The notes under the pieces are model-generated. The model searched no databases. It saw only the letters and a list, made by a program, of their open reading frames with translations, and was not told the DNA's origin. A DNA stretch of 64,000 bases from Acetobacter persici JCM 25330 (GTDB lineage: Bacteria; Pseudomonadota; Alphaproteobacteria; Acetobacterales; Acetobacteraceae). How positions within the stretch are numbered: position 1 is the first letter of the stretch; every line of letters begins with the position of its first letter. Below, piece by piece: positions 1 to 64,000 of this stretch. The translations under genes and the position numbers were made by a program. Where the stretch lies: the NCBI RefSeq assembly GCF_000613905.1, contig NZ_BAJW01000004.1, positions 1 to 64,000 on the forward strand, read 5' to 3'.

Positions 1-784
1 AGAGCCGCCGTATAAGGGTGGCCGGGGTGGCAAACAGGGCTTCCGTCGGCCCGCTCTCCGCCACGCGGCCGGAATAAAGTACGAGCGTTTTGTCACAGGT
101 TTCCGCCACTACGCCCATATCATGCGTAATCAGCAGCACGGAGGACCCATAGGTGCTGCGCAGGGAGCGGATCAGGTCCAGAATCTGCGCCTGCACCGTG
201 ACGTCCAGCGCGGTGGTGGGTTCATCCGCAATCAGAAGAGACGGATTGCAGGACAGCGCCATAGCAATCATGGCGCGCTGCCGCAGGCCGCCGGAAAGCT
301 GGTGCGGGTAGCGGTCTGCCGTGCGGGCGGGGTCGGGCACACCCATATCTGCCAGCAGTTCCACCGTGCGGGCGCGGGCCTGCCTGCGGGAGAGCCGCTC
401 ATGCGCGCGGATCTGTTCATCAATCTGCCAGCCGATCGTATAAACCGGCGTAAACGCCGTCATCGGGTCCTGAAAGATCATGCAATCTCGCGCCCGCGCA
501 GACGGCGGAGTGCCTTTTGCGGCAACCCTACCAGATCCTGCCCCCGGAACAGGGCAGAGCCGGTAATCTGCACGCCGGGGCTGTCAATCAGCCCCATCAG
601 CGCCATGGCGGTGACAGATTTGCCAGAGCCGGACTCTCCAACCAGCCCGAGAATATCCCGCTCACCCAGCGTAAAAGAGACGTTTTCCACAATCGATCAT
701 GCGCCCGCGGGAGGGAAAGCTGACACACAGGTCGCGCACTTCCAGCAGGGGAATTGGGATTGGAAGGGGTGCTTCAACGGGCAT
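1..784 (-). CDS. Peptide/nickel-type ABC transporter ATPase (DppD/OppD-like), partial and frameshifted
   Basis: This is the ATP-hydrolysing subunit of the adjacent peptide-type importer. Translating the minus strand shows Walker A (GESGSGKS), signature (LSGGLRQRA), Walker B ([12 protein letters not shown]) and the H-loop (LLITHDMG). The gene continues past the left edge, so a second fused ATPase half cannot be excluded. The ATG at 784 overlaps the end of the upstream permease by 11 bp, which points to translational coupling. The reading frame breaks twice: near 686 (two bases appear missing before the VENVSF segment) and near 481 (GCATGATC where GCAATGATC would restore IAMIFQDP). Function follows from family knowledge; the substrate is not shown by sequence. 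Confidence 0.85.
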
Positions 785-1748
785 CACGCACCCTCGGGTC
801 CAGAAACAGATAGAGGATATCCACCACCGCATTTGCCAGCACAACAAACACGGCGGAATACATCACGGTGGCCATAATCAGCGGCAGATCCAGATTGGTG
901 AGCGCCTGATACGTCAGTCGCCCGACGCCGGGCAGGCCGAACACCACCTCTGTCAGCAAAGCACCGCCGCCCACAAGCTGTGCGAAATCCAGCCCGAAGA
1001 GCGAGACAAAGGTAATCATGGAGGTGCGTAACCCATGGCGCAGCAGGACACGGGTGGGGGATAGTCCCTTGGCCCGCGCCGTGCGCATGAAGTCCTCGCC
1101 GGACAGGGCGACCAGATCTGCCCGCAGCACCCGGCTGTAAATGCCGATAAACATGACGGCCAGAACGAGCCACGGAATAACCAGCGCCTTGAACCAGCCC
1201 CACGGATGTTCCGTCAGCGGCACATAGCCCAGCCCCGGCACCCATGAGAAGAGCCATGTGTCATGATACCGGCTTTGCGTGATCAGATTAGCCACCTGCC
1301 CAAGCCAGAAGACCGGCATGGAAATTCCAATCAGCCCGAGCATCATCAGCCCCCGGTCTGTCCAGGTGCCTTTCAGGGCGGCGGCGAGGGTACCCATGGC
1401 GATGGACAGCACAACCCAGATGATCGCCGCACCACAGACCAGAGAGACCGTAACCGGAGCCGCACGGGCAATTTCCGGCACCACCAGTTCGCCCCGGTCC
1501 ACGTAGGAGGCGAGGTCCTGCGTGATGAACAGTTTTTTCATCATGGTGGCGTACTGCACGGGCAGCGGCCGGTCGAACCCGTATTCTTTCCGCACTTTTT
1601 CCATGGTCTGGGGGGAGGCATTGCGTCCGGCAATGCGGGCCGTCGGGTCTGCGCCCGGTGTTGCGAAAAAGACCAGAAAGACCAGTGCGGAAATGCCAAA
1701 CAGGACGAATACTGTCTGCCCAAGTCGGCGGAGGAGCGCCTTTATCAT
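774..1748 (-). CDS. Peptide-type ABC transporter permease, DppB/OppB family
   Basis: A 324-residue inner-membrane permease. The N-terminal helix (LGQTVFVLFGISALVFLVFF) and the following periplasmic segment with GADPTARIAGR and YGFDRPLPVQ are typical of the DppB/OppB class. The C-terminal half holds the binding-protein-dependent transport domain, with the cytoplasmic coupling loop RTARAKGLSPTRVLLRHGLR near residue 220 that contacts the ATPase. The length is normal for the family and the frame is intact. It starts 13 bp after the stop of the second permease and overlaps the start of the ATPase, so it lies within a tightly packed operon. Likely substrates are short peptides or related solutes, which is inference. 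Confidence 0.93.
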   Translation of the reverse strand: MIKALLRRLGQTVFVLFGISALVFLVFFATPGADPTARIAGRNASPQTMEKVRKEYGFDRPLPVQYATMMKKLFITQDLASYVDRGELVVPEIARAAPVTVSLVCGAAIIWVVLSIAMGTLAAALKGTWTDRGLMMLGLIGISMPVFWLGQVANLITQSRYHDTWLFSWVPGLGYVPLTEHPWGWFKALVIPWLVLAVMFIGIYSRVLRADLVALSGEDFMRTARAKGLSPTRVLLRHGLRTSMITFVSLFGLDFAQLVGGGALLTEVVFGLPGVGRLTYQALTNLDLPLIMATVMYSAVFVVLANAVVDILYLFLDPRVRDAR

Positions 1749-1761
1749 GCGTCAGCCCTCT

Positions 1762-2761
1762 TCATGAGGACCGCCGCGCGGCATCCCGCACATCCAGCGC
1801 GTCCCGCAGGCCATCGCCCAGAATATTCAGGGCCAGCACCACCAGCACAATGGCAAGTCCGGGGGCGATAGCACCATGGGGCGTGTGTAGATCAGCCCCT
1901 CGCCATCCTGAATAATCGTCCCCCATGATGCCGCCGGAGCCTGCACTCCGATGGACAGGAAGGAGAGCGCACTCTCCGCCAGCAGAGAAAGCGCCATCAG
2001 CAGCGGGCCAAGGACAACAAGCGTTGTGCTCACATTGGGCAGAATATCAAACAGCACAATGCGCCAGCGTGGCACGCCAAGGCAGCGTGCCGCAGTAACA
2101 AACTCTGCCTGCCGCAACGCCAGAACCCGGCCCCGGATCGGCCGCGCCGCGTAAGGCACATACACCAGCGCAATAATCACAATGGGAATCAGCAGACTAT
2201 CGGCTTCCACCACAAACGGCCCCAGCTTCAGCCCCTGACTGACCGTGACGATGGAGAGCGAAATGGCGAACAGATAAACCGGCACAGCCACATAATATCC
2301 ATCAGGCGAGACAGTACGGTATCTACCAGCCCGCCAAAAAAACCGGCGGCAATGCCCGCAATCGCAGCCAGAAGCAGGCATAGCACCGCAGCACAGGCAG
2401 AAATCAGCAGAGAATTGCGCCCCCCATACAGGAGCCGCGCTGCAACATCCCGCCCCTGACTATCCGCCCCCAGCAGATAGACCGCATGGCCGGTCGGCCC
2501 AATGGGGCTCAGGCCAAGGTGCAGCGGGTTATCGTTGGGCTGCATGATATCCACGTCATGCCCTTCCAGCGTGATGCTGCCAGCCACATTGGAGGTGAAC
2601 GGGTCTGTCCGGGCAATATCCCGTGCATAAAGCGGGGCCAGCAAGCAGCTCAGGGTGATAAGCCCCAGAACCGCGAGGGAGATCATAGCAGCACGGTTGC
2701 GGACAAGGCCACGCAGCGCCTGTTGCCATGGGCCGGGAGGGGGTGACGCTTCAGATGTCAT
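1762..2761 (-). CDS. Peptide-type ABC transporter permease, DppC/OppC family (frameshifted)
   Basis: Second permease of the importer. The N-terminal part has a membrane helix (MISLAVLGLITLSCLLAPLY) and the DppC-type periplasmic insert ending HPLGTD-like (HAVYLLGADSQGRDVAAR). The C-terminal part has the coupling loop TAARCLGVPRWRIVLFDILP and ends NILGDGLRDALDVRD. Two frame breaks split it: near 2296 (GG where GGG gives IMWAVPVYLF) and near 1870 (CCCCC where one more C gives SPPGLAIVLV). Adding the two bases gives 334 codons, the normal family length, which argues for sequencing errors. Its ATG overlaps the stop of the substrate-binding protein by 4 bp. Confidence 0.88.
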
Positions 2762-4479
2762 TGGACCTGAAGCTGCGAGAGCAGGATTTCATCATTAAGT
2801 GTTACGATGGCGTTACGCGTGCGTTTTGACAACAGGCGGACCCGTTTGATCTGCACCAGCGGCACAGCCGGAGCCTCCGCCATCAGGGCGCGGTCAACCT
2901 CCGCCCAGTCCTGTGCGCTTTCTTCCGGGCTGGTCAGGGCCGCCGTTGCCGCTCTGGTCATCAGGGCATCGGTGTCCGGATTGCAGAAGGCCGACATATT
3001 GGGCGAATTATCAGAATGGGGGCGGAAGCTGGCGCACGCAAAAAGGGTTTGCAGAAAGCTGGAGGCGGAGGGGTAATCCGCATTCCATCCAGTCAGCGCA
3101 AGCTGCACATGGTTGTCACTGTTCTGCACGTAAGAAAACTGCACCGTCTGCGTCATGCTGCGCACCGTTGCATCGTATCCCAGACTGGCCAGCGTGCTGC
3201 GGAGTTCCATGGCCATGGCGGCGTAGCGGCCTTCCAGTGGGGCGACGATGGTCACTTTCTGGCCTGCGGTGCCGCTTTCCCGCACCAGCCTGCGGGCTTC
3301 TGCCAGATCAGGGGCCTGCCAGTGTGGCAGCGGATGCGTGGGGGAGGCCCCTTTGGTATAAGCACAGGCGGGTTCATACCCCGGTGCGCCTTGTGGCAGA
3401 AGCTGGCAGAGCGGGGCCGCAACGGCCTCACCCCCATGATAAATCACCATGGCGTGCCGGTTGATGGCGTAATTCAGAGCCTGCCGGGCCTTGAGAGACT
3501 GAAATGGCGGGATCTGGACATTCAGAGCGGCATAGTAATAGAGCAGCAGGGTGTAAATCTGCACCTGCTGTGCGTAGCGGCTGCCAACCTCCCCCAGCCG
3601 GTCCAGCGGCACATCTTCATACATCACGTCATACTGGCCGTTTTCAATGGCCGTGATTTCGCCTTCCGGGTCCAGCCCGAAAGTGACGTCAATACGGTCC
3701 GGATATCCGGCAGGCTGGGCATCATGCGCCCATTCCTGAAAATACGGGTTGCGGTCCAGCACCATGCCCGTCGCAGGGTCATAATGGGTCACGCGGTAGG
3801 GGCCGGTGCCCGGAGGGGCCGTGTTCCCGGTATCATGCGGTGGAGTGCTGGCAGGCAGGATGGCGGCATGGAACCATGCGAGACGCTCCGGAAATTCAGC
3901 GTCCGGTTCTGTCAGATGAAAGGTAAGGGTGCGGGTGGCGGCATCCGTTTCTATCCCGCCTGCCAGCGTGCAGTGTGCCGGGTCATGCAGGCAGGCATCC
4001 GCCCCGATAATATGACTATAGTAAGGGCCAGCAGTGGGGCTGCCGACTTTGAACAACCGCCGGAAAGATGCGGCAGCGTCCTCTACAGTCAGAGGCTGCC
4101 CATCTGAAAACCGCAGGTTGGGCCGAAGTATAAAGCGATAAGTCCGCCCGCCGTCTTCAGGCTGTGGAACAGTTTCTGCCAGATTGGCAATGACGTGCTG
4201 CGCTGCGGGACCGTAAAATTTGGGGAAGGCGAGCAATCCATCATAAACCGGCGTTTCAAGCTGTTTGATCAGGGAAATGTAAGAGACCTGAGGGTCCAGT
4301 GTGCCGCCGGAATTCTGTGCCGCCAGCCGCAGGGTTCCGCCCATATGAGCCTCAGAGGCTGTGGCTGTTGCAAAATGTGCTGCTGGACTGGTGGATTCAG
4401 CATGAGAATGGGAGAGGGGGCAGGCAGCCGCCATCAGGCTGGCCAGCATGTATCCCACATAAAAAGAGCGTTTCTGCAC
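2758..4479 (-). CDS. ABC transporter substrate-binding protein, family 5 (DppA/OppA-like)
   Basis: Periplasmic binding protein of the importer. I chose the GTG at 4479 because it follows a GAGAGG ribosome site and gives a clean signal peptide (hydrophobic YVGYMLASLMAAACPL, then HSHA before the cut); an upstream GTG at 4533 in the same frame would add 18 residues. The body shows SBP family 5 landmarks: GGTLRLAAQ, DPQVSYISL, VIANLAETV, FRFxD-like LRFSDGQPLTVEDAAASFRR, and ALNYAINRHAM. It is the first transport gene after the aminotransferase and overlaps the permease start by 4 bp. The ligand cannot be read from sequence. Confidence 0.88.
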   Translation of the reverse strand: MQKRSFYVGYMLASLMAAACPLSHSHAESTSPAAHFATATASEAHMGGTLRLAAQNSGGTLDPQVSYISLIKQLETPVYDGLLAFPKFYGPAAQHVIANLAETVPQPEDGGRTYRFILRPNLRFSDGQPLTVEDAAASFRRLFKVGSPTAGPYYSHIIGADACLHDPAHCTLAGGIETDAATRTLTFHLTEPDAEFPERLAWFHAAILPASTPPHDTGNTAPPGTGPYRVTHYDPATGMVLDRNPYFQEWAHDAQPAGYPDRIDVTFGLDPEGEITAIENGQYDVMYEDVPLDRLGEVGSRYAQQVQIYTLLLYYYAALNVQIPPFQSLKARQALNYAINRHAMVIYHGGEAVAAPLCQLLPQGAPGYEPACAYTKGASPTHPLPHWQAPDLAEARRLVRESGTAGQKVTIVAPLEGRYAAMAMELRSTLASLGYDATVRSMTQTVQFSYVQNSDNHVQLALTGWNADYPSASSFLQTLFACASFRPHSDNSPNMSAFCNPDTDALMTRAATAALTSPEESAQDWAEVDRALMAEAPAVPLVQIKRVRLLSKRTRNAIVTLNDEILLSQLQVQ

Positions 4480-4587
4480 TATGCCTCTCACCCCAAAAAC
4501 CGGAGGAGACCTTAAAAGGCTGTGACCCACCACACAATGCAGAAACCGAAACGATTTGTAAAAGCCAGTTTACATCTGGCACATCCC

Positions 4588-5700
4588 TCAGGCTTTGGGC
4601 ACGGCCTGCAACGCTGCGGGAAGCACGCGGCCAAACAGTTCCAGTTCCGCAGGGGTGGCCGTGCCGACCCGGATCCAGGTCTGATAATCGGGTGCGTCAA
4701 ACACGCGAATATCCACACCACGCTGTGCCAGAGCTTCTTTCATTTTTTCGGCCGGGCGCAGAGTATTGACATATACAAAAGTGCCATGACTTTTCAGGAA
4801 AGCCAGCTCATTTTTCTTGCAGATATCATAAATCATGGCACGGCATGACGTCAGATAACGGATAGCCCCGTTCAGGTACTCTTTATCCCCGAGAGATGCC
4901 AGCGCCGCAGTATAGCCTGCCTGATTACGGGATGTCGTCGTCAGGCTGTAAAGCTGTTTAACGCGGTCAGGCTGGGCCAGAATATAGCCAATTCTCAACC
5001 CGGCGAGGCCATATACTTTGGAAAAGGTGCGTGCGACAATCACATCATGTCCGGAATGCACGAGTGATGAGACGGTCATTTGTTCCGCCATGGGCAGAAG
5101 CTCAAAATAGGCTTCATCCACAATCACAGGGCATGTTCTGGAAACATCCTCAGAAAAGGCAAGAAGTTTTGCATGATCCAGCATATCGCCGGTCGGGTTG
5201 TTGGGGTTGCAAAGGTACACCATTGCCGTCTGCGGTGTTATGGCACGTCGCAGCGCGTCGAGATCAATGGCATGCTGTGTCAGAGGCACGTAACGCACCT
5301 CCACACCGCGGCGCTGGGCATAATTCAGATGCGTGGCGTAAGTCGGTTGGGGGGCCAGAATATGGCCCTTCCGCCCAATATCACTTGAAAGAAGAGAGAG
5401 CGCATCCAGAGAGCCGTTTGATAAAGCAATTTTATCACGCTCAAGATTTTCCTGCTCTCCTATTTTTTCGCGCAGAGTGTGGTCATTTTCCACATAATAA
5501 GGAGCGTCTGGCACGCAGGCGATAATAGCCCTGCGCGCCGCAGGCGAAGGCCCAAAGGGATTTTCCGTCACATTCAGCCGCGCGTAGGATACAGGCGCTT
5601 TTTCCTGTGCGGCCATGACAGGTCTGCTCCGGCCAGCCCACACCGCGGGGGCCAGCAGACTGCCAGCCTGTATCAGAAAGCGTCTGTTAAACTCAGGCAT
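4588..5700 (-). CDS. Tat-signal PLP-dependent aminotransferase, HisC-like
   Basis: A 370-residue fold-type I aminotransferase of the histidinol-phosphate aminotransferase group. Visible motifs are NVTENPFGPSP, the nucleotide-like LSNGSLDAL, the CNPNNPTG loop, VDEAYFEL and the PLP lysine in ARTFSKVYGLAGLRIGY. Unlike cytosolic HisC it begins NRRFLIQAGSLLAPAVWAG, a twin-arginine-type leader (RRFL followed by a hydrophobic stretch), so it is probably exported folded with its cofactor. It opens the operon that continues with the peptide-type ABC importer (about 110 bp to the binding protein start). Its substrate is unknown; a role in processing the imported amino compound in the periplasm is inference. 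Confidence 0.85.
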   Translation of the reverse strand: MPEFNRRFLIQAGSLLAPAVWAGRSRPVMAAQEKAPVSYARLNVTENPFGPSPAARRAIIACVPDAPYYVENDHTLREKIGEQENLERDKIALSNGSLDALSLLSSDIGRKGHILAPQPTYATHLNYAQRRGVEVRYVPLTQHAIDLDALRRAITPQTAMVYLCNPNNPTGDMLDHAKLLAFSEDVSRTCPVIVDEAYFELLPMAEQMTVSSLVHSGHDVIVARTFSKVYGLAGLRIGYILAQPDRVKQLYSLTTTSRNQAGYTAALASLGDKEYLNGAIRYLTSCRAMIYDICKKNELAFLKSHGTFVYVNTLRPAEKMKEALAQRGVDIRVFDAPDYQTWIRVGTATPAELELFGRVLPAALQAVPKA

Positions 5701-5906
5701 GGATATCCTCTAAATATAAATTATTATTCAGGTTTAATAGTGATGGTTAATTGACCTTTCTTAGAGTGATTTTCCTTATTTTTGAAATTAAAATGAGTAT
5801 ATAAAAGTATAAATACTAAATGTCATAATAGTTTCACTTTTTATAGGGGGCACGGTTTGATAGCCAGCGCGTGATTTTTAATCCTTCTTTCATTCTGGAT
5901 ACACGC

Positions 5907-8521
5907 ATGACACTCAGGAAAGCGTTTCTGGTTTCAACCGTTCTGACATTTGGCTTTGCTGTACAGAACCCGTTTGCCAGCGCCGCAACGGCGGAAAAGG
6001 AGCAGAAAGCGGTAAATGCAGGTCCGGCAAAGAAAGCAGCGGCAAAAAAAGCAAAAGCCGCGCCTCATGCGTCAGAAAAACCGGCTGCTGCCAACGCAGG
6101 GGAAACCCTGATTGTTACCGGCACGCACGCCGTCAACCGCAAGGCCCGGCAGAGCACATCGCCTGTCAGTGTGCTGTCTGCCGCCACGCTGCGCCGGTCC
6201 GGGCAGATGAATCTGGCCGATGCGCTCACGCGGACATATGCGTCCATCAATGTCAGCGCCATGGGGAATGATGCAGGGTCTTTAACCTCGGCCATCCGTA
6301 TGCGCGGGCTTAATCCTAATCAGGTTCTGGTACTGGTGGATGGTAAACGCCGGCATACGACAGCGAATATTTATGCCGATGCCGGACCAGCATTTGGTGC
6401 CACGCCGGTTGACCTGAACATGATCCCCGCAGCCTCTATTGATCATATTGAAGTGCTGGAAGACGGGGCTGCCGCGCTCTACGGGTCTGATGCTATTGCC
6501 GGGGTGGTGAATATCATTACCCGAAAAACAAACCACGGTCTGAATATGAGCGCCCAGACAGGCGCCAATGCGTATAACGGGGATGGCTGGCAATATCAGA
6601 CCAGTGTGGATGGCGGCCTGTCCCTTGGTGGAGATGGCTATCTGCATCTCAGTGGGCAGGTTTATCATACCGACCATATGGTGCCCTATACAGAGGACCA
6701 CCGTCTGATGGGGTCTGCTCCGGCAGGTGCGGGCACAGCCTTGTACAAAGGCCCGGTTTCTGTTCCGAAAAATTCAAATAAAGTCATGAGACGCCGGAAG
6801 AAACGCGTGAAAATCTGAGTATTGCCTTTGGAAAAACCCTGACAGAAGGTGTGCAGGGATACGGGCTGATGACATATGCGCACAGGCATGCGGAATCGTA
6901 CCAGAATTACCGCACTCCGAATACGTTGCCCGACCTTTACCCCTCCGGCTTTTCTCCCCTTGAGACAATTGAAGAAAATGACTACGCGGCCACACTTGGC
7001 CTGAAAGGCGATAATTTCTTCGGGTTCGCGTGGGATCTCAGCACGACATATGGCGCGGATGAAGATGCAATCGGGGATAAAAACAGCGCCAATGCGGGCA
7101 TGCTGAGCAGCAAATGTATTCCGCGCAGCAGTAACCCCACCAGCACAAGCGCCTATGTTTCGACGGATGGATGCGGCTGGTCCCCTGCCAGCACCCGTGC
7201 GGAAACTTATCGTATGGCCCAGTGGACAAACACGCTGGATTTCAGAAGAAATTTCAAAACCGGATTTTCCACGCCGACCACCATCGCCTTCGGGGCGGAA
7301 CACCGGCTGGAAACATATCAGATCAAAGCCGGGACCCCACCTTCTTATGAGGCCGGGGGCATGGCGGGTTATGTGGGCCTGAGCCCGCAGAACGCCGGGA
7401 ACTGGAGCCGTGATATCTGGGCCGGATATCTGGATGGTGATTTCCATCCTCTCAAAAACTGGGACGTCGATTTTGCCGGACGTTTCGAACATTATACAGA
7501 CGTCGGGAATACGGAAAACGGCAAGGTCTCAACGCGGTATGACATCACACCGCGGATTTCAATCCGTGGGACCATCAGCAACGGCTTCCGTGCCCCGACA
7601 CTTGCCGAGCAGCATTTCAGCTCCATCAACGTCGGTGCGACAACTGTTGCGGGCCTGCTGCCTGTCAGTTCCTCTGCCGCACGTCTGCTGGGGGCTGCGC
7701 CCCTCAAGCCGGAACGCTCCACGAACGCCAGCGGTGGTCTGGTGGTTGAACCTCTGAAAGGCCTGCATGTTGAAGCTGATGTGTATCAGATCAACATTCG
7801 TGACCGTATTATTGCCGGTGGGTCCAATAACGGCCCCACGGCGATTGCAGCCTTGCAGCAGCTTGGGTTTGTGCTGCCCTCCGGTCTGGACCCTAATGCT
7901 GTCAGCACCTATTACTTTGCAAACGGCGCCAGCACCCGCACGCAGGGATTTGATCTGAAGGCGGATTACCTGCTGAGAATGAACCGCTACGGTAATCTCA
8001 ACCTCTCTGCTACGCTGGACCTCAACCGCACACGTCTGAACCATGTGGCTTCAACCATGGTCAACGGCGTTCCCACCTCTCTGCTCACCGCGGCAACAGC
8101 CAGCTATATCACCACGGCCTATCCGCGCAGCAAGCTGATCCTGAATGCGTTCTGGACAGTCGGGAAATGGGACGTCAATCTGCGTCAGACGCGCTATGGT
8201 GAGACAACAACCATGCTGGGTTATCAGGACTGGACGCCGTCCAGCGCGATCTGTGACAATAACGGTAAGGCGCTGCGCTATTCAAACAGCTGCTTTGCCC
8301 AGTTCAAGAACACACCGCGTTGGCTGACAGATCTGGAAGTGGGGTACAGCGCCACGCCTCACTGGCATTTTGCCATCGGAGCAAACAATATTTTCAATGT
8401 ACGTCCCCGCCGCGTCAATCCGCTGAACAACAATTACGGTGGACGGATGTATGACGCCAACTCTGCTCAGGTACCCATTACCGGTGGCTATTACTATGGC
8501 CGTATTGACGCACACTTCTAA
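5907..8521 (+). CDS. TonB-dependent outer-membrane receptor (frameshifted)
   Basis: Outer-membrane active-transport receptor, 871 residues after repair. The ATG at 5907 gives a signal peptide (MTLRKAFLVSTVLTFGFAVQ); an upstream in-frame ATG at 5871 is less likely. A Lys/Ala-rich linker precedes the TonB box-like GETLIVTG, then the plug (SPVSVLSAATLRRSG, LVLVDGKRRHTTANIYADAG, IEVLEDGAAALYGSDAIAGV). The barrel ends with the usual aromatic residue (GRIDAHF). Frame breaks near 6787: ATGAGACG where ATGGAGACG restores METPEETRENLS. It is divergent from the aminotransferase-ABC operon across an AT-rich 206-bp gap, suggesting joint regulation and a shared substrate, which is inference. Confidence 0.9.
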
Positions 8522-8551
8522 AAAACTGATCGTTTGAAATAACCGGAAAAT

Positions 8552-8585
8552 CTGCCAGAAAATAGCATCTTCTGGCAGGTTTTTT
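8552..8585 (+). terminator. Rho-independent terminator after the TonB receptor
   Basis: A perfect 9-bp stem (CTGCCAGAA at 8552-8560, TTCTGGCAG at 8570-8578) with a 9-nt loop is followed by G and a run of six T. It lies 30 bp after the receptor stop codon. Confidence 0.9.
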
Positions 8586-8639
8586 ATTGCCTTGATCAGG
8601 GATTTATTTTTGATCTCTCCAGAATTATCAAGGTATGAT

Positions 8640-9794
8640 TCAAAATGGATTGGGTGCGTTTTCAAGTCTGGTCAGGGCGTTGTCCAGCATCTCAGATGTC
8701 AGAGGTTGATCATCCAGATCCAGAACCATGTAAGGCTGTTTGCGTTGCAGGGTGATGATATAAAAGCAGTCCCGCAGGTGAGGCTGGCCATCAAGTTTGC
8801 GGTTCAGTTCCAGAAGTCTCGTGCCCGGACGGGCGAAAACCATATTGGCAAGGCCCGCCCCGTGCGGGGCCAGAATACACTCAGCCTGCCGGAAGAGTGC
8901 GATCTGCGTTTCAAGATCCATCTTTTCCAGAAAGATTTTTTCAAACCCCTTGCGTTCCAGAACAGGTTCGATCTGGGCCTGCTCTTCCGGGCTGATGCGG
9001 CTGTTATGGCCGCCTTCACGCGTTACGTAAAAGCGGGTGGGCAGATCAGGCCTGTGCGGCACTGTCATGGTGTCAAAATGTTTGTAGGGTTCTGAAAAGT
9101 TCAGGTAAAGCTCAGGCATTGTCGGTGCATGCCAGAAAAAATGCAGTTTTTTGGCCCTGTGAACCCCCTCCGGTGCCCGAAAAACACGATCCTGAAGTCC
9201 AGAAAGACGGAGGGATGTTTCAAATGTTTCAGGTGTAAAAGCCGGGTGGTGGGTAGCGCCTGCTGTGGGCATATCTGGCACAACCAATCTGGTGTGTGCG
9301 GGCAGCAGGGTGCTGGCAATCTGGGTTTTGGAGACCCCATACAGCATCCAGTGGTAATAGTTCCGCCATGCAGCGTCGAACCCCAGAAAAACCTCTTCCT
9401 GTTCTTCGTGCTCCGGCATGTCGGGCAGACGGCGGTTGTGCTGGTACAAATCATGCTGGCAGAAGCAGGAGGGTTCAATAACCGGATGGTTTTTACTGTC
9501 GATAATCATGCCATCCAGCCCCGGATACAGCACAAAACGCGCATTTTCCATGGTGAACAGGGAAAGCCGGGTGAGCGGTATCGAGACGGAGCGCGTCCCC
9601 GCAACAGGCCGCGCGTGGTAGAGGGACAGTCCTCGGTTAAAAGTCTGTTCAGACTGTCCATCGTACGCGGGAATAGGAAGAGGCAGGATCTGAGCGTTTG
9701 TCTGAAAAACTTTTTGTTCGGAAATTTTGCCAAAGGCTGACAGACCATTCGCAACAGAGAATGCGTCCTGTGGCGTTATTTCAGACATGTTCAC
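8640..9794 (-). CDS. Glycosyltransferase family 61 protein (DUF563)
   Basis: A 384-residue protein of the GT61/DUF563 group, cytoplasmic sugar transferases usually tied to cell-surface polysaccharide. Landmarks include AWRNYYHWMLYGV (the YYHW signature), RFYVTREGGHNSRISPEEQ, the helix LETQIALFRQAECILAPHGAGLANMVFARPG split here as IALFRQAECI and APHGAGLANM, and LLELNRK. No signal peptide is present. It is 32 bp downstream of the Sco-like gene on the same strand and may be transcribed with polA and that gene. Donor and acceptor are unknown. A second GT61 gene lies at 17394. Confidence 0.85.
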   Translation of the reverse strand: MNMSEITPQDAFSVANGLSAFGKISEQKVFQTNAQILPLPIPAYDGQSEQTFNRGLSLYHARPVAGTRSVSIPLTRLSLFTMENARFVLYPGLDGMIIDSKNHPVIEPSCFCQHDLYQHNRRLPDMPEHEEQEEVFLGFDAAWRNYYHWMLYGVSKTQIASTLLPAHTRLVVPDMPTAGATHHPAFTPETFETSLRLSGLQDRVFRAPEGVHRAKKLHFFWHAPTMPELYLNFSEPYKHFDTMTVPHRPDLPTRFYVTREGGHNSRISPEEQAQIEPVLERKGFEKIFLEKMDLETQIALFRQAECILAPHGAGLANMVFARPGTRLLELNRKLDGQPHLRDCFYIITLQRKQPYMVLDLDDQPLTSEMLDNALTRLENAPNPF

Positions 9795-9826
9795 CTCTCC
9801 GGTTCTCGAAAATACATAATGGTGGC

Positions 9827-10447
9827 TTAGTCTTTAGGGGCCATGATCTTTTTGAGCGCTTCAGTCATGGCGTCTGCGCTCAGAGTGGCGTCCACGGTGC
9901 CAGTATAGCGGGTCTCCGGGTCCATCACCACAAAGCGGGGTGACATCTGCATGGCATAAGTCCATTCCGGGTCAGGACGTTTTTCAACCGTTGTATGATA
10001 TTCCTTTGCCAGATCCGCCAGCGGGCCGGGGGCGGCTGTGCCTGCCACAACACGCGGGCTGATGCTCTGGCCATACAGACGCAGGCGTTCGGCATCATCG
10101 CGGTCCGGGTCCAGACTGACAAAAATAATCACGGCTTTCCGTTTGCCGGGGTCCACCTTGTCCAGTGCGGCGGACATGCTGGTCAGCGCCGGAGTGCAGG
10201 CATCTTCTGCGCAGTGGGTTGCGCCGAACAGCACCAGCATCCAGCGGCCCCGGAAGGTCTGGTCTGTCATCGTGCCTGTTGTGGAATCCATCAGGCGGAA
10301 AGACCCGCCCACTTCATTGCCATAGCTGTCCAGTGTGGGGCCATGATGCAGGGCAATGCGGGTGCCCACATAGCCCGTCACACTGGCCACAACCAGAATA
10401 CCCGCCGCAATCAGTGCAAATCGTTTTTCGTTCGGTGTCATGCTCAA
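9827..10447 (-). CDS. Sco1/SenC-like thioredoxin-fold protein with altered metal site
   Basis: A 206-residue membrane-anchored protein (helix at about residues 10-28) with the Sco/peroxiredoxin fold: the RWMLVLFGATHC strand, then SLDPDRDDAERL, typical of copper chaperones for cytochrome oxidase. Two departures stand out. The cysteines are Cys79 and Cys84, spaced CX4C instead of CX3C, and the residue aligned with the conserved copper-binding His (Y..DHS in Sco) is Met168 (YAMQMSPRF). It may be a redox protein or use a different copper geometry. The start overlaps the polA stop by 4 bp. Confidence 0.8.
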   Translation of the reverse strand: MSMTPNEKRFALIAAGILVVASVTGYVGTRIALHHGPTLDSYGNEVGGSFRLMDSTTGTMTDQTFRGRWMLVLFGATHCAEDACTPALTSMSAALDKVDPGKRKAVIIFVSLDPDRDDAERLRLYGQSISPRVVAGTAAPGPLADLAKEYHTTVEKRPDPEWTYAMQMSPRFVVMDPETRYTGTVDATLSADAMTEALKKIMAPKD

Positions 10448-13272
10448 TGTGCCTCTGCCCAGTTTGCGCCTGTTCCTGTCTCAACCACCAGCGGCACGGA
10501 CAGGCTTGCCGCGGCTTCCATGACTGTGCGTACCAGTGCGGCTACGGCGTCAGCGTCCTTTGCATCGGCTTCAAACAGCAGTTCGTCATGAACCTGTAGC
10601 AGCATCCGGGCGGAAAGCCCGGCGTCGTTCAGGGCCGCAGGCAGCCTGACCATGGCGCGTTTGATAATGTCCGCAGCCCCGCCCTGCAGAGGGGCGTTAA
10701 TAGCCTGCCGTTCTGCATATTGCCGGCGTGCGGCACTTTTTTCATGAATGCCCGGCACATAGCACCGCCGACCAAACGGGGTCAGCACATAGCCCGTGGA
10801 GCGCGCCTGTTCCCGCATGCGCTCCATATAGTCACGGATACCCGGATACCGAGCAAAATAGGCATCAATATAGGCACGGGCTTCCCCCGCCGGAATGCCG
10901 AGCTGGCGTGCCAGACCAAAAGCGGAAATGCCATAGATAATCCCGAAATTGATGGCCTTGGCGCGGCGGCGGGTCAGGCTGTCCATGCCTTCCAGCGGAA
11001 TATTGAAGACTTCCGAGGCCGTGCGGGCATGAATATCCTGCCCCAGTTCAAATGCTTCCCGCAGGGCTGGAATATTCGCCACATCCGCCAGCAGGCGCAG
11101 TTCAATCTGGGAATAGTCGGCAGAAATCAGCGTCTTGCCGGGAGGCGCAATAAAAGCCCGCCGGATGCGGCCGCCTTCTTCCGTACGGATGGGGATGTTC
11201 TGCAAATTCGGGTCATTGGAAGACAGACGGCCTGTGGTGGTGATGGCCATCTGGAAGGAGGTATGTACCCGGTCATCCGTCGTGGCCTGTCGTAGCAGCG
11301 CATCCGTGTAGGTGCTTTTCAGTTTGGCCAGTTGCCGCCATGCCAGCACGCGGGCAGGGAGGTCATGCCCCTGATCAGCCAGATCCTGCAACACGGAGGA
11401 GTCCGTGCTCCATGCGCCTGCCTTGCCGCGTTTGCCGCCCTTCAAACCCATTTCATCAAACAGAATTTCACCAAGCTGGCGTGGGGAACCGACATTGAAG
11501 TCACGCCCCGCGGCCTCATGAATTTCTTTTTCCATGACGGCCATGCGGCTGGCAAAATCTTCCGACAGACGGCCCAGTTCGGCGCGGTCAACCGCGATCC
11601 CGGCTTTTTCCATGCTGGCGAGCACGGGTGAGAGCGGCCGCTCAAGCTGTTCATACAGGGCCAGCGCCTGATTGGTGCGCAAGGTGGGGTGCAGCACATA
11701 CCACAGCCGCAGCGTGACATCGGCATCCTCCGCAGCATAGGGCGTTGCGCGGGCCACCGGCACCTGCGTGAACGGAATCCGGTTGCGCCCGGTGCCTGTC
11801 ACACTGTCATAGCTGATGGGGGTGTGGGCCAGATGCAGGGTGGAGAGTTCATCCATCCCCTGTCCATGCTGCCCGGCGGATTGTGCGTAGGAGATCAGCA
11901 TGGTGTCATCCACCGGGCTGATGGTCGTAAAGTCCAGCCCGGCATGGTCAAAGACCAGCAGGTCAAACTTGGCGTTCTGGAAAACTTTCAGAACGGTGGG
12001 GTCGGTGAGCAAAGGACGCAGGAGGTCAAGTGCCGCGGTGGGCTGAAGCTGCTCCCCCGCCGGTTCTTCCAGCGTTCCCTCATGGCGCAGGGGGATATAG
12101 CAGGCCTTGCCCGGCGCAGTGGCCAGAGAAATACCCACCATGTTGGCGCTGAGCGGGTCAAGCCCGTCGGTTTCTGTATCCACAGCACACACACCGGCTT
12201 CCTGCGCGGCGGTGACCCATGTCTGAAGCTCTTCTGCCGTGCGCACCGTTTCATACGGGCCATAGGCCGTGGCAAGAGAGGAGGCGGCCTGTGCGGACTG
12301 ACCGTTATCAGGCGTTGTCGCTTCTGCGCCTGTGGGGGCAGAAGCGCCGTTGACGGAGGCATGGGCCGTGGCGCGGGCGGTGCGATGCGCATGCGCGCCA
12401 GAAGGATGGCCCACGCCCAGACGTGTGAGCACGGACCGGAAGCCCATGCTTTCCAGCCAGTCGGCCACCATCAGCTTGTCAAGCTCCCGCACGCCAAGGT
12501 CTTCCACAGGTACGGGCAGCGGCACATCCCGCGCCAGTTCCACCAGCTTGCGGGAGATGCGCGCGGCCTCGGCATGCTCAATCAGCATATCGCGCCGTTT
12601 GGATTTTTTCATATCCGGCGCGGCGGCCAGCACAGCTTCCAGCGTGCCGAACTCATTCACTAGGGCAGAGGCAGTTTTCGGACCAATGCCGGGGACACCG
12701 GGCACGTTGTCGGTCGGGTCACCCATCAGAGCCTGTACGTCCACCACCTTATCCGGGGTGACGCCAAATTTGGCTTCCACTTCCGGCGTGCTGATGGCGG
12801 TCTGCTTCATGGGTTCCAGCATGCACACGCCGGGGCCAATCAGTTGCATCAGGTCCTTATCGGAGGAGACAATGGTGCAGGTTCCGCCCATCTCCCGCAC
12901 GGAGGTGGCATAAGAGGCAATCAGATCATCCGCTTCCCATCCGGCCAGTTCAATGGCGGGCACATTGAAGGCCCGGGTCGCGTCACGGATCAGCGAAAAC
13001 TGCGGGCGCAGGTCTTCCGGCGGTTCGGGCCGGTGGGCTTTATACTGCGGATAAATTTCCGTGCGGAATGTCTGCCGTCCTGCATCAAAAACAACGGCCA
13101 GATGCGTCCCTACATGTTCGCGCAGCAGGCGGGCCAGCATGTTTGTAAAGCCATACACCGCGTTGACCGGCACCCCGTCCGGACTGGTCATGGGCGGCAG
13201 GGCATGAAAGGCGCGGAAGATAAAGCCGCTTCCATCTACCAGTACCAGGTGGGGTGTGTCTGTGTTGGTCAT
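10444..13272 (-). CDS. polA: DNA polymerase I
   Basis: A 942-residue replication and repair polymerase. I place the start at the ATG at 13272 (MTNTDTPHLVLVDGSGF), the usual PolA beginning; the open frame runs 39 codons further upstream without family resemblance. Order of domains: 5'-3' exonuclease (residues 1 to about 290), 3'-5' exonuclease with the acidic pair in AVDTETDGLDP near residue 400, and family A polymerase with motif A (SADYSQIELRLLA, about 710), the O-helix (RRRAKAINFGIIYG) and motif C (LLQVHDELLFEA, about 893). The acidic 3'-5' exonuclease residues are present, so proofreading is probably retained. Frame intact over 2.8 kb. Confidence 0.97.
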   Translation of the reverse strand: MTNTDTPHLVLVDGSGFIFRAFHALPPMTSPDGVPVNAVYGFTNMLARLLREHVGTHLAVVFDAGRQTFRTEIYPQYKAHRPEPPEDLRPQFSLIRDATRAFNVPAIELAGWEADDLIASYATSVREMGGTCTIVSSDKDLMQLIGPGVCMLEPMKQTAISTPEVEAKFGVTPDKVVDVQALMGDPTDNVPGVPGIGPKTASALVNEFGTLEAVLAAAPDMKKSKRRDMLIEHAEAARISRKLVELARDVPLPVPVEDLGVRELDKLMVADWLESMGFRSVLTRLGVGHPSGAHAHRTARATAHASVNGASAPTGAEATTPDNGQSAQAASSLATAYGPYETVRTAEELQTWVTAAQEAGVCAVDTETDGLDPLSANMVGISLATAPGKACYIPLRHEGTLEEPAGEQLQPTAALDLLRPLLTDPTVLKVFQNAKFDLLVFDHAGLDFTTISPVDDTMLISYAQSAGQHGQGMDELSTLHLAHTPISYDSVTGTGRNRIPFTQVPVARATPYAAEDADVTLRLWYVLHPTLRTNQALALYEQLERPLSPVLASMEKAGIAVDRAELGRLSEDFASRMAVMEKEIHEAAGRDFNVGSPRQLGEILFDEMGLKGGKRGKAGAWSTDSSVLQDLADQGHDLPARVLAWRQLAKLKSTYTDALLRQATTDDRVHTSFQMAITTTGRLSSNDPNLQNIPIRTEEGGRIRRAFIAPPGKTLISADYSQIELRLLADVANIPALREAFELGQDIHARTASEVFNIPLEGMDSLTRRRAKAINFGIIYGISAFGLARQLGIPAGEARAYIDAYFARYPGIRDYMERMREQARSTGYVLTPFGRRCYVPGIHEKSAARRQYAERQAINAPLQGGAADIIKRAMVRLPAALNDAGLSARMLLQVHDELLFEADAKDADAVAALVRTVMEAAASLSVPLVVETGTGANWAEAH

Positions 13273-13523
13273 GAAACTCTTGCAGGGCTTGGCCGGAATA
13301 AGGTGAGACGATGAATGAGCCGGGGATATGCGCCCCGGCCCGGTCTGTCCAGCATACAGGGGTGCGGAAGGAGCCTGCAAGGCAGGCACCGTGTTGGGTC
13401 AGGTTTTTGCGCGAATTTCCATAAATGCCCGGTGGCCGATACTGAGCCGGATCAAATATACAGAGTGTGAATAACTTATAATCTGAAATTGGCACTAAAA
13501 GAGCGGTCGCAATCTGTTTATAC

Positions 13524-13547
13524 ATCTATATCCGTATGGATATAGAT
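13524..13547. promoter_or_regulatory. Perfect 10-bp inverted repeat, candidate operator
   Basis: ATCTATATCC and GGATATAGAT flank a 4-bp GTAT spacer. It lies about 250 bp from each divergent gene. A dimeric repressor site is the simplest reading; no T-run follows, so it is not a typical terminator. Confidence 0.45.
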
Positions 13548-13644
13548 AGGGGTAACAGTCTGTAAAGGCTGCATGAATTTCGGGGTGGCCGAACATCAGA
13601 CCGTCAGCGTGTCCGTTTGATCACGGGATGATGAAGCAGGTTTT

Positions 13645-13667
13645 AACGCATCAGGGGATGCGTTTTT
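13645..13667 (+). terminator. Weak hairpin with short T-run
   Basis: AACGCATC and GATGCGTT form an 8-bp stem around AGGG and lead into TTT. It sits upstream of the DUF3034 gene, so it could be an attenuator or the end of an unrecognised short transcript. Confidence 0.3.
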
Positions 13668-13794
13668 AAAAATCATCGCAAAAATTTGAAACTTTTAGAA
13701 CGCATTTCGGACCAGTGTGGGCGGATGCAAGGCGCGGAGCTGCCAGAGCGGCAGCCTTCCGGCGCGATCACGGACATGAGGCGAGGGTGAGGAT

Positions 13795-14933
13795 ATGATT
13801 TTTCAGGGCAGACAGGGGCGCATGGCCCTTCCGCCAGTTTCACAGAAGGGCAGGGCCGCCAGGGTGCGTCTGCTACAGGTCTGGAAGACCCTGACCGGCC
13901 CGACGCTGACGGGTGTTGCCCTGCTGATGTTCCCTCACCTTTTGCTGGCGCAAACCTCCGCTACGGTCGCACCGTCCTCCAGAGCGCCCGCTGGCGGTAC
14001 GCCGCGCGTTACACTCGCGCCGGTTACGGCTCAGCCCGCCGCTGGCGCGACCACAGAGGCGCAGACGGCGGAGGAAAAGCCGGAAGCAGACCCCGTTACA
14101 GACCCGCAGACAGGGCTCACCTTTGATAAAATTTTTGACGGGCAGCGCACGCTTGGCACCAGTGCCTGAGTTCTCTGGAAGGCTCCAGCGGCGGAGGGAT
14201 TGCCAGCTGGGCGACCATCGGCGGTTACGGCAGCAAAAAAAGTATGGGGATGGCGTTTCACTACAGCTATGTGAGCCTGACCAACTATACGGACCAGAAT
14301 GTCGGCGCAGTCATGGGATTTTATGACCGCGTGGAAATTTCATACTCTCATAACTTCTTCCGCACCGGCTCAACCGGGCGCAAACTTGGCATCGGGCATG
14401 GCTATCAGTTTGATCTGGATACAGGCGGCATCAAGGTCCGGCTGTTCGGGCATGTGCTGGATAAAACCCTGCTGCCGCAGGTGGCGGTCGGGGCAATGTA
14501 TAAGCATGACGGGGATTCACGGGTGATCCATGCCGTCGGGTCAAAACATGCCGATGGAGCGGACGTGTATATTGCGGCGACCAAACTGTTCCCCAAAATT
14601 GGCCTGCTGGTGGATACCACCATGCGTCTGACCAAAGGCAATCAGTGGGGTATCCTCGGGTTTGGGGGGGACAGGAACGATAATTACTATCCCCAGTTTG
14701 AAGGATCACTCGGCTATCTGCCGTCTTTCATCCCCGGACTGGTTGTGGGGGTGGAATACCGGACCAAGCCGCGTAACCAGAACTTTACGCCGGAAAGTAA
14801 CTGGTTTGATGTTTACGCCAGCTATTTTGTCAACAAACACCTGAACATTACGGCGGCTTATGTCTCTCTGGGGACGATTGCCACCTACCGTAACCAGACC
14901 GGGGCCTATGTCTCCCTCCAGACAGGGTTTTAA
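13795..14933 (+). CDS. DUF3034 family outer-membrane protein (frameshifted)
   Basis: After repair this is a 379-residue protein. The N-terminus has a long leader with a hydrophobic segment (GVALLMFPHLLLAQ) and a proline/alanine-rich stretch. The C-terminal region (GGGIASWATIGGYGSKKS, then many alternating strands such as VEISYSHNFFRTG and YVSLQTGF at the end) matches the DUF3034 beta-barrel family of unknown function. The frame breaks near 14165: GCCTGAG where GCCCTGAG gives SALSSLEG. The corrected length is exactly 380 codons. An alternative start at 13822 (MALPPV) is possible. No operon partner; the next gene, dsbD, is convergent. Confidence 0.75.
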
Positions 14934-14947
14934 CCTCTGCTCGGATG

Positions 14948-14983
14948 CCCCCGGCTGAACTGGATAGTCAGCTCAGTCGGGGG
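14948..14983. terminator. Strong hairpin between convergent genes
   Basis: CCCCCGGCTGA and TCAGTCGGGGG can form an 11-bp stem with one G-T pair between the DUF3034 gene and dsbD, which converge here. There is no clear T-run on either strand, so its efficiency as a terminator is uncertain. Confidence 0.5.
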
Positions 14984-15001
14984 GATAAAGCGGACTGCGA
15001 T

Positions 15002-17239
15002 TTACTGAGTGATGGTGCTGGTCACCAGCCCCGGTGTCAGGATTTGCGGCAGCACGACTTCTGGCCCGTTAGCGGGAACATACAGGTAGAACGGCACGCC
15101 ATCCCGCCCATGCGCCTTCAGAAATGCGCTGATAGCCGGGTCATGATTCGTCCAGTCTCCGCGTAGTACGGTCACGCCACGGGCCGCCAATGCAGCCTGT
15201 GTGCCGGGGATATCCAGCGCCACTTTCTCATTGACCAGACAGGTGATGCACCAGGCGGCTGTCATATCCACAAAGACCGGTTTGCCCGCAGCATGCAGCT
15301 CTTTGAGGCGTGCTTCAGAAAACGGTTCTGTGCCTTTGGGCAGGCCGGAGGTGAGGCTGCCTGATGTGGCCGGGGCCGCGCTCTGGTGGCGCAGGGCAGG
15401 AACCAGAGCCAGTGCGCCCAGAAGCCCCAGCAGCGCCAGACCATGCAGTGCAGTACTGGCGCGGGTATGGCCCTGCTGGATCAGTTTGACCTGCGCCACA
15501 CCGTACATCCACGCCGCAAAGCCCAGCAGCACCAGCCCCGTGGCCAGCAGAAGCACAATGGAGGCCCCGCCTTCCAGCGCTGCAACCCACAGAAGCCACA
15601 CGCAGGACCCAAGCAGCGGGAAGGCCAGAAACTGACGGAGATACTGCATCCACGCGCCGGGTTTGGGCAGGCGGGCGGCCAGCCCCGGTACGGTGGTCAG
15701 CAGCAGGTAAGGGGCGGCCAGCCCCAGCCCCATGGCGGCAAAAACAATCAGCCCCATGGCAGGAGGCCCGGAGAGCGCCCCGGCAATCGCTACGCCCATA
15801 AACGGCGCGGTGCAGGGGGTGGCCACCACCACAGCCAGAATACCGGTGACAACATCATGCCAGTGGCCATGTGCGTGAGTGCTCAGAGAGCTGCCAGCGG
15901 TGACGGGCATGAACTCAAACACGCCCAGCAGATTGAGCGCCATGGCAAACAGCAGCCATGTGACCAGCGTGACAAACAGCGGGGACTGGAACTGAAAGCC
16001 CCAGTCCGCCGCCGCTCCGGCCACGCGCAGGCCCATCATGACACCACCCAGCGCCAGAAACGTGACCATAACCCCCAGACTGTAACAGGCAGCACTTGTG
16101 ACCTGCGTGCGGCGTTCCGCCTTGCCCAGCCGCGCGAGGGAGAGCGCCTTCATGGCCAGAATGGGGAAAACGCACGGCATCAGGTTGAGAATCAGGCCCC
16201 CCAGAAACGCGAAGGCCACCTGCTGTAAAAAGCCTGCCTGCGCCAGCTTCCCTGTAAATGAGGGAGAGGTGGCCTCGCTTGCTCCCTGTGCGGCCGCAGC
16301 AACCGGGCTGGCCGAGAGGGCGAGGGCGCGCTCACTCCCCGCAGCGTCTTTCAGCACCAGCACGCCGCTCAGGGGCTGGTTTGCGGCAAAATCCGGCAGG
16401 CGTTTGAGGTGCAGGGTCAGGCCGCCATCCTGCGCCGCGAAGTTTTGAGCCGAAGCCTGATCAATCAGTCCCTGCTGGTCAGGCATAAACCATGCATCCT
16501 GCACCGAGCGGGCTGAAAGGCCATGTCCTGTAACGCTGAGAACCCCATCCGCCGCAACAGTTGCCGCATAAGGGGACGGCACCGGGGTGGCGTCCGCCGC
16601 AGCCGCAAACAGCGGGGCCTCGGCGGAGGGATGCGCCGGGCCGGGTTGCAGCGTGACGCTCAGATCCGCTTCCTCCGGCACACAGACATTTTCACACACC
16701 AGCCAGCTTGCATGTGCCTTGAGGGTGGTCGGCCCACCGGGCTGCGCTGCGGCGGGCTGGAGCGCCAGCGCCATTGGCAGCACGACGTCCCCCGTATAGG
16801 CGTAAGACATCAGGGAGGCATCGGGGATGCGGTGCGGTGTTGGCCAGAGAATGGTTGAGGCTTTTCCGGTCGCGCCGCCGTCCGCTGTTACGGTCACCGC
16901 GGGTGCTTCTCCGGCATCACCGGGGTTGCGCCAGTATGTGTGCCAGCCCTGCTGAAGCTTCAGGCGGAGGGCTACATGCAGCGGGGCGCGTCCGTCCGTG
17001 GTGTCTGTATCCGTAATCAGGGTGGCAACGCTGTGCCCTGTGGTGGAAACCGGAGAGCTTTCCGCCGCACTGGCCTGTTGCCATGCCCCGGTCAGTCCTG
17101 CGCCACTGACGGTTGCACAGACGGCAAACAGCAGAGCCATCCCCCACAGGCAGCGTGCCAGCCGGTGCGTCAGCGTCCGTGGAGACGCAGTGAGGGGTGA
17201 GGCAGAGCAAACAGGGGCAGGAGAGCAAAAACGAGGCAT
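15002..17239 (-). CDS. dsbD: Protein-disulfide reductase, DsbD/ScsB family
   Basis: A 745-residue inner-membrane electron carrier that moves reducing power from cytoplasmic thioredoxin to periplasmic thiols. A signal/anchor segment (LWGMALLFAVCATVSGAG) is followed by a periplasmic N-domain with WLVCENVCVPEEADLSV, then about eight membrane helices including LNLMPCVFPILAMKAL and VVATPCTAPFMGVA, whose two Cys form the membrane thiol pair, and a C-terminal thioredoxin domain with AAWCITCLVNEK. All three cysteine pairs expected of DsbD are visible. A thioredoxin-like gene 1.3 kb away (18550) is a plausible client. Frame intact. Confidence 0.92.
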   Translation of the reverse strand: MPRFCSPAPVCSASPLTASPRTLTHRLARCLWGMALLFAVCATVSGAGLTGAWQQASAAESSPVSTTGHSVATLITDTDTTDGRAPLHVALRLKLQQGWHTYWRNPGDAGEAPAVTVTADGGATGKASTILWPTPHRIPDASLMSYAYTGDVVLPMALALQPAAAQPGGPTTLKAHASWLVCENVCVPEEADLSVTLQPGPAHPSAEAPLFAAAADATPVPSPYAATVAADGVLSVTGHGLSARSVQDAWFMPDQQGLIDQASAQNFAAQDGGLTLHLKRLPDFAANQPLSGVLVLKDAAGSERALALSASPVAAAAQGASEATSPSFTGKLAQAGFLQQVAFAFLGGLILNLMPCVFPILAMKALSLARLGKAERRTQVTSAACYSLGVMVTFLALGGVMMGLRVAGAAADWGFQFQSPLFVTLVTWLLFAMALNLLGVFEFMPVTAGSSLSTHAHGHWHDVVTGILAVVVATPCTAPFMGVAIAGALSGPPAMGLIVFAAMGLGLAAPYLLLTTVPGLAARLPKPGAWMQYLRQFLAFPLLGSCVWLLWVAALEGGASIVLLLATGLVLLGFAAWMYGVAQVKLIQQGHTRASTALHGLALLGLLGALALVPALRHQSAAPATSGSLTSGLPKGTEPFSEARLKELHAAGKPVFVDMTAAWCITCLVNEKVALDIPGTQAALAARGVTVLRGDWTNHDPAISAFLKAHGRDGVPFYLYVPANGPEVVLPQILTPGLVTSTITQ

Positions 17240-17393
17240 GAACGATCTCAGAGAAAAGAGCGACGGGAAAAAGCGGAGAGGTAACGCACCATAGCACGGT
17301 CCGTTGAGGGCGTAGAATGAAACCCCCGAATACGATAGAGCGTGGAGAACAGGCGGCCTCGCATCAGGTCAGGCTCAGATAAAGCAGGGAACG

Positions 17394-18494
17394 ATGAGGT
17401 TTTTCAGCAGGCTTTTCAGGCGGACGGCAGAGACGGGCAGCGTGCGGCTGAAGGACGTCGCCAGACGGGTAACGGTTCTGGAAACGGTTCCGGCGGCCCC
17501 GGCGGCGCTGGTTGCAGATGGTGTTCTGCCAACGGGAGCCACTTCTCTGTTCCGCGGGTGGAAGTCTGACCCGGCGACTTTGTGTTTGTATGATCTGCGG
17601 GATGTCGTGCTGGACCGTTCCCTGATGGTGTTCCTCAAGGACGGCAAACCTTTGCTGGAAACGGCCTATCTGCAAGATCCTGCCGCTGTTGCCGCGCTGC
17701 GTATCCGTCCGGCGGATGTTGTGCAGGTGCTGGACCAGCCCGGCCCCGTCGCGGCCTGTTTTGACCACTGGGATAGCAATTATTACCATTGGCTTTCCCA
17801 TACAGTGCCAACCTTGCAGGCGTTGCGTGCCACCGGGCATGGCGCCGCCCGGCTTATTCTGCCCGCAGGCCTGCGCCCGTGGCAGGCTGAAACACTGGCT
17901 CTGTCGGGCTTTGACGCGCACAGAAGCGTTCTGACCGAGCATGGTAAGCAATATGCCTTCCGCCGGGTGCTGTATGCGGATTATGTGCGAGGCGCTGCGG
18001 ATTTTTCTGTCTCCCCTTTATCACAGGCAGCGTATCGGTCTCTGGGAACCGGGCAACCTGCCACCGGGCCTCGGGATCTGCGTATTTTCATAGAACGAGG
18101 GGACGCCACGAACCGTAAAATCCCGAATGAAGCAGAGCTGACGGCGGCCTTGCAGGCCCGGGGTTTTGTGTGCATCCGCCCGGAAACACTCCCGGTTGCT
18201 GAACAGATCCGCCTCTTCAACAGAGCCAGACTGGTGGTGGGGCAACTTGGGGCAGGGATTTCCAACTGTGTGTGGTGTCAGCCCGGCACGGTGGTGTTTG
18301 AACTGGTGGCCGAACACCATCAGAACCCGTGTGATCTCCTGCTGGCAATGCAGGCCGGGTTACACTATTGGGGCAAACTGATGCCAACAGGCCAGCAGGA
18401 AGATAATCACACGGCTCAGTCAGAACAGCCGCTTGATATCGCCTCTGTTCTGCAGGAACTGGAGCAGATCGAGGCATATCTTCCGCCAGTGTGA
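17394..18494 (+). CDS. Glycosyltransferase family 61 protein (DUF563)
   Basis: A 366-residue GT61/DUF563 protein related to the one at 8640. Shared landmarks are the central DHWDSNYYHWLSHTVPTL, RIFIERGDATNRKI-like RIFIERGDATNRK, the helix EQIRLFNRARLVVGQLGAG and the C-terminal FELVAEHH. It has no signal peptide. It is divergent from dsbD across 154 bp and converges with the thioredoxin gene 55 bp downstream, so it is monocistronic. Such enzymes usually act on surface polysaccharides; donor and acceptor cannot be told from sequence. Confidence 0.85.
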   Translation: MRFFSRLFRRTAETGSVRLKDVARRVTVLETVPAAPAALVADGVLPTGATSLFRGWKSDPATLCLYDLRDVVLDRSLMVFLKDGKPLLETAYLQDPAAVAALRIRPADVVQVLDQPGPVAACFDHWDSNYYHWLSHTVPTLQALRATGHGAARLILPAGLRPWQAETLALSGFDAHRSVLTEHGKQYAFRRVLYADYVRGAADFSVSPLSQAAYRSLGTGQPATGPRDLRIFIERGDATNRKIPNEAELTAALQARGFVCIRPETLPVAEQIRLFNRARLVVGQLGAGISNCVWCQPGTVVFELVAEHHQNPCDLLLAMQAGLHYWGKLMPTGQQEDNHTAQSEQPLDIASVLQELEQIEAYLPPV

Positions 18495-18549
18495 CGCCTG
18501 TTTCGGCCTGACCTGCTTTCCAGTCTGACGACTGACCAGAAGCGTGTGG

Positions 18550-19101
18550 TCAGGAGCGCTTGGCCCACTCGGCCAGTTTGTCCACTACAGCTTGTCCGGA
18601 CATGCGGCGGGCGTCGCCCAGCGCCAGAGTTTCGTCCCCGTTCAGCACCTTGCCGTCAGGTGTCACGATCAGGGCAACCGGGATCGCCTTGATGGTGATG
18701 CCGAATTTTTTGGCAAGATCCATGTTCTGGTTGAAGTGGTCGACATTGACGGACACAACCTCAAAGGTTTGCTCCACCCACGGGCTGACCGCCGGGTGCG
18801 TCAGCACACCTGCCAGCACGCGGCAGTCCGGGCACCAGTTGGCCCCGAAATCAATCAGCACTTTCCGGCCTGTCTTGCGGGCCTGCGCAAAAGCAGCATC
18901 GACTGCGGCATGGGCACTTTCCGGCTCCGCGTAGGGGTGTGCAACGGCTGTAATCGGCGCAGAGCCAATCTGGGGCACGGGCAGCGCGGCGGCAGCGGGA
19001 GCTGTGCCGGTTTGTGCAGCGGCGGTCTGCGCTACGCCCGCCACGGAGACTGTCAGAGCCGTTGCCAGCAGCAGAGTGCGGAAAAGGGCGGTGGAACGCA
19101 T
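18550..19101 (-). CDS. Periplasmic thioredoxin-family protein
   Basis: A 183-residue thioredoxin-fold protein. The ATG at 19101 gives a clear signal peptide (ALFRTLLLATALTVSVAGV followed by AQTAAAQ). The redox site is WCPDC in LIDFGANWCPDCRVLAG, close to the DUF255/thioredoxin_7 arrangement, and the cis-proline loop is IKAIPVALIV. It probably works as a periplasmic reductase fed by the nearby DsbD, which is inference from location and fold. The longer open frame starting at 19170 lacks resemblance. It is followed on the opposite strand by the GT61 gene. Confidence 0.85.
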   Translation of the reverse strand: MRSTALFRTLLLATALTVSVAGVAQTAAAQTGTAPAAAALPVPQIGSAPITAVAHPYAEPESAHAAVDAAFAQARKTGRKVLIDFGANWCPDCRVLAGVLTHPAVSPWVEQTFEVVSVNVDHFNQNMDLAKKFGITIKAIPVALIVTPDGKVLNGDETLALGDARRMSGQAVVDKLAEWAKRS

Positions 19102-19275
19102 GCAGAAGACTCCTTGCTCAACGATAAAACGCTTTTCCGGCCGGAAGGCATGCAAGACACAGCGTGTCACGCAGCGGAACTGTTGAGAGGAATATGTAGG
19201 GAGCGTACGGAATAAATGTCAATTCAATACGTGCAAAAATAAAACCACAAAAAAATATGTAAATAAGGGGTGGTC

Positions 19276-19500
19276 TTAATGTTGCCCTGCGTCGGATACA
19301 CCCGGCTGCAACACAAAAAGACGGGAACAGTAAGGGCAAACCGTCTGGTGCCCGCCAATAGCCAGCCACACGCGCGGGTGGCCTAACGCACCCAGCCCGC
19401 CATCACACGCGACTTTGCGGCTATCCACCACAATGGTTTCAACATAACCCAGACGGGGGCGCGGAACCGGTTGGTGGCTTGAAGGCGCATGGAGGCACAT
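19276..19500 (-). CDS. CHCC-type zinc-finger protein (NDUFS6-like)
   Basis: A small 74-residue protein carrying the zf-CHCC pattern: VACDGGLGALGHPRVWL, then CPYCSRLFVL, with Cys, His, Cys, Cys able to bind one zinc. In alphaproteobacteria this family resembles the NDUFS6 accessory subunit of complex I and usually stands alone. The start at 19500 is the nearest ATG; the frame is open further upstream with no family resemblance, so the true N-terminus may differ. It lies between the thioredoxin gene and the divergent hydrolase. Confidence 0.75.
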   Translation of the reverse strand: MCLHAPSSHQPVPRPRLGYVETIVVDSRKVACDGGLGALGHPRVWLAIGGHQTVCPYCSRLFVLQPGVSDAGQH

Positions 19501-19639
19501 CCCTGTTGGTTTGCTCTGAGGTCGTTTCCCGCAGAATGCGGTGTGCAGACTCTTTGCCCCGGTCCTGACTGGCGCGGAACTGTAAGGAATGATAGCGGGT
19601 TGACATGAGCTTTTCCATGCATTCTCCCTTCCCATCCGC

Positions 19640-20837
19640 GTGAGCAGAATGCAGCACTTCTTGCGGAAACACGCTGTCTGGCCCGCGCTCCGGCGCTGTC
19701 TCAGGGGGGCAGTGCCGTTTCTCGCTCCCGGTGCTTTTGGCCTGCTCAGCGCATGCAGCACGGCAATGCCGCCCGTACCCCGGCCACCGGCCCGTTTTGC
19801 GCAGCTTGGGCAACTGGTGCCACCGCAGACATTTTTTTGCGCTCTCCGATGGGGCAAAACTGCCTGCCCGTGTCTGGCCTTCCGCTACCAGACCACATGC
19901 CATTCTTCTGGCCCTGCACGGGTTTAATGATAGCCGGGATGCGTGGGAGTCGGTGGCGCCGTTTTTCACCGCGCACGCACTAACGGTCATTGCCCCGGAT
20001 CAGCGGGGCTTCGGGCAGGCACCCCGGCGTGGCGGCTGGGCAGGCACCGCGCGGATGGTGGCGGATGTCAGGGAGGAAGCAGCGCAGCTTCAGCAGGCTT
20101 ATCCGCAGACCCCCCTTTATCTTGTGGGGGAGAGTATGGGTGGTGCCGTGCTGATGCAGCTCATGGCGCAGCCCGATGCGCCGACTGTTGCCGGGACAAT
20201 CCTGCTTGCGCCCGCGGTGTGGAATTTTGGCTGGGCGCAAGATTTACCCCTGCGGGTTCTGTCACAGATGTTTCCAGACGCTCTTGTGACAGGGCGGGAA
20301 CTGCCTGTGCATGTTGTCGCGAGTGATAACAGGATGGCACTGGCGCGCCTGTATTATGACCCTCTGACCCTGCGTGCGACGCGCCTTAAAGCTCTTCAGG
20401 GGCTTGTTACGCTAATGAAGCAGGCTGCACAGGCAGCCCCACATCTGCGCGGGCCTGTGCTGAGCGTCTATGGGGACAAGGACCAGCTTGTGCCGCCGGG
20501 GGCCATGGTGCCTGTCTGGGAGGCAATGCCCGGAGCCACCCGGCGTGACCTGATCCCCGGTGGGCACCACCTGCTCCTGCGGGACAGGCAGGGCGGTCGC
20601 GTCATGCAGGATATTCTGAGCTGGATCACCACGCCGGAAACCTGGCTGCCTTCCGGCGGAGACAGCGCCGCCTCGGCCTGGCTGGCAACAGGCGTGGGGG
20701 AGGCAGGCATAGAAAAGCAGGACGTTCCCTTGCCGGTTCTGCAGCCAGGCTGGACCGGCTTATGCTGGAACAGTCTCCATAAAATACCGAAATCCGGGAG
20801 GGCTGAAAGTGGCTCCGGGAGACGCAGGGCCAGATAA
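19640..20837 (+). CDS. Lipoprotein alpha/beta hydrolase (lysophospholipase-like, frameshifted)
   Basis: After repair a 398-residue protein. The N-terminus has a lipoprotein signal with lipobox LSAC (GAFGLLSACSTAMPP). The hydrolase domain shows the oxyanion-region LALHGFNDSRDAW, APDQRGFGQ, the nucleophile elbow GESMGG (Ser), the acid in VYGDKDQLVP and the histidine in GGHHLL, matching the serine aminopeptidase/lysophospholipase (Hydrolase_4) family. The break is a run of seven T at about 19836 where six restores ALSDGAKL. Start is GTG at 19640 or ATG at 19649. Adenosine deaminase follows 123 bp later on the same strand. Confidence 0.82.
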
Positions 20838-20960
20838 AACCTACGGCCTGTGGTATGATTACGATAGCAGTATAGTGTGCCATTATGCTGTATGTACGGC
20901 CTGTCAGCCTTTCAACGGGCCTCATTCCAGACCAGCTCTTTTTACCATCAAGGGTGCTTC

Positions 20961-22480
20961 ATGCTTTTTCGCTCTTTGCTTCTGGCCTGCGCAGTTCTGC
21001 CTCTTTCTGTTTCCGTATGCTGTGCACAGACGGCGGATGAGCAGAAAACAGCGCAGATTTTTACAGCGCTTCAGTCAGACCCTGCGCGGCTTGGCCTCTT
21101 CCTGCGGCAGTTTCCCAAAGGGGCAGACCTGCATAACCATATGGTCGGGGCTATTTATGCGGAAAGCTATCTGAAATGGGCCGCGCAGGACGGTGCGTGT
21201 CTTGCGCTGGATCGTGGCCAGATATTGCCTCACGGCTGTTCCGGGCATGAGAAGGGGGAGCTTCCAGCAGAGGCTCTGGCCGCCAATCCGGATGCGGAAA
21301 ACAGCATGATTGATGCACTGTCCATGCGTGACTTTGTGCCTACGGCTATTGATCGCTCCGGGCATGACCATTTCTTTGCCACGTTCAACAAGTTTTTCGC
21401 AATCACCCAGAAACATGCGGGGGAAAGTCTGGCAGAAGTGCGGGACCGCGCAGCACTGGACCATGTGCAGTATGTGGAACTGATGATTTCCCCGGGGCTG
21501 GGTGGGATGATTGGGGCAGGCATGACGCACCCCCTCAAAGGGGAGGATTACGCACAGGCGCAACAGGCGCTTAAGCCTGTGCTGCCAAAGCTGGTTGCCG
21601 ATGTGCGGCATGAAACGGATGAGATGGAGCAGCAGGCTCAGCACGTTCTGCAATGCGGCACACCGCAGGCCCATCCCGGATGTGGCGTTGAAGTGCGGTA
21701 TTTATACCAGACCGTACGCACTTTTCAGCGTCCGTGGTCTTTGCGCAGCTTTATGCCGGATATGATGTTGTGCGGACGGATGCCCGGTTTGTCGGCGTCA
21801 ATATTGTTGCCCCGGAAGATAACGTTATCGCTATGCGGGATTATGACCAGCATATGCGGATGTTTCAGGCGCTCAGCAGGCAGTATCCGGATGTCAAACT
21901 CAGCCTGCATGCGGGTGAGCTGACGCCCGGCCTCGTGCCGCCTGAAGGGCTTGAACACCATATTCGCTCAGCTGTGGAAGTCGCGGGTGCCCGCCGTATC
22001 GGGCACGGGATCGACATTGCGTGGGAGCAGGATGCAACCGGCCTTCTGGCAGAAATGGCGCAGAAGAAAGTCATGGTTGAAATCAACCTGACCAGTAATG
22101 ATGTTATTCTGAATGTGAAAGGAAAGTCTCACCCCTTCGCGCTTTACAGACGCGCCGGTGTGCCGGTCGCCCTCTCCACGGATGATGAAGGCGTCTCACG
22201 CGGGGATCTGACACAGGAATATCTGCGTGCGGTCACAACATGGCCGTTGAGCTATCAGGAAATGAAAGATCTCTCACGCAATGGCCTGATCTATTCTTTC
22301 ATTCCGGGGGATAGCCTGTGGGCAGGTGGCCAGAGAGTGCAGGCCTGTCAGGACATGGCAAGCAAAACCTGTCAGGACTTTGTCGCAAAGAGTGAAAAAG
22401 CCCGGACCCAGCTTGAACTGGAACAGAATTTCACACGCTTTGAACATGCTGTTGTGCAGAATGGATTTCTGAATAACTAA
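20961..22480 (+). CDS. Secreted adenosine deaminase family protein (frameshifted)
   Basis: A metal-dependent purine deaminase, 506 residues after repair. The ATG at 20961 yields a signal peptide (MLFRSLLLACAVLPLSVSVC), so the enzyme is likely periplasmic, unlike cytosolic Add. Zinc and catalytic residues are visible: HxH in KGADLHNHMVGA, the HAGE motif in LSLHAGELTPG, GHGID, and STDDEG. It is longer than the usual 340 residues, resembling the ADGF/CECR1-like extended class. The frame breaks near 21738: CCGTGG where CCGGTGG gives PVVFAQLYAGYD. It may convert extracellular adenosine to inosine for purine scavenging. Confidence 0.88.
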
Positions 22481-22560
22481 CGGCAGTAAGCGCTTTTTGT
22501 TCTGATTATTCTGAGAATAGTCTGGGTGAAGCGTTCATAAAGCTCTTTCTGCACCCGGAA

Positions 22561-22590
22561 AGGCTGCGGTTTTTTATCTGGCCGCAGCCT
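22561..22590. terminator. Hairpin between convergent genes
   Basis: AGGCTGCGG and CCGCAGCCT form a perfect 9-bp stem between the adenosine deaminase and nasS, which converge. The T-run lies in the loop rather than after the stem, so this is not a textbook terminator. Confidence 0.35.
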
Positions 22591-22641
22591 GATACGGAGT
22601 GCGCTTAAAATTGCGGCAAAACAGACAGGTCGAACACCGTA

Positions 22642-23613
22642 TCAGTCGTTGTACCAGCCAAGCTGGCTTAAAGTGCCCAGTTGCGTGGGGGTGAGCCAGC
22701 CTTCGCGCTGCATATCCTCAATCATCCATCCGCAGGAAGAACGGGTGCTCCGGGGCTGTGTGTCAAAGAGCATGGCGTCTGGCGCATCAGGCGTTCCCGG
22801 CATGATACGCTTCAGAGCCTCATAGGGCAGATCCAGCCCCTCGGCATTTAACGGGGCGCTAAGGAGTTTGGTAATTTCTGCTGCGTGCGCAGGCTGGTTA
22901 CAGAGCGCGGCAGCGTCCCGGACTGCGGCATACAGGCGGGCCGCGCCATCCGGATTTTCGCTGGCCCACTGGTCCCGTAAGGTCAGTATTTTTTCAAGAT
23001 GCCCCGGCATAACCTGTGCCGACCCGGCGACGACAAAGGCCAGATTTTTCAGGCAAGCATCCGCCCCCCACGGCGGGCCTGCACAAAACCCGTCAATCTC
23101 ACCGGTTGCGAGTGCCTGAATCATGCTGCTGGGTGGCATAATGACAATTTCTGTCTCCGTATCCCGGCAAATGGCATGGTCCTGAAGGAACCGTGTCAGG
23201 ATCAGATAATGTGTTGAATAGAGATGCACCACACCCAGACGGGGCTTGCGGCCGAGCGACTGCGCCCAGTTTGTAAAAGCCGTGTGCTTGTCACGCCCGG
23301 ACTGCCACTGTGCCTGCGCTTCGGCCTGTCCACGCAGAACAATCATATTCCCACCCCGGCTGACAGGCAGGCCCGGGCGCAGCGCAACCGGGCGTCCACG
23401 CTGGCCAAGCGCTGTCATGATCGCCAGAGGCGGAAACATCACTGCGCCATCAAGACCATTCCAGACAAGCCCATCTGCAATATTGGCCCAGGACGGCACA
23501 ATAACAGGTTCAACATCCAGTCCATGCCTGTCAAAAAAACCCATGCTGCGGGCTACCAGAACCGGGGCGCTGTCTGCCAGTCGCAGGAGTCCGATACGGC
23601 AGGAGATACTCAT
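22642..23613 (-). CDS. nasS: Nitrate/nitrite sensor NasS
   Basis: A 323-residue protein of the NrtA/CmpA substrate-binding family. It has no signal peptide (begins MSISCRIGLLRLADSAP), which marks it as the cytoplasmic sensor NasS and not a transporter component. Landmarks are LGVVHLYSTHYLILTRFL, GEIDGFCAGPPWGADA and the DQWASENPDGAARL segment. In characterised alphaproteobacteria NasS binds NasT and releases it when nitrate or nitrite is present. The ATG overlaps the nasT stop by 4 bp, and it is the last gene of the nitrate operon. Confidence 0.88.
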   Translation of the reverse strand: MSISCRIGLLRLADSAPVLVARSMGFFDRHGLDVEPVIVPSWANIADGLVWNGLDGAVMFPPLAIMTALGQRGRPVALRPGLPVSRGGNMIVLRGQAEAQAQWQSGRDKHTAFTNWAQSLGRKPRLGVVHLYSTHYLILTRFLQDHAICRDTETEIVIMPPSSMIQALATGEIDGFCAGPPWGADACLKNLAFVVAGSAQVMPGHLEKILTLRDQWASENPDGAARLYAAVRDAAALCNQPAHAAEITKLLSAPLNAEGLDLPYEALKRIMPGTPDAPDAMLFDTQPRSTRSSCGWMIEDMQREGWLTPTQLGTLSQLGWYND

Positions 23614-24191
23614 GGTGAAGGAGTCCTGTTCTGGTGAGCAAGATAATCTCTGGCAACATCAATAATTTTTCGCGCCTGCTGCATGGCCTGTTTGCGGAAC
23701 CACCGATAGGCGTCTTCCTCCTTGCAGCGTTCCTGCTTCATAAACAGGATCTTGGCGCGGTCTATTGTCTCACGCTCGGAAAGTGTTTTTCTGGCCGCAA
23801 GCAGTTCCGCATTTGTCTCCCTAAAACGGCGGTACAAGGCAATGGCGGACCGTAAAAGCGGTTTGACATCTTTGACCGGAGTATCCAGCACGTTGTAGGA
23901 GCAGACACCTGCGGCAAAGGCATCTTCCATCAGGCTTTCATCATCTTCATCAACAAACAGCGCAACCGGGCGTTCCTGCCCGGAGGCGGAAAGAGCCCGC
24001 ACACTATCCAGCGCATCACGGTCTGCCCGGCTGATATCCACCAGCACAATATCGGGCATATGGTGGCGCACGGCATCAATCAGGCTTGTGGCGTCGTCCA
24101 GCAGAATAACATCCAGTGTTGCTTCCGCTTCCAGCAGGCGCGCCAGCGCCCCGGCGCGGTGTGAGTTTTCATCTGCCAGAAGAACTTTCAT
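23610..24191 (-). CDS. nasT: ANTAR-domain antiterminator NasT
   Basis: A 193-residue regulator: a receiver-like domain (residues 1 to about 120, MKVLLADENSHRAGAL, DIVLVDISRAD) followed by an RNA-binding ANTAR domain (about 125-185, TLSERETIDRAKILFMKQ, then DAYRWFRKQAMQQARKI). The ANTAR signature of aromatic and alanine residues in the second helix is kept. NasT relieves termination in nas leader RNAs by binding hexaloop hairpins; a fitting hairpin lies in this operon's leader at 34050-34077. It follows the nitrate reductase gene by 18 bp and overlaps nasS. Confidence 0.92.
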   Translation of the reverse strand: MKVLLADENSHRAGALARLLEAEATLDVILLDDATSLIDAVRHHMPDIVLVDISRADRDALDSVRALSASGQERPVALFVDEDDESLMEDAFAAGVCSYNVLDTPVKDVKPLLRSAIALYRRFRETNAELLAARKTLSERETIDRAKILFMKQERCKEEDAYRWFRKQAMQQARKIIDVARDYLAHQNRTPSP

Positions 24192-24209
24192 GCACAGTGT
24201 CGTCCTGCT

Positions 24210-27200
24210 TTAGTACACATCCCGCAGATAGCGGCCATTGCGGGCAAAGTCTGACAAATAGGCGTCTGCGTTTTCAGCACTCATGTCTCCGTGTCGTGCG
24301 ATAATCCTTTTCAGGGCGCTGTCAACATCGCGTGCCATCCGCGCGGCATCTCCACAGATATACAGGCACGCTCCCCGGTTAAGCCAGTCCCATAGCAGCG
24401 CGCCATGCTCTTCCATGCGGTCCTGCACGTAAATACGCTCTGGCTGGTCACGGGAGAACGCCGTATCCAGCCGCGTCAGACAGCCCTGCGCCATGAAGGC
24501 TTCCAGTTCCTCACGGTAGTAAAAGCCGGTGCTTTCATGCCGCTCTCCAAAAAACAGCCAGTTCTCGCCTTTGGCCTGCCGGGCGGTGCGTTCCTGCAAA
24601 AAAGCCCGGAAGGGGGCAATGCCGGTGCCGGGCCCAACCATGATAACGGGAGTGCTGCCATCCGCAGGAACATGGAAATGCGCCGTGGGCTGTACAAAAA
24701 CCGGCACCTCTTCCCCTTCCGTGAGCCCGGTCAGCCATGTGGAGGAAACACCGGGGTACGGGGTGCGATTCACACCTACTGTCAGATGAATATGATCCGG
24801 GTTTGTCAGCGGGGATGAGGAAATGGAGTAAAGGCGCGGCTGCATCTGCCGGAACAGGGCAGGCACTGTCTGCGGGTCGGTCATGCCGGAAAGCGTGGTG
24901 ATCAGATCCGGCAGATACCCCCCTTCCGGGCGGCCAAGACGTTCCAGAAGAGCAGGGCTGGGGCGGGAGAGATCAAACCAGCGCCGCAGAGCATCCCCAA
25001 GCGGTGTCGACCCCTGACGCCGCAGGGTCAGCATGGTTTGCTCAGGTAGCTGAAGCGCATTCAGCACCTGCTGGACAGTAGCCTCACTATTACAGGGCCA
25101 GACCCCCAGCGCATCGCCTGTTTTATAGGTCAGGTTTGTCCCGGAAATATCCAGAGCAATATGGAAGGTTTCCTTTTCCGTGTCCTCTCCGGTCAGGCAG
25201 GTTGCACGGCTCAGGCGGGCCAGTGCCGGAGTGGTGCGGGTAATGCGCATGGGCAGAGCCGGGGCAGGCTGTGCGGGAGCAGACCGTGCAGGAGCAGGTG
25301 GGGGCGAGGCTGACGCTGACGGCCCGAGTGCTGCAAGCAGATGGCCCTTCCACGCCTCCACGGCATCTTCATAATCCGGTTCACAATCAACGCGGGTGAG
25401 GAGCGGGGAGGCTCCAAGGCTTGCCAGTTTTTCATCCAGAGCACGGCCAAATCCGCAGAAGCTGGCATAGGAGGAATCTCCAAGCGCCAGCACGGCGTAG
25501 CGCAAATCTGCCAGAGGTGGTTTATGCTGCCGCAGCGCATCCCAGAACGGCGCGGCCGTGTCCGGGGCATCCCCGTCCCCAAACGTGGAGACCAGAAAAA
25601 GACCTGTACCTGAGAGCGCGGACGGATCACACTCCGTCAGTTCTGCCAAGCGCACAGATAGGCCGTTGTCCTGCAGCCATGCGGCAATCTCTGCGGCCAG
25701 AGCTTCTGTTCGCCCGGTCTGGGAGGCCCACCAGACGGTCAGAGCGGGCGCGCTGGCTGATGGTGATGCCAATGCTGACGTCGTGGCCGGATGTGGGGCC
25801 TCCACAGCCATTGTGCGGGAATAAAGTCCGGCCAGCAGACCATTCAGATGGGTAGCCTGCTGCGCGGAAAGCGGCGCTGTTGCCGGGACAACCGGCAAAG
25901 TGCCCTCTGGCGGATTGAGGCGGAGACCCTCCAGAAACCCGCTGATCCAGACACGGCTTTCTTCTGAAAATGTGATCGTGTTCTGCTCAGTAAGGCCGAG
26001 ATGGCGGGCGAGGCGGTCTGGAGGCATGGTCCTCTCCTGTGCAGAAGGCTTTGCGGTCTGAACGCGGGTGAGGGAGACGGCGCAATGTTTGATGCCGGGT
26101 TGCAGGGAAACCGGGTCAATCGCGTCGGACGTCACAGCATTGATGCAGAGTTCTTTGCCAAACCGGTCATTCCAGTGGAAGGGCGCGAAACAGGTCCCGG
26201 GAGAAACACGGCTGGAAACAAGAGCGGGGAGTGTCGCTGTACCCCGGCGCGACCGGATTTCTACGGCGTCCTGCTCACTTAGTCCGAGTTTTTCTGCGTC
26301 TTCAGGCGCAATTTCTAAAAACGGAGCAGTATCCAGCTTGTTAAGCTGTGCCACCCGGCCTGTTTTGGTCAGGGTATGCCACTGATGTTGCAGGCGGCCT
26401 GTGTTGAGCAGGAACGGAAAGGCGTCATCCGGCTCTTCCTCCCGCGGCATCCATGGGCGTGCAAAAACACAGCTTTGCCCGATGGGGTCGCAAAGACGGG
26501 ATAGGCGTCCGGGTCCGGCCGATAGCGGATGGGGTGGCGCGTCGCCTCATCTCCTGCCGCAGCAGGCCATTGCACAGGCCCGCTCAGGAGGCGTGCATGG
26601 CTTACACCGGAAATATCATATCCTGTCACAGGATTTGCAAATCGGCTTGCTTCCGCAAAAACTTCCGCCGCAGAGGCAAAGGAGAACCCGTCTTCAAACC
26701 CCATGGCGCAGGCCACGCGGGCAATAATCTGCCAGTCTGGCAGGGCCTCGCCGGGTGGGGGGACGGCCTGCCGGGCCAGCGTCATGGTCCTGTCGGAATT
26801 CACCTGTACTCCGTCACCCTCTGCCAGAGTGCGCCGGGCAGAAGGATATCGGCATACTGGCCTGTTTCCGTATCTGCGTAAGCATCCTGCACAATAATCA
26901 GTTCTGCTTTTTCAAGAGCAGAGAGAACAGTGCCGCGCCGGGGGACGGTTGCCACCGGGTTAGTGCAGATAATCCAGCAGGCTTTAATTTCCCCGGCGGC
27001 CATGGCGCCAAACATGGCAATCGCTCCCTGACTGCCCTCAGCCGGATGGTGCCGGGCGGTAAACCCCACTGGGTTTCACAAAAAGCTCTGTCTTTTCAGA
27101 AAGGGCAGTGCGCTGGCCCGGCAGGCCGGGGCCCATATAGCCCATTTCCCGCCCTCCCATGGCGTTTGGCTGGCCAGTGAGGGAGAAAGGGCCAGAACCC

Positions 27201-28168
27201 GGCCTGCACAGGCTGCCCGTTGCCAGATGCAGGTTGCACAAGGCATTGGTGTGCCATGCGCCGGAAACGCTCTGGTTCAGTCCCATGGTCCAGAGGGACA
27301 TCCACGCTCCGGCTTCGGCAATCCAGAGTGCTGCGGTGCGGATATCTGTTTCCGCAAGGCCGGTTATGTCCGCAACACGGTGTGGTGTGTACTCTGCCAG
27401 AAAAGCGGGCAGGGCGTCCCAGCCTGTGGTGCAGGCGTTGATGAAGGTCCTATCAAGCGCATCGGCTTCCATAAGCAGAAACAGCAGACCGTTGAGTAAA
27501 GCGAGATCTGTGCCCGGCCTTATTTGTAAAAACAGGTCTGCTTTCTCGGCTGTGGCGGTGCGCCGGGGGTCCACAACAATCAGCTTTGCCCCGGCACGTT
27601 TGCGGTCCATCAGGCGCAGAAACAGGATGGGGTGACAATCCGCCATATTCGCCCCGATGACGAAGAACAGATCGCTACAGTCAAAATCTTCGTACGAGCC
27701 GGGAGGAGCGTCTGCTCCCAGAGATAATTTATAGCCAGTGCCTGCGGCCGCCATGCACAGCCGGGAATTGGATTCAATATGTGGCGTGCGCAGATACCCT
27801 TTGACCAGTTTGTTAGCGAGGTACTGGGCCTCCATGGACATCTGCCCGGAAACATAGAGTGCAATGGCATCGGGGCCATCTGTGTCCAGAATAGTCCGTA
27901 GGCGTCTGGCAGTTTCCTGAATGGCAATATCCATTGGCGCAGGGTCTGGCGTGCTGGCGCGGTCTTTCCGCAGCAGCGCGGTCTCTAAGCGCGCGGGGGA
28001 GGTTATGGGTTTGTCGCAGGAACTCCCCTTTGTGCACAGCCGCCCTTTATTGGCTGGGTGCTCAATATCGCCGCGCACCCGGACAATTTTCTGGTCTTCC
28101 ACCTCCATCACAATGCCACATCCCACACCGCAGTAGGGGCAGACAGAACGGATGTCCTGACACGTCAT
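24210..28168 (-). CDS. Assimilatory nitrate reductase fused to a CysJ-like flavoprotein (four frameshifts)
   Basis: A 1,320-residue fusion once four shifts are repaired. Residues 1-55 bind a [4Fe-4S] cluster (VCPYCGVGCGI ... GRLCTKG); then the molybdopterin oxidoreductase body (SNSRLCMAAAGTGYK, VVDPRRTATAEKADL, YADILLPGALW) and dinucleotide-binding domain. After about residue 770 come a flavodoxin domain (VWWASQTGRTEALA, STFGDGDAPDTA) and a FAD/NAD(P)H reductase domain (RLYSISSSP, GPGTGIAPFRAF, ending GRYLRDVY) as in sulfite reductase CysJ. It should reduce nitrate directly with NAD(P)H. Breaks near 27082, 27024, 26824 and 26465 are each cured by one added base, two of them in T5 runs. ATG at 28168 is 5 bp after nirBD. 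Confidence 0.9.
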
Positions 28169-28173
28169 AAGCT

Positions 28174-31070
28174 TTACGCCATGAGGGTTTCCAGAGGGCG
28201 GGTTGTTGTGCGGGCACGGATTTCCACGCGTCCCTGATGCAGCCGCGCCTCCCATGCCTGAACAGAGCGGGAGGCATCTTCCAGACAGGTCCCGGTCTCA
28301 AGATTGAAATGTTGCTTGTAGAGCGGAGAGGCCACAACAGGCTGCCCCTTCAGGTCTCCTATCATTCCGCGCCCCAGCACATTGGCGTGTGAGAACGGGT
28401 CATGGTTATCAATGGCAAAAACCTGACCCTCTCCGGCTGCATCCGGAAGGTAAAACAGAGCGATCTGCGTGGTTCCAAGCAGGGCCACAACACCCGACCG
28501 CGCAACAAGATCCCGCTGCGCGCACAAATCCGTCCAGTCTGCCGGGCCTGCTGCAACAGCCTGCTCAGGCTGGTTCTCTGCAGGTTTAACCTGATCCCGT
28601 TCCGGAACGGTGCGGATATTCGGGTCCGGGCGGCTGTCATTTACAAATGTGCGGAAGCGCTTCAGCTTTTCTTCATCCGTCAGCGCGTCTTTCCATTCGC
28701 AGTGGTAGGTTTCCACCACATGCTGCATCTGCTGTTCCAGCTCAGCACAGATGCCAAGACTATCATTGATGATAACATCTTTCAGATAGTCCAGCCCACC
28801 CTCCAGCGTTTCACGCCAGACAGAGGTTCTCTGAAGTTTATCCGCAGTGCGGATATAAAACATCAGGAAGCGGTCAATATATTTGACTAGAGTTTCAGAA
28901 TCGAGGTCTGTGGCAAAAAGCTCCGCATGGCGGGGGCGCATACCGCCATTCCCGCAGACATACAGGTTCCAGCCATTTTCAGTAGCAATAACGCCCACAT
29001 CCTTGCTCTGGGCCTCTGCACATTCCCGCGTGCACCCGGAGACAGCAAATTTGAGCTTATGGGGCGACCGCAGGCCCTTATAGCGGTTTTCCAGATCAAG
29101 CGCCTTGCCAACACTATCCTGCACCCCGTAGCGGCACCATGTGCTGCCTACGCAGGATTTTACAGTGCGGGTGGATTTTCCATACGCATGACCGGTCTCA
29201 AACCCGGCATCCAGCAATTCACGCCAGATCTCAGGTAACTGGTGGAGTTGCGCGCCAAACAGATCCACGCGCTGCCCGCCGGTAATTTTGGTATAGAGGT
29301 TATATTTCTTGGCAACCTGCCCGAGCACAATCAGCTTGTCTGGGGTAATTTCCCCACCGGCAATACGCGGCACAACGGAATAGGTCCCGTTTTTCTGCAT
29401 ATTGCCCATAAAAGTGTCGTTTGTATCTTGCAGAGGGATATAGAGCGGGTCCGTAATGGGTTTGTTCCATGCGGAGGCAAGGATCGAGCCGATCGCAGGT
29501 TTACAGATTTCGCAGCCCAGCCCGCCATTGCCATACTGCTCCATCAGTCTTCAAAACTCCGGAGATTATGGACACGGACAAGAGAATACAGTTTCTGCCG
29601 GGTGTAGGAGAAATGTTCGCACAGGCTTTTATCAACCGTCATGCCACGGGCTGTCAGCTCTGCTTCAAAAACACTTTTCAGCAGGCCGCTGCACCCGCCG
29701 CAGCCGGTGCTGGCTTTGGTGTCGGCTTTTAGAGTTGCCAGGTCCGTGCAGCCCTGTTCAATAGCCGTGCTGATCGCGCCTTTGGTCACATTGTGGCAGG
29801 AACAGATGGTTGCTGTATCAGGCAGGGCATCCGCGCCCAGAAGTTCAGCTCCCTCACCGCGCGGCAGGATCAGAACGGCCGGGTCTGCCGGGGGGGCAAT
29901 ACCATTCTGCACATACTGAAAAATTGTGTCGTAGTAGGAGTTATCCCCAACAAGCACAGCACCGGTTACGCGCGTGCCATCGGCGGAGAGCACAAGCCTG
30001 CGGTAAGACCCTTCCGCCTCCCCGATAAAACGATAGCTGGTGGAGCCGGGTTCCTGCCCGTGAGCATCCCCGATGGAGCCGACATCGACCCCCTGAAGTT
30101 TAAGCTTTGTGGACATATCCGCGCCGGTAAAAGCGGCATCCGCCTCTCCGGCAAGGAGGGCGGCCACCGTGCGGGCCATGGTATAGCCGGGGGCGACAAG
30201 ACCAAAAATCTGCCCTTCCCACAACGCACATTCCCCAATGGCAAAAATATCCGGGTCTGATGTGCGGCACTGATTATCCACAACAATGCCGCCACGCGGC
30301 CCGATCTCCAGCCCGCAGGCCCGGCCCGGCATGTCCTGAGGCTGAATCCCTGCGGAAAAGACAACCATGTCTGTTTCCAGCGTGGTGACATCAGCAAAAA
30401 CCAGTTTGTGCCGGTGCGCCGTGCCCGCAACAATTTCTTTTGTAACGTGCAGAACACGCACATCAATGCCGAGGGCTTCAATCCGATGTTTGAGGGCGCG
30501 GCCCCCCTCTTCATCAAGCTGGGCTGGCATCAGGTGGCTGCCAAGCTGAATAACGCTGACATCCAGCCCCAGAACTTTCAGGGCGTTGGCGGCTTCCAGC
30601 CCCAGAAGCCCACCCCCGATCACGGTACCATGCCGGGCACCTTCTGCCGCCGCGCGGATCAGGTCCAGATCCTCCAGCGTCCGGTATACCAGACCGGCGG
30701 TGCCGGTATTGCCCGGTACAGGCGGCACAAATGGGCGGGAGCCGGTTGCAAGAATCAGTGTGTTGTAAGGCAGGCATCCATCTTCTGCGGTAATGGTTTT
30801 CTGCGCCCGATCAATGTCCGTCACCCGGCTGTTCAGGTGGAGTGTGATGCCGTGGCTTGTATGGAAGTCGTCCTGATGCAGCCGCAGGGCCAGCGCATCC
30901 TGTCCGCTCATATAATCTGTCAGATGCACACGGTCATACGCATGGTGGCGTTCTTCGCCAAAAACATGGATCTGATGCGTTTCATGCAGACCATGCATAA
31001 TGAGCTGCTCTGCGCAGTAATGGCCAACCATGCCGTTGCCGACAATGATGATGTTGTCTTTGATGGTCAT
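28174..31070 (-). CDS. nirB: Assimilatory nitrite reductase, NirB-NirD fusion (frameshifted)
   Basis: Siroheme nitrite reductase, 965 residues after one repair. The first half holds the FAD/NADH domain (IIIVGNGMVGHYCAEQL, LILATGSRPFVPP, VIGGGLLGLEAANAL) and the BFD-type [2Fe-2S] site (ICSCHNVTKGAI, TGCGGCSGLL). The second half is the siroheme/[4Fe-4S] core (GGQRVDLFGA, CVGSTWCRYG, FAVSGCTRECAEAQ). From about residue 845 a NirD-type Rieske-like domain follows (WTDLCAQRDL, AIDNHDPFSHANVLGRG, LYKQHFNLETG), so NirB and NirD are one chain. The frame breaks near 29545 at GACTGATGG; GACCTGATGG restores SFEDLMEQYG. It reduces nitrite to ammonium in the cytoplasm. Confidence 0.92.
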
Positions 31071-31086
31071 GGGTTTGCCTCTGCTT

Positions 31087-32753
31087 TTAAAATTTGAATT
31101 CGAGCGTTTGCATGTAGAGCGCGCCCTCTTTGGCGCCGACAGTCCGCATCCCGCGTGAGAGCAGAATGCCTTCAATATCGTGCGTCCAGGCCCAGTGCGG
31201 CGCAAAGTTCCAGGAAAGCTGGGTGTAGGGCATGACGCCGGTAAACCCGCCATGCAGGTTGTCACGCCAGTTATAAATTTTACTGTTGCCGCCATAAACG
31301 GCGTCCTGCGTGCTGGCCCGCCAGAAGAACGGCACGTGCAGCTTCAGGTGCAGGGTCGGATGCATGGTAAAATTGGCAATCGGCCCGACACCAATCAGGT
31401 TTTGTGACGTCAGGGAAAGAGAGAGATCGTTATAATAAGGTAGCGGGACGAAAGGCGTTGCAAACGTGCCGACTGCGCCGCCCTGACTACGGTCAGACCC
31501 ACCGGAGAACAGGTCAGCCTGCACGCCAAAGCCCGGCTTGCCCGCCCAGTCCGCGCGCGTGTACGTTATGCTGCCATTCACCGCATAAGCGCGCACGGAG
31601 CGTGTGCTCTGGCTTGTTTTGGCCGGACGAAACTCCCCACCCTGAAAAATACCTGTCAGATTTGTAGAAAACGGACCGACATTCCCCCACAGGCGCAGCC
31701 CGACATTATCCCGGCGGGAAGAGCCTTTCTGCACACTCCCCTGTGCTGCGGCAGGGATGGAAGCCGGAGCGCCGCCATACAGGTATCCAAGGAAAAACAG
31801 ATCCGCAAACATCTGGCTTTTCTGGCCCATGAACTGAAAAGCGGGGAGTGCTGTGGACGTATAGGCACCATACAGGCGCGCATTATAATTTGTGCCGTCT
31901 GCAAAAACTTTTTGCGGCAGCTTGTTTGTTTGCATGAAGTCGAACAGATCGATCCTGAAGCGGTTCCACACGGCATATCCGCGGAAGCGTCCCATGTCTG
32001 CTGCACGTTTGTCAGGTCACGCGGGGACTGTAGGGAAACGGGTGCATCCAGAAAAATCTGTCGGCCGCCGATAACACCCATCTGCGCCCCAAGAAAGCGG
32101 CCTTTAACTTCCAGAATCCCTTGCTGGAGGTCCAGACTTTCGCGCTGGGCACCCGTCTGGTAGCCGTATGTGTTGGAGCCGCCTGCCACGCCATACAGGA
32201 ATTCCGCATAAGCCCGCACATGCTCTCCTAGATGCAGGTCTGCGCCATACTGGTTGCGGAGCAGAACACGGCTGGCATTTGTTTTGCCTGCCTGACCGAG
32301 CAGGGGCTGATTTTCAAAAATATACCGTAGCCGTTCTTCCCCGCTGAAGCTCATCCAGATACTGCCGCTATCATTGAGGCGGACGTATTTCAGGCGGTTG
32401 AACCAGTCGTTTTTCCGAATACTCTGAGGGGTACGGGCCAAAGGACTCCAGTCTTCCGTCCAGCGGGCCTGACCGTAGCCATTTACAACCCCAAACCCGG
32501 AAGCGGCACCGTTCCCGGCGTTAAAGATCTTCCAGTCGGTGTGATAGACCGCCCCTTTTAAAATGGCCTTCTTGTCTGGCAGAGGAAGCACCGGAACTGC
32601 GACAACGGGCGTCAGAGGCGTCACTGCGGCAGGAAGAGGCGTTTTCTGGGGTGCGGATTTCTGCTCTGCCGCCCATGCGGTGCCGCTTAGCGCGACACTC
32701 AGAACAAGGCTTCCACTCTTCCAGCTCTGGAAGCAGCGTAAAATACGTTTCAT
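31087..32753 (-). CDS. Alginate-export-family outer-membrane porin in the nitrate operon (frameshifted)
   Basis: A 555-residue beta-barrel after repair. The signal peptide is KSGSLVLSVALSGTAWA; the mature start is proline-rich. The body resembles the alginate_exp (AlgE-like) family: GEERLRYIFENQP, LLRNQYGADLHLGEHVRAYAE-like LHLGEHVRAYAEF, QQGILEVKG, and the C-terminal barrel strand ending QTLEFKF. The break is near 31992 (GGG where GGGG gives TWGRFRGYAVWN). It overlaps the narK stop by 4 bp and ends 16 bp before nirBD, so it is clearly co-transcribed; a role in nitrate/nitrite passage across the outer membrane is inferred from that. Confidence 0.82.
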
Positions 32754-33934
32754 TGCGCACGCTCCGTCCAGCGGGCGTGGCAGCCAGTGACGCACCCGCA
32801 CGCGACGAAACAGACAAGTGCAAAAATGAAAAAGCCGGGGCCGTAGGAACCCGTCGTCTGACGTGCGGCGCCAAGGGAGGAGGCGAGATAGAAGCCGCCC
32901 ACCCCGCCAGCCATGCCAACAAGACCCGTCAGAATACCGACCTGCTGCGGGAACCGGATCGGCACAAGCTGAAAGACCGCCCCGTTCCCCAGCCCCAACG
33001 TCACCATTCCCAGAAAGAAAGCGCCAAACGCCAGAAAGACAGAAGGGAGCCCCGTTGAGATCAGCAGGAAAATAAGCCCTGCTACCCCATAAATCAGCAT
33101 CAGCGCCTTTGTGCCGCCAATACGGTCCGCAAGAGCCCCGCCAACCGGACGGATGAAAGAACCGGCAAAAACCACAAAGGCGGTGCACGCCCCTGCGGTG
33201 GCCGGGGCCAGATGGTACTGATCATTGAAGTAGATAGTCAGAAAGGCCGCCAGACCGACAAACCCGCCGAACGTGACGCTGTAGAAGAACATCAAAGCCC
33301 AGCAGCCGCCCGATTTCAGGATCGGCCCCCATGAAGACAGGGACGGCATGGACGGACGGCTCGCCGGTTCCCGCGCCAGACACAAAAAGGCAATCAGCAC
33401 TGCAATCAGCGGCAGTGTTGCCAGCCCCAGAACATTCAGCCAGCCCACCATGGCAGCCAGACCGGGCGCGAACAGGGATGCCAGAGCCGTGCCGGAATTC
33501 CCGGCCCCCGCAATGCCCAGAGCCGTGCCCTGATAACGGGGCGGATACCAGACGGACGCAAGGGGCAGCGCGACAGCAAAGGAGGCGCCTGCAATACCCA
33601 GAACCAGAGCGACCCAGAACATGCTGAGATAGCTGTGTGGCGCCAGAAGCCATGTCAGCCACAGCCCAAGAATAACACTCACCTGCGCCGCAATGGCGAC
33701 GCGGCGTGGGCCAAACACATCCACCAGTGCTCCGGCAATCACCCGCAGGCCAGCACCAGCCAGGACAGGGGTTGCGACGAGCAGCCCCTTCTGTCCGGCG
33801 TTCAGATGCAGGTCATGCGCAATGGAAATCCCCAGCGGGCCGAGGAGCACCCAGACCATGAACGAAACATCAAAATAGAGAAATGCGGCAAGCAGAGTCG
33901 GTGCGTGACCGGCTTTAAGAAACCCTTTGTCCAC
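32750..33934 (-). CDS. MFS nitrate/nitrite transporter, NarK/NasA type
   Basis: A 394-residue 12-helix major facilitator. The N-terminus FLKAGHAPTLLAAFLYFD with SFMVWVLLGPLG and the two nitrate-signature regions (GIAGASFAVALPLASVWYPP and FLGMVTLGLGNGAVFQLVP) identify the NarK/NNP family. The GTG at 33934 follows GGAAG at suitable spacing; family members begin just before FLKAGHAP, which supports it. It is first in the operon, about 150 nt downstream of a predicted promoter, behind an ANTAR-type leader. It should import nitrate for assimilation. Confidence 0.9.
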   Translation of the reverse strand: MDKGFLKAGHAPTLLAAFLYFDVSFMVWVLLGPLGISIAHDLHLNAGQKGLLVATPVLAGAGLRVIAGALVDVFGPRRVAIAAQVSVILGLWLTWLLAPHSYLSMFWVALVLGIAGASFAVALPLASVWYPPRYQGTALGIAGAGNSGTALASLFAPGLAAMVGWLNVLGLATLPLIAVLIAFLCLAREPASRPSMPSLSSWGPILKSGGCWALMFFYSVTFGGFVGLAAFLTIYFNDQYHLAPATAGACTAFVVFAGSFIRPVGGALADRIGGTKALMLIYGVAGLIFLLISTGLPSVFLAFGAFFLGMVTLGLGNGAVFQLVPIRFPQQVGILTGLVGMAGGVGGFYLASSLGAARQTTGSYGPGFFIFALVCFVACGCVTGCHARWTERAQ

Positions 33935-34028
33935 AGAACGTCTTCCAGATGGTCCGTATTTTCTGCACGGAAAACCATCGCTCTCTGAGCCAGCGAACCG
34001 CCATTGATCCGCCCTGTGTGCCGCGTCT

Positions 34029-34044
34029 GCCTTAACAAGAAGGC
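34029..34044 (-). ncRNA. Second leader hairpin, six-base loop
   Basis: On the minus strand GCCTT and AAGGC pair around CTTGTT. The loop has six bases and G at position 4, but C at position 1 where ANTAR targets have A. It lies 5 bp downstream of the stronger hairpin and could be the second half of the paired ANTAR motif. Confidence 0.4.
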
Positions 34045-34049
34045 GCCTG

Positions 34050-34077
34050 TTCTTTCCGCCGCCGTTGACGGAAAGAA
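34050..34077 (-). promoter_or_regulatory. ANTAR (NasT) target hairpin in nitrate operon leader
   Basis: The minus-strand RNA forms an 11-bp stem (TTCTTTCCGTC with GGCGGAAAGAA, one G-U pair) closed by the hexaloop AACGGC. A at loop position 1 and G at position 4 are the invariant bases described for ANTAR-protein targets. It lies within the first bases of the predicted transcript and 116 nt before the narK start, and the operon itself encodes NasT. I could not find a convincing intrinsic terminator after it. Confidence 0.6.
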
Positions 34078-34082
34078 GAATG

Positions 34083-34132
34083 TCCTGAAACAGTAAGGCC
34101 GGAATAATCCGATGTCAAAATGATTTTCAGGA
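34083..34132. promoter_or_regulatory. Inverted repeat flanking the nitrate operon promoter
   Basis: TCCTGAAA at 34083-34090 and TTTCAGGA at 34125-34132 are perfect inverse copies whose centres are 42 bp apart, about four helical turns, bracketing the promoter. A regulator bound to both could loop the promoter; the regulator is unknown. Confidence 0.4.
34090..34118 (-). promoter_or_regulatory. Sigma-70-type promoter of the nitrate operon
   Basis: On the minus strand TTGACA (34113-34118) and TACTGT (34090-34095) are separated by exactly 17 bp. The predicted transcript would begin near 34083, placing the ANTAR hairpin at its 5' end. Confidence 0.6.
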
Positions 34133-34184
34133 ATAAATGGATTTTTAGCCTCACTATTTACAGTGGACTATAGACGATCAGGCT

Positions 34185-34233
34185 TTCCCGCTTCCCGCTT
34201 CCCGCTTCCCGCTTCCCGCTTCCCGCTTCCCGC
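34185..34233. repeat. Heptanucleotide tandem repeat, seven copies of TTCCCGC
   Basis: Seven exact head-to-tail copies of TTCCCGC fill 49 bp, upstream of the nitrate operon promoter and downstream of scfR. Seven is not a multiple of three and the repeat is not within a recognised gene. Copy number is likely to vary by slipped-strand mispairing. Confidence 0.9.
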
Positions 34234-34363
34234 TCTGCGCGAATGGCGTACTTGTTTGTTTTGGCGGAACGCATGCTGTCTGCGGGGAACGTATTGTCAG
34301 CACAGAGGGGGGCGACGCTTTCATAACGGGGTTCGCCCCACCACGCGTAATTCACGACGAATA

Positions 34364-35775
34364 CTATTCTGGATAAGCGCGATACGGCACAACGCCGCGG
34401 GCATCGCTGCCGGTATCAAGCAAACGGCCTGAAAGTGGGAGAGACCGGTGGCTGCAATTATCCCGGCTACAGGCCCGGCACCCCGGACCAATGGGAATAA
34501 CCAGACTATGGTCGCTCAGATCCAATCCGTCCGCATATACTGTTTGCGTGGCATCCTGAATATGACACCCAAGGACAATGGCGCTCTGCCGGGGTCTGTC
34601 TGTGTAATTACGCCCCTCGTGGGAGACGGTTCTGGCGACGTTCAGGTAAATTGTATTATCAGTCGTTTCTGAAAGTTGTACCTGCACCTGTCCGGGCGTG
34701 GCGAAAGCACGGAAAATATTCCATAACGGGCACGGTCCGCCAAAGCGCGCTTGTGAAAAACGATTAGCAGAAAAGCTTTTTAAAATATTTCCTGCGATAT
34801 CAAGTTTGAGGAAGTAAAAAGGAATACCTTCCATGCCGGGGCGTTGCAGGGTGCTCAGGCGATGGCTGACCTGCTCAAAGCTGACGCCAAAGTGCCTGCG
34901 GATACGTTCTACATCATACCGCATGGTCTGGGCAGTTTTCAGAAAGTTCTCGTAAGGAAGCAGAAGCGCACCAGCAAAGTAATTACCCAGATAAACCCGC
35001 GCGAGTTGAAAGGAGTTTTTATTTTTTGGTGCCGAGCGTTTTAAAATTCTGGTTATCAGTTTGTCATAGTTTAATTGCCCGATAATCTGAGCCAGATAAA
35101 AGATGCGACTTTCCTGCGTCTGGTTATAAGGCAGCATGATTGTGCTGCGCTGTCTGTTTATGCGCCAGACCAGACCTTCCTGCTCCATTTCCGTGTCCTG
35201 CACGATGTGTAAGCCATGCTGTTCCTGCAGGAATGCGGCCAGAACGGGTTCAAGGTTGTCTTTGTTTTCAGGAAGGTTTTGATAAAAATTTTCGGCAGCG
35301 CAATCAAGTTCATGAAAATAGTTTTGTTTTTCCTGCACCCAGTTTCCAACCTCTTCATAAGGTTCGAGCGGTGCTGTATCCGGCAAGGAGGACGCTGCCT
35401 CTGTTGTTCAAATATATAGGCGCGATAGAGCGTTAAAAAAGCATCACACAGAGCCGGTGCCTGTCTGGCAGCTTCAGCCATATGCGTCATGGTGAGAGAG
35501 ACGTCTTTGAAAACAGGGTCTCCCATCGTCTCGCGCAGCGCCTGAAGCCTGTGCGCCTCGCGCGTGTCGTTAAACCACGCGGGCGTCAGGGCATACTGCT
35601 CACAAATCAGGTGCAGCAGGCGGTCAGGCAGGGGCCGATGGTTACGCTCCAGCTGGTTGAGGTAGCTGAGCGATATGCCAAGTAGTGAGGCAAGCGTCTG
35701 CTGGGTCAGATTGTCGCGCTTGCGCAGTTCACGCAAACGCTGGCCAGCAAAAAGTTTCGTGCGGGTTACCGGCAT
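34364..35775 (-). CDS. scfR: Short-chain fatty acyl-CoA regulator, ScfR/RamB family (frameshifted)
   Basis: A 470-residue transcription factor after repair, the normal family size. The N-terminus is an XRE-type helix-turn-helix (RLRELRKRDNLTQQTLASLL, SLSYLNQLER), the centre an IrrE/ImmA-like domain (FYLAQIIGQLNYDKLITR, NYFAGALLLPYENFL), and the end the DUF2083-type region with CRACSRDNCSHR, a Cys-rich cluster. Family members sense propionyl-CoA or related acyl-CoA and control prp genes. The break is near 35386 in CAAGGAGG on the plus strand. The ATG at 35775 faces prpD, 130 bp away, with a triple repeat between them. Confidence 0.88.
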
Positions 35776-35783
35776 CACGAAAC

Positions 35784-35810
35784 TTCGCAAACTTCGCAAG
35801 TTCTGCAAAT
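35784..35810. promoter_or_regulatory. Three 9-bp direct repeats, candidate ScfR operator
   Basis: TTCGCAAAC, TTCGCAAGT and TCTGCAAAT follow each other, so a GCAA core recurs every 9 bp (35787, 35796, 35805). The middle unit also forms the palindrome AACTTCGCAAGTT. The array starts 9 bp upstream of the scfR ATG. GCAA-containing sites are known for related propionate regulators, but the spacing differs. Confidence 0.5.
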
Positions 35811-35905
35811 TCCTTCGCTTCTTTCCACTCTTATCTCTCTCCTGATTTTTGTTTTTGTTTGTCAGATTGCGTGTGTGTTCAGAGGCAAGATCAGGAATTT
35901 AAAAC

Positions 35906-37467
35906 ATGCAGTACCATGATGTTCGAGTGCACCCGGAAACTGAACGTCTGCCCCGCTCCGGGCAGCTCGCATGGAAGATAGCACAGGTCGCGGCTGACCC
36001 TGTTCCTGTTGACATTGAAGTTACGGAAATGGTTGTCAACCGGTTGATTGATAACGCTTCCGTGGCTGTTGCCTCCCTTAACCGCCATTCTGTTGTGAGC
36101 GCACGGGCTGAGGCTCTGGCTCATCGGCGCCCCGACGGGGCAACGCTGTTTGGCATGGGGCCGGATATCCGGGTGCATGCCGAATGGGCTGCATGGGCAA
36201 ATGGCACGGCGGTGCGTGAGCTTGACTATCATGACACATTTCTGGCTGCCGAATACTCGCATCCGGGCGATAATCTGCCCGGTATTCTGGCGGTGGCCCA
36301 GCAGTGCCACCGCAGCGGCGCAGATTTTATCCGTGGCGCGGCCACGGGGTATGAAATTCAGATAGATCTGGCGCGCGCCATCTGCCTGCACAAGCACAAG
36401 ATTGATCATGTCGCCCATCTCGGGCCATCCGTTGCCGCAGGCATCGGTACCCTGCTGCGTCTGCCGCCAGCAGTCATTTATCAGGCTATCGGGCAGGCCC
36501 TGCATGTAACGACCGCCACCCGGCAAAGCCGTAAAGGCGAGATTTCCTCATGGAAAGCCTACGCCCCGGCTCATGCTGGCAAAATGGCGGTCGAAGCTGT
36601 GGACCGTGCATGATGGGGGAAACGGCTCCGGCTCCGATTTATGAAGGAGAAGATGGGGTTATCGCGTGGATGCTGGATGGGAAAAACGCGCAGTATCACG
36701 TGCCGCTTCCGGCACAGGGTGAAGCCAAACGCGCCATTCTGTCGTCTTTCACCAAAGAGCATTCCGCGGAATATCAGAGTCAGGCGCTGATCGACCTCGC
36801 CTTTAAAATGGGGCGGAAAATTTCTGACTGGGACGCGGTAGAGGATATCCTCATTGAGACCAGCCACCATACGCATTACGTGATTGGCACAGGCGCGAAT
36901 GACCCGCAAAAGTTTGACCCGCATGCCTCGCGTGAAACACTGGATCATTCGATCATGTATATCGTTGCCGTCGCCTTGCAGGATGGGGCATGGCACCATG
37001 AACGCTCTTACGCCCCCGAGCGGGCGCGGCGTGAGGATACTGTTCGGCTCTGGCGCAAAATTCATACGGTGGAAAAGCCTGAATGGACTGAACGCTACCA
37101 TGATGCCAACCCCGACCGTAAGGCCTTTGGGGGGCGGATTATCATCCGTATGAAAGACGGCTCCGTTCTGGAAGACGAACTGGCTGTTGCCAATGCCCAT
37201 ACGCTCGGCGCAACGCCCTGGCAGCGCACGGATTATATCCGGAAATTCCGCACACTGTCTGAAGGAATTGTTCCTCAGGAAGAAGTCAGGCGGTTTCTGG
37301 ATGTTGTTCAGAAGTTGCCTCAGTTGCAGGCGGGAGAATTGCACATGCTGGAACTTCAGTTACCGGCAGCTTCACTCCAGCAAAGCAAAGCTGAAGGCAT
37401 CTTCAATTTTGGTCAGTCCCGAACCGAGGTAGACGTCCCCAAACCCTCTGCCGTTCTGGCGTCCTAG
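35906..37467 (+). CDS. prpD: 2-methylcitrate dehydratase (frameshifted)
   Basis: MmgE/PrpD-family enzyme that dehydrates 2-methylcitrate in propionate breakdown; 520 residues after repair. Landmarks are [22 protein letters not shown] split as [17 protein letters not shown] and [41 protein letters not shown] and the C-terminal [18 protein letters not shown]. The break near 36612 (GCATGATG) is cured by GCAATGATG, giving [16 protein letters not shown]. The start follows AGGAATTTAAAAC. It opens the prpD-prpC-prpB-acs operon divergent from scfR. Confidence 0.93.
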
Positions 37468-37509
37468 AGCGTCGCCTTATCCATATGCCTTGCAGACAGG
37501 ATAAAAATC

Positions 37510-38676
37510 ATGACAACACATCTGCACAGAAAGCCCAAAAAATCAGTTGCCCTGTCCGGCACGGTTGCGGGCAATACGGCTCTCAGCACTGTAGGCCACA
37601 GCGGGAATGATCTTCATTATCGTGGATACGATATTAAAGATCTTGCCAAGAATTGCATGTTTGAAGAAGTGGCGCATCTGCTGATTTATGGCTATCTGCC
37701 AAATTCGCATGAACTGGCCTCCTATCAGCAGCATTTGATGCGGCTGCGCGAGATTGCGGCACTTGTCAAAAATGGTCTGGAATGTCTGCCTGCCGCCTCT
37801 CATCCGATGGATGTGATGCGTACCGCAGTGTCCTTGCTGGGGTGTGCCCTGCCGGAGCGGAGCGATTGCCCGGTGGCAGGCACGCGCGAGATTGCGGACA
37901 GGCTGGTCGCCTCTCTTGGGTCCATGCTGCTCTACTGGTATCATTTTTCCACGCATGGTCGCAGAATAGAGACCTTTACGCAGGATGAGACTGTTGGCGG
38001 GCATTTCCTGCATCTTTTGCATGGAGAAAAGGTGCCGGATGCGTGGGTGCAGGCGATGCATACCTCCCTTATTCTCTATGCCGAGCATGAATTTAATGCT
38101 TCCACCTTTACGGCGCGTGTGGTCGCAGGGACAGGGTCGGACGTTTATTCTGCGGTCGGCGCTGCCATAGGTGCGCTGCGTGGCCCGAAACATGGCGGTG
38201 CGAATGAGGTGGCGCTGGATATTCAGCAGCGGTACCATACAGCGGACGATGCTGAGGCTGACATCTGCCGCCGTCTGGAAAACCGCGAAGTCATTATTGG
38301 CTTTGGGCACCCTGTTTATACAGTTGCTGACCCACGCAACGAAATTATTAAAGAAACAGCGCACGCTCTGGCACGCCGTAATGGTACCATGCGGCTTTAT
38401 AACGTAGCCGAGCGCATTGAGCGCGTTATGGGGGACAAGAAAAACATGTTCCCCAATCTGGATTGGTTCAGTGCGGTTTCTTATCAGGCTATGGGTGTTC
38501 CAACGTCCATGTTTACACCTCTGTTTGTCATCTCCCGTGTGACAGGGTGGTGCGCGCATATCATTGAACAGCGGGAAGATGGCAAGATTATTCGCCCTTC
38601 TGCCAATTACACAGGGCCAGACAACCGTCCTTTTGTCTCGATCCGTGAACGCGATGGACTGGAGAATGCAGCATGA
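37510..38676 (+). CDS. prpC: 2-methylcitrate synthase
   Basis: A 388-residue citrate-synthase-family enzyme that condenses propionyl-CoA with oxaloacetate. The active-site His and Asp regions are visible ([32 protein letters not shown], and RPSANYTGP with the C-terminal Arg). The short N-terminus and [20 protein letters not shown] beginning are typical of type II PrpC. It follows prpD by 42 bp and overlaps prpB by 4 bp. Some PrpC enzymes also accept acetyl-CoA, so limited citrate synthase activity is possible. Frame intact. Confidence 0.95.
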
Positions 38677-39611
38677 TATACCTCTCAGGAAACGATGCAC
38701 CGGCATTGCCCGCAGGAACGCGCTTTCGTACCCTGCTGGATGGAAAAGACATTATGCGCATTCCGGGGGCACATAACGGGCAGGCCGCCTTGCAGGCGAA
38801 AGATGCAGGGTTTGAATCCCTCTATCTGTCTGGTGCGGCAATGTCGGCCAGCATGGGGCTGCCAGATCTTGGTATCATCACGATAGAAGATGTCTGCTTC
38901 TTTATTCGTCAGATTACGCGTGCATCCGGTCTGCCGCTTCTGGTGGATGGGGATACCGGCTATGGTGAAACCCTGAATGTCATGCACATGGTACGCGCAT
39001 TTGAGGATGCCGGTGCCGCCGCCGTACATATTGAAGACCAGATTCTGCCTAAAAAATGCGGCCATCTGAACGATAAGAAGCTGGCGACTCCTTATGAGAT
39101 GGCTCAGAAAGTCGCCGCAGCCGTCAAGGCACGGCGCAAAATGGTGATTGTCGCCAGAACAGACGCCGCAGGGTCTGAAGGGCTGGAGGGGGCTGTCGCC
39201 CGGGCCAGACTCTACAGAGAAGCCGGGGCAGACGCTATTTTTCCGGAAGCACTGACCTCTGAAGAGATGTTCCGTGAATTTGCGCGGCGTCTGCCTGATG
39301 TGCCTCTTCTGGCGAATATGACCGAGTTCGGTCGTTCTCCGTTTTTTACGGCCGAGCAGTTTCAGGCCATGGGCTACCGTATGGTGATATGGCCAGTCAG
39401 TTCCCTGCGTGTTGCGAATAAAGCGCAGGCTGACCTGTACCGTACACTGGCGCAAAAAGGCAGCACGCAGGAGCTTCTGCCAAAAATGCAAACGCGTGAA
39501 GAGCTCTACAAAACAATTCGGTACTATGATTACGAGGCACTGGACCAGAGTATTGTTGCGACAGTGCTGCCCAGCGTCATTCCCAAAAAACAGAGCTGTC
39601 ACGCCGCCTGA
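38673..39611 (+). CDS. prpB: 2-methylisocitrate lyase
   Basis: A 312-residue lyase of the isocitrate lyase/PEP mutase superfamily that splits 2-methylisocitrate to pyruvate and succinate. The catalytic loop KKCGH is present in [15 protein letters not shown], as are the metal-binding DGDTGYGE and HIEDQ segments and the NMTEFGRSP loop. The ATG overlaps the prpC stop by 4 bp. The length and frame are normal. This completes the methylcitrate cycle steps encoded here. Confidence 0.95.
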
Positions 39612-39656
39612 TCTTCCGTCTGCCGGACAAAATAAAACAACAATAGAGCGAAAGCC

Positions 39657-41634
39657 ATGTCCACTTTGTCCCTTATCCCCACGCACTCTCACCCGCATTA
39701 CACAGCAAGCATGAGCCCGGCAGAGTTGCAGGCCATGCGCGCGCATGCGCAGCAAAATCCGGAAGGCTTCTGGCTGGAGCAGGCCCGGCGTATCCACTGG
39801 CACCGTAAGCCAACGCAGGGGTTCCGGGGGTCATTTGAGGGAGATGTCTCCATCAAATGGTATGATGATGGTCATCTGAATGCCTCTGTCTGCTGTATTG
39901 ACCGCCATCTTACCGCACGGGGTGATCAGGTCGCCCTGATCAGCCACAGGGAAGGGCGCCCCGGTGCAGAGCAGATAACCTATGCCATGCTGCATGAGCG
40001 CGTCTGCCGTCTTGCCAATGCGCTGACGGATCTGGGGGTGGAAAAAGGGGAACGTGTCGCTATCTCCCTGCCCATGATTTCCGAGGCCGTCGTGGCCATG
40101 CTGGCGTGCGCCCGGATCGGGGCTGTGCATGTTGTGCTGTTTGGCGGATTTTCAGCCGAAGGCATTGCGGAACGCCTGATGGATAGCGGGGCCGTGCTGG
40201 TTATTACTGCCAGTGAGGCCAGACGCGGCAACAAAACCATCCCGTTCAAACAGACGATGGATGATGCTTTACTGAAATGTGGTCAGAACTGCACCGTAAA
40301 ATCTGTGCTGGTTGTCAGAACGTCTGACGCCGCCGTGCCCATGCTCCCCGGTCGTGACTATGATTATCATGATTTTGTAGACGGGTTTGAACCTGATTTC
40401 GTCCCCGTTGTCATGCCTGCGGAAGCACCGTTGTTCATGCTCTACACATCCGGCAGCACAGGAAAGCCGAAGGCTGTTGTGCATGCAACCGGGGGATATA
40501 TGGTGTGGGCCGCCTACACAATGGGCATGGTTTACGCACAAAAACCCGGCGATGTTTTATGGTGCACGGCTGATGTGGCGTGGATCACCGGGCATACCTC
40601 TGTTGTGTACGGGCCGCTGGCGAATGGTGGCACCACCATGATTTCGGATAGTCTGCCAAATGCGCCGCATGCCGGGCGGTGGTTGGATCTGATTGATGAC
40701 TATAAAGTCACCATGTTGTTTACATCCCCCACGGCTGTCAGAGCCATGATGGCCGATGGTGATGCGGTTGTGCAGGCACATAGTCTGGAAACGCTCCGGT
40801 TGCTTGGCGTTGCCGGAGAACCCATCAGTTCTGATGTGTGGATGTGGTACCATGATGTGATTGGTCGTGGAAAATGCCCGGTGGCGGATACATGGTGGCA
40901 GACTGAAACGGCTGGTGTTGTGCTGGGGCCGGTGCCGGGTGCCCAGCCCTTAAAACCCGGCTCAGCCAGCACGCCCCTGCCGGGACTGGATCTGGCTCTG
41001 GCTGATCCGCAAGGGCGTATTCAGGAAAACTCTGCGGAAGGAAGCCTGTGTATTGCGAGATCATGGCCCGGACAGGCCAGAACAATCTGGCGCGACCATG
41101 AACGTTTTTGCAAAACGTATTTTTCTATGGTGCCCGGATTCTATTTTACCGGTGACGGCGCGGCGGGATGATGATGGTTATTACTGGATTACGGGCAGAA
41201 TGGATGATGTGATCAATGTTGCTGGTCACAGGCTTGGCACGGCAGAAGTGGAAGATGTTCTGGCGACGGACCATCGTTTGTTAGAAAGTGCCGCTGTTGG
41301 TGTGCCGCATCCTGTTAAAGGGCAGGCTCTGGTGGTTTTTGCAATCGCCCGTAAAAATGTCACAGCGCAGCCAACAGAGGCAGGGATTAAACGCATGGTG
41401 GCCGACGCTCTGGGCCGCTATGCAATGCCGGAAACTGTTTATCTAGTCCCTGATTTACCACGCACGCGTTCTGGTAAAATAGTACGCCGTCTTCTGCGTA
41501 AAATCGCAAGTGGTGAAATCGAAAACTTTGGTGATTTGTCCACTTTGACAGATCAGGAAATCGTTCAGACAATTTGTAACTTCGTGCAGGAAAAACACGG
41601 GATGGGCTCTCCTCCCTTGATATTACAGGCATGA
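39657..41634 (+). CDS. Acetyl/propionyl-CoA synthetase (frameshifted)
   Basis: An AMP-forming acyl-CoA synthetase, 659 residues after repair. Motifs: the P-loop LYTSGSTGKPK, TADVAWITGH, the DTWWQTE stretch that shapes the short-chain acid pocket, and the C-terminal PRTRSGKIVRR with the lysine commonly acetylated in Acs. The break near 41160 looks like a lost GC dinucleotide in a GC repeat, restoring GDGARRDDDGYYW. Position at the end of the prp operon suggests propionate activation (PrpE role), though sequence alone does not separate acetate from propionate preference. Confidence 0.9.
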
Positions 41635-41711
41635 AGAGCATCCCTCCTGTCTGATCAGGACAAACCCGTCAGGATCAGGCTCCTTGCCCTGATGTAAGAG
41701 AGGGAGCCTGC

Positions 41712-41776
41712 GGCGACGCGACGTTTCGGTATGACGTTCTCACCACAGTCGTCATACTGAAGTACGATGCGTCGCC
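41712..41776. terminator. Long imperfect hairpin between convergent genes
   Basis: GGCGACGC (41712) pairs with GCGTCGCC (41776) and an inner arm GGTATGACG pairs with CGTCATACT, making a 65-nt stem-loop in the 155-bp gap between the convergent synthetase and methyltransferase genes. No T-run follows either arm. It may be a bidirectional terminator or a small repetitive element. Confidence 0.4.
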
Positions 41777-41789
41777 TGATCTATCCTGC

Positions 41790-42536
41790 TCAGTCACGGC
41801 CCTTCGTTGCCATGTAAGCGTGAAAAACGCCGAAAGATGTGTGTTTGCGCACGTTTGCAAACCCGGCCTGTTTCAGGTTCTGGAGAATCTGCTCTGGGGG
41901 AATGCATTGTTCAATTGTGTCCCAGTAGTAGGCCATCAGGGTCCGGCTTTCGCGGGATGCGGTAACGCCTGAGAGAAACGGCACGACCTTTCCCAGATAA
42001 AAGCGCAGAAAGGCTTGCACTGCGGGGGAACGTGCCCGTCCTATTTCAAGAATAAGCAGGTTCCCGCCGGGTTTAAGAACCTGCAGATACCCCCTGAATG
42101 TCGCATTCAGATCGCGCACATGGCGCAGGGCGTATCCCATACTGAGCATATCCATGCTGTTCTCAGCAAAAGGCAGAGCCTGCGCATCCGCCTGCACGAC
42201 CTGAATGGGCAGCTTGCGGCAGCACTCCGCTAACATCCCTGGACTCATATCCAGCCCGACAATGTTTGCCGGAGCGGTGAGTGTTGCGGCTTCCTGCGCG
42301 ACCAGCCCAGTGCCGGTTGCAACATCAAGGAGCCTGTGCCCCTGACGCAAACCCGCTGTGCGCAGCATCCATCTGCGGTACCATTTGCCAGACCCAAGAG
42401 AAAAGATGCTGTTAATGCGGTCATAATAACCGGCGGTGCGATCAAAAATAGACCGAATAAAAACCGCGCGTTCGCTGCCATTCTCGTAGTAAGCCGGGAG
42501 CACAGGGTGTGGGGGGCAGGGGTTTTGATCAGGCAT
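41790..42536 (-). CDS. SAM-dependent methyltransferase of the aryl polyene cluster
   Basis: A 248-residue class I methyltransferase. The SAM-binding motif is RLLDVATGTGLVAQEA, followed by IVGLDMSPGML, QADAQALPFAENSMDML and LKPGGNLLILE. The beginning (YYENGSERAVFIRSIFDRTA, then YDRINSIFSLGSGKWYRR) resembles the UbiE-like methyltransferases found in aryl polyene clusters, where they are thought to methylate the aryl head group. It is divergent from the GT2 gene of the cluster, 98 bp away. A general UbiE role is less likely because the sequence departs from UbiE at the termini. Confidence 0.72.
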   Translation of the reverse strand: MPDQNPCPPHPVLPAYYENGSERAVFIRSIFDRTAGYYDRINSIFSLGSGKWYRRWMLRTAGLRQGHRLLDVATGTGLVAQEAATLTAPANIVGLDMSPGMLAECCRKLPIQVVQADAQALPFAENSMDMLSMGYALRHVRDLNATFRGYLQVLKPGGNLLILEIGRARSPAVQAFLRFYLGKVVPFLSGVTASRESRTLMAYYWDTIEQCIPPEQILQNLKQAGFANVRKHTSFGVFHAYMATKGRD

Positions 42537-42634
42537 GAAAAAGATCGCTTCTCAAAGGCGGGGTGATCGGGTCATATCGTAATTATGGGAGGCGGAACAG
42601 CCTTGTTCCTGTGGTGCTGGAGTTCTCTTCTGTT

Positions 42635-43423
42635 ATGCCGGACGCGTTTCGCTGTGTTGTCCTGATCCCGTCTTATAATTCAGGCAAGTTGCTACGGCGC
42701 ACGGTGTCTGAGGTTCTGGCGGTGTGGCCGGATGTTGTTGTGGTGTGTGATGGCAGTCAGGATGGCAGCCAGCATGCGCTTGATGATCTGCTGTTACAGC
42801 ATGCAGGCCTGCATCTTGTCCGCCTGCAACGCAATGGCGGGAAAGGGCGGGCGGTTTTATACGGCGCACAATGGGCGGAGCAGGCGGGCTTTACACATAT
42901 TCTCACGATGGATGCCGATGACCAGCATCCGGCCCAGGACCTGCCGGACTTTATGGCGGCAGGACGCCAGAACCCACAGGCCATGATTCTCGGGAAACCG
43001 GTGTTCGGTCCCGAGGCTCCGGCTGTGCGGGTTTGGGGGCGAAAACTGTCTAATGGTTTAGTATGGCTGGAAACTGGCGGCGCGGTGCAGGACTGCCTGT
43101 TCGGGTTCAGGGTTTATCCTCTTAAGCCCTTCCTGCACGCCATGCGGACGTCCCGTTTTATGCGCGGCTTTGATTTTGACCCGGAAATTGCTGTGCGACT
43201 GGTGTGGATGGGGGTTCCTGCCTGCAACAAGGCAACGCCTGTGCGTTATCTTGAAAAATCTGAAGGGGGGATTTCCCATTTTCATTATGGAAGAGATAAT
43301 GGCCGCCTGATTTTTATGCATGTCAGGCTCATCCTGACGTGGGTCTGGAAGAGGCTTTGCGGAAAGCGGAAACTGTTTCCCGCAGAGAAACATGCTCAAA
43401 ATTGCGGATCACACGGCGTCTGA
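42635..43423 (+). CDS. Glycosyltransferase family 2 protein of the aryl polyene cluster
   Basis: A 262-residue GT-A-fold transferase. The ATG at 42635 precedes RCVVLIPSYNSGKLLRRT, the usual GT2 opening; upstream codons in the same frame are ignored. Motifs are VVVCDGSQDGS, RNGGKGRAVLYGA and the metal-binding MDADDQHP. The C-terminal RYLEKSEGGISHFHYGRDN is characteristic of the GT2 proteins in pigment clusters of this type. It is cytoplasmic or membrane-associated and may modify the polyene lipid. Its 3' end overlaps the opposite-strand membrane protein gene by 95 bp. Confidence 0.78.
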   Translation: MPDAFRCVVLIPSYNSGKLLRRTVSEVLAVWPDVVVVCDGSQDGSQHALDDLLLQHAGLHLVRLQRNGGKGRAVLYGAQWAEQAGFTHILTMDADDQHPAQDLPDFMAAGRQNPQAMILGKPVFGPEAPAVRVWGRKLSNGLVWLETGGAVQDCLFGFRVYPLKPFLHAMRTSRFMRGFDFDPEIAVRLVWMGVPACNKATPVRYLEKSEGGISHFHYGRDNGRLIFMHVRLILTWVWKRLCGKRKLFPAEKHAQNCGSHGV

Positions 43424-43943
43424 CGTACGCTTCAACCAGCATAACGCCCGCAGCGCACGCAAATGTCCCTCCTGATAACGGCCAGCGCCATGATCCGTCT
43501 GGGCCTGCCAGCGCCAGAACTGCGGGGGCCAGCAATGCTCCGGCAAAAAAGAGCGCCCAGAAGAGGGTCAAAAACCGCGTGTAGCGCGCCACATCTGCGC
43601 GTAACGGCCCGTGCACCTGCTGCGCCACGCGGGAAATCAGGGGCGTGTGTGCGGGGAGCAGGGAACAGGTAAATGTGCCCAGCAATGCCCCCAGCGGAAC
43701 CACATAGAGCAGAAGGGTATCGGTAGTGCGCGCCTGCTGGGGACAATAAACCGCGAAAAGGCAGAAAAGAAGGGTGCAGCACGCTACAGTCAGAATATGC
43801 CTGCTCAACAGCGCGAGTGCTGTGCCTTGCAGTAAAATAATAAGAGGAACATTCAGGCTGTTTATAGCGGAAAAATGAGCGATATGCCCTAAAACAAGCG
43901 AGAGAAGAAACACCGCAATGCCTAGAATCTTTTTTGCGGGCAT
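43329..43943 (-). CDS. Integral membrane protein in the aryl polyene cluster
   Basis: A 204-residue protein with about five to six predicted membrane helices (ILGIAVFLLSLVLGH, LNVPLIILLQGTALALL, ILTVACCTLLFCLFAVY, LLLYVVPLGALLGTFTC, FLTLFWALFFAGALLAPAVL, GTFACAAGVMLVEAYV). It resembles the COG4648-type membrane protein often found in such clusters, whose role is unknown. The ATG at 43943 is chosen over the upstream frame. It is the only cluster gene on the minus strand here and overlaps the GT2 3' end. Confidence 0.6.
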   Translation of the reverse strand: MPAKKILGIAVFLLSLVLGHIAHFSAINSLNVPLIILLQGTALALLSRHILTVACCTLLFCLFAVYCPQQARTTDTLLLYVVPLGALLGTFTCSLLPAHTPLISRVAQQVHGPLRADVARYTRFLTLFWALFFAGALLAPAVLALAGPDGSWRWPLSGGTFACAAGVMLVEAYVRRRVIRNFEHVSLRETVSAFRKASSRPTSG

Positions 43944-44034
43944 GGCTCTGCTTCTGTTATAGCGTGGCTTTTCTTCGTGCATTGTTTATGTTAGCTGACT
44001 CATTCAATCTGCATTTTAATGATGAGATTATGCT

Positions 44035-44325
44035 GTGAATACGACGAGTTCTCCCGCATCGCAAACCCCCTTTGAACATGAAGTGGCTGAACGGCTGGTC
44101 GAGGCATTGCAGCTCGAAGTCACAGCGTCCGAAATAGAGCCGGAAGCCCCCCTGTTTGGGGAAGGTCTGGGTCTTGATTCCATTGATGCGCTTGAAATCT
44201 CTCTGCTGGTCGGGCGTGATTATGGCGTCACCCTGCGGTCTGATAACCCGAACAACAAGCAGATTTTCAGCTCTTTGCGGGCGCTATGCCAGTATTTGCA
44301 GGCTAACCGTTCCTCTGCCGGATAA
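44035..44325 (+). CDS. Acyl carrier protein of the aryl polyene cluster
   Basis: A 96-residue carrier protein. The phosphopantetheine attachment serine is in GLGLDSIDALEISLLV. It starts with GTG and is 6 bp upstream of the AMP-ligase start. Type II aryl polyene systems usually have two such carriers; only one is visible in this window. It would hold the aryl starter and growing chain on its prosthetic group. Confidence 0.85.
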   Translation: MNTTSSPASQTPFEHEVAERLVEALQLEVTASEIEPEAPLFGEGLGLDSIDALEISLLVGRDYGVTLRSDNPNNKQIFSSLRALCQYLQANRSSAG

Positions 44326-44331
44326 ATCCTG

Positions 44332-45681
44332 TTGAGCAAGGGCGTGGGAAACCGGAACTGGCCAGACTTGTCCCTGCTCTATGCGCCGGAACGCGAGGTT
44401 TTTGTCACCTCGGCGGGGCCAGTCACCGGACACGCTTTCTTGCGGGCAGCGCATCGTCTGGCGGAAAATCTGCCAGATCAGCCCGTGGTGCCGGTCTGCG
44501 CGGATGTGTTTCTTTTCTCCCTGCTTTTTGCGGCGACCCTGATAAAGAGTCAGTATGTGCTGCTCTCAAGTGACCGGTCATCACTCCGGCTGGCTGAACT
44601 GGCGCAGCAGCACAACGCCGTCTGTATTACTCTGGCCAGAGACCCGGAAGTCTCTCACTTGCCCGCTGGAGGCAAAGTTTTACAGAGTGAGGTCTCTCTT
44701 TCTGATGATCCGCCTCTGAGCGGACACCGTGATTTTAATCCGGTTATAGACGCCGGGCGTCTGGTTGCCATCGTGTTTACGTCTGGCAGCACAGGGCAGC
44801 CTGTCGGGCATGAAAAATATTGGGGAGGGCTGGTGACCAGAAGCGTCACGGCCCGTGTCCTGCTTGACCCGGAAGCCGGGCCAGCGTCTCTGGTTGGCAC
44901 GGTGCCGCCGTATCATATGTATGGTTTTGAGACACTGGTGCTACAGGCGCTGAATACCCGCGTCAAAACCATCGCGGGGGCAGATCATTACCCGGCAGAC
45001 TGGGTTGCCCGGCTGGAGAAAGCCTCTGCTCCGCGTATTCTGGTCACAACCCCTCTGCAATTGCGGGGGCTGGTAAAGTCGGGCCTGATGGTTCCCGCCG
45101 TGCGGCGTGTCGTATCGGCGTCGGCACCCTTGCCTGAAAAGCTTGCAGAAGAAGCGGAGTGTTTTCTAAAGACTGAAGTGACTGAAATCTATGGGTCAAC
45201 CGAGACCGGCTCGGTCGCCATCCGGCGCACCCTGAGCGGCCCGTACTGGAGCTGGTACCGGGATATCGGGTTGCAGACTCTGGCTGACGGGCGGGTGGAA
45301 CTCTCGGCTCCCGGTGCGTTGAACCATGTTCTGGCGGACTTTATAGAAACGGGTGAGGCAGGAACCTTCAAGTTGCTCGGGCGTGTCACGGATCTGCTGA
45401 AACTGGGTGGCAAGCGTGGCTCTCTGGCTGCGCTGAATGCTGTGCTCAATAGTCTGCCGGGGGTTGAGGACGGGGCGTTTCTGCCACCGGATATGTCCGG
45501 GGCGGACCCACAGGCACGCATGCAGGCGTTTGTTGTCGCCCCCACAGTGGCAGCGGAGACCCTGTTACAGGCGCTACGGCCTTTGATAGACCCGGTTTTT
45601 TTGCCCCGTCGTCTTGTTCCGGTCGCCGCATTGCCGCGCAATGCTGTGGGGAAACTGACCTTGCAGGCTTTGCGTGTGTAA
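44332..45681 (+). CDS. AMP-dependent acyl/aryl-ACP synthetase, 3' end altered by prophage
   Basis: A 449-residue AMP-binding enzyme of the aryl polyene type (ApeH-like), likely loading the aryl acid starter on the carrier protein. Motifs: VFTSGSTGQPVGHEKYW, VPPYHMYGFE, SASAPLPEKLAEEA, EIYGSTETGS and the C-terminal NAVGKLTLQALR. The start is TTG after the carrier protein. The prophage begins at about 45675, so the last codons (CGT GTG TAA) come partly from phage DNA. Joining the flanks without the prophage would give LQALRPATA then stop, so the enzyme is probably still functional. Confidence 0.82.
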   Translation: MSKGVGNRNWPDLSLLYAPEREVFVTSAGPVTGHAFLRAAHRLAENLPDQPVVPVCADVFLFSLLFAATLIKSQYVLLSSDRSSLRLAELAQQHNAVCITLARDPEVSHLPAGGKVLQSEVSLSDDPPLSGHRDFNPVIDAGRLVAIVFTSGSTGQPVGHEKYWGGLVTRSVTARVLLDPEAGPASLVGTVPPYHMYGFETLVLQALNTRVKTIAGADHYPADWVARLEKASAPRILVTTPLQLRGLVKSGLMVPAVRRVVSASAPLPEKLAEEAECFLKTEVTEIYGSTETGSVAIRRTLSGPYWSWYRDIGLQTLADGRVELSAPGALNHVLADFIETGEAGTFKLLGRVTDLLKLGGKRGSLAALNAVLNSLPGVEDGAFLPPDMSGADPQARMQAFVVAPTVAAETLLQALRPLIDPVFLPRRLVPVAALPRNAVGKLTLQALRV

Positions 45682-45705
45682 GGGGACACAGGGAATGGAA
45701 CTACT

Positions 45706-45748
45706 GGGAAACCGGGATTATGTGGGATCAGCGGGGATTTGGTGGGAT
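45706..45748. repeat. GGGAT array with 10-bp period at the phage left end
   Basis: GGGAT occurs at 45714, 45724, 45734 and 45744, each exactly 10 bp apart, preceded by GGGAA at 45706. All copies therefore face the same side of the helix. It lies between the first and second TGGAAC sites of the left end. Confidence 0.75.
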
Positions 45749-45920
45749 GAAAACCCGAGGTGAACCGCTGGTGTCGGCATAATCTGACGGGAAGATACTC
45801 TTGCAGATATGCCGAATGATAGTGTCTGGAACCTAGGCAGCATTTTAGCCAAAAAGACACCAAGTTTGGAACTCAACCGATGAAGGATTCTATTCTGATG
45901 AAGGGCCTTTTAAAACCCTT

Positions 45921-46535
45921 TTAATCGGCTTCCGTCTCATTCTTCCCGCTACGAGGATCATATTCAATCTCAGGAACTGGCAGGCGATGAACGTGCGCTG
46001 TTTTGATTTCATGATTGATTGCAGCAGCTCGAATTTTTGCAGCATTCAGATCTGGAGCCTGTAAGCCATCGCAATCCAGTATCATCATTGAGCGATCTGT
46101 TTTGGTCACATAAGGAGAGCCACTATATGTGACAACCTGAGCCCAAGCACATCCTTGTATTTTAGTTGCTTTCACCGGACCATCTTCATCTTCTGGAAGC
46201 ATGAAATCAAATATTACATCTTTTTGAGCAGCGTAATCACCAGCAAGAGCATTGACATACTGCCGGACAAATTTGTCCTGCGCACTCATGCAAGATGAGA
46301 CTCCTGTCCATGACGTGCAATTTCCAAGATACGACATAGCCTCTGATACATATTTTTCTGAAGAACCACCTTCAATATTAGGTCTATGGTATAGAGTTAT
46401 TTTTGGATGAGAAGTCTGTTCATCAGAAAAATAGGACACAAAGAAACCTATCATAAAAAATATAAATATAGGGCAAAAGATAATAATAAAAAATCTAGTC
46501 ACCTTTATAGATTTACCATTGCATTTTTTATTCAT
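45921..46535 (-). CDS. Prophage-encoded single-pass membrane protein of unknown function
   Basis: A 204-residue protein not recognised as a known family. One hydrophobic helix near the N-terminus (FFIIIFCPIFIFFMIGFFV, residues 15-33) follows a basic start, predicting a membrane anchor with the rest outside. The outer part has cysteines (LGNCTSWTGVSSCMS, IQGCAWAQV, LDCDG) that could form disulfides. Base composition is clearly more AT-rich than the neighbours. It overlaps the repressor 3' end by 4 bp, so it should be expressed from the lysogen. Superinfection exclusion or another lysogenic-conversion role is inference from this position. Confidence 0.6.
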   Translation of the reverse strand: MNKKCNGKSIKVTRFFIIIFCPIFIFFMIGFFVSYFSDEQTSHPKITLYHRPNIEGGSSEKYVSEAMSYLGNCTSWTGVSSCMSAQDKFVRQYVNALAGDYAAQKDVIFDFMLPEDEDGPVKATKIQGCAWAQVVTYSGSPYVTKTDRSMMILDCDGLQAPDLNAAKIRAAAINHEIKTAHVHRLPVPEIEYDPRSGKNETEAD

Positions 46536-47311
46536 GACATTGCCTGTAGTCTGTAAGCAACTCTTCCAATTACCGTGATTGCATCGTCTCCATCAGGATC
46601 GCCCCAGCGGAAGCGAGAAGCGTCCGTCAGAAACTCTTTATAAAGCTGGTTGTCTGACGCGATGCATATTTTCCCGCTTGGCTCAGACGATAGTCTTTTT
46701 ACGAGGAGGCCACCGTTCACTACTAAGACGTGGACTCCATCAAGGATGTGCTGTCGTCTCGTGTCCACCAAAAGGCGGTCCCCAGATCGTAACGTAGGCT
46801 CCATGCTGTCACCGCTGGTTTCAAGCATGATGGCGTTCGCAGGATCAAGGCCTAGGTCATGCTTAAGGAAATGAAGGGAAATTGCGACTTTCTCAGGCTT
46901 AACTCCATCATCAGTGCATAATCCGTAACCAGCAGAAGCAGCCACGTTATAGTAATCAACGTAGGCAATATTACTATTCACGGCCTGAGTTATTCTGCGG
47001 GCCACATGAGGGACGGCAAAAGATGTCCCTTCTCCTCCTCCGGCAAGCCACTCCATGGGCACTCCACAGGCCTGAGAGATGCGGAAAGCTGCAGTGAGAG
47101 GCATTTGTCTGCCTTTGAGATAGTTTGTGAGGGATCCAAGGGGCACGCCTGATCTGGCGGAAACGAGTTTGTTTCCTCCCCCCAACTGAATGGCCTCTCG
47201 TAACCGCTCCATCAAAATATCAGCCAAAATCGCATCCGAGTTTATTCCTGAAACTTGGATGCTCGAGCTTACAATAACATCGGATGCGGAAGTCTCTTTT
47301 TTATCAGTCAC
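46532..47311 (-). CDS. Phage CI/LexA-type repressor with S24 peptidase domain
   Basis: About 259 residues from the GTG at 47311. An N-terminal helix-turn-helix (GNKLVSARSGVPLGSLTNYL, residues about 40-60) is followed by a self-cleaving S24 domain with the nucleophile serine in TSGDSMEPTLRSGDRLLVD and the lysine in LLVKRLS. I prefer 47311 because the longer open frame (to 47407) would run through the palindrome at 47363, a likely operator. It is divergent from the Ner-like gene, the usual arrangement in Mu-like phages, and would keep the element silent. Confidence 0.82.
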   Translation of the reverse strand: MTDKKETSASDVIVSSSIQVSGINSDAILADILMERLREAIQLGGGNKLVSARSGVPLGSLTNYLKGRQMPLTAAFRISQACGVPMEWLAGGGEGTSFAVPHVARRITQAVNSNIAYVDYYNVAASAGYGLCTDDGVKPEKVAISLHFLKHDLGLDPANAIMLETSGDSMEPTLRSGDRLLVDTRRQHILDGVHVLVVNGGLLVKRLSSEPSGKICIASDNQLYKEFLTDASRFRWGDPDGDDAITVIGRVAYRLQAMS

Positions 47312-47362
47312 TTGCGAACTATTTCCACATGATATCCACAGATAAAAACTCGGATGTGCGTT

Positions 47363-47379
47363 TTTACGCTTGCCGTAAA
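47363..47379. promoter_or_regulatory. Candidate phage operator palindrome
   Basis: TTTACG and CGTAAA flank a 5-bp spacer between the divergent repressor and Ner-like genes, where a repressor operator is expected. Confidence 0.45.
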
Positions 47380-47459
47380 GCTCGCATGTAGTAGGTTCAC
47401 GGAACACCTCGCGACAAGTGACAGCGGCAAGAAGTCGCTGAAACGGGGTTGAAGAAAAA

Positions 47460-47477
47460 GGGCGGTTGCAGCCGCCC
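47460..47477 (+). promoter_or_regulatory. GC-rich hairpin before the Ner-like gene
   Basis: GGGCGG, a 6-nt TTGCAG loop and CCGCCC form a perfect stem 21 bp before the Ner-like ATG. It lacks a T-run; it may affect translation or mark the end of a leader. Confidence 0.35.
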
Positions 47478-47498
47478 TCGAATCAGGAGCTACACTTT

Positions 47499-47804
47499 AT
47501 GGCACAAAAACCCATGGGTATGCACCTAGAGGACATTAAGGCCGCGCTGCGGAAGATGTACGGTTCTCTGGCTGCGTTCTCGGTTCTGATTGGGCGCGAC
47601 AGCCGCGCCGTAAGTAAAACCATTTCCACCCACGGTTACTCGGTTCCGATAGAGCGGGAAATCGCAAAGGCTCTGAAGCGGAAACCTCAGGACATCTGGC
47701 CGCAGCGTTATCATCATGACGGGTCTCCTATCTCGTTAACTGCTGCCCGTATTCCTACTGCCCTGAATGGCCGGGCACACCGTCAAAACGAGGTGGCAGC
47801 ATGA
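47499..47804 (+). CDS. Ner-like phage DNA-binding protein
   Basis: A 101-residue protein related to the Ner/Nlp (SfsB) family, early regulators of Mu-like phages. The helix-turn-helix region is MHLEDIKAALRKMYGSLAAF, then RDSRAVSKTISTHG and YSVPIEREIAKALKRKPQDIWPQRY, the last typical of Ner. The ATG at 47499 has an AGGAG ribosome site 8 bp upstream. It is divergent from the repressor and overlaps the ParB-like gene by 4 bp. In Mu, Ner damps early and repressor transcription. Confidence 0.82.
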   Translation: MAQKPMGMHLEDIKAALRKMYGSLAAFSVLIGRDSRAVSKTISTHGYSVPIEREIAKALKRKPQDIWPQRYHHDGSPISLTAARIPTALNGRAHRQNEVAA

Positions 47805-48631
47805 ACATGGAAACCAAGCAGACCCCGGATGCAAACCTGCCAGATCAGGCGTCTATTCCAGTATCTCTGATTGACGTTGGCGAACGCCTGCGGACGATTG
47901 ACCCTGACTATGCAGGCATGATTGCAGCCAGCATGCAGGAAGAAGGTCAGCGCACACCGATTGAAGTGCGGAAAGCCGGGAAACGCTACAAGCTGATTGC
48001 CGGTGGGCATCGCCTTGAGGCGCTGCGACTGGCGCAGATTGAGAATGCCTGGTGCGTGATCAAGAAGGTTACGGACGAAGAAGCAGAATTGCTGGAGATT
48101 GATGAAAATCTCTGCCGCCGTGAACTGAGTGCATTGGACCGTGCAACATTTCTGGCGCGCAGGCAGGACGTTTATCAGAAGTTGCATCCGGAGGTTCAGG
48201 CGGGCGGAGATCGGAAGTCAGATCAAATGCTCAAGCTTGAGCATTTGATCCCGACCTTCAGTAAAGCAACCGCCGAGAAGCTCGGGTTGTCCCGCCAGAC
48301 AATCGATCGCTCTATTTCTCGATTTAAGCACATTATGCCTGACGTGCGTGAGAAAATTTCCAGCACATGGCTGGCTGATAGCGGTGCGCAGCTGGATGCG
48401 CTTGCCAAAGAAACGCCTGACATGCAGCGGCAGATTGCTGAGGCTGTGCATCAGTGGCCGACGATCAGGAATATTTCCGAGATTATCCGGCAACTGAAAA
48501 ATCAGCCGAAAAAAGCTGCCCCCACTACCTATGACAAGTTGGTGGCGCTTTGGAATAAAGCCGATCAGGCTACGAAGTTGCGCTTCCATGATTTCCTAGC
48601 TCCCACTCTTGAACTGGATGATGCGGCATGA
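47801..48631 (+). CDS. ParB-like nuclease-domain phage protein
   Basis: A 276-residue protein with a ParB/Srx-type N-domain: IPVSLIDVGERLRTID, TPIEVRKAGKRYKLIAGGHR and LEALRLAQ, with ENLCRRELSALDRATFLARR after it. The centre has a helix-turn-helix (FSKATAEKLGLSRQTIDRSI). Such genes occur among early genes of several Mu-like phages; their role is not settled. It contains a short inverted repeat at 48225-48248 (ATCAAATGCTCAAGCTTGAG and onward), which is within coding sequence. It overlaps both neighbours by 4 bp. Confidence 0.8.
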   Translation: MNMETKQTPDANLPDQASIPVSLIDVGERLRTIDPDYAGMIAASMQEEGQRTPIEVRKAGKRYKLIAGGHRLEALRLAQIENAWCVIKKVTDEEAELLEIDENLCRRELSALDRATFLARRQDVYQKLHPEVQAGGDRKSDQMLKLEHLIPTFSKATAEKLGLSRQTIDRSISRFKHIMPDVREKISSTWLADSGAQLDALAKETPDMQRQIAEAVHQWPTIRNISEIIRQLKNQPKKAAPTTYDKLVALWNKADQATKLRFHDFLAPTLELDDAA

Positions 48632-48765
48632 GTGACACTTTGTCTGCTGAGATCGGGAAGATCATCCGGCGGGAACGTCAGGCGCGCGGTATGACCATTG
48701 AGGCGCTGGCGCATGAAAGCGGGCGCTGCAAGGTCTCCGTTTCGGCTGCTGAAACTGGTCGGTAA
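48628..48765 (+). pseudogene. Truncated XRE helix-turn-helix gene at the internal deletion
   Basis: The start overlaps the ParB-like stop (ATGA). It encodes 45 residues beginning MSDTLSAEIGKIIRRERQAR, followed by MTIEALAHESGRCKVSVSAA, an XRE-type helix-turn-helix that stops after ETGR. Family members are usually 70 residues or more, so the gene seems cut by the deletion that joined the early region to the right end of the phage. Confidence 0.6.
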
Positions 48766-48800
48766 CTACGCAATACAGACACAGGCAGAGGGCAATTGAT

Positions 48801-49514
48801 ATGGGTGGCATGAGCATCACATCATCCAAACTGGATTATAGCGCGGCGTATTCTGAGTGGGAGGGGCCGAGTGTCCAGCCGGATCTGGCTTTGTTTGCCG
48901 ATAGCGGTAGCCTCAAAAATCTCGCCCAGACAGGTTTGCAGCCCGGCGTGGTATCAGGCACCCCCACATTTACGGCGGGTGTTGCCGGTGCATCGCTGCC
49001 ATTTGTGACGCTGGGCGCTAATGCCAAGCTGGACACGTACCACGTCTTCCCCCAGCAGTTGACCATCATGTCTCTGCTCCGCATGGGGGCTGGTCAGGCC
49101 AACGTCGTATCAATGGGGATTGATACACCAGGCCTGCTGCTGCTGCAGCGATCCGGGCAGTGGAATAACTGGCTCGTGTGCGGCAACGGGGCAGATCAGA
49201 TCACTGCTAATGCGGGCATGGTGTCTGGTTCATGGCAGATTTGTGTGTGGCAGTGCGATTTGTCCACCGTCAATCCGCAACTGACGTTCCAGGACTACAC
49301 TACCGGTGCAACCGCATCGGGCACCGGTAAATTTGCTCAGGTGTATAAGCCGACCCAGAGTATCAAACTGGGTGACTCCGGTGACCAGGTAGCTGCCAGC
49401 ACCTATGATGCCGCAGTGCATCTGGTGTGGGATTCGTTGCTGGGTGCTGCCGACCTCAACACCAATGTCGCGTGGCTGAGGCAGTTTGCGCAGGCCTACG
49501 GGACGTCTGCGTGA
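48801..49514 (+). CDS. Phage late-region protein, probably structural
   Basis: A 237-residue protein with alternating small and aromatic residues (TIMSLLRMGAGQANVVS, GLLLLQRSGQWNNWLVCG, SGSWQICVWQCDLST), suggestive of a beta-sandwich of the lectin/glucanase kind found in phage tail-associated proteins. I do not recognise a specific family. The start at 48801 has a preceding GAGGGCAATTGAT sequence. It overlaps the next gene by 4 bp (GTGA). It is followed only by the right-end gene, matching a late-region remnant. Confidence 0.55.
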   Translation: MGGMSITSSKLDYSAAYSEWEGPSVQPDLALFADSGSLKNLAQTGLQPGVVSGTPTFTAGVAGASLPFVTLGANAKLDTYHVFPQQLTIMSLLRMGAGQANVVSMGIDTPGLLLLQRSGQWNNWLVCGNGADQITANAGMVSGSWQICVWQCDLSTVNPQLTFQDYTTGATASGTGKFAQVYKPTQSIKLGDSGDQVAASTYDAAVHLVWDSLLGAADLNTNVAWLRQFAQAYGTSA

Positions 49515-49930
49515 TTGATATCCCTGCGCTCTGGCACGCCTACGGTGGTCTCATTCAGGGCGGCGGAGGTTTGGTTGCCGGGTGGTGCGGCAGTCTGGCA
49601 CGATCCCGTGCTCAGGCCCGCCGTGACCAGCTGGACGCCGGGCGACAGGCACTGGATCTGGCAGCGACATTGGCCGAGCGTGATCAGGCTCAGGCTGATG
49701 CGCTGGACACGCTGAGGCGTAGAGAGTGGGTTCTGGCTGGCGCAGTCCAGGATGTCTATGCGGAGGCAATTGCAGTGCGCCTGATTGTGCATGATCTGGA
49801 TGCTGCCGCTGGTAGGCCACTGCGGCAGTTCCGCCCACTACCTCCTTACCCATTCCCCGCTCAGGGTGACGACCCTGCGGCGGGGGCTACGGCTGCTGAT
49901 ACAGCCGAGCCGCGTGGTGATAATCACTAA
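49511..49930 (+). CDS. Small right-end phage protein
   Basis: A 139-residue protein starting at GTG (IDIPALWHAYGGLIQGGGG). A glycine-rich start and short hydrophobic segment are followed by a long alpha-helical, possibly coiled-coil stretch (RRDQLDAGRQALDLAATLAE, then RDQAQADALDTLRRREW) and a proline/alanine tail. This layout recalls small lysis-associated or tail accessory proteins, but I cannot assign a function. It ends about 96 bp inside the prophage right terminus. Confidence 0.5.
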   Translation: MIDIPALWHAYGGLIQGGGGLVAGWCGSLARSRAQARRDQLDAGRQALDLAATLAERDQAQADALDTLRRREWVLAGAVQDVYAEAIAVRLIVHDLDAAAGRPLRQFRPLPPYPFPAQGDDPAAGATAADTAEPRGDNH

Positions 49931-50026
49931 TTAAGGGACGTTTTAAGGCGCGATTAGAGGCGTTTTAATATCGGCCAGCGTGTATGTTTTTGGGTTCCAA
50001 ATTATCTGGCTGATGGTTCCAAATCA

Positions 50027-50356
50027 TGCGGCCCGCTACAGCGTGAACTGGCAGCCGCGCAAAACGCGGAAGAGGAAATTGGCACTTTTACCGTGCCGCA
50101 TGATCATCCGTGTCTGGCAGGCCACTTTCCGGGGCAGCCGGTTGTGCCCGGTGTTCTGCTGCTGGAAGCAGCCTGCGCCTTGCTGAGTGAACCACGCTTT
50201 GACTGTGACATGGTCAAGTTTCTGCACCCTGTTCTGCCAGAACAGCCCGTGGTGTTTTCCATGCGGCAGGCGGGAGACTCCCTGCGCCTGACGGGCCGTT
50301 GTCTGGGGAATGTCGTGCTGCGTGCGGTGCTCAGGGCGCGTCCCGTTGAAGGCTGA
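50027..50356 (+). CDS. Hotdog-fold dehydratase of the aryl polyene cluster, start unclear
   Basis: A FabA/FabZ-like (ApeI-type) 3-hydroxyacyl-ACP dehydratase. The core is FTVPHDHPCLAGHFPGQPVV followed by PGVLLLEAACALL, with the active-site His in GHFPG. Sequence before GTFTVPHDHP (ELAAAQNAEEEI) reads well in the same frame but has no ATG, GTG or TTG start before the prophage end. Rejoining the flanks across the prophage puts an in-frame TGA upstream, so the native start is not obvious; an indel error or unusual start is possible. The prophage separates it from its normal upstream genes. Confidence 0.7.
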   Translation, partial: CGPLQRELAAAQNAEEEIGTFTVPHDHPCLAGHFPGQPVVPGVLLLEAACALLSEPRFDCDMVKFLHPVLPEQPVVFSMRQAGDSLRLTGRCLGNVVLRAVLRARPVEG

Positions 50357-51247
50357 GACCGATCATCGATGGGTGGTGCCGGAACGCGGGAACCGTGCGG
50401 CCATGGCGCTGGCAATCTGGCTGGCAAAGCGCCTTGGCTGGCGGCGTCTGCGGGTTTTGCTCTGGCCCATAACCTTCTATTTTTTTCTCTGCCATGCCAG
50501 GGCACGCCGGGCATCCCGCATTTATCTGTCCCGTATTTTGCGGGAAAGGGCGGGGAACCGGCAGGTGGTGCGGCACTTTCACAGTTTCGCTCAGGCCGTT
50601 CTGGACAGACTATTTTTTCTGATGGCTCCCCAGACCATGCCCGCCGTCCGTTGCACCGGCCGGGAGGTCTTTCTGCGGGCGATGGAGCGCGGGCAGGGGT
50701 GTCTTTTGCTGGGCGCCATATCGGGTCTTTCGAGGCACTGCGTTCTCTGGGGCGTGAACATGCCATTACTCTGAAAATGGTGATGTACCGCTCCAATCTT
50801 GGCGGGGCCACGCAGGTTCTGGAAGCACTGGACCCGTCTTATCAGAACACCATCATCCCCATAGGCCAACCGGATACCATGCTGCGGGTGGCGGAAAGTC
50901 TGCAACAGGGGCACGTCATTGGTATGCTCGGAGATCGCTCCCCGGCAACGGGGCGCACGGTTACGGTCCCTTTTCTGGGAAAGGCCATTACTCTGCCCGA
51001 AGGCCCGTACCGGCTGGCTCTGGCAACGGGAGCCCCCATCCTTCTTGTGTGTGCCACCCGCGGGCCGGACGGGGCGTACGCGGTCAGGTTTGAACCGTTT
51101 GAGGTGACTTACCCTGCCAGCAGAAAAGACCGTTCGCAGTTTATTCAGGACGCAGCAGAACGCTATGCGGACTGGATGCAGGCGGAGTGTCTGAAAGCCC
51201 CGTTTTGCTGGTTTAATTTTTACGACTACTGGAAAGACCTGTCATGA
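50346..51247 (+). CDS. Lysophospholipid-type acyltransferase of the aryl polyene cluster (frameshifted)
   Basis: An LpxL/HtrB-family acyltransferase, 300 residues from the TTG at 50346 (GTG codons at 50373 and 50376 are alternatives). Motifs: KRLGWRRLRVLLWPITFYFF, the membrane-proximal start; GAHIGSFEALRSLG after repair, where the HX4E-like acyltransferase motif lies (H-I-G-S-F-E); and GMLGDRSPATG with FLGKAITLPEGPYRLA. The break is near 50716 (GCCAT for GCCCAT). It may transfer the polyene acyl chain to the lipid head group at the inner membrane. It overlaps the LolA-like gene by 4 bp. Confidence 0.8.
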
Positions 51248-51819
51248 AGCGTCTTGCATTCCTCCTGCTTTGTGGCGGACTTTTTGTAGCTGCGCCGTCT
51301 GCTCGGTGTGAAGATGTCCCGGTTGATCTTGCGGCGCAGATTGTTACGCATCTGGGTAGCGTTCCTGAACGTACGGAGCATTTTCATGAAACACGGGAAC
51401 TTGGTGCTCTGACGCATCCGCTGCTGTTCTCCGGGGTGCTGATTTTCCGGCATCCTGATTTTCTGGAAAAAGAAACCCTCTTGCCACAGCCCGAAACACT
51501 GGCAATTGAGGGGGATACCGTCTCAGTGCAGCGCGGCGGTCATGTGCGGCACATCCTTCTGGCGCAAAATCCAGCGCTGGCGCTTCTGGCCACAACACTC
51601 CGCGCGCCGCTGGCGGGGAACATGGCGGCCCTGAGGCAGGCCTACACCGTGTCGGCGCAAGGGGATATGGGGGCATGGACGCTCACCATGACGCCTCTGT
51701 CTGAACAGGCCCATAAAATGGTGCGGCAGGTGGTGCTGGCTGGCCGTAATAATGCCGTAGAAAGCCTTAAAATCCTTCAGGCAAACGGTGACAGACAAAC
51801 CCTGATGATAGACCATTGA
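51244..51819 (+). CDS. LolA-like outer-membrane lipoprotein carrier of the aryl polyene cluster
   Basis: A 191-residue periplasmic protein with a signal peptide (LAFLLLCGGLFVAAPSARC). The mature part resembles LolA-related carriers of pigment clusters: VPERTEHFHETRELGALTHP, LLFSGVLIFRHPDFLEKETL, then EGDTVSVQRGG and LTMTPLSEQAHKMVRQVVLA. It probably shuttles the lipid-linked polyene across the periplasm. It overlaps both the acyltransferase and the MMPL exporter by 4 bp. Frame intact. Confidence 0.82.
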   Translation: MKRLAFLLLCGGLFVAAPSARCEDVPVDLAAQIVTHLGSVPERTEHFHETRELGALTHPLLFSGVLIFRHPDFLEKETLLPQPETLAIEGDTVSVQRGGHVRHILLAQNPALALLATTLRAPLAGNMAALRQAYTVSAQGDMGAWTLTMTPLSEQAHKMVRQVVLAGRNNAVESLKILQANGDRQTLMIDH

Positions 51820-54136
51820 CCCACCCGGCAAGACCTCGTTTTCTGGCAGCAGCTCTAGCGTTTTCCGCTATTCTGGCTGCGGTTGTGTTGTGGGCCATAC
51901 CGCTCAGGCTGGATATGGCAGGCTTTCTGCCAAAAGGGCATAATGACGGCACCCGCTTCCTTCTGCGTGAAGTGCAGGAAGGGGTTGCCGGCACGATCGT
52001 GATGCTGGGGATTGAAGGCGCAACCGAGCCAGAACTGGCACGTCTCAGCCTTGGTATGCAAAAGGCTCTTTCAGGTACTCCGCAGTTTGTCTCTGTCATG
52101 AATGGCGTGTTTTCCGAGCGGCAGACGCAGGGTCTGCAGGACACTCTGATGGCGCATCGTTACCAGCTTGCGCCGGATGCCTCCGCGCGTGACTTTAGCG
52201 CAGCAGCACTGGGGCAGGCGTTTGAGGACGTGCTTGATGGCCTGAATTCCAGTGCAGGCTCCGTGTTTTCAGATATGCTTCTGCGTGATCCGAAAAAGGC
52301 TTTTCTGAACACAGTTCAGACTTTGGAGCCAGACGTGCAGGTGCGTATGGCGCATGGCGTGTGGTTTGCGTCCGACAGGCCCCGTGCCTTGTTGCTGTTA
52401 CGCACTACGGCACCGGGAATGGATCTGCTCAGGCAGAAAGCGGTGCAGCAGACGTTGCAGACCACGTTCGCGGCCCTGCATCCGGGTTCAGCCCGTTTGC
52501 TGATGAGTGGCCCGTCGGTTTTTGCTGTCAGAAGTGCTACCGGCATGCGGGCGGATATGGACCTTATGGCGTTCTGCTCGGTCCTGATGGTCGCCGGGGT
52601 GCTGTACTGGCGGTTCCGCTCGTTCTGGGTGCTCGCGGCTATCGGGGTGCCGTTTTTCCTGTCCCTCAGCGTTGCCATGATCGTTGTGCGGCTGGTGTTT
52701 GGTACGTGCATGGCATTGCTCTGGGCTTTGGCATGACCATGCTGGGTGTCGCGCTTGATTACCCCGTGCTGCTGATTGGCCACCGTGACAGAGGAGAAGG
52801 GCCAGAAGCGACATTGCAGCGGATAGGCCATAGCCTGCGTCTGGGTGTGACCACCGCCGTTCTGGGGCTGACGGGCATGGTGTTCTGCGGGTTGCCCGGT
52901 TTGGCGCAGTTGGGCACATTTGCCGCTACAGGGCTGGTGGTGGCCGCGTGTGTCACGCTGTCTCTGATGCCACGTCTTGTTGTGGCGGCAGATCTTGCGC
53001 CTTCGGTCAGTGGTCCGTCACCTCAACTGGCGCAGGCAGAAAAACTGCGCCGCTATCGGGTTCTCTGTGCCGTGCCGCTCCTCATAAGTGGCGTGTTGCT
53101 CTGGCAGTATCCGTTGGTGCTGGATACCCGGCTGGCTGCCCTTAGCCCCATACCGGAACAGGCACGCCGAGTAGATGATGCATTACGGCATGAGCTGGGG
53201 GTGCCAGATGCATCGTTAATGCTGGCGGTGTCCGGCGTAAATCCACAGGCCGTTCTGGAGCGCGAGGAAGCCCTGTCAGGCGTGTGGGCGCATTTGCAGC
53301 AGCAGGGCGCACTCTCCGGTGTGCAGGACGCGGCACGCCTGCTGCCCTCCATGCGGACGCAGCGCCTGCGGGCTGAAGCGCTCCCTGCGCCAGCGGTTTT
53401 ACAGAGCGCGATAGAAGAGGCCCGTCACAATCTGCCTTTCAGGCCGGATGCATTCTCCGCTTTTGTGCAGGATGTTGCTGCCGCGCGTAAGTTTGCTCCT
53501 CTGTCCGTGCAGGATATGGCAGGCACTCCGCTGGAAGCCGCCTTGTCCCCTCTGTTGTTTGAGCGTCAGGGCCAGTGGTTCGGTCTGGTCTTCCCGGAGC
53601 GTGTGCATGACCGTGCCGCTATAGAGCACGCCATGGCAAACCAGCCAGACGTAATGGTGGTGGATATGAAGCGGGAAATAGACGGCTTATCCGCCCATTA
53701 CACAGCCCGCACGCTACGCTGGATGATGGCGGGATGCGGTTTGGCTCTGGCTGTTCTGGTCTATGGGTTACGGTCAGTCAGCAGGCTGGTGCGTGTTACG
53801 GCAAGTGTGGGAGCCGCGTTGGTCAGCCTGCTGGGGGTTCTTGCCATAATGGGGCACCCGCTGACGCTAATCCATCTGATCTCGTTGCAATTTGTGCTGG
53901 GGGTCAGCCTTGATTACGCACTCTTTTTCGCGCGGCCCCAACTGGACGACGCCGAACGGGCCCGCACCATGCGCACGTTGCTGACGTGCAATGCCATGAC
54001 GGTGCTGACATTTGGCCTGCTGGCGACCTGCAATACCCCCCTGTTGCAGGAAATTGGCAAGACGGTGGCTCTTGGCGTCCTCTTTGCCATGGCCTATGGC
54101 TTTCTGCTGGCGGGGCAACGCCCCAGAACGGGATGA
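51816..54136 (+). CDS. MMPL/RND-family exporter of the aryl polyene cluster (frameshifted)
   Basis: A 773-residue inner-membrane exporter after repair. Topology is two repeats of one helix, a large periplasmic loop and five helices: first helix FLAAALAFSAILAAVVLWAI, loop, then LMAFCSVLMVAGVLYWRF, and GIALGFGMTMLGVALDYPVL with the MMPL acidic residue in ALDYPVL; the second half repeats this with FVLGVSLDYALFFARP. The break near 52706 (ACGTG for ACGGTG) restores FGTVHGIALGFG. It likely exports the polyene lipid toward the outer membrane with the LolA-like carrier. Confidence 0.88.
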
Positions 54137-55337
54137 GCAGCACTTTCATGAACCCTCTTGTGCTAACGGCAGGCACGGTTGTCAGTGCCATCGGCAATGG
54201 ACTGTCTGAACAGGGCGCTGCTCTGAAGGCGCGCCGCTCCGGTCTGACTCCCTGTGATTTTTTCGGGATCACGACAGGCTATATTGGCCGTGTTCCGGGT
54301 GTGGAGGACCATGTTCTCACGCGCGGGTCCGGCGAGTTTGTCTGCCGCAATAACGCTCTGGCAGACATGGCCTGCCAGCAGGATGGTTTTGACCACGCAG
54401 TGCAGGAAGCCGTAGCGTTTTACGGGGCAGACCGCATTGCCGTTGTGGTGGGCACATCAACCTCCGGTATTCTGTCTGCCGAAAATGCGTATCAGGAGGT
54501 TGATCCGCAGACAGGCTTCCCGCCGCCGATATTTCATCAGGCAGGCACACAGGACCTGTTTTCCCTGCCACGTTTCTTGGCCGAACGTCTGGGCACCAAA
54601 GGGCCATTACTGACGGTTTCCAACGCCTGCGCATCGTCATCGCGGGCTTTTGTTGATGCACGGCACTGGCTGGAAGCGGGTGTGTGTGATGCCGTCATTG
54701 TCGGAGGGGCAGATAGTCTGTGCCGCATGACGCTGCGGGGGTTTGCGTCTCTCGGACTGGTGTCTGACGGCCCGACCCGTCCATGTGATGCCGCGCGCGC
54801 AGGCATTTCCATCGGGGAGGGAGCGGGTTTTGTTCTGCTTGAGCGTGCAGGCGCGAGGCCGGAGGCACCCGTTCTGGCGCGGCTGACGGGCTATGGCGTC
54901 AGTAGTGATGGATACCATATGTCCTCCCCGGACCCTGCGGCGCGCGGGGCGGTTATCGCCATGCAGGATGCGCTGAAGCTGGCAAACCTTGCTCCCGGGC
55001 AAATTGATTACATTAATCTGCACGGCACGGGTACGCTGGTGAATGATGCTATGGAAGATCAGGCCGTCAGTGCTGTCTTTGGTAAAAACGTGCCCTGTTC
55101 TTCCACAAAAGGGTGGACCGGCCACACACTTGGCGCATCCGGTATTATTGAAGCCATGATTAGTATTGGCTGATGCAATCAGGATTGATCCCGGGATGCC
55201 TGAACGTGATGCAGCTTGACCCGGTCTTTCAGAGTGCGGTGCTGACGGATAATCAAAACCGGCCCGTCCGGCGTGTTATGAGCAACGCTTTTGGTTTTGG
55301 CGGCACCAATTGCAGCCTGATATTTGAGGCCGCCTGA
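54133..55337 (+). CDS. Beta-ketoacyl-ACP synthase (KS) of the aryl polyene cluster (frameshifted)
   Basis: A FabF-like ketosynthase, 401 residues after repair (ApeO-type). The catalytic triad is present: Cys in VSNACASSSRAFVDA, His in LHGTGTLVNDAMED and His in GHTLGASGIIEAM, and the closing NAFGFGGTNCSLIFE loop. The break near 55170 (GGCTGATGC for GGCCTGATGC) restores ISIGLMQSGLIPGCLN. It elongates the polyene with the chain-length-factor partner encoded immediately downstream, whose ATG overlaps its stop by one base. It overlaps the exporter stop by 4 bp. Confidence 0.9.
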
Positions 55338-56128
55338 TGCGTGTTGTTGTTCAGGGCGTATCTATCTGGGGGCCGGGTCTTTCCGGGTGGCCGCAGGCGG
55401 AACGGGTGTTGCGGGGCGAAGAGCCATGGCAGGATGGACCTGTCACGCCGCCGCCTGCCCAGTGCCTTCCGGCAAACGAGCGCCGCAGAAGTGGCGCTCT
55501 GACACGTCTGGCGCTGGCTCTGGCAGAGGAAGCCTGCCAGCAGGCGGGCTTTCAGCCGTCTGCGCTGCGCGGCGTTTTTGCGTGTTCCAATAGTGATGGC
55601 GCTGTTGTTGATTCCATTCTGTCTGCCATCACGACGGAAGGCGGAGAGGTCTCCCCCACGCAGTTCCATAATTCAGTGCATAATGCTCCGGCCGGATACT
55701 GGACAATCGGGCATCATACACATGTCCCTGTGGTCGCTCTGGGCTGTTATGACTGGTCTTTTACGCAAGGGCTCCTCAAGGCTGTTGCAGAATGTGTAGT
55801 GGAAAAAACGCCTACGGTGCTGGTAGTTTATGATTTGCCTATTCCGGGCCCGATCGGAAAAGTCCGTATCACGGAAAATCCTTTTGGCTGTGCGTTTGTG
55901 CTGCACCCAGACATAAACCAGCAGGGCATCTGTCACCTTGATATCCGCTATGATGCTGCCTTTGCACAGCATGATCACGTAGCACATCCTGATCTGGTAA
56001 AACTGATGCACACCAACCCGGCGGCTATGGCGTTACCCCTGCTGGAAAAAATTGCCACTGGAGAAGAAGGCTGCGTAAAAATGGCCTGTTTGCCCGGCAC
56101 ACTTTCAGCCACAGTCAAACCATGCTGA
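55337..56128 (+). CDS. Ketosynthase-like chain length factor of the aryl polyene cluster
   Basis: A 263-residue shortened ketosynthase of the beta-ketoacyl synthase N-domain type (ApeC-like). Landmarks are VVVQGVSIWGPGLSGWPQ, SPTQFHNSVHNAPAGYWTIG and ALGCYDWSFTQGLLKAVAE. It lacks the C-terminal His-containing half of a full KS, so it should act as the partner that sets chain length with the complete KS upstream. It overlaps the following dehydratase by 7 bp. Frame intact. Confidence 0.85.
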   Translation: MRVVVQGVSIWGPGLSGWPQAERVLRGEEPWQDGPVTPPPAQCLPANERRRSGALTRLALALAEEACQQAGFQPSALRGVFACSNSDGAVVDSILSAITTEGGEVSPTQFHNSVHNAPAGYWTIGHHTHVPVVALGCYDWSFTQGLLKAVAECVVEKTPTVLVVYDLPIPGPIGKVRITENPFGCAFVLHPDINQQGICHLDIRYDAAFAQHDHVAHPDLVKLMHTNPAAMALPLLEKIATGEEGCVKMACLPGTLSATVKPC

Positions 56129-56576
56129 GCAGAGAAGATATCTTAAAACATATTCCGCATCAGGGAAAAAGCTGTCTGCTGGATACATGCGAAACATGGA
56201 CTGATGATACACTGACAGCCCACACCTCAGCCCATCTGCGTGACGATAATCCTTTACGCTATCAGGGCAGGCTGGGGATTATTGTCGGGGCGGAAATGGC
56301 CATGCAGGCAGCGGCGTTACATGGTGCATTAACGGGGGATCAGACTGCAAAAGCCCGCGGCTATCTGGCGTCCTGCGGGATCTGGTGTCTGCGAGTGACC
56401 GTCTCGACCGGGCTGAATACGGTTTTCTCAGGATTGTTGTCCAGCGGGAACAGCATGACGTTGCTGGTATGGTCTATGGTTTTTCTGTCAGAAGCCAGCA
56501 TGGGGCTGCATTGCTAAAGGGGCGGGGTATGGTGATGTTCCGGGCTAGAATGCCAGTGAATGAGGCACCGGCATGA
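56122..56576 (+). CDS. Second hotdog dehydratase of the aryl polyene cluster (frameshifted)
   Basis: A 151-residue protein after repair, of the ApeP-type 3-hydroxylacyl-ACP dehydratase group. The start DILKHIPHQGKSCLLDTCE carries the HxG-type helix, with GIIVGAEMAMQAAALHGAL as the central hotdog helix, and VSASDRLDRAEYGFLRIVVQ after the shift. The break is near 56375 (TCCTGCGG for TCCGTGCGG). With the dehydratase at 50027 it would give the paired dehydratases known to build polyenes. Overlaps the reductase start by 4 bp. Confidence 0.82.
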
Positions 56577-57292
56577 AACGTGCACTCGTGACCGGCGGAA
56601 CAAGCCCTCTTGGGCAGGCGATCTGCCAGCAGCTTGTGGCTGATGGCCTGCATGTTATTGTGCACACCCATAGTAATCCAGCCAGAGCCAGCGCTATGGT
56701 GGCAGACTTTACCGCACAAGGCGGCCGTGCAGAAGTCTGGCAGTGTGACCTGAGCTGTTCGGAAAAAACCCGTCAAGGGCTTGATCCTGTTCTGGCGGAT
56801 GGCGTGCCGCAGATTATCGTGCATAATGCCGGCACACATGAGGATGCAACTCTGGCCGGCATGAGTGACGCCCAGTGGCATGACGTGATAGGCGTCTCAC
56901 TGAATGGGTTTTTCAATGTTGTTCAACCGCTGCTTCTCCCGCTTACGCGCACGCGCTGGGGCCGTATTATTGCGCTCTCTTCCGTTTCCGCGCGTATCGG
57001 GAACAAGGGGCAGGTTAATTATGCCGCTGCCAAAGCAGGCCTTGAAGGCGCAGTACGGTCTTTAGCGCGGGAGGTGGGGAGTCGCGGTATTACGGTCAAT
57101 GCCGTAGCTCCCGGCATTATCGACTCTCCTGCCACAGCCGCAGTCATGACGGCCCGAGATATTGCAGAGCTTGTGCCAGCACGCCGTTCAGGAAAACCAC
57201 AGGAAGTGGCAGATCTGATAGCATTTCTGGCGTCTGATAAAGCTGCCTATATTTCCGGGCAGACAATTGGCATCAACGGAGGTATGGCATGA
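56573..57292 (+). CDS. 3-ketoacyl-ACP reductase (FabG-like) of the aryl polyene cluster
   Basis: A 239-residue short-chain dehydrogenase (ApeQ-type). The NADP-binding motif is ALVTGGTSPLGQAI, the conserved NAG is in HNAGTHEDATL, and the catalytic Ser and YxxxK are in IIALSSVSARIGNKGQVNYA followed by AAKAGLEGAV. The end ISGQTIGINGGMA is typical of FabG. It reduces the 3-keto group after each elongation. Frame intact; coupled on both sides by 4-bp overlaps. Confidence 0.9.
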   Translation: MKRALVTGGTSPLGQAICQQLVADGLHVIVHTHSNPARASAMVADFTAQGGRAEVWQCDLSCSEKTRQGLDPVLADGVPQIIVHNAGTHEDATLAGMSDAQWHDVIGVSLNGFFNVVQPLLLPLTRTRWGRIIALSSVSARIGNKGQVNYAAAKAGLEGAVRSLAREVGSRGITVNAVAPGIIDSPATAAVMTARDIAELVPARRSGKPQEVADLIAFLASDKAAYISGQTIGINGGMA

Positions 57293-58546
57293 CGCAGGTT
57301 CCCACTCAGTGTGATGTTCTGGTGATCGGCGGTGGCTGCCGGGAGCACGGCCTCTACCTTGCTGGCCCGCAAAGGGCTTTCGGTTGTCATGCTGGAAAAA
57401 GAACGTCACCCGCGCTTTCATATCGGAGAGTCTCTGCTCCCCTGTAATCTCCCACTTTTGAAAACCCTTGGTGTTCTTGATCAGGTTGAGAAAATTGGCG
57501 TTTTTAAACCCGGTGCTGAATTTGTGTCAGACCGGGGGGAGGGCCGGGTCGCATTTCCGTTCCGTCTGGCTATCAGCCCCAAAGCCCGCCATGCTTATCA
57601 GGTCCGGCGTTCAGAGTTTGATGAAATCCTGTTCCGGAACGCGGCCGCTGCCGGGGTCAAAACTTATGAAAATATGCTTGTTAAAGAAGCTGAATTTTCG
57701 AAAATTGGTCCAGAGAATATTACTGTGCAGGATGAAAACGGCCATTTGCAGGCTATAAAGCCGCGCTTTGTGCTGGATGCATCAGGGCGGGACGGGTTTC
57801 TGGCAAAGCGGTATCACACGCGGATCGCAGATAAAAATAACTCCACCGCTGCCATTTATGCCCATTTTCGCAATGTTCAGCGGCGCGAGCCCGGAATGGA
57901 AGGCTATATCTCCATTCATCTGGTGCCCGATGGATGGTTCTGGATGATCCCGCTGCGTGATAATATCATGAGCGTGGGGTTTGTCGGGGATAAAAATGCC
58001 TTCCAGTCTCACACCGGACCCAAAGCCGATCTGTTCTGGAAAAAGGTAGCCGAAAGCCCCAGTGTGGCGGAACGTCTGGCCCCGGCAGAACAGATTGGTG
58101 ACTTAAGTGCGACGGGTAATTACTCCTACTGTGCTGACCGCAACTGGGGGAATGGCTACTACATAATAGGCGATGCCTTCGCCTTTCTTGATCCTGTGTT
58201 TTCTTCCGGTGTTCTGCTGGCAATGAAAAGCGCTTTCCGCGGCGCCCGTGCCGCGCAGGCGTGGTTGCACAGTCCTGAACAGGGCAGACGTGTGGCGCAG
58301 CGTGAGGAACGCCAGACCCGGGCCGAAATGCGGCGGGTATCCTGGCTTATTTACGGGATTAATGATCCCGCCTTGCGTGAACTCTTTTTGAACCCCAAGA
58401 ACCTTTTTCGGATGCGCGATAGTATTATTTCCCTACTTGCAGGGGATTTTATGGGCCGTTTAAGGGTTCAGGCCCCACTGGCGCTTTTCCGGGCTGCGCT
58501 GGCATTGACCCGGTGGAGAGAGAAGCGTTCTCAGTCAGCATCGTAA
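57289..58546 (+). CDS. Flavin-dependent halogenase-like oxidoreductase (frameshifted)
   Basis: A 419-residue FAD enzyme after repair. The N-terminal dinucleotide fold (VLVIGGG then PAGSTASTLLARKGLSVVML) needs two bases near 57336 (GGCTGCC for GGCCCTGCC). It then shows RFHIGESLLPCNLPLLKTLG and, importantly, the halogenase-type WxWxIP motif in GWFWMIPLRDN, plus YIIGDAFAFLDPVFSSGVLL. Family members are halogenases or related monooxygenases/reductases; in xanthomonadin clusters a similar gene is linked to bromination. It is the last gene of the cluster and its 3' end overlaps the convergent lipoprotein gene by 98 bp. Confidence 0.78.
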
Positions 58547-59770
58547 GACCACGCTGAACCAGATTTTGCTGATTTTCAAGCCATACGTAATAGGCGTTAT
58601 AAAAAGCCGAAAATCCGGAAGGCTCTTTTTTTAACCACCAGCTTAACGGTCTGCGTTCAGCCGCTATTTTTGCATAGAGCGTCTGATACCAGAGCAGGTT
58701 CGCTTTCAGGTCATGATAGCGGGGCTGGTTAAGGTATCTGTCAAAGGCTTTATGATAATGCCCGAGTAGAGGGTCATCATAAAAAATAAGAGAGAGCTGC
58801 GTGTTGTAAATCTCGTTAGGTGTTTTGACCGGGGTTGAATCCAGAATGACGCCGGGCGTATCGGGCAGCCAGTCCTTTTCCAGAAGGCTTTTGCGTGTCA
58901 GTCCGTCATGATACAGCGCATGCAGGTCGCCAATATCATGGCGTTGTGTCTGATCAAGAAGATTAACGATCTCGTTTTTAGGGACAGGAAACGTCAAAGC
59001 CGCTTTCAGAATAAACTGATGGACTGGCAATTCATGCCAGAAATCTGCGGCAGCGAGGGCATTGTGGGTCAGGTGATTACAGTTGTCCTGCAAGACGTTT
59101 GTTTCAAAAGTCTTCGGGCCATTCTGGTAGAGTGCGTTGCGACCATTCAGGAACGTAATGACCTGCTTTAATTGTTCCTGACTTATCGGGAGCCGTGCAC
59201 AATATCTGGCTCGCCCAAAACTGACAGCATAATCAGTCCCGATTGAAATTTCATATTTCCATTGTTCGTCAGAGACATCCGCCGGTTTACCCTCTGCTGT
59301 CCAGTCCTGAAAGCGGATGGCGGTGTAGAGGTTTCTCTTTTGCGCTTCCTGTTTTGTTGCAGCATAAGCCGTTTGAGTCAGAGCTTCGTCTGGCTTCAGA
59401 AGGCCGTTATAAAAAAAATCCCGGTGCGGAATACCAACCAATTTGCATTTCTGAAGTGGGAGTTCATGCTGATACCTGTTTCTCCATCCGGGCAGGACTT
59501 CAAAACGGGGTAAGAGGATGCGGGGTCAAGGCAGGCACCATGAAGAAAAAGCACGGCGTGCCCTCCGGGGCCACCAGCGATATTCGCTCCATAACCCGGC
59601 TTTTTTGAGATCTGCGAGACAGCACAGAGTTCAACCCATTGCGGGAAGAGACTATTATAGACGTCTTCTTTTTGAAGAGGACCAGGTTTATGGAAATCAG
59701 ATGGCGTGCAAGCCGTAAGAAGCAGGGCACCCAACGCCGGGATAAAAAACTGTTTCAACGTGCCACACAT
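58449..59770 (-). CDS. Lipoprotein of unknown function, possibly permuted papain-like (frameshifted)
   Basis: A 440-residue lipoprotein after repair. The signal (QFFIPALGALLLTACTPSD) has lipobox LTAC at the ATG at 59770. I do not recognise the family. It has an early His in GGPGGHAVLFLHGACLD and a later Cys in NVLQDNCNHLTHNALAAA, an order of His then Cys recalling DUF4105 or YiiX-like permuted NlpC/P60 hydrolases; this is tentative. The break near 59443 (AAA for AAAA on the minus strand) restores NAKLVGIPHRDFF. The last ~30 residues run antisense into the halogenase 3' end, so the true stop may be earlier. Confidence 0.55.
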
Positions 59771-59924
59771 CGCTCTGACAATCATGGGGGTCCGGGACGA
59801 TAACACTGTTCGCTTGCTGTGGGAAACTGTGCGCCGTTGGTACGGCGGACGACACCTGGTCATGACAGATGCAGACATTCAGGACTGTCTACAACACGTA
59901 TTCCTGCAAGATTGATTTTTCATC

Positions 59925-61519
59925 TCACAGAAATGCCGTGATGAACGCTTCCAGCGTGTCTGCATCCTCCACAGGTTTATCACGGCGAATACGGGAAACG
60001 CGCGGAAAGCGCAGGGCGACCCCGCTTTTATGCCGTTTGGAATATTGCGCAGCATCAAACGCTATTTCCAGAACAAGACCATGTGCAACCTCGCGGACCG
60101 GACCAAACCGTTTGGTGGTATGATCGCGCACCCATTTATCCAGAAACTTCAGCTCTTCATCCGTAAAGCCGGAATACGCCTTCCCGATCGGGACCAGTTC
60201 GCGCCTGTTTTCTACGGTGCGCCATAAGCCAAATGTATAGTCGGAGTAGAAGCTGCTGCGTTTTCCATGCCCGCGCTGAGCATACATCACCACAGCATCG
60301 ACAGTGAGTGGCTCACGCTTCCATTTCCACCACGGGCCGCGGGGCCGCCCCGGAACGTCGGGACTGTCTGCTTTTTTCAGCATCAGCCTTCAATTCCTTC
60401 GCTCCGTGCGGCATCACGGAGTTTGGCGAGGTCTCCGAAGTGTGTGAATGGAATGAGTTCAGACAGGATCATCCGGGACGGGTTCAGGCGTGCGTGCCAG
60501 CTTTCCAGTCGCTGCCGTCGTGTATCGAAGGGGAGACTGCGTAGGTCTTCTCCATCCTCGAACAGGATGTCGTATAAACGAATTCCGGCTGGCATATCCC
60601 GCAGCATGGATGCTGTCGGGGCTTTGCGGTTAAGGCGCTGCTGGAGGTCGGCAAAAGGAGCAACCGTGGTGCCATGCACAATCAGAAGTTCTCCGTCCAG
60701 CACCACGTTACTGCCAAGATCCTGCATGATTGCCAAAATATCGGGAAAGGCTTTCCCAATGTCTTCCGCCGTGCGGGTATAAACACGCTCACCCTGAGCC
60801 GTGGAGACCAGCTGAACCCGGATACCATCCCATTTCCATTCCGCACGCCAGTCGGTGGGGTTCAGTGCGGTCAGGTCAATATTTTCCAGTGGCTGCGCCA
60901 GCATCGGGGGGCAAAAAACCGGAGCGTCTTTTGCATCAGGCTTTGGTGCTTTTCCTTCTATCCACGCAAATAACGCTTCATAGGGAGGCTCAAGTCCATG
61001 CCAGACCTCCTCAATATCGTCCGGGGAGAGGGAGGCGATATTGGCGAGAGCCGTTTTGGCGAGCCGTGCCGAGGCACCCACACGGAGTGACCCGGTGATA
61101 AGTTTGAGAAGCGCATAGCGGGACGACGCATCGCAGGTATCCAGCCAGCCTCTTATCACGTCCGGGACCTCCGCTTTCGGAAGGCGTTCCAGCGTATGCA
61201 CTACCTCGGACAGGCTGGGGGCTGGCACGTCACCAGACTGCCCGGCTTCCGGACGCCAGATCAGAGCAACTGTTTCAGCAAGATCTCCAACGTAATCGTA
61301 AGATAGAGCGAAAAGCTCAGGATCAATACGTTCCATCGCGAGAGCCCGCAGCATGGCAGGCTTAGCCGCGGCAAAGGAAAGGCTGCCCGCCATTGCGGCC
61401 AGTGCGTATCCCCGGTCCGGGTCGGGGGCCATGGTGAAATATTCTTTCAGCAGCGCCAGCTTCATAGTGCGGGATGGGGTGAAGGCCAGACGTTCCAGAA
61501 GTGTTGCAAATTCAATCAT
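59925..61519 (-). CDS. ATP-dependent DNA ligase, repair-cluster type (frameshifted)
   Basis: A 531-residue ligase after repair. The nucleotidyl-lysine motif KWDG is at about residue 229 (EWKWDGIRVQL); DGELLIVHG and the PLTVDAVVMYAQRGHGKR region are also typical. The N-terminal alpha-helical domain and C-terminal OB part fit the bacterial ligase that sits with an MBL exonuclease and a DEXH helicase. The break near 60385 (GGCTGATG for GGCCTGATG) restores EGIEGLMLKKADSP. The ATG overlaps the exonuclease stop by 4 bp. Likely seals breaks in end-repair. Confidence 0.88.
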
Positions 61520-62559
61520 GCGGGGTCTCCCTCTGGTACGTCTTCATCCTCGTCTTCGTAACCGATGAGCCGCAGGGCACGACCGTGAAGCTGCATTTTG
61601 CCCATAGCGTAAATCAGGGCGTCTTCCCGCCCATGTGTGACCCATATTTCCTGGGCACCCGTGGCCCGACATGTCCCAAGCAGGGCGTCCCAGTCGGCAT
61701 GGTCACTGATGACAAGAGGGAGTTCAACCCCTCGCGCTTTCGCCCTCTGGCGCACATGCATCCAGCCTGACGCCAGACAGACCACAGGGTCCGGCAGGCG
61801 ACGGGCCCAGCGGTCCGCAATGGCGGAAGGAGGCGCCAGAACAATGCCACCGCGCATCTCTGCTTTTTGTGCAACAGTGGCGGATCGCAACTCTCCAAGG
61901 GGAATACCCAGACTTTCATACAGTCTGCACATGGGGAGAAGGGCACCATGTAGCCAGAGAGGATCATGATACCCGGCGTTCCGGAGAAGGGCGATCAGCC
62001 GCTGGCATTTCCCAAGGGCGTAACAGCCCACCACATGCGTACGATCGGGAAAGAGACGCACGTCATGCAGCAGTTTACCAATTTCATGAGCAGGGTTGGG
62101 TAACCGGAAAACAGGCAGACCAAATGTCGCTTCCGTCACAAAAAGATCGCAGGGTACAACCTCAAACGGCGCACATGTCGGGTCCGGGGTGCGTTTATAG
62201 TCGCCGCTGACCACTGCCCGCTGCCCGCGATATTCCATGACAACCTGCGCGCTCCCCAGAACATGCCCGGCTGGTGCGAGCCAGAGTTGTACGTCCCCTA
62301 CAGAAATAACCTGCCCATAGTGCAGTGGCCGCCGGGTGTGACCGGCTCGGCCTTCCCCCATCCGCAGATGCATAATGGCCAGTGTTTCAGGGGTGGCTGT
62401 CACATGCGCATGGTTGGGTCTGGCATGATCGGAATGGCCGTGGGTGATAACGGCGTGCGCCACAGGCTGGAGGGGGTCGATATAAAAGGCGCCGGGTGCA
62501 CAAAAGAGCCCTTCTGGTTTTAGTTCAAGCCAGTCCACCCGGTCATCTCCATCCGTCAT
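61516..62559 (-). CDS. Ligase-associated metallo-beta-lactamase-fold exonuclease
   Basis: A 347-residue MBL/beta-CASP-type nuclease. Metal ligands are in AVITHGHSDHARP (HxHxDH), APAGHVLGSAQVVME, VVSGDYKRT and VISDHADWDALL. This matches the ligase-associated exonuclease family (SNM1-like), thought to trim DNA ends with the ligase and helicase. It starts 48 bp from the divergent helicase start. Frame intact. Confidence 0.9.
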   Translation of the reverse strand: MTDGDDRVDWLELKPEGLFCAPGAFYIDPLQPVAHAVITHGHSDHARPNHAHVTATPETLAIMHLRMGEGRAGHTRRPLHYGQVISVGDVQLWLAPAGHVLGSAQVVMEYRGQRAVVSGDYKRTPDPTCAPFEVVPCDLFVTEATFGLPVFRLPNPAHEIGKLLHDVRLFPDRTHVVGCYALGKCQRLIALLRNAGYHDPLWLHGALLPMCRLYESLGIPLGELRSATVAQKAEMRGGIVLAPPSAIADRWARRLPDPVVCLASGWMHVRQRAKARGVELPLVISDHADWDALLGTCRATGAQEIWVTHGREDALIYAMGKMQLHGRALRLIGYEDEDEDVPEGDPA

Positions 62560-62607
62560 TCAGGAACAGGGAAAGAACCCCTCAGGCGTGCGTGCGTTCC
62601 TCAGAAC

Positions 62608-64000
62608 ATGAGCGAACATCTGCCGCACCGTTTCAAGGACTGGTTTTCCGGACAAGGGTGGTCGCCCCGCTCACACCAGCTTGCCATGCTTGAGGCGGCG
62701 CATCAGGGAAAGTCCACGCTGCTTATCGCCCCAACAGGGGGCGGTAAGACACTGGCTGGCTTTTTACCAAGCCTGATAGACTTGGCAGATGGCACATATT
62801 CGGGATTGCACACCCTGTATGTCAGTCCGTTGAAAGCACTTTCAACCAATATTGCCCAAAGCCTGTCACGCCCCATCACGGATATGCATCTGCCGGTTCG
62901 GGCTGAGGTGCGGAGCGGGGACACGTCTGGAGCGCGCCGGAAAAAACAACAGAAAAACCCGCCGCATATCTTGCTGACAACACCGGAAAGTCTGGCGCTT
63001 CTCCTCTCCTACCCTGATGCCGCAAAGTATTTTTCCACTCTGCGTGTTCTGATTATTGATGAAGTCCACGCATTAGCGGGTACCAAGCGGGGAGATCAGC
63101 TGGCTCTGTGTGCAAGGCGCCTGCATCTGTTTTCGCCAGAGCTGCGCGTTAACGGCTTATCAGCGACTGTGGCGCACCCGTCTGCCATGGCCGCATGGGT
63201 TTCCCCTACAGGCAAAGCGTCTGGTGTTCATCTGGTCAAAGCGGAAGCCGGGGTGCGCCCGGAGGTGCATGTTCTTTTACCAGATAAGCAGGGGTATCTT
63301 CCCTGGGCGGGCCGCATGGGGCTAGGCAGTGCAACTGCTATTCTGACGGAGATTGCCCACGCCCATCTTACCATCGTTTTTGTCAACAGCCGGGCGCAGG
63401 CGGAACTGCTCTTTCAGGCCTTGTGGAAAGAGAATGGAGATAATCTGCCGATCGGTCTGCATCATGGCAGTCTTGACGTAGCCCACCGCACCAAGGTGGA
63501 AGAGGCTATGGCGCAGGGCACGCTGAGGGCCGTCATCGCCACGTCCTCTCTGGATCTCGGGCTGGACTGGGGGGCTGTAGACCAGATTATTCAGGTGGGT
63601 GCACCTAAACAGATTTCCCGTCTGACACAAAGGGTTGGCCGGGCCAATCACCGGATGGATGAGCCCTCGCGTGCATTGCTGGCGCCCGCTAACCGGTTTG
63701 AGGTGCTGGAATGCGAAGCCGCCCGAAAAGCCGTACTCCGGCATGAACTTGACGGAGAGCCACCACGCGCCGGTGCTCTGGATGTTCTGGCCCAGCATGT
63801 CATGATTACCGCGTGCACAGGCCCGTTTTCTCCAGATGCTCTGTATGAAGAAATCAGGCTCTGTGCTCCGTACAGCCAGATCACCCGCGCGGATTTCGAC
63901 AAGGTCATACGATTTGTAGAGGATGGCGGGTATGCGTTGCAGGCTTATGAGCGCCATCAGCGTCTGGTTCGGGATTCAACGGGGCAGCTCTGTGTGCGCA
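62608..64000 (+). CDS. Ligase-associated DEXH-box helicase (Lhr-type), partial
   Basis: The N-terminal 464 codons of a Lhr-like superfamily 2 helicase, running off the right edge. Motifs seen by direct translation: Walker A LLIAPTGGGKTLAGFLPS, motif Ia VSPLKALSTN, motif II IIDEVHALAGTKRGDQ (DEVH), motif III NGLSATVAHP, motif IV IVFVNSRAQAE, motif V ATSSLDLGLDWG and motif VI QRVGRANHR. It is divergent from the exonuclease-ligase operon. Together they form the ligase-exonuclease-helicase repair set common in alphaproteobacteria; the PdeM-type phosphoesterase partner is not in view. Confidence 0.92.
   Translation, partial: MSEHLPHRFKDWFSGQGWSPRSHQLAMLEAAHQGKSTLLIAPTGGGKTLAGFLPSLIDLADGTYSGLHTLYVSPLKALSTNIAQSLSRPITDMHLPVRAEVRSGDTSGARRKKQQKNPPHILLTTPESLALLLSYPDAAKYFSTLRVLIIDEVHALAGTKRGDQLALCARRLHLFSPELRVNGLSATVAHPSAMAAWVSPTGKASGVHLVKAEAGVRPEVHVLLPDKQGYLPWAGRMGLGSATAILTEIAHAHLTIVFVNSRAQAELLFQALWKENGDNLPIGLHHGSLDVAHRTKVEEAMAQGTLRAVIATSSLDLGLDWGAVDQIIQVGAPKQISRLTQRVGRANHRMDEPSRALLAPANRFEVLECEAARKAVLRHELDGEPPRAGALDVLAQHVMITACTGPFSPDALYEEIRLCAPYSQITRADFDKVIRFVEDGGYALQAYERHQRLVRDSTGQLCVR

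Follow-up and report, generated by a model that had tools for sequence, protein, structure and literature searches.

A probable NasT target in the narK leader

The leader of the nitrate-assimilation operon in the window (the whole 64,000-nt stretch of Acetobacter persici DNA analyzed here) is almost certainly a target of the ANTAR protein NasT, and it very probably acts in cis through an output step other than an ordinary U-tract terminator. The leader is a variant of the known NasT/ANTAR leaders, with a long linker that contains a hairpin of its own, no U-tract terminator, and a last hairpin (H4) at the Shine-Dalgarno sequence.

All elements of the leader lie on the minus strand. Sequence reading and comparison of leaders identified a -35-like hexamer TTGACA (34113–34118), separated by 17 nt from a -10-like hexamer TACTGT (34090–34095). 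The first ANTAR hexaloop hairpin, P1 (34050–34077), has an 11-bp stem that includes one G-U pair and a loop AACGGC (34066–34061) with A1 and G4; it sits 116 nt 5′ of narK. Both hexamers and P1 are present as a preliminary description of this DNA had claimed. That description had also paired P1 with an adjoining hairpin with a six-base loop. The adjoining hairpin exists (34029–34044; 5 bp, loop CTTGTT), but its role as an ANTAR element was rejected, because the loop lacks A1 and varies in near relatives: its equivalent there ranges from 4 to 6 bases, and some best folds do not contain the hairpin at all. It is a spacer hairpin. The true ANTAR partner of P1, missed previously, is P2 (33992–34013), which consists of 8 bp and a loop AATGGC (34005–34000), with the same closing pairs as P1 and nearly the same loop. 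The P1–P2 linker is 36 nt long (34049–34014) and encloses the spacer hairpin.

P2 is followed by a small hairpin, H3 (GCTC-AGA-GAGC; 33980–33990), identified by folding and from related leaders, and by H4 (33948–33979), which ends 1 nt before a putative Shine-Dalgarno sequence GGAAG (33942–33946) located 7 nt before the start codon. The narK gene (32750–33934) starts with GTG, and either GTG or ATG is kept in near relatives. The fold of the leader has a stability z-score of -1.79 relative to shuffled sequences, 8 of 200 of which were equally good.

Conservation of the hexaloop pair

The ANTAR dual hexaloop is defined by six-base loops on a pair of hairpins, each with a stem of 3 bp or more, and P1 and P2, with stems of 11 and 8 bp, agree with this definition. 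They form the sole A1/G4 hexaloop pair in the 64-kb window when both strands were scanned for hairpins 18–75 nt apart with a stem of at least 7 bp and a score of at least 15. Neither loop departs from A1 and G4 in any of 16 same-genus leaders, a set that was thinned for redundancy after its rows had been looked at. In an alignment of 33 leaders that were preselected for hexaloops and include the window, compensatory changes occur in 11 of 14 stem pairs, 91.8% of stem cells are paired (73.6% after shuffling and 38–60% after sliding), the covariation score is 0.647 compared to 0.293 for shuffled alignments, and the closing C-G pair of the hexaloops is conserved.

A covariance search, which the preliminary description had proposed as a check, gave a single strong match in the window's own genome, 60.6 bits at the leader, with the runner-up at 17.5 bits; the P1–P2 model was built from the same 33 rows, the window among them. 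The model matched 28 places in 25 of 200 family genomes at an E-value of 0.01. With the family model R1, the window's genome was the only match among 289 genomes drawn from the class. Rfam models gave no match in the window at the gathering score and, in the leader region, two chance-level matches only (E-values of 0.12 and 1.7).

Distribution of the leader

NarK was searched for in 61 genomes, with a match in 28, and in 397 family genomes, with a match in 77 at 1e-60. The leader is present in 85 of 96 family narK upstream regions, as judged partly by eye. A first automatic dual-hexaloop rule was passed by 70 of the 96 regions, and a second, final rule by 66 of 83; among these 66 the loop-to-loop spacing is 42–67 nt. 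The remaining leaders comprise 12 in which both A1/G4 loops were recognized by eye, although the stem is in some cases mismatched close to the loop, and 7 others: five with a seven-base P2 loop, L064 with an altered P1 loop, and L058, which is cut by a contig end. A dual-hexaloop score of at least 24 was reached by 71.9% of the 96 regions, compared to 0.6% of dinucleotide shuffles. The leader is missing from 11 regions (L042, L070, L076–L082, L090 and L103). The named relatives include Acetobacter malorum, A. cerevisiae and A. cibinongensis, whose NarK proteins are 90–91% identical to that of the window.

Matches of the P1–P2 model are also found before other nitrate genes, which were assigned by eye rather than by a family search (L125, L128, L130, L133, L135, L136 and L137). 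The genes that follow are NrtA-like (L125, L133, L135 and L137), nirB-like (L128) or siroheme methyltransferase-like (L136). Two further matches, L138 and L141, are apparently unrelated to nitrate genes.

Since similar long-spaced pairs occur in an Azospirillaceae bin and three Roseiarcus loci (L177, L180, L185 and L188; hexaloops 57–62 nt apart before narK), the long-spaced layout is, at the level of sequence, not confined to the family. No terminator was found after the hexaloop pair in these four loci.

The nitrate operon and its linkage to nasT

The operon contains, in order, narK, an alginate-export-type porin gene, nirB with a fused nirD, nasC fused to a flavoprotein, nasT and nasS. The NarK protein matches its family at 261.7 bits, under the NCBI cut-off of 311.7, and also matches MFS_1. 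NasT (23610–24191, minus strand) has a receiver and an ANTAR domain and is the sole ANTAR match in the genome. NasS (22642–23613, minus strand) is NMT1-like and a putative nitrate/nitrite sensor by comparison with Paracoccus (PMC3795266). Domain matches thereby bear out the earlier assignment of nasT and nasS to the end of the operon, and the suggested autoregulation is supported as to position, as both genes lie near the target and close the same gene run.

The association of the leader with nasT extends to the family. A nasT gene is found within 15 kb of 49 of 70 leader-bearing narK genes, compared to 1 of 11 leaderless ones (81 narK places; Fisher p 0.0002). The one leaderless narK with a linked nasT (G338) is preceded by transposase-like sequence, and several of the 21 leader-bearing narK genes that lack a linked nasT are on small contigs. 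Could the hairpins, then, be without a regulatory role? Short hexaloop hairpins do arise by chance, but the uniqueness of the pair in 64 kb, its excess over shuffles upstream of narK, its covariation, the single strong match in the genome and the linkage to nasT make this explanation scarcely credible.

By a tally of the 49 leader-bearing narK genes with a linked nasT, 24 have nasT downstream, at the end of the operon, and in the other 25 it lies upstream of narK. This position changes which element regulates nasT. In the Acetobacter pasteurianus plasmid NC_013211.1 (L226), the nas gene run has an annotated IS5 transposase gene between the porin gene and nasT. A Paracoccus plasmid was left out of the comparison, as its gene order differs.

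The reading frames of the porin gene, nirB and nasC in the window (24210–32753) are interrupted by frame changes, and a prpD-like (35906–37467) and an acs-like frame (39657–41634) also look broken. In three relatives both nirBD (965 residues) and the nasC fusion (1308–1313 residues) are unbroken. The broken frames look like sequence errors or decay. A homologue of the operon porin, encoded elsewhere in genome G061, has its own P1-P2-H3-H4 leader, read by eye (L130), which suggests that the porin belongs to nitrate uptake.

Terminators and the hairpins before narK

The absence of a clear terminator before narK, stated in the preliminary description, was confirmed: no terminator-like site was found on the minus strand of the window between P1 and narK, and none overlaps P2, as would be the case in the antitermination subtype. 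From P1 to the start codon, a terminator scan of a named set of 40 family loci likewise gave none. Among 40 loci from outside the family, the same scanner detected 6 in which a terminator comes after a hexaloop, and it detected another in L023. Leaders with a terminator, found outside the family, can thereby be told apart from terminator-less ones in the comparison set. Because the same layout recurs in the family but lacks the stop signal that usually ends transcription, the last step of regulation probably differs from the textbook one. The comparison with relatives strengthens the doubt about simple antitermination that had been voiced from the window.

In most of the sampled genera, the place of a terminator is taken by H4, directly next to the Shine-Dalgarno sequence. 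When the strongest hairpin near the start was located in 38 representatives, its end fell 12–16 nt ahead of the start codon in 24 of them, compared to 6 when each was shuffled once. A hairpin that ends at position -15 and reaches -6 kcal/mol or better is present in 71%. This set consists of 41 representatives minus five (L053, L057 and L062, in which P2 is beside the Shine-Dalgarno sequence, L075, whose start is uncertain, and L098), plus L084 and L091. Seven leaders have no visible H4, and P2 itself is located beside the Shine-Dalgarno sequence (L053, L057, L059, L061, L062, L064 and L067).

Compensatory changes support H4 in 5 of 7 pairs in an alignment of 17 related leaders (A4), with 31 cells changed on both sides compared to 9.3 in shuffled alignments. 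A 10-row set (A5) with the window's own group, in which L014 and L037 are out of register, gave no H4 covariation beyond shuffles. For the counterpart of H3 in these 17 leaders of A4, 95.6% of cells are paired, and one of its four pairs has compensatory changes.

Proposed mechanism and alternatives

We propose that the transcript starts just upstream of P1 and P2, from the putative promoter described above. In Paracoccus, nitrate or nitrite frees NasT from NasS, and NasT binds the leader RNA (PMC3795266). By analogy, NasT released from NasS would bind the P1 and P2 hexaloops here and switch the operon on. As nasT and nasS close the operon, this would constitute a self-reinforcing loop. The output that we prefer places the control step at ribosome entry on narK or close to it, since the distance between H4 and the Shine-Dalgarno sequence is fixed while the sequence of H4 turns over. 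We hold this assignment to translation initiation tentatively, at close to but short of an even chance. Extended to the acetic-acid bacteria and their family as a natural ANTAR switch that turns translation on, with a long-linker leader, a last hairpin locked to the Shine-Dalgarno sequence and a regulator encoded at the operon end, the proposal becomes rather unlikely. Some other or mixed route is unlikely.

The output could instead be transcriptional, with Rho or a U-less hairpin (H3 or H4) stopping the polymerase unless NasT is bound. A transcriptional output is favored by Paracoccus, where transcriptional fusions respond to mutation of the leader hairpins (PMC5424462), and all well-studied NasT and NasR leaders act on transcription. 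The lack of a U-tract terminator in the leader is compatible with such attenuation, and terminator prediction may fail in high-GC genomes (PMC8164766). However, termination does not require the near-constant distance between H4 and the start codon, and the terminators of the six outside loci and L023 end 23 to 220 nt before the start. On balance, attenuation is a serious rival, although somewhat less likely than control at ribosome entry. Classical antitermination at an intrinsic terminator hidden in the leader is the canonical mechanism for EutV, NasR and AmiR (PMC3369931, PMC8934654), and weak terminator-like sites do occur in 3 of 85 leaders (L049, L083 and L084). It is nevertheless very unlikely here, given the lack of a terminator in the window and a linker of 36 nt, when lengthening the linker by 20 nt abolished antitermination by EutV (PMC8934654).

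Within the window's lineage, NasT might also act by unmasking the start codon. CACAGGGCG (34018–34010) is predicted to pair with CGUUCUGUG (33940–33932) over the start codon; this pairing overlaps the P2 stem and would be opened by NasT-stabilized P2. It is predicted in several same-genus folds, and only among the leaders closest to the window does accessibility lean the expected way, with an increase due to P2 in 6 of 8 (L002–L007, L032 and L033). Against it, no compensatory changes were seen by eye in the window's group and the family-wide tests of pairing and accessibility do not support it, and we consider it improbable. In those tests, cognate pairing of the linker with the ribosome site exceeded permuted pairing weakly (p 0.048), and two control regions performed better (p 0.003 and 0.005). 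Formation of P2 changed the predicted accessibility of the ribosome site in either direction in 66 leaders (23 up, 21 down; p 0.75), and switching P2 on or off had no significant effect in 41 representatives (p 0.33). A helix masking the ribosome site (S) was therefore rejected as a family-wide mechanism, as the pairing controls did better and accessibility moved both ways.

If control at ribosome entry is correct, ANTAR/NasT systems would not be tied to intrinsic antitermination. The output step is directly testable, because one genome combines just one strong target with just one ANTAR gene.

Comparison with known ANTAR systems

The leader resembles the NasT/NasS leaders of other Alphaproteobacteria, with an ANTAR-domain NasT, a NasS partner and leader hairpins before a nitrate operon. 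In Paracoccus denitrificans, the hairpins HI and HII are located 137 and 91 bp before nasA (PMC5424462), similar to P1 and P2 at 132 and 71 here. Unlike the Paracoccus nasA and Bradyrhizobium nosR systems, nasT and nasS close the operon, and the terminator structure prevented by NasT at Bradyrhizobium nosR (PMC6759348) has no counterpart found in our leader.

Like the dual-hexaloop targets of EutV, NasR and AmiR, the leader has two hairpins with six-base loops, each with A1 and G4. The linkers of eut RNAs, in contrast, are 5–12 nt long and length-sensitive (PMC3369931, PMC8934654), compared to 36 nt with a hairpin here, and the terminator is missing. The published search definition of ANTAR RNAs allows a variable linker (PMC3369931), and terminators mark the antitermination subtype but are not shared by every ANTAR RNA (PMC8164766).

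Actinobacterial ANTAR RNAs that act on translation are similar in having the ANTAR RNA near the ribosome-binding site. However, their ribosome site is inside the ANTAR hairpins and the bound protein represses (PMC8164766), whereas in our leader the site is downstream of H4 and the expected sign would be activation. In the engineered NmPAL riboptoregulator, binding of the PAL photoreceptor similarly lifts a block of the Shine-Dalgarno sequence (PMC11381354), although that system is synthetic and uses another aptamer and signal. No paper on an Acetobacteraceae NasT leader was among the matches listed in a search of the open-access literature.

Promoter types

A promoter scan requiring 9 of 12 matches, together with other rules, did not report the TTGACA/TACTGT promoter of the window. 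A TTTTGAC-type -35 element and the bases following it are common to 40 of 83 leaders, among which the -10 hexamer is not conserved. Just upstream of the promoter, at approximately 34187–34233, the window contains a 7-base sequence (plus-strand GCTTCCC) that is repeated in tandem about seven times.

Among the other 43 leaders, 30 have a sigma-54-type match (GGCA[CTA], 5–6 nt, T[TC]GC), although the match in L050 is doubtful. These motifs and the distribution of rpoN look like a promoter swap between sigma-54-type and TTTTGAC-type leaders. The rpoN gene is missing in 13 of 80 genomes, including the window's own (91% complete). Twelve of these 13 genomes have narK, which is preceded by a leader of the TTTTGAC type in 10.
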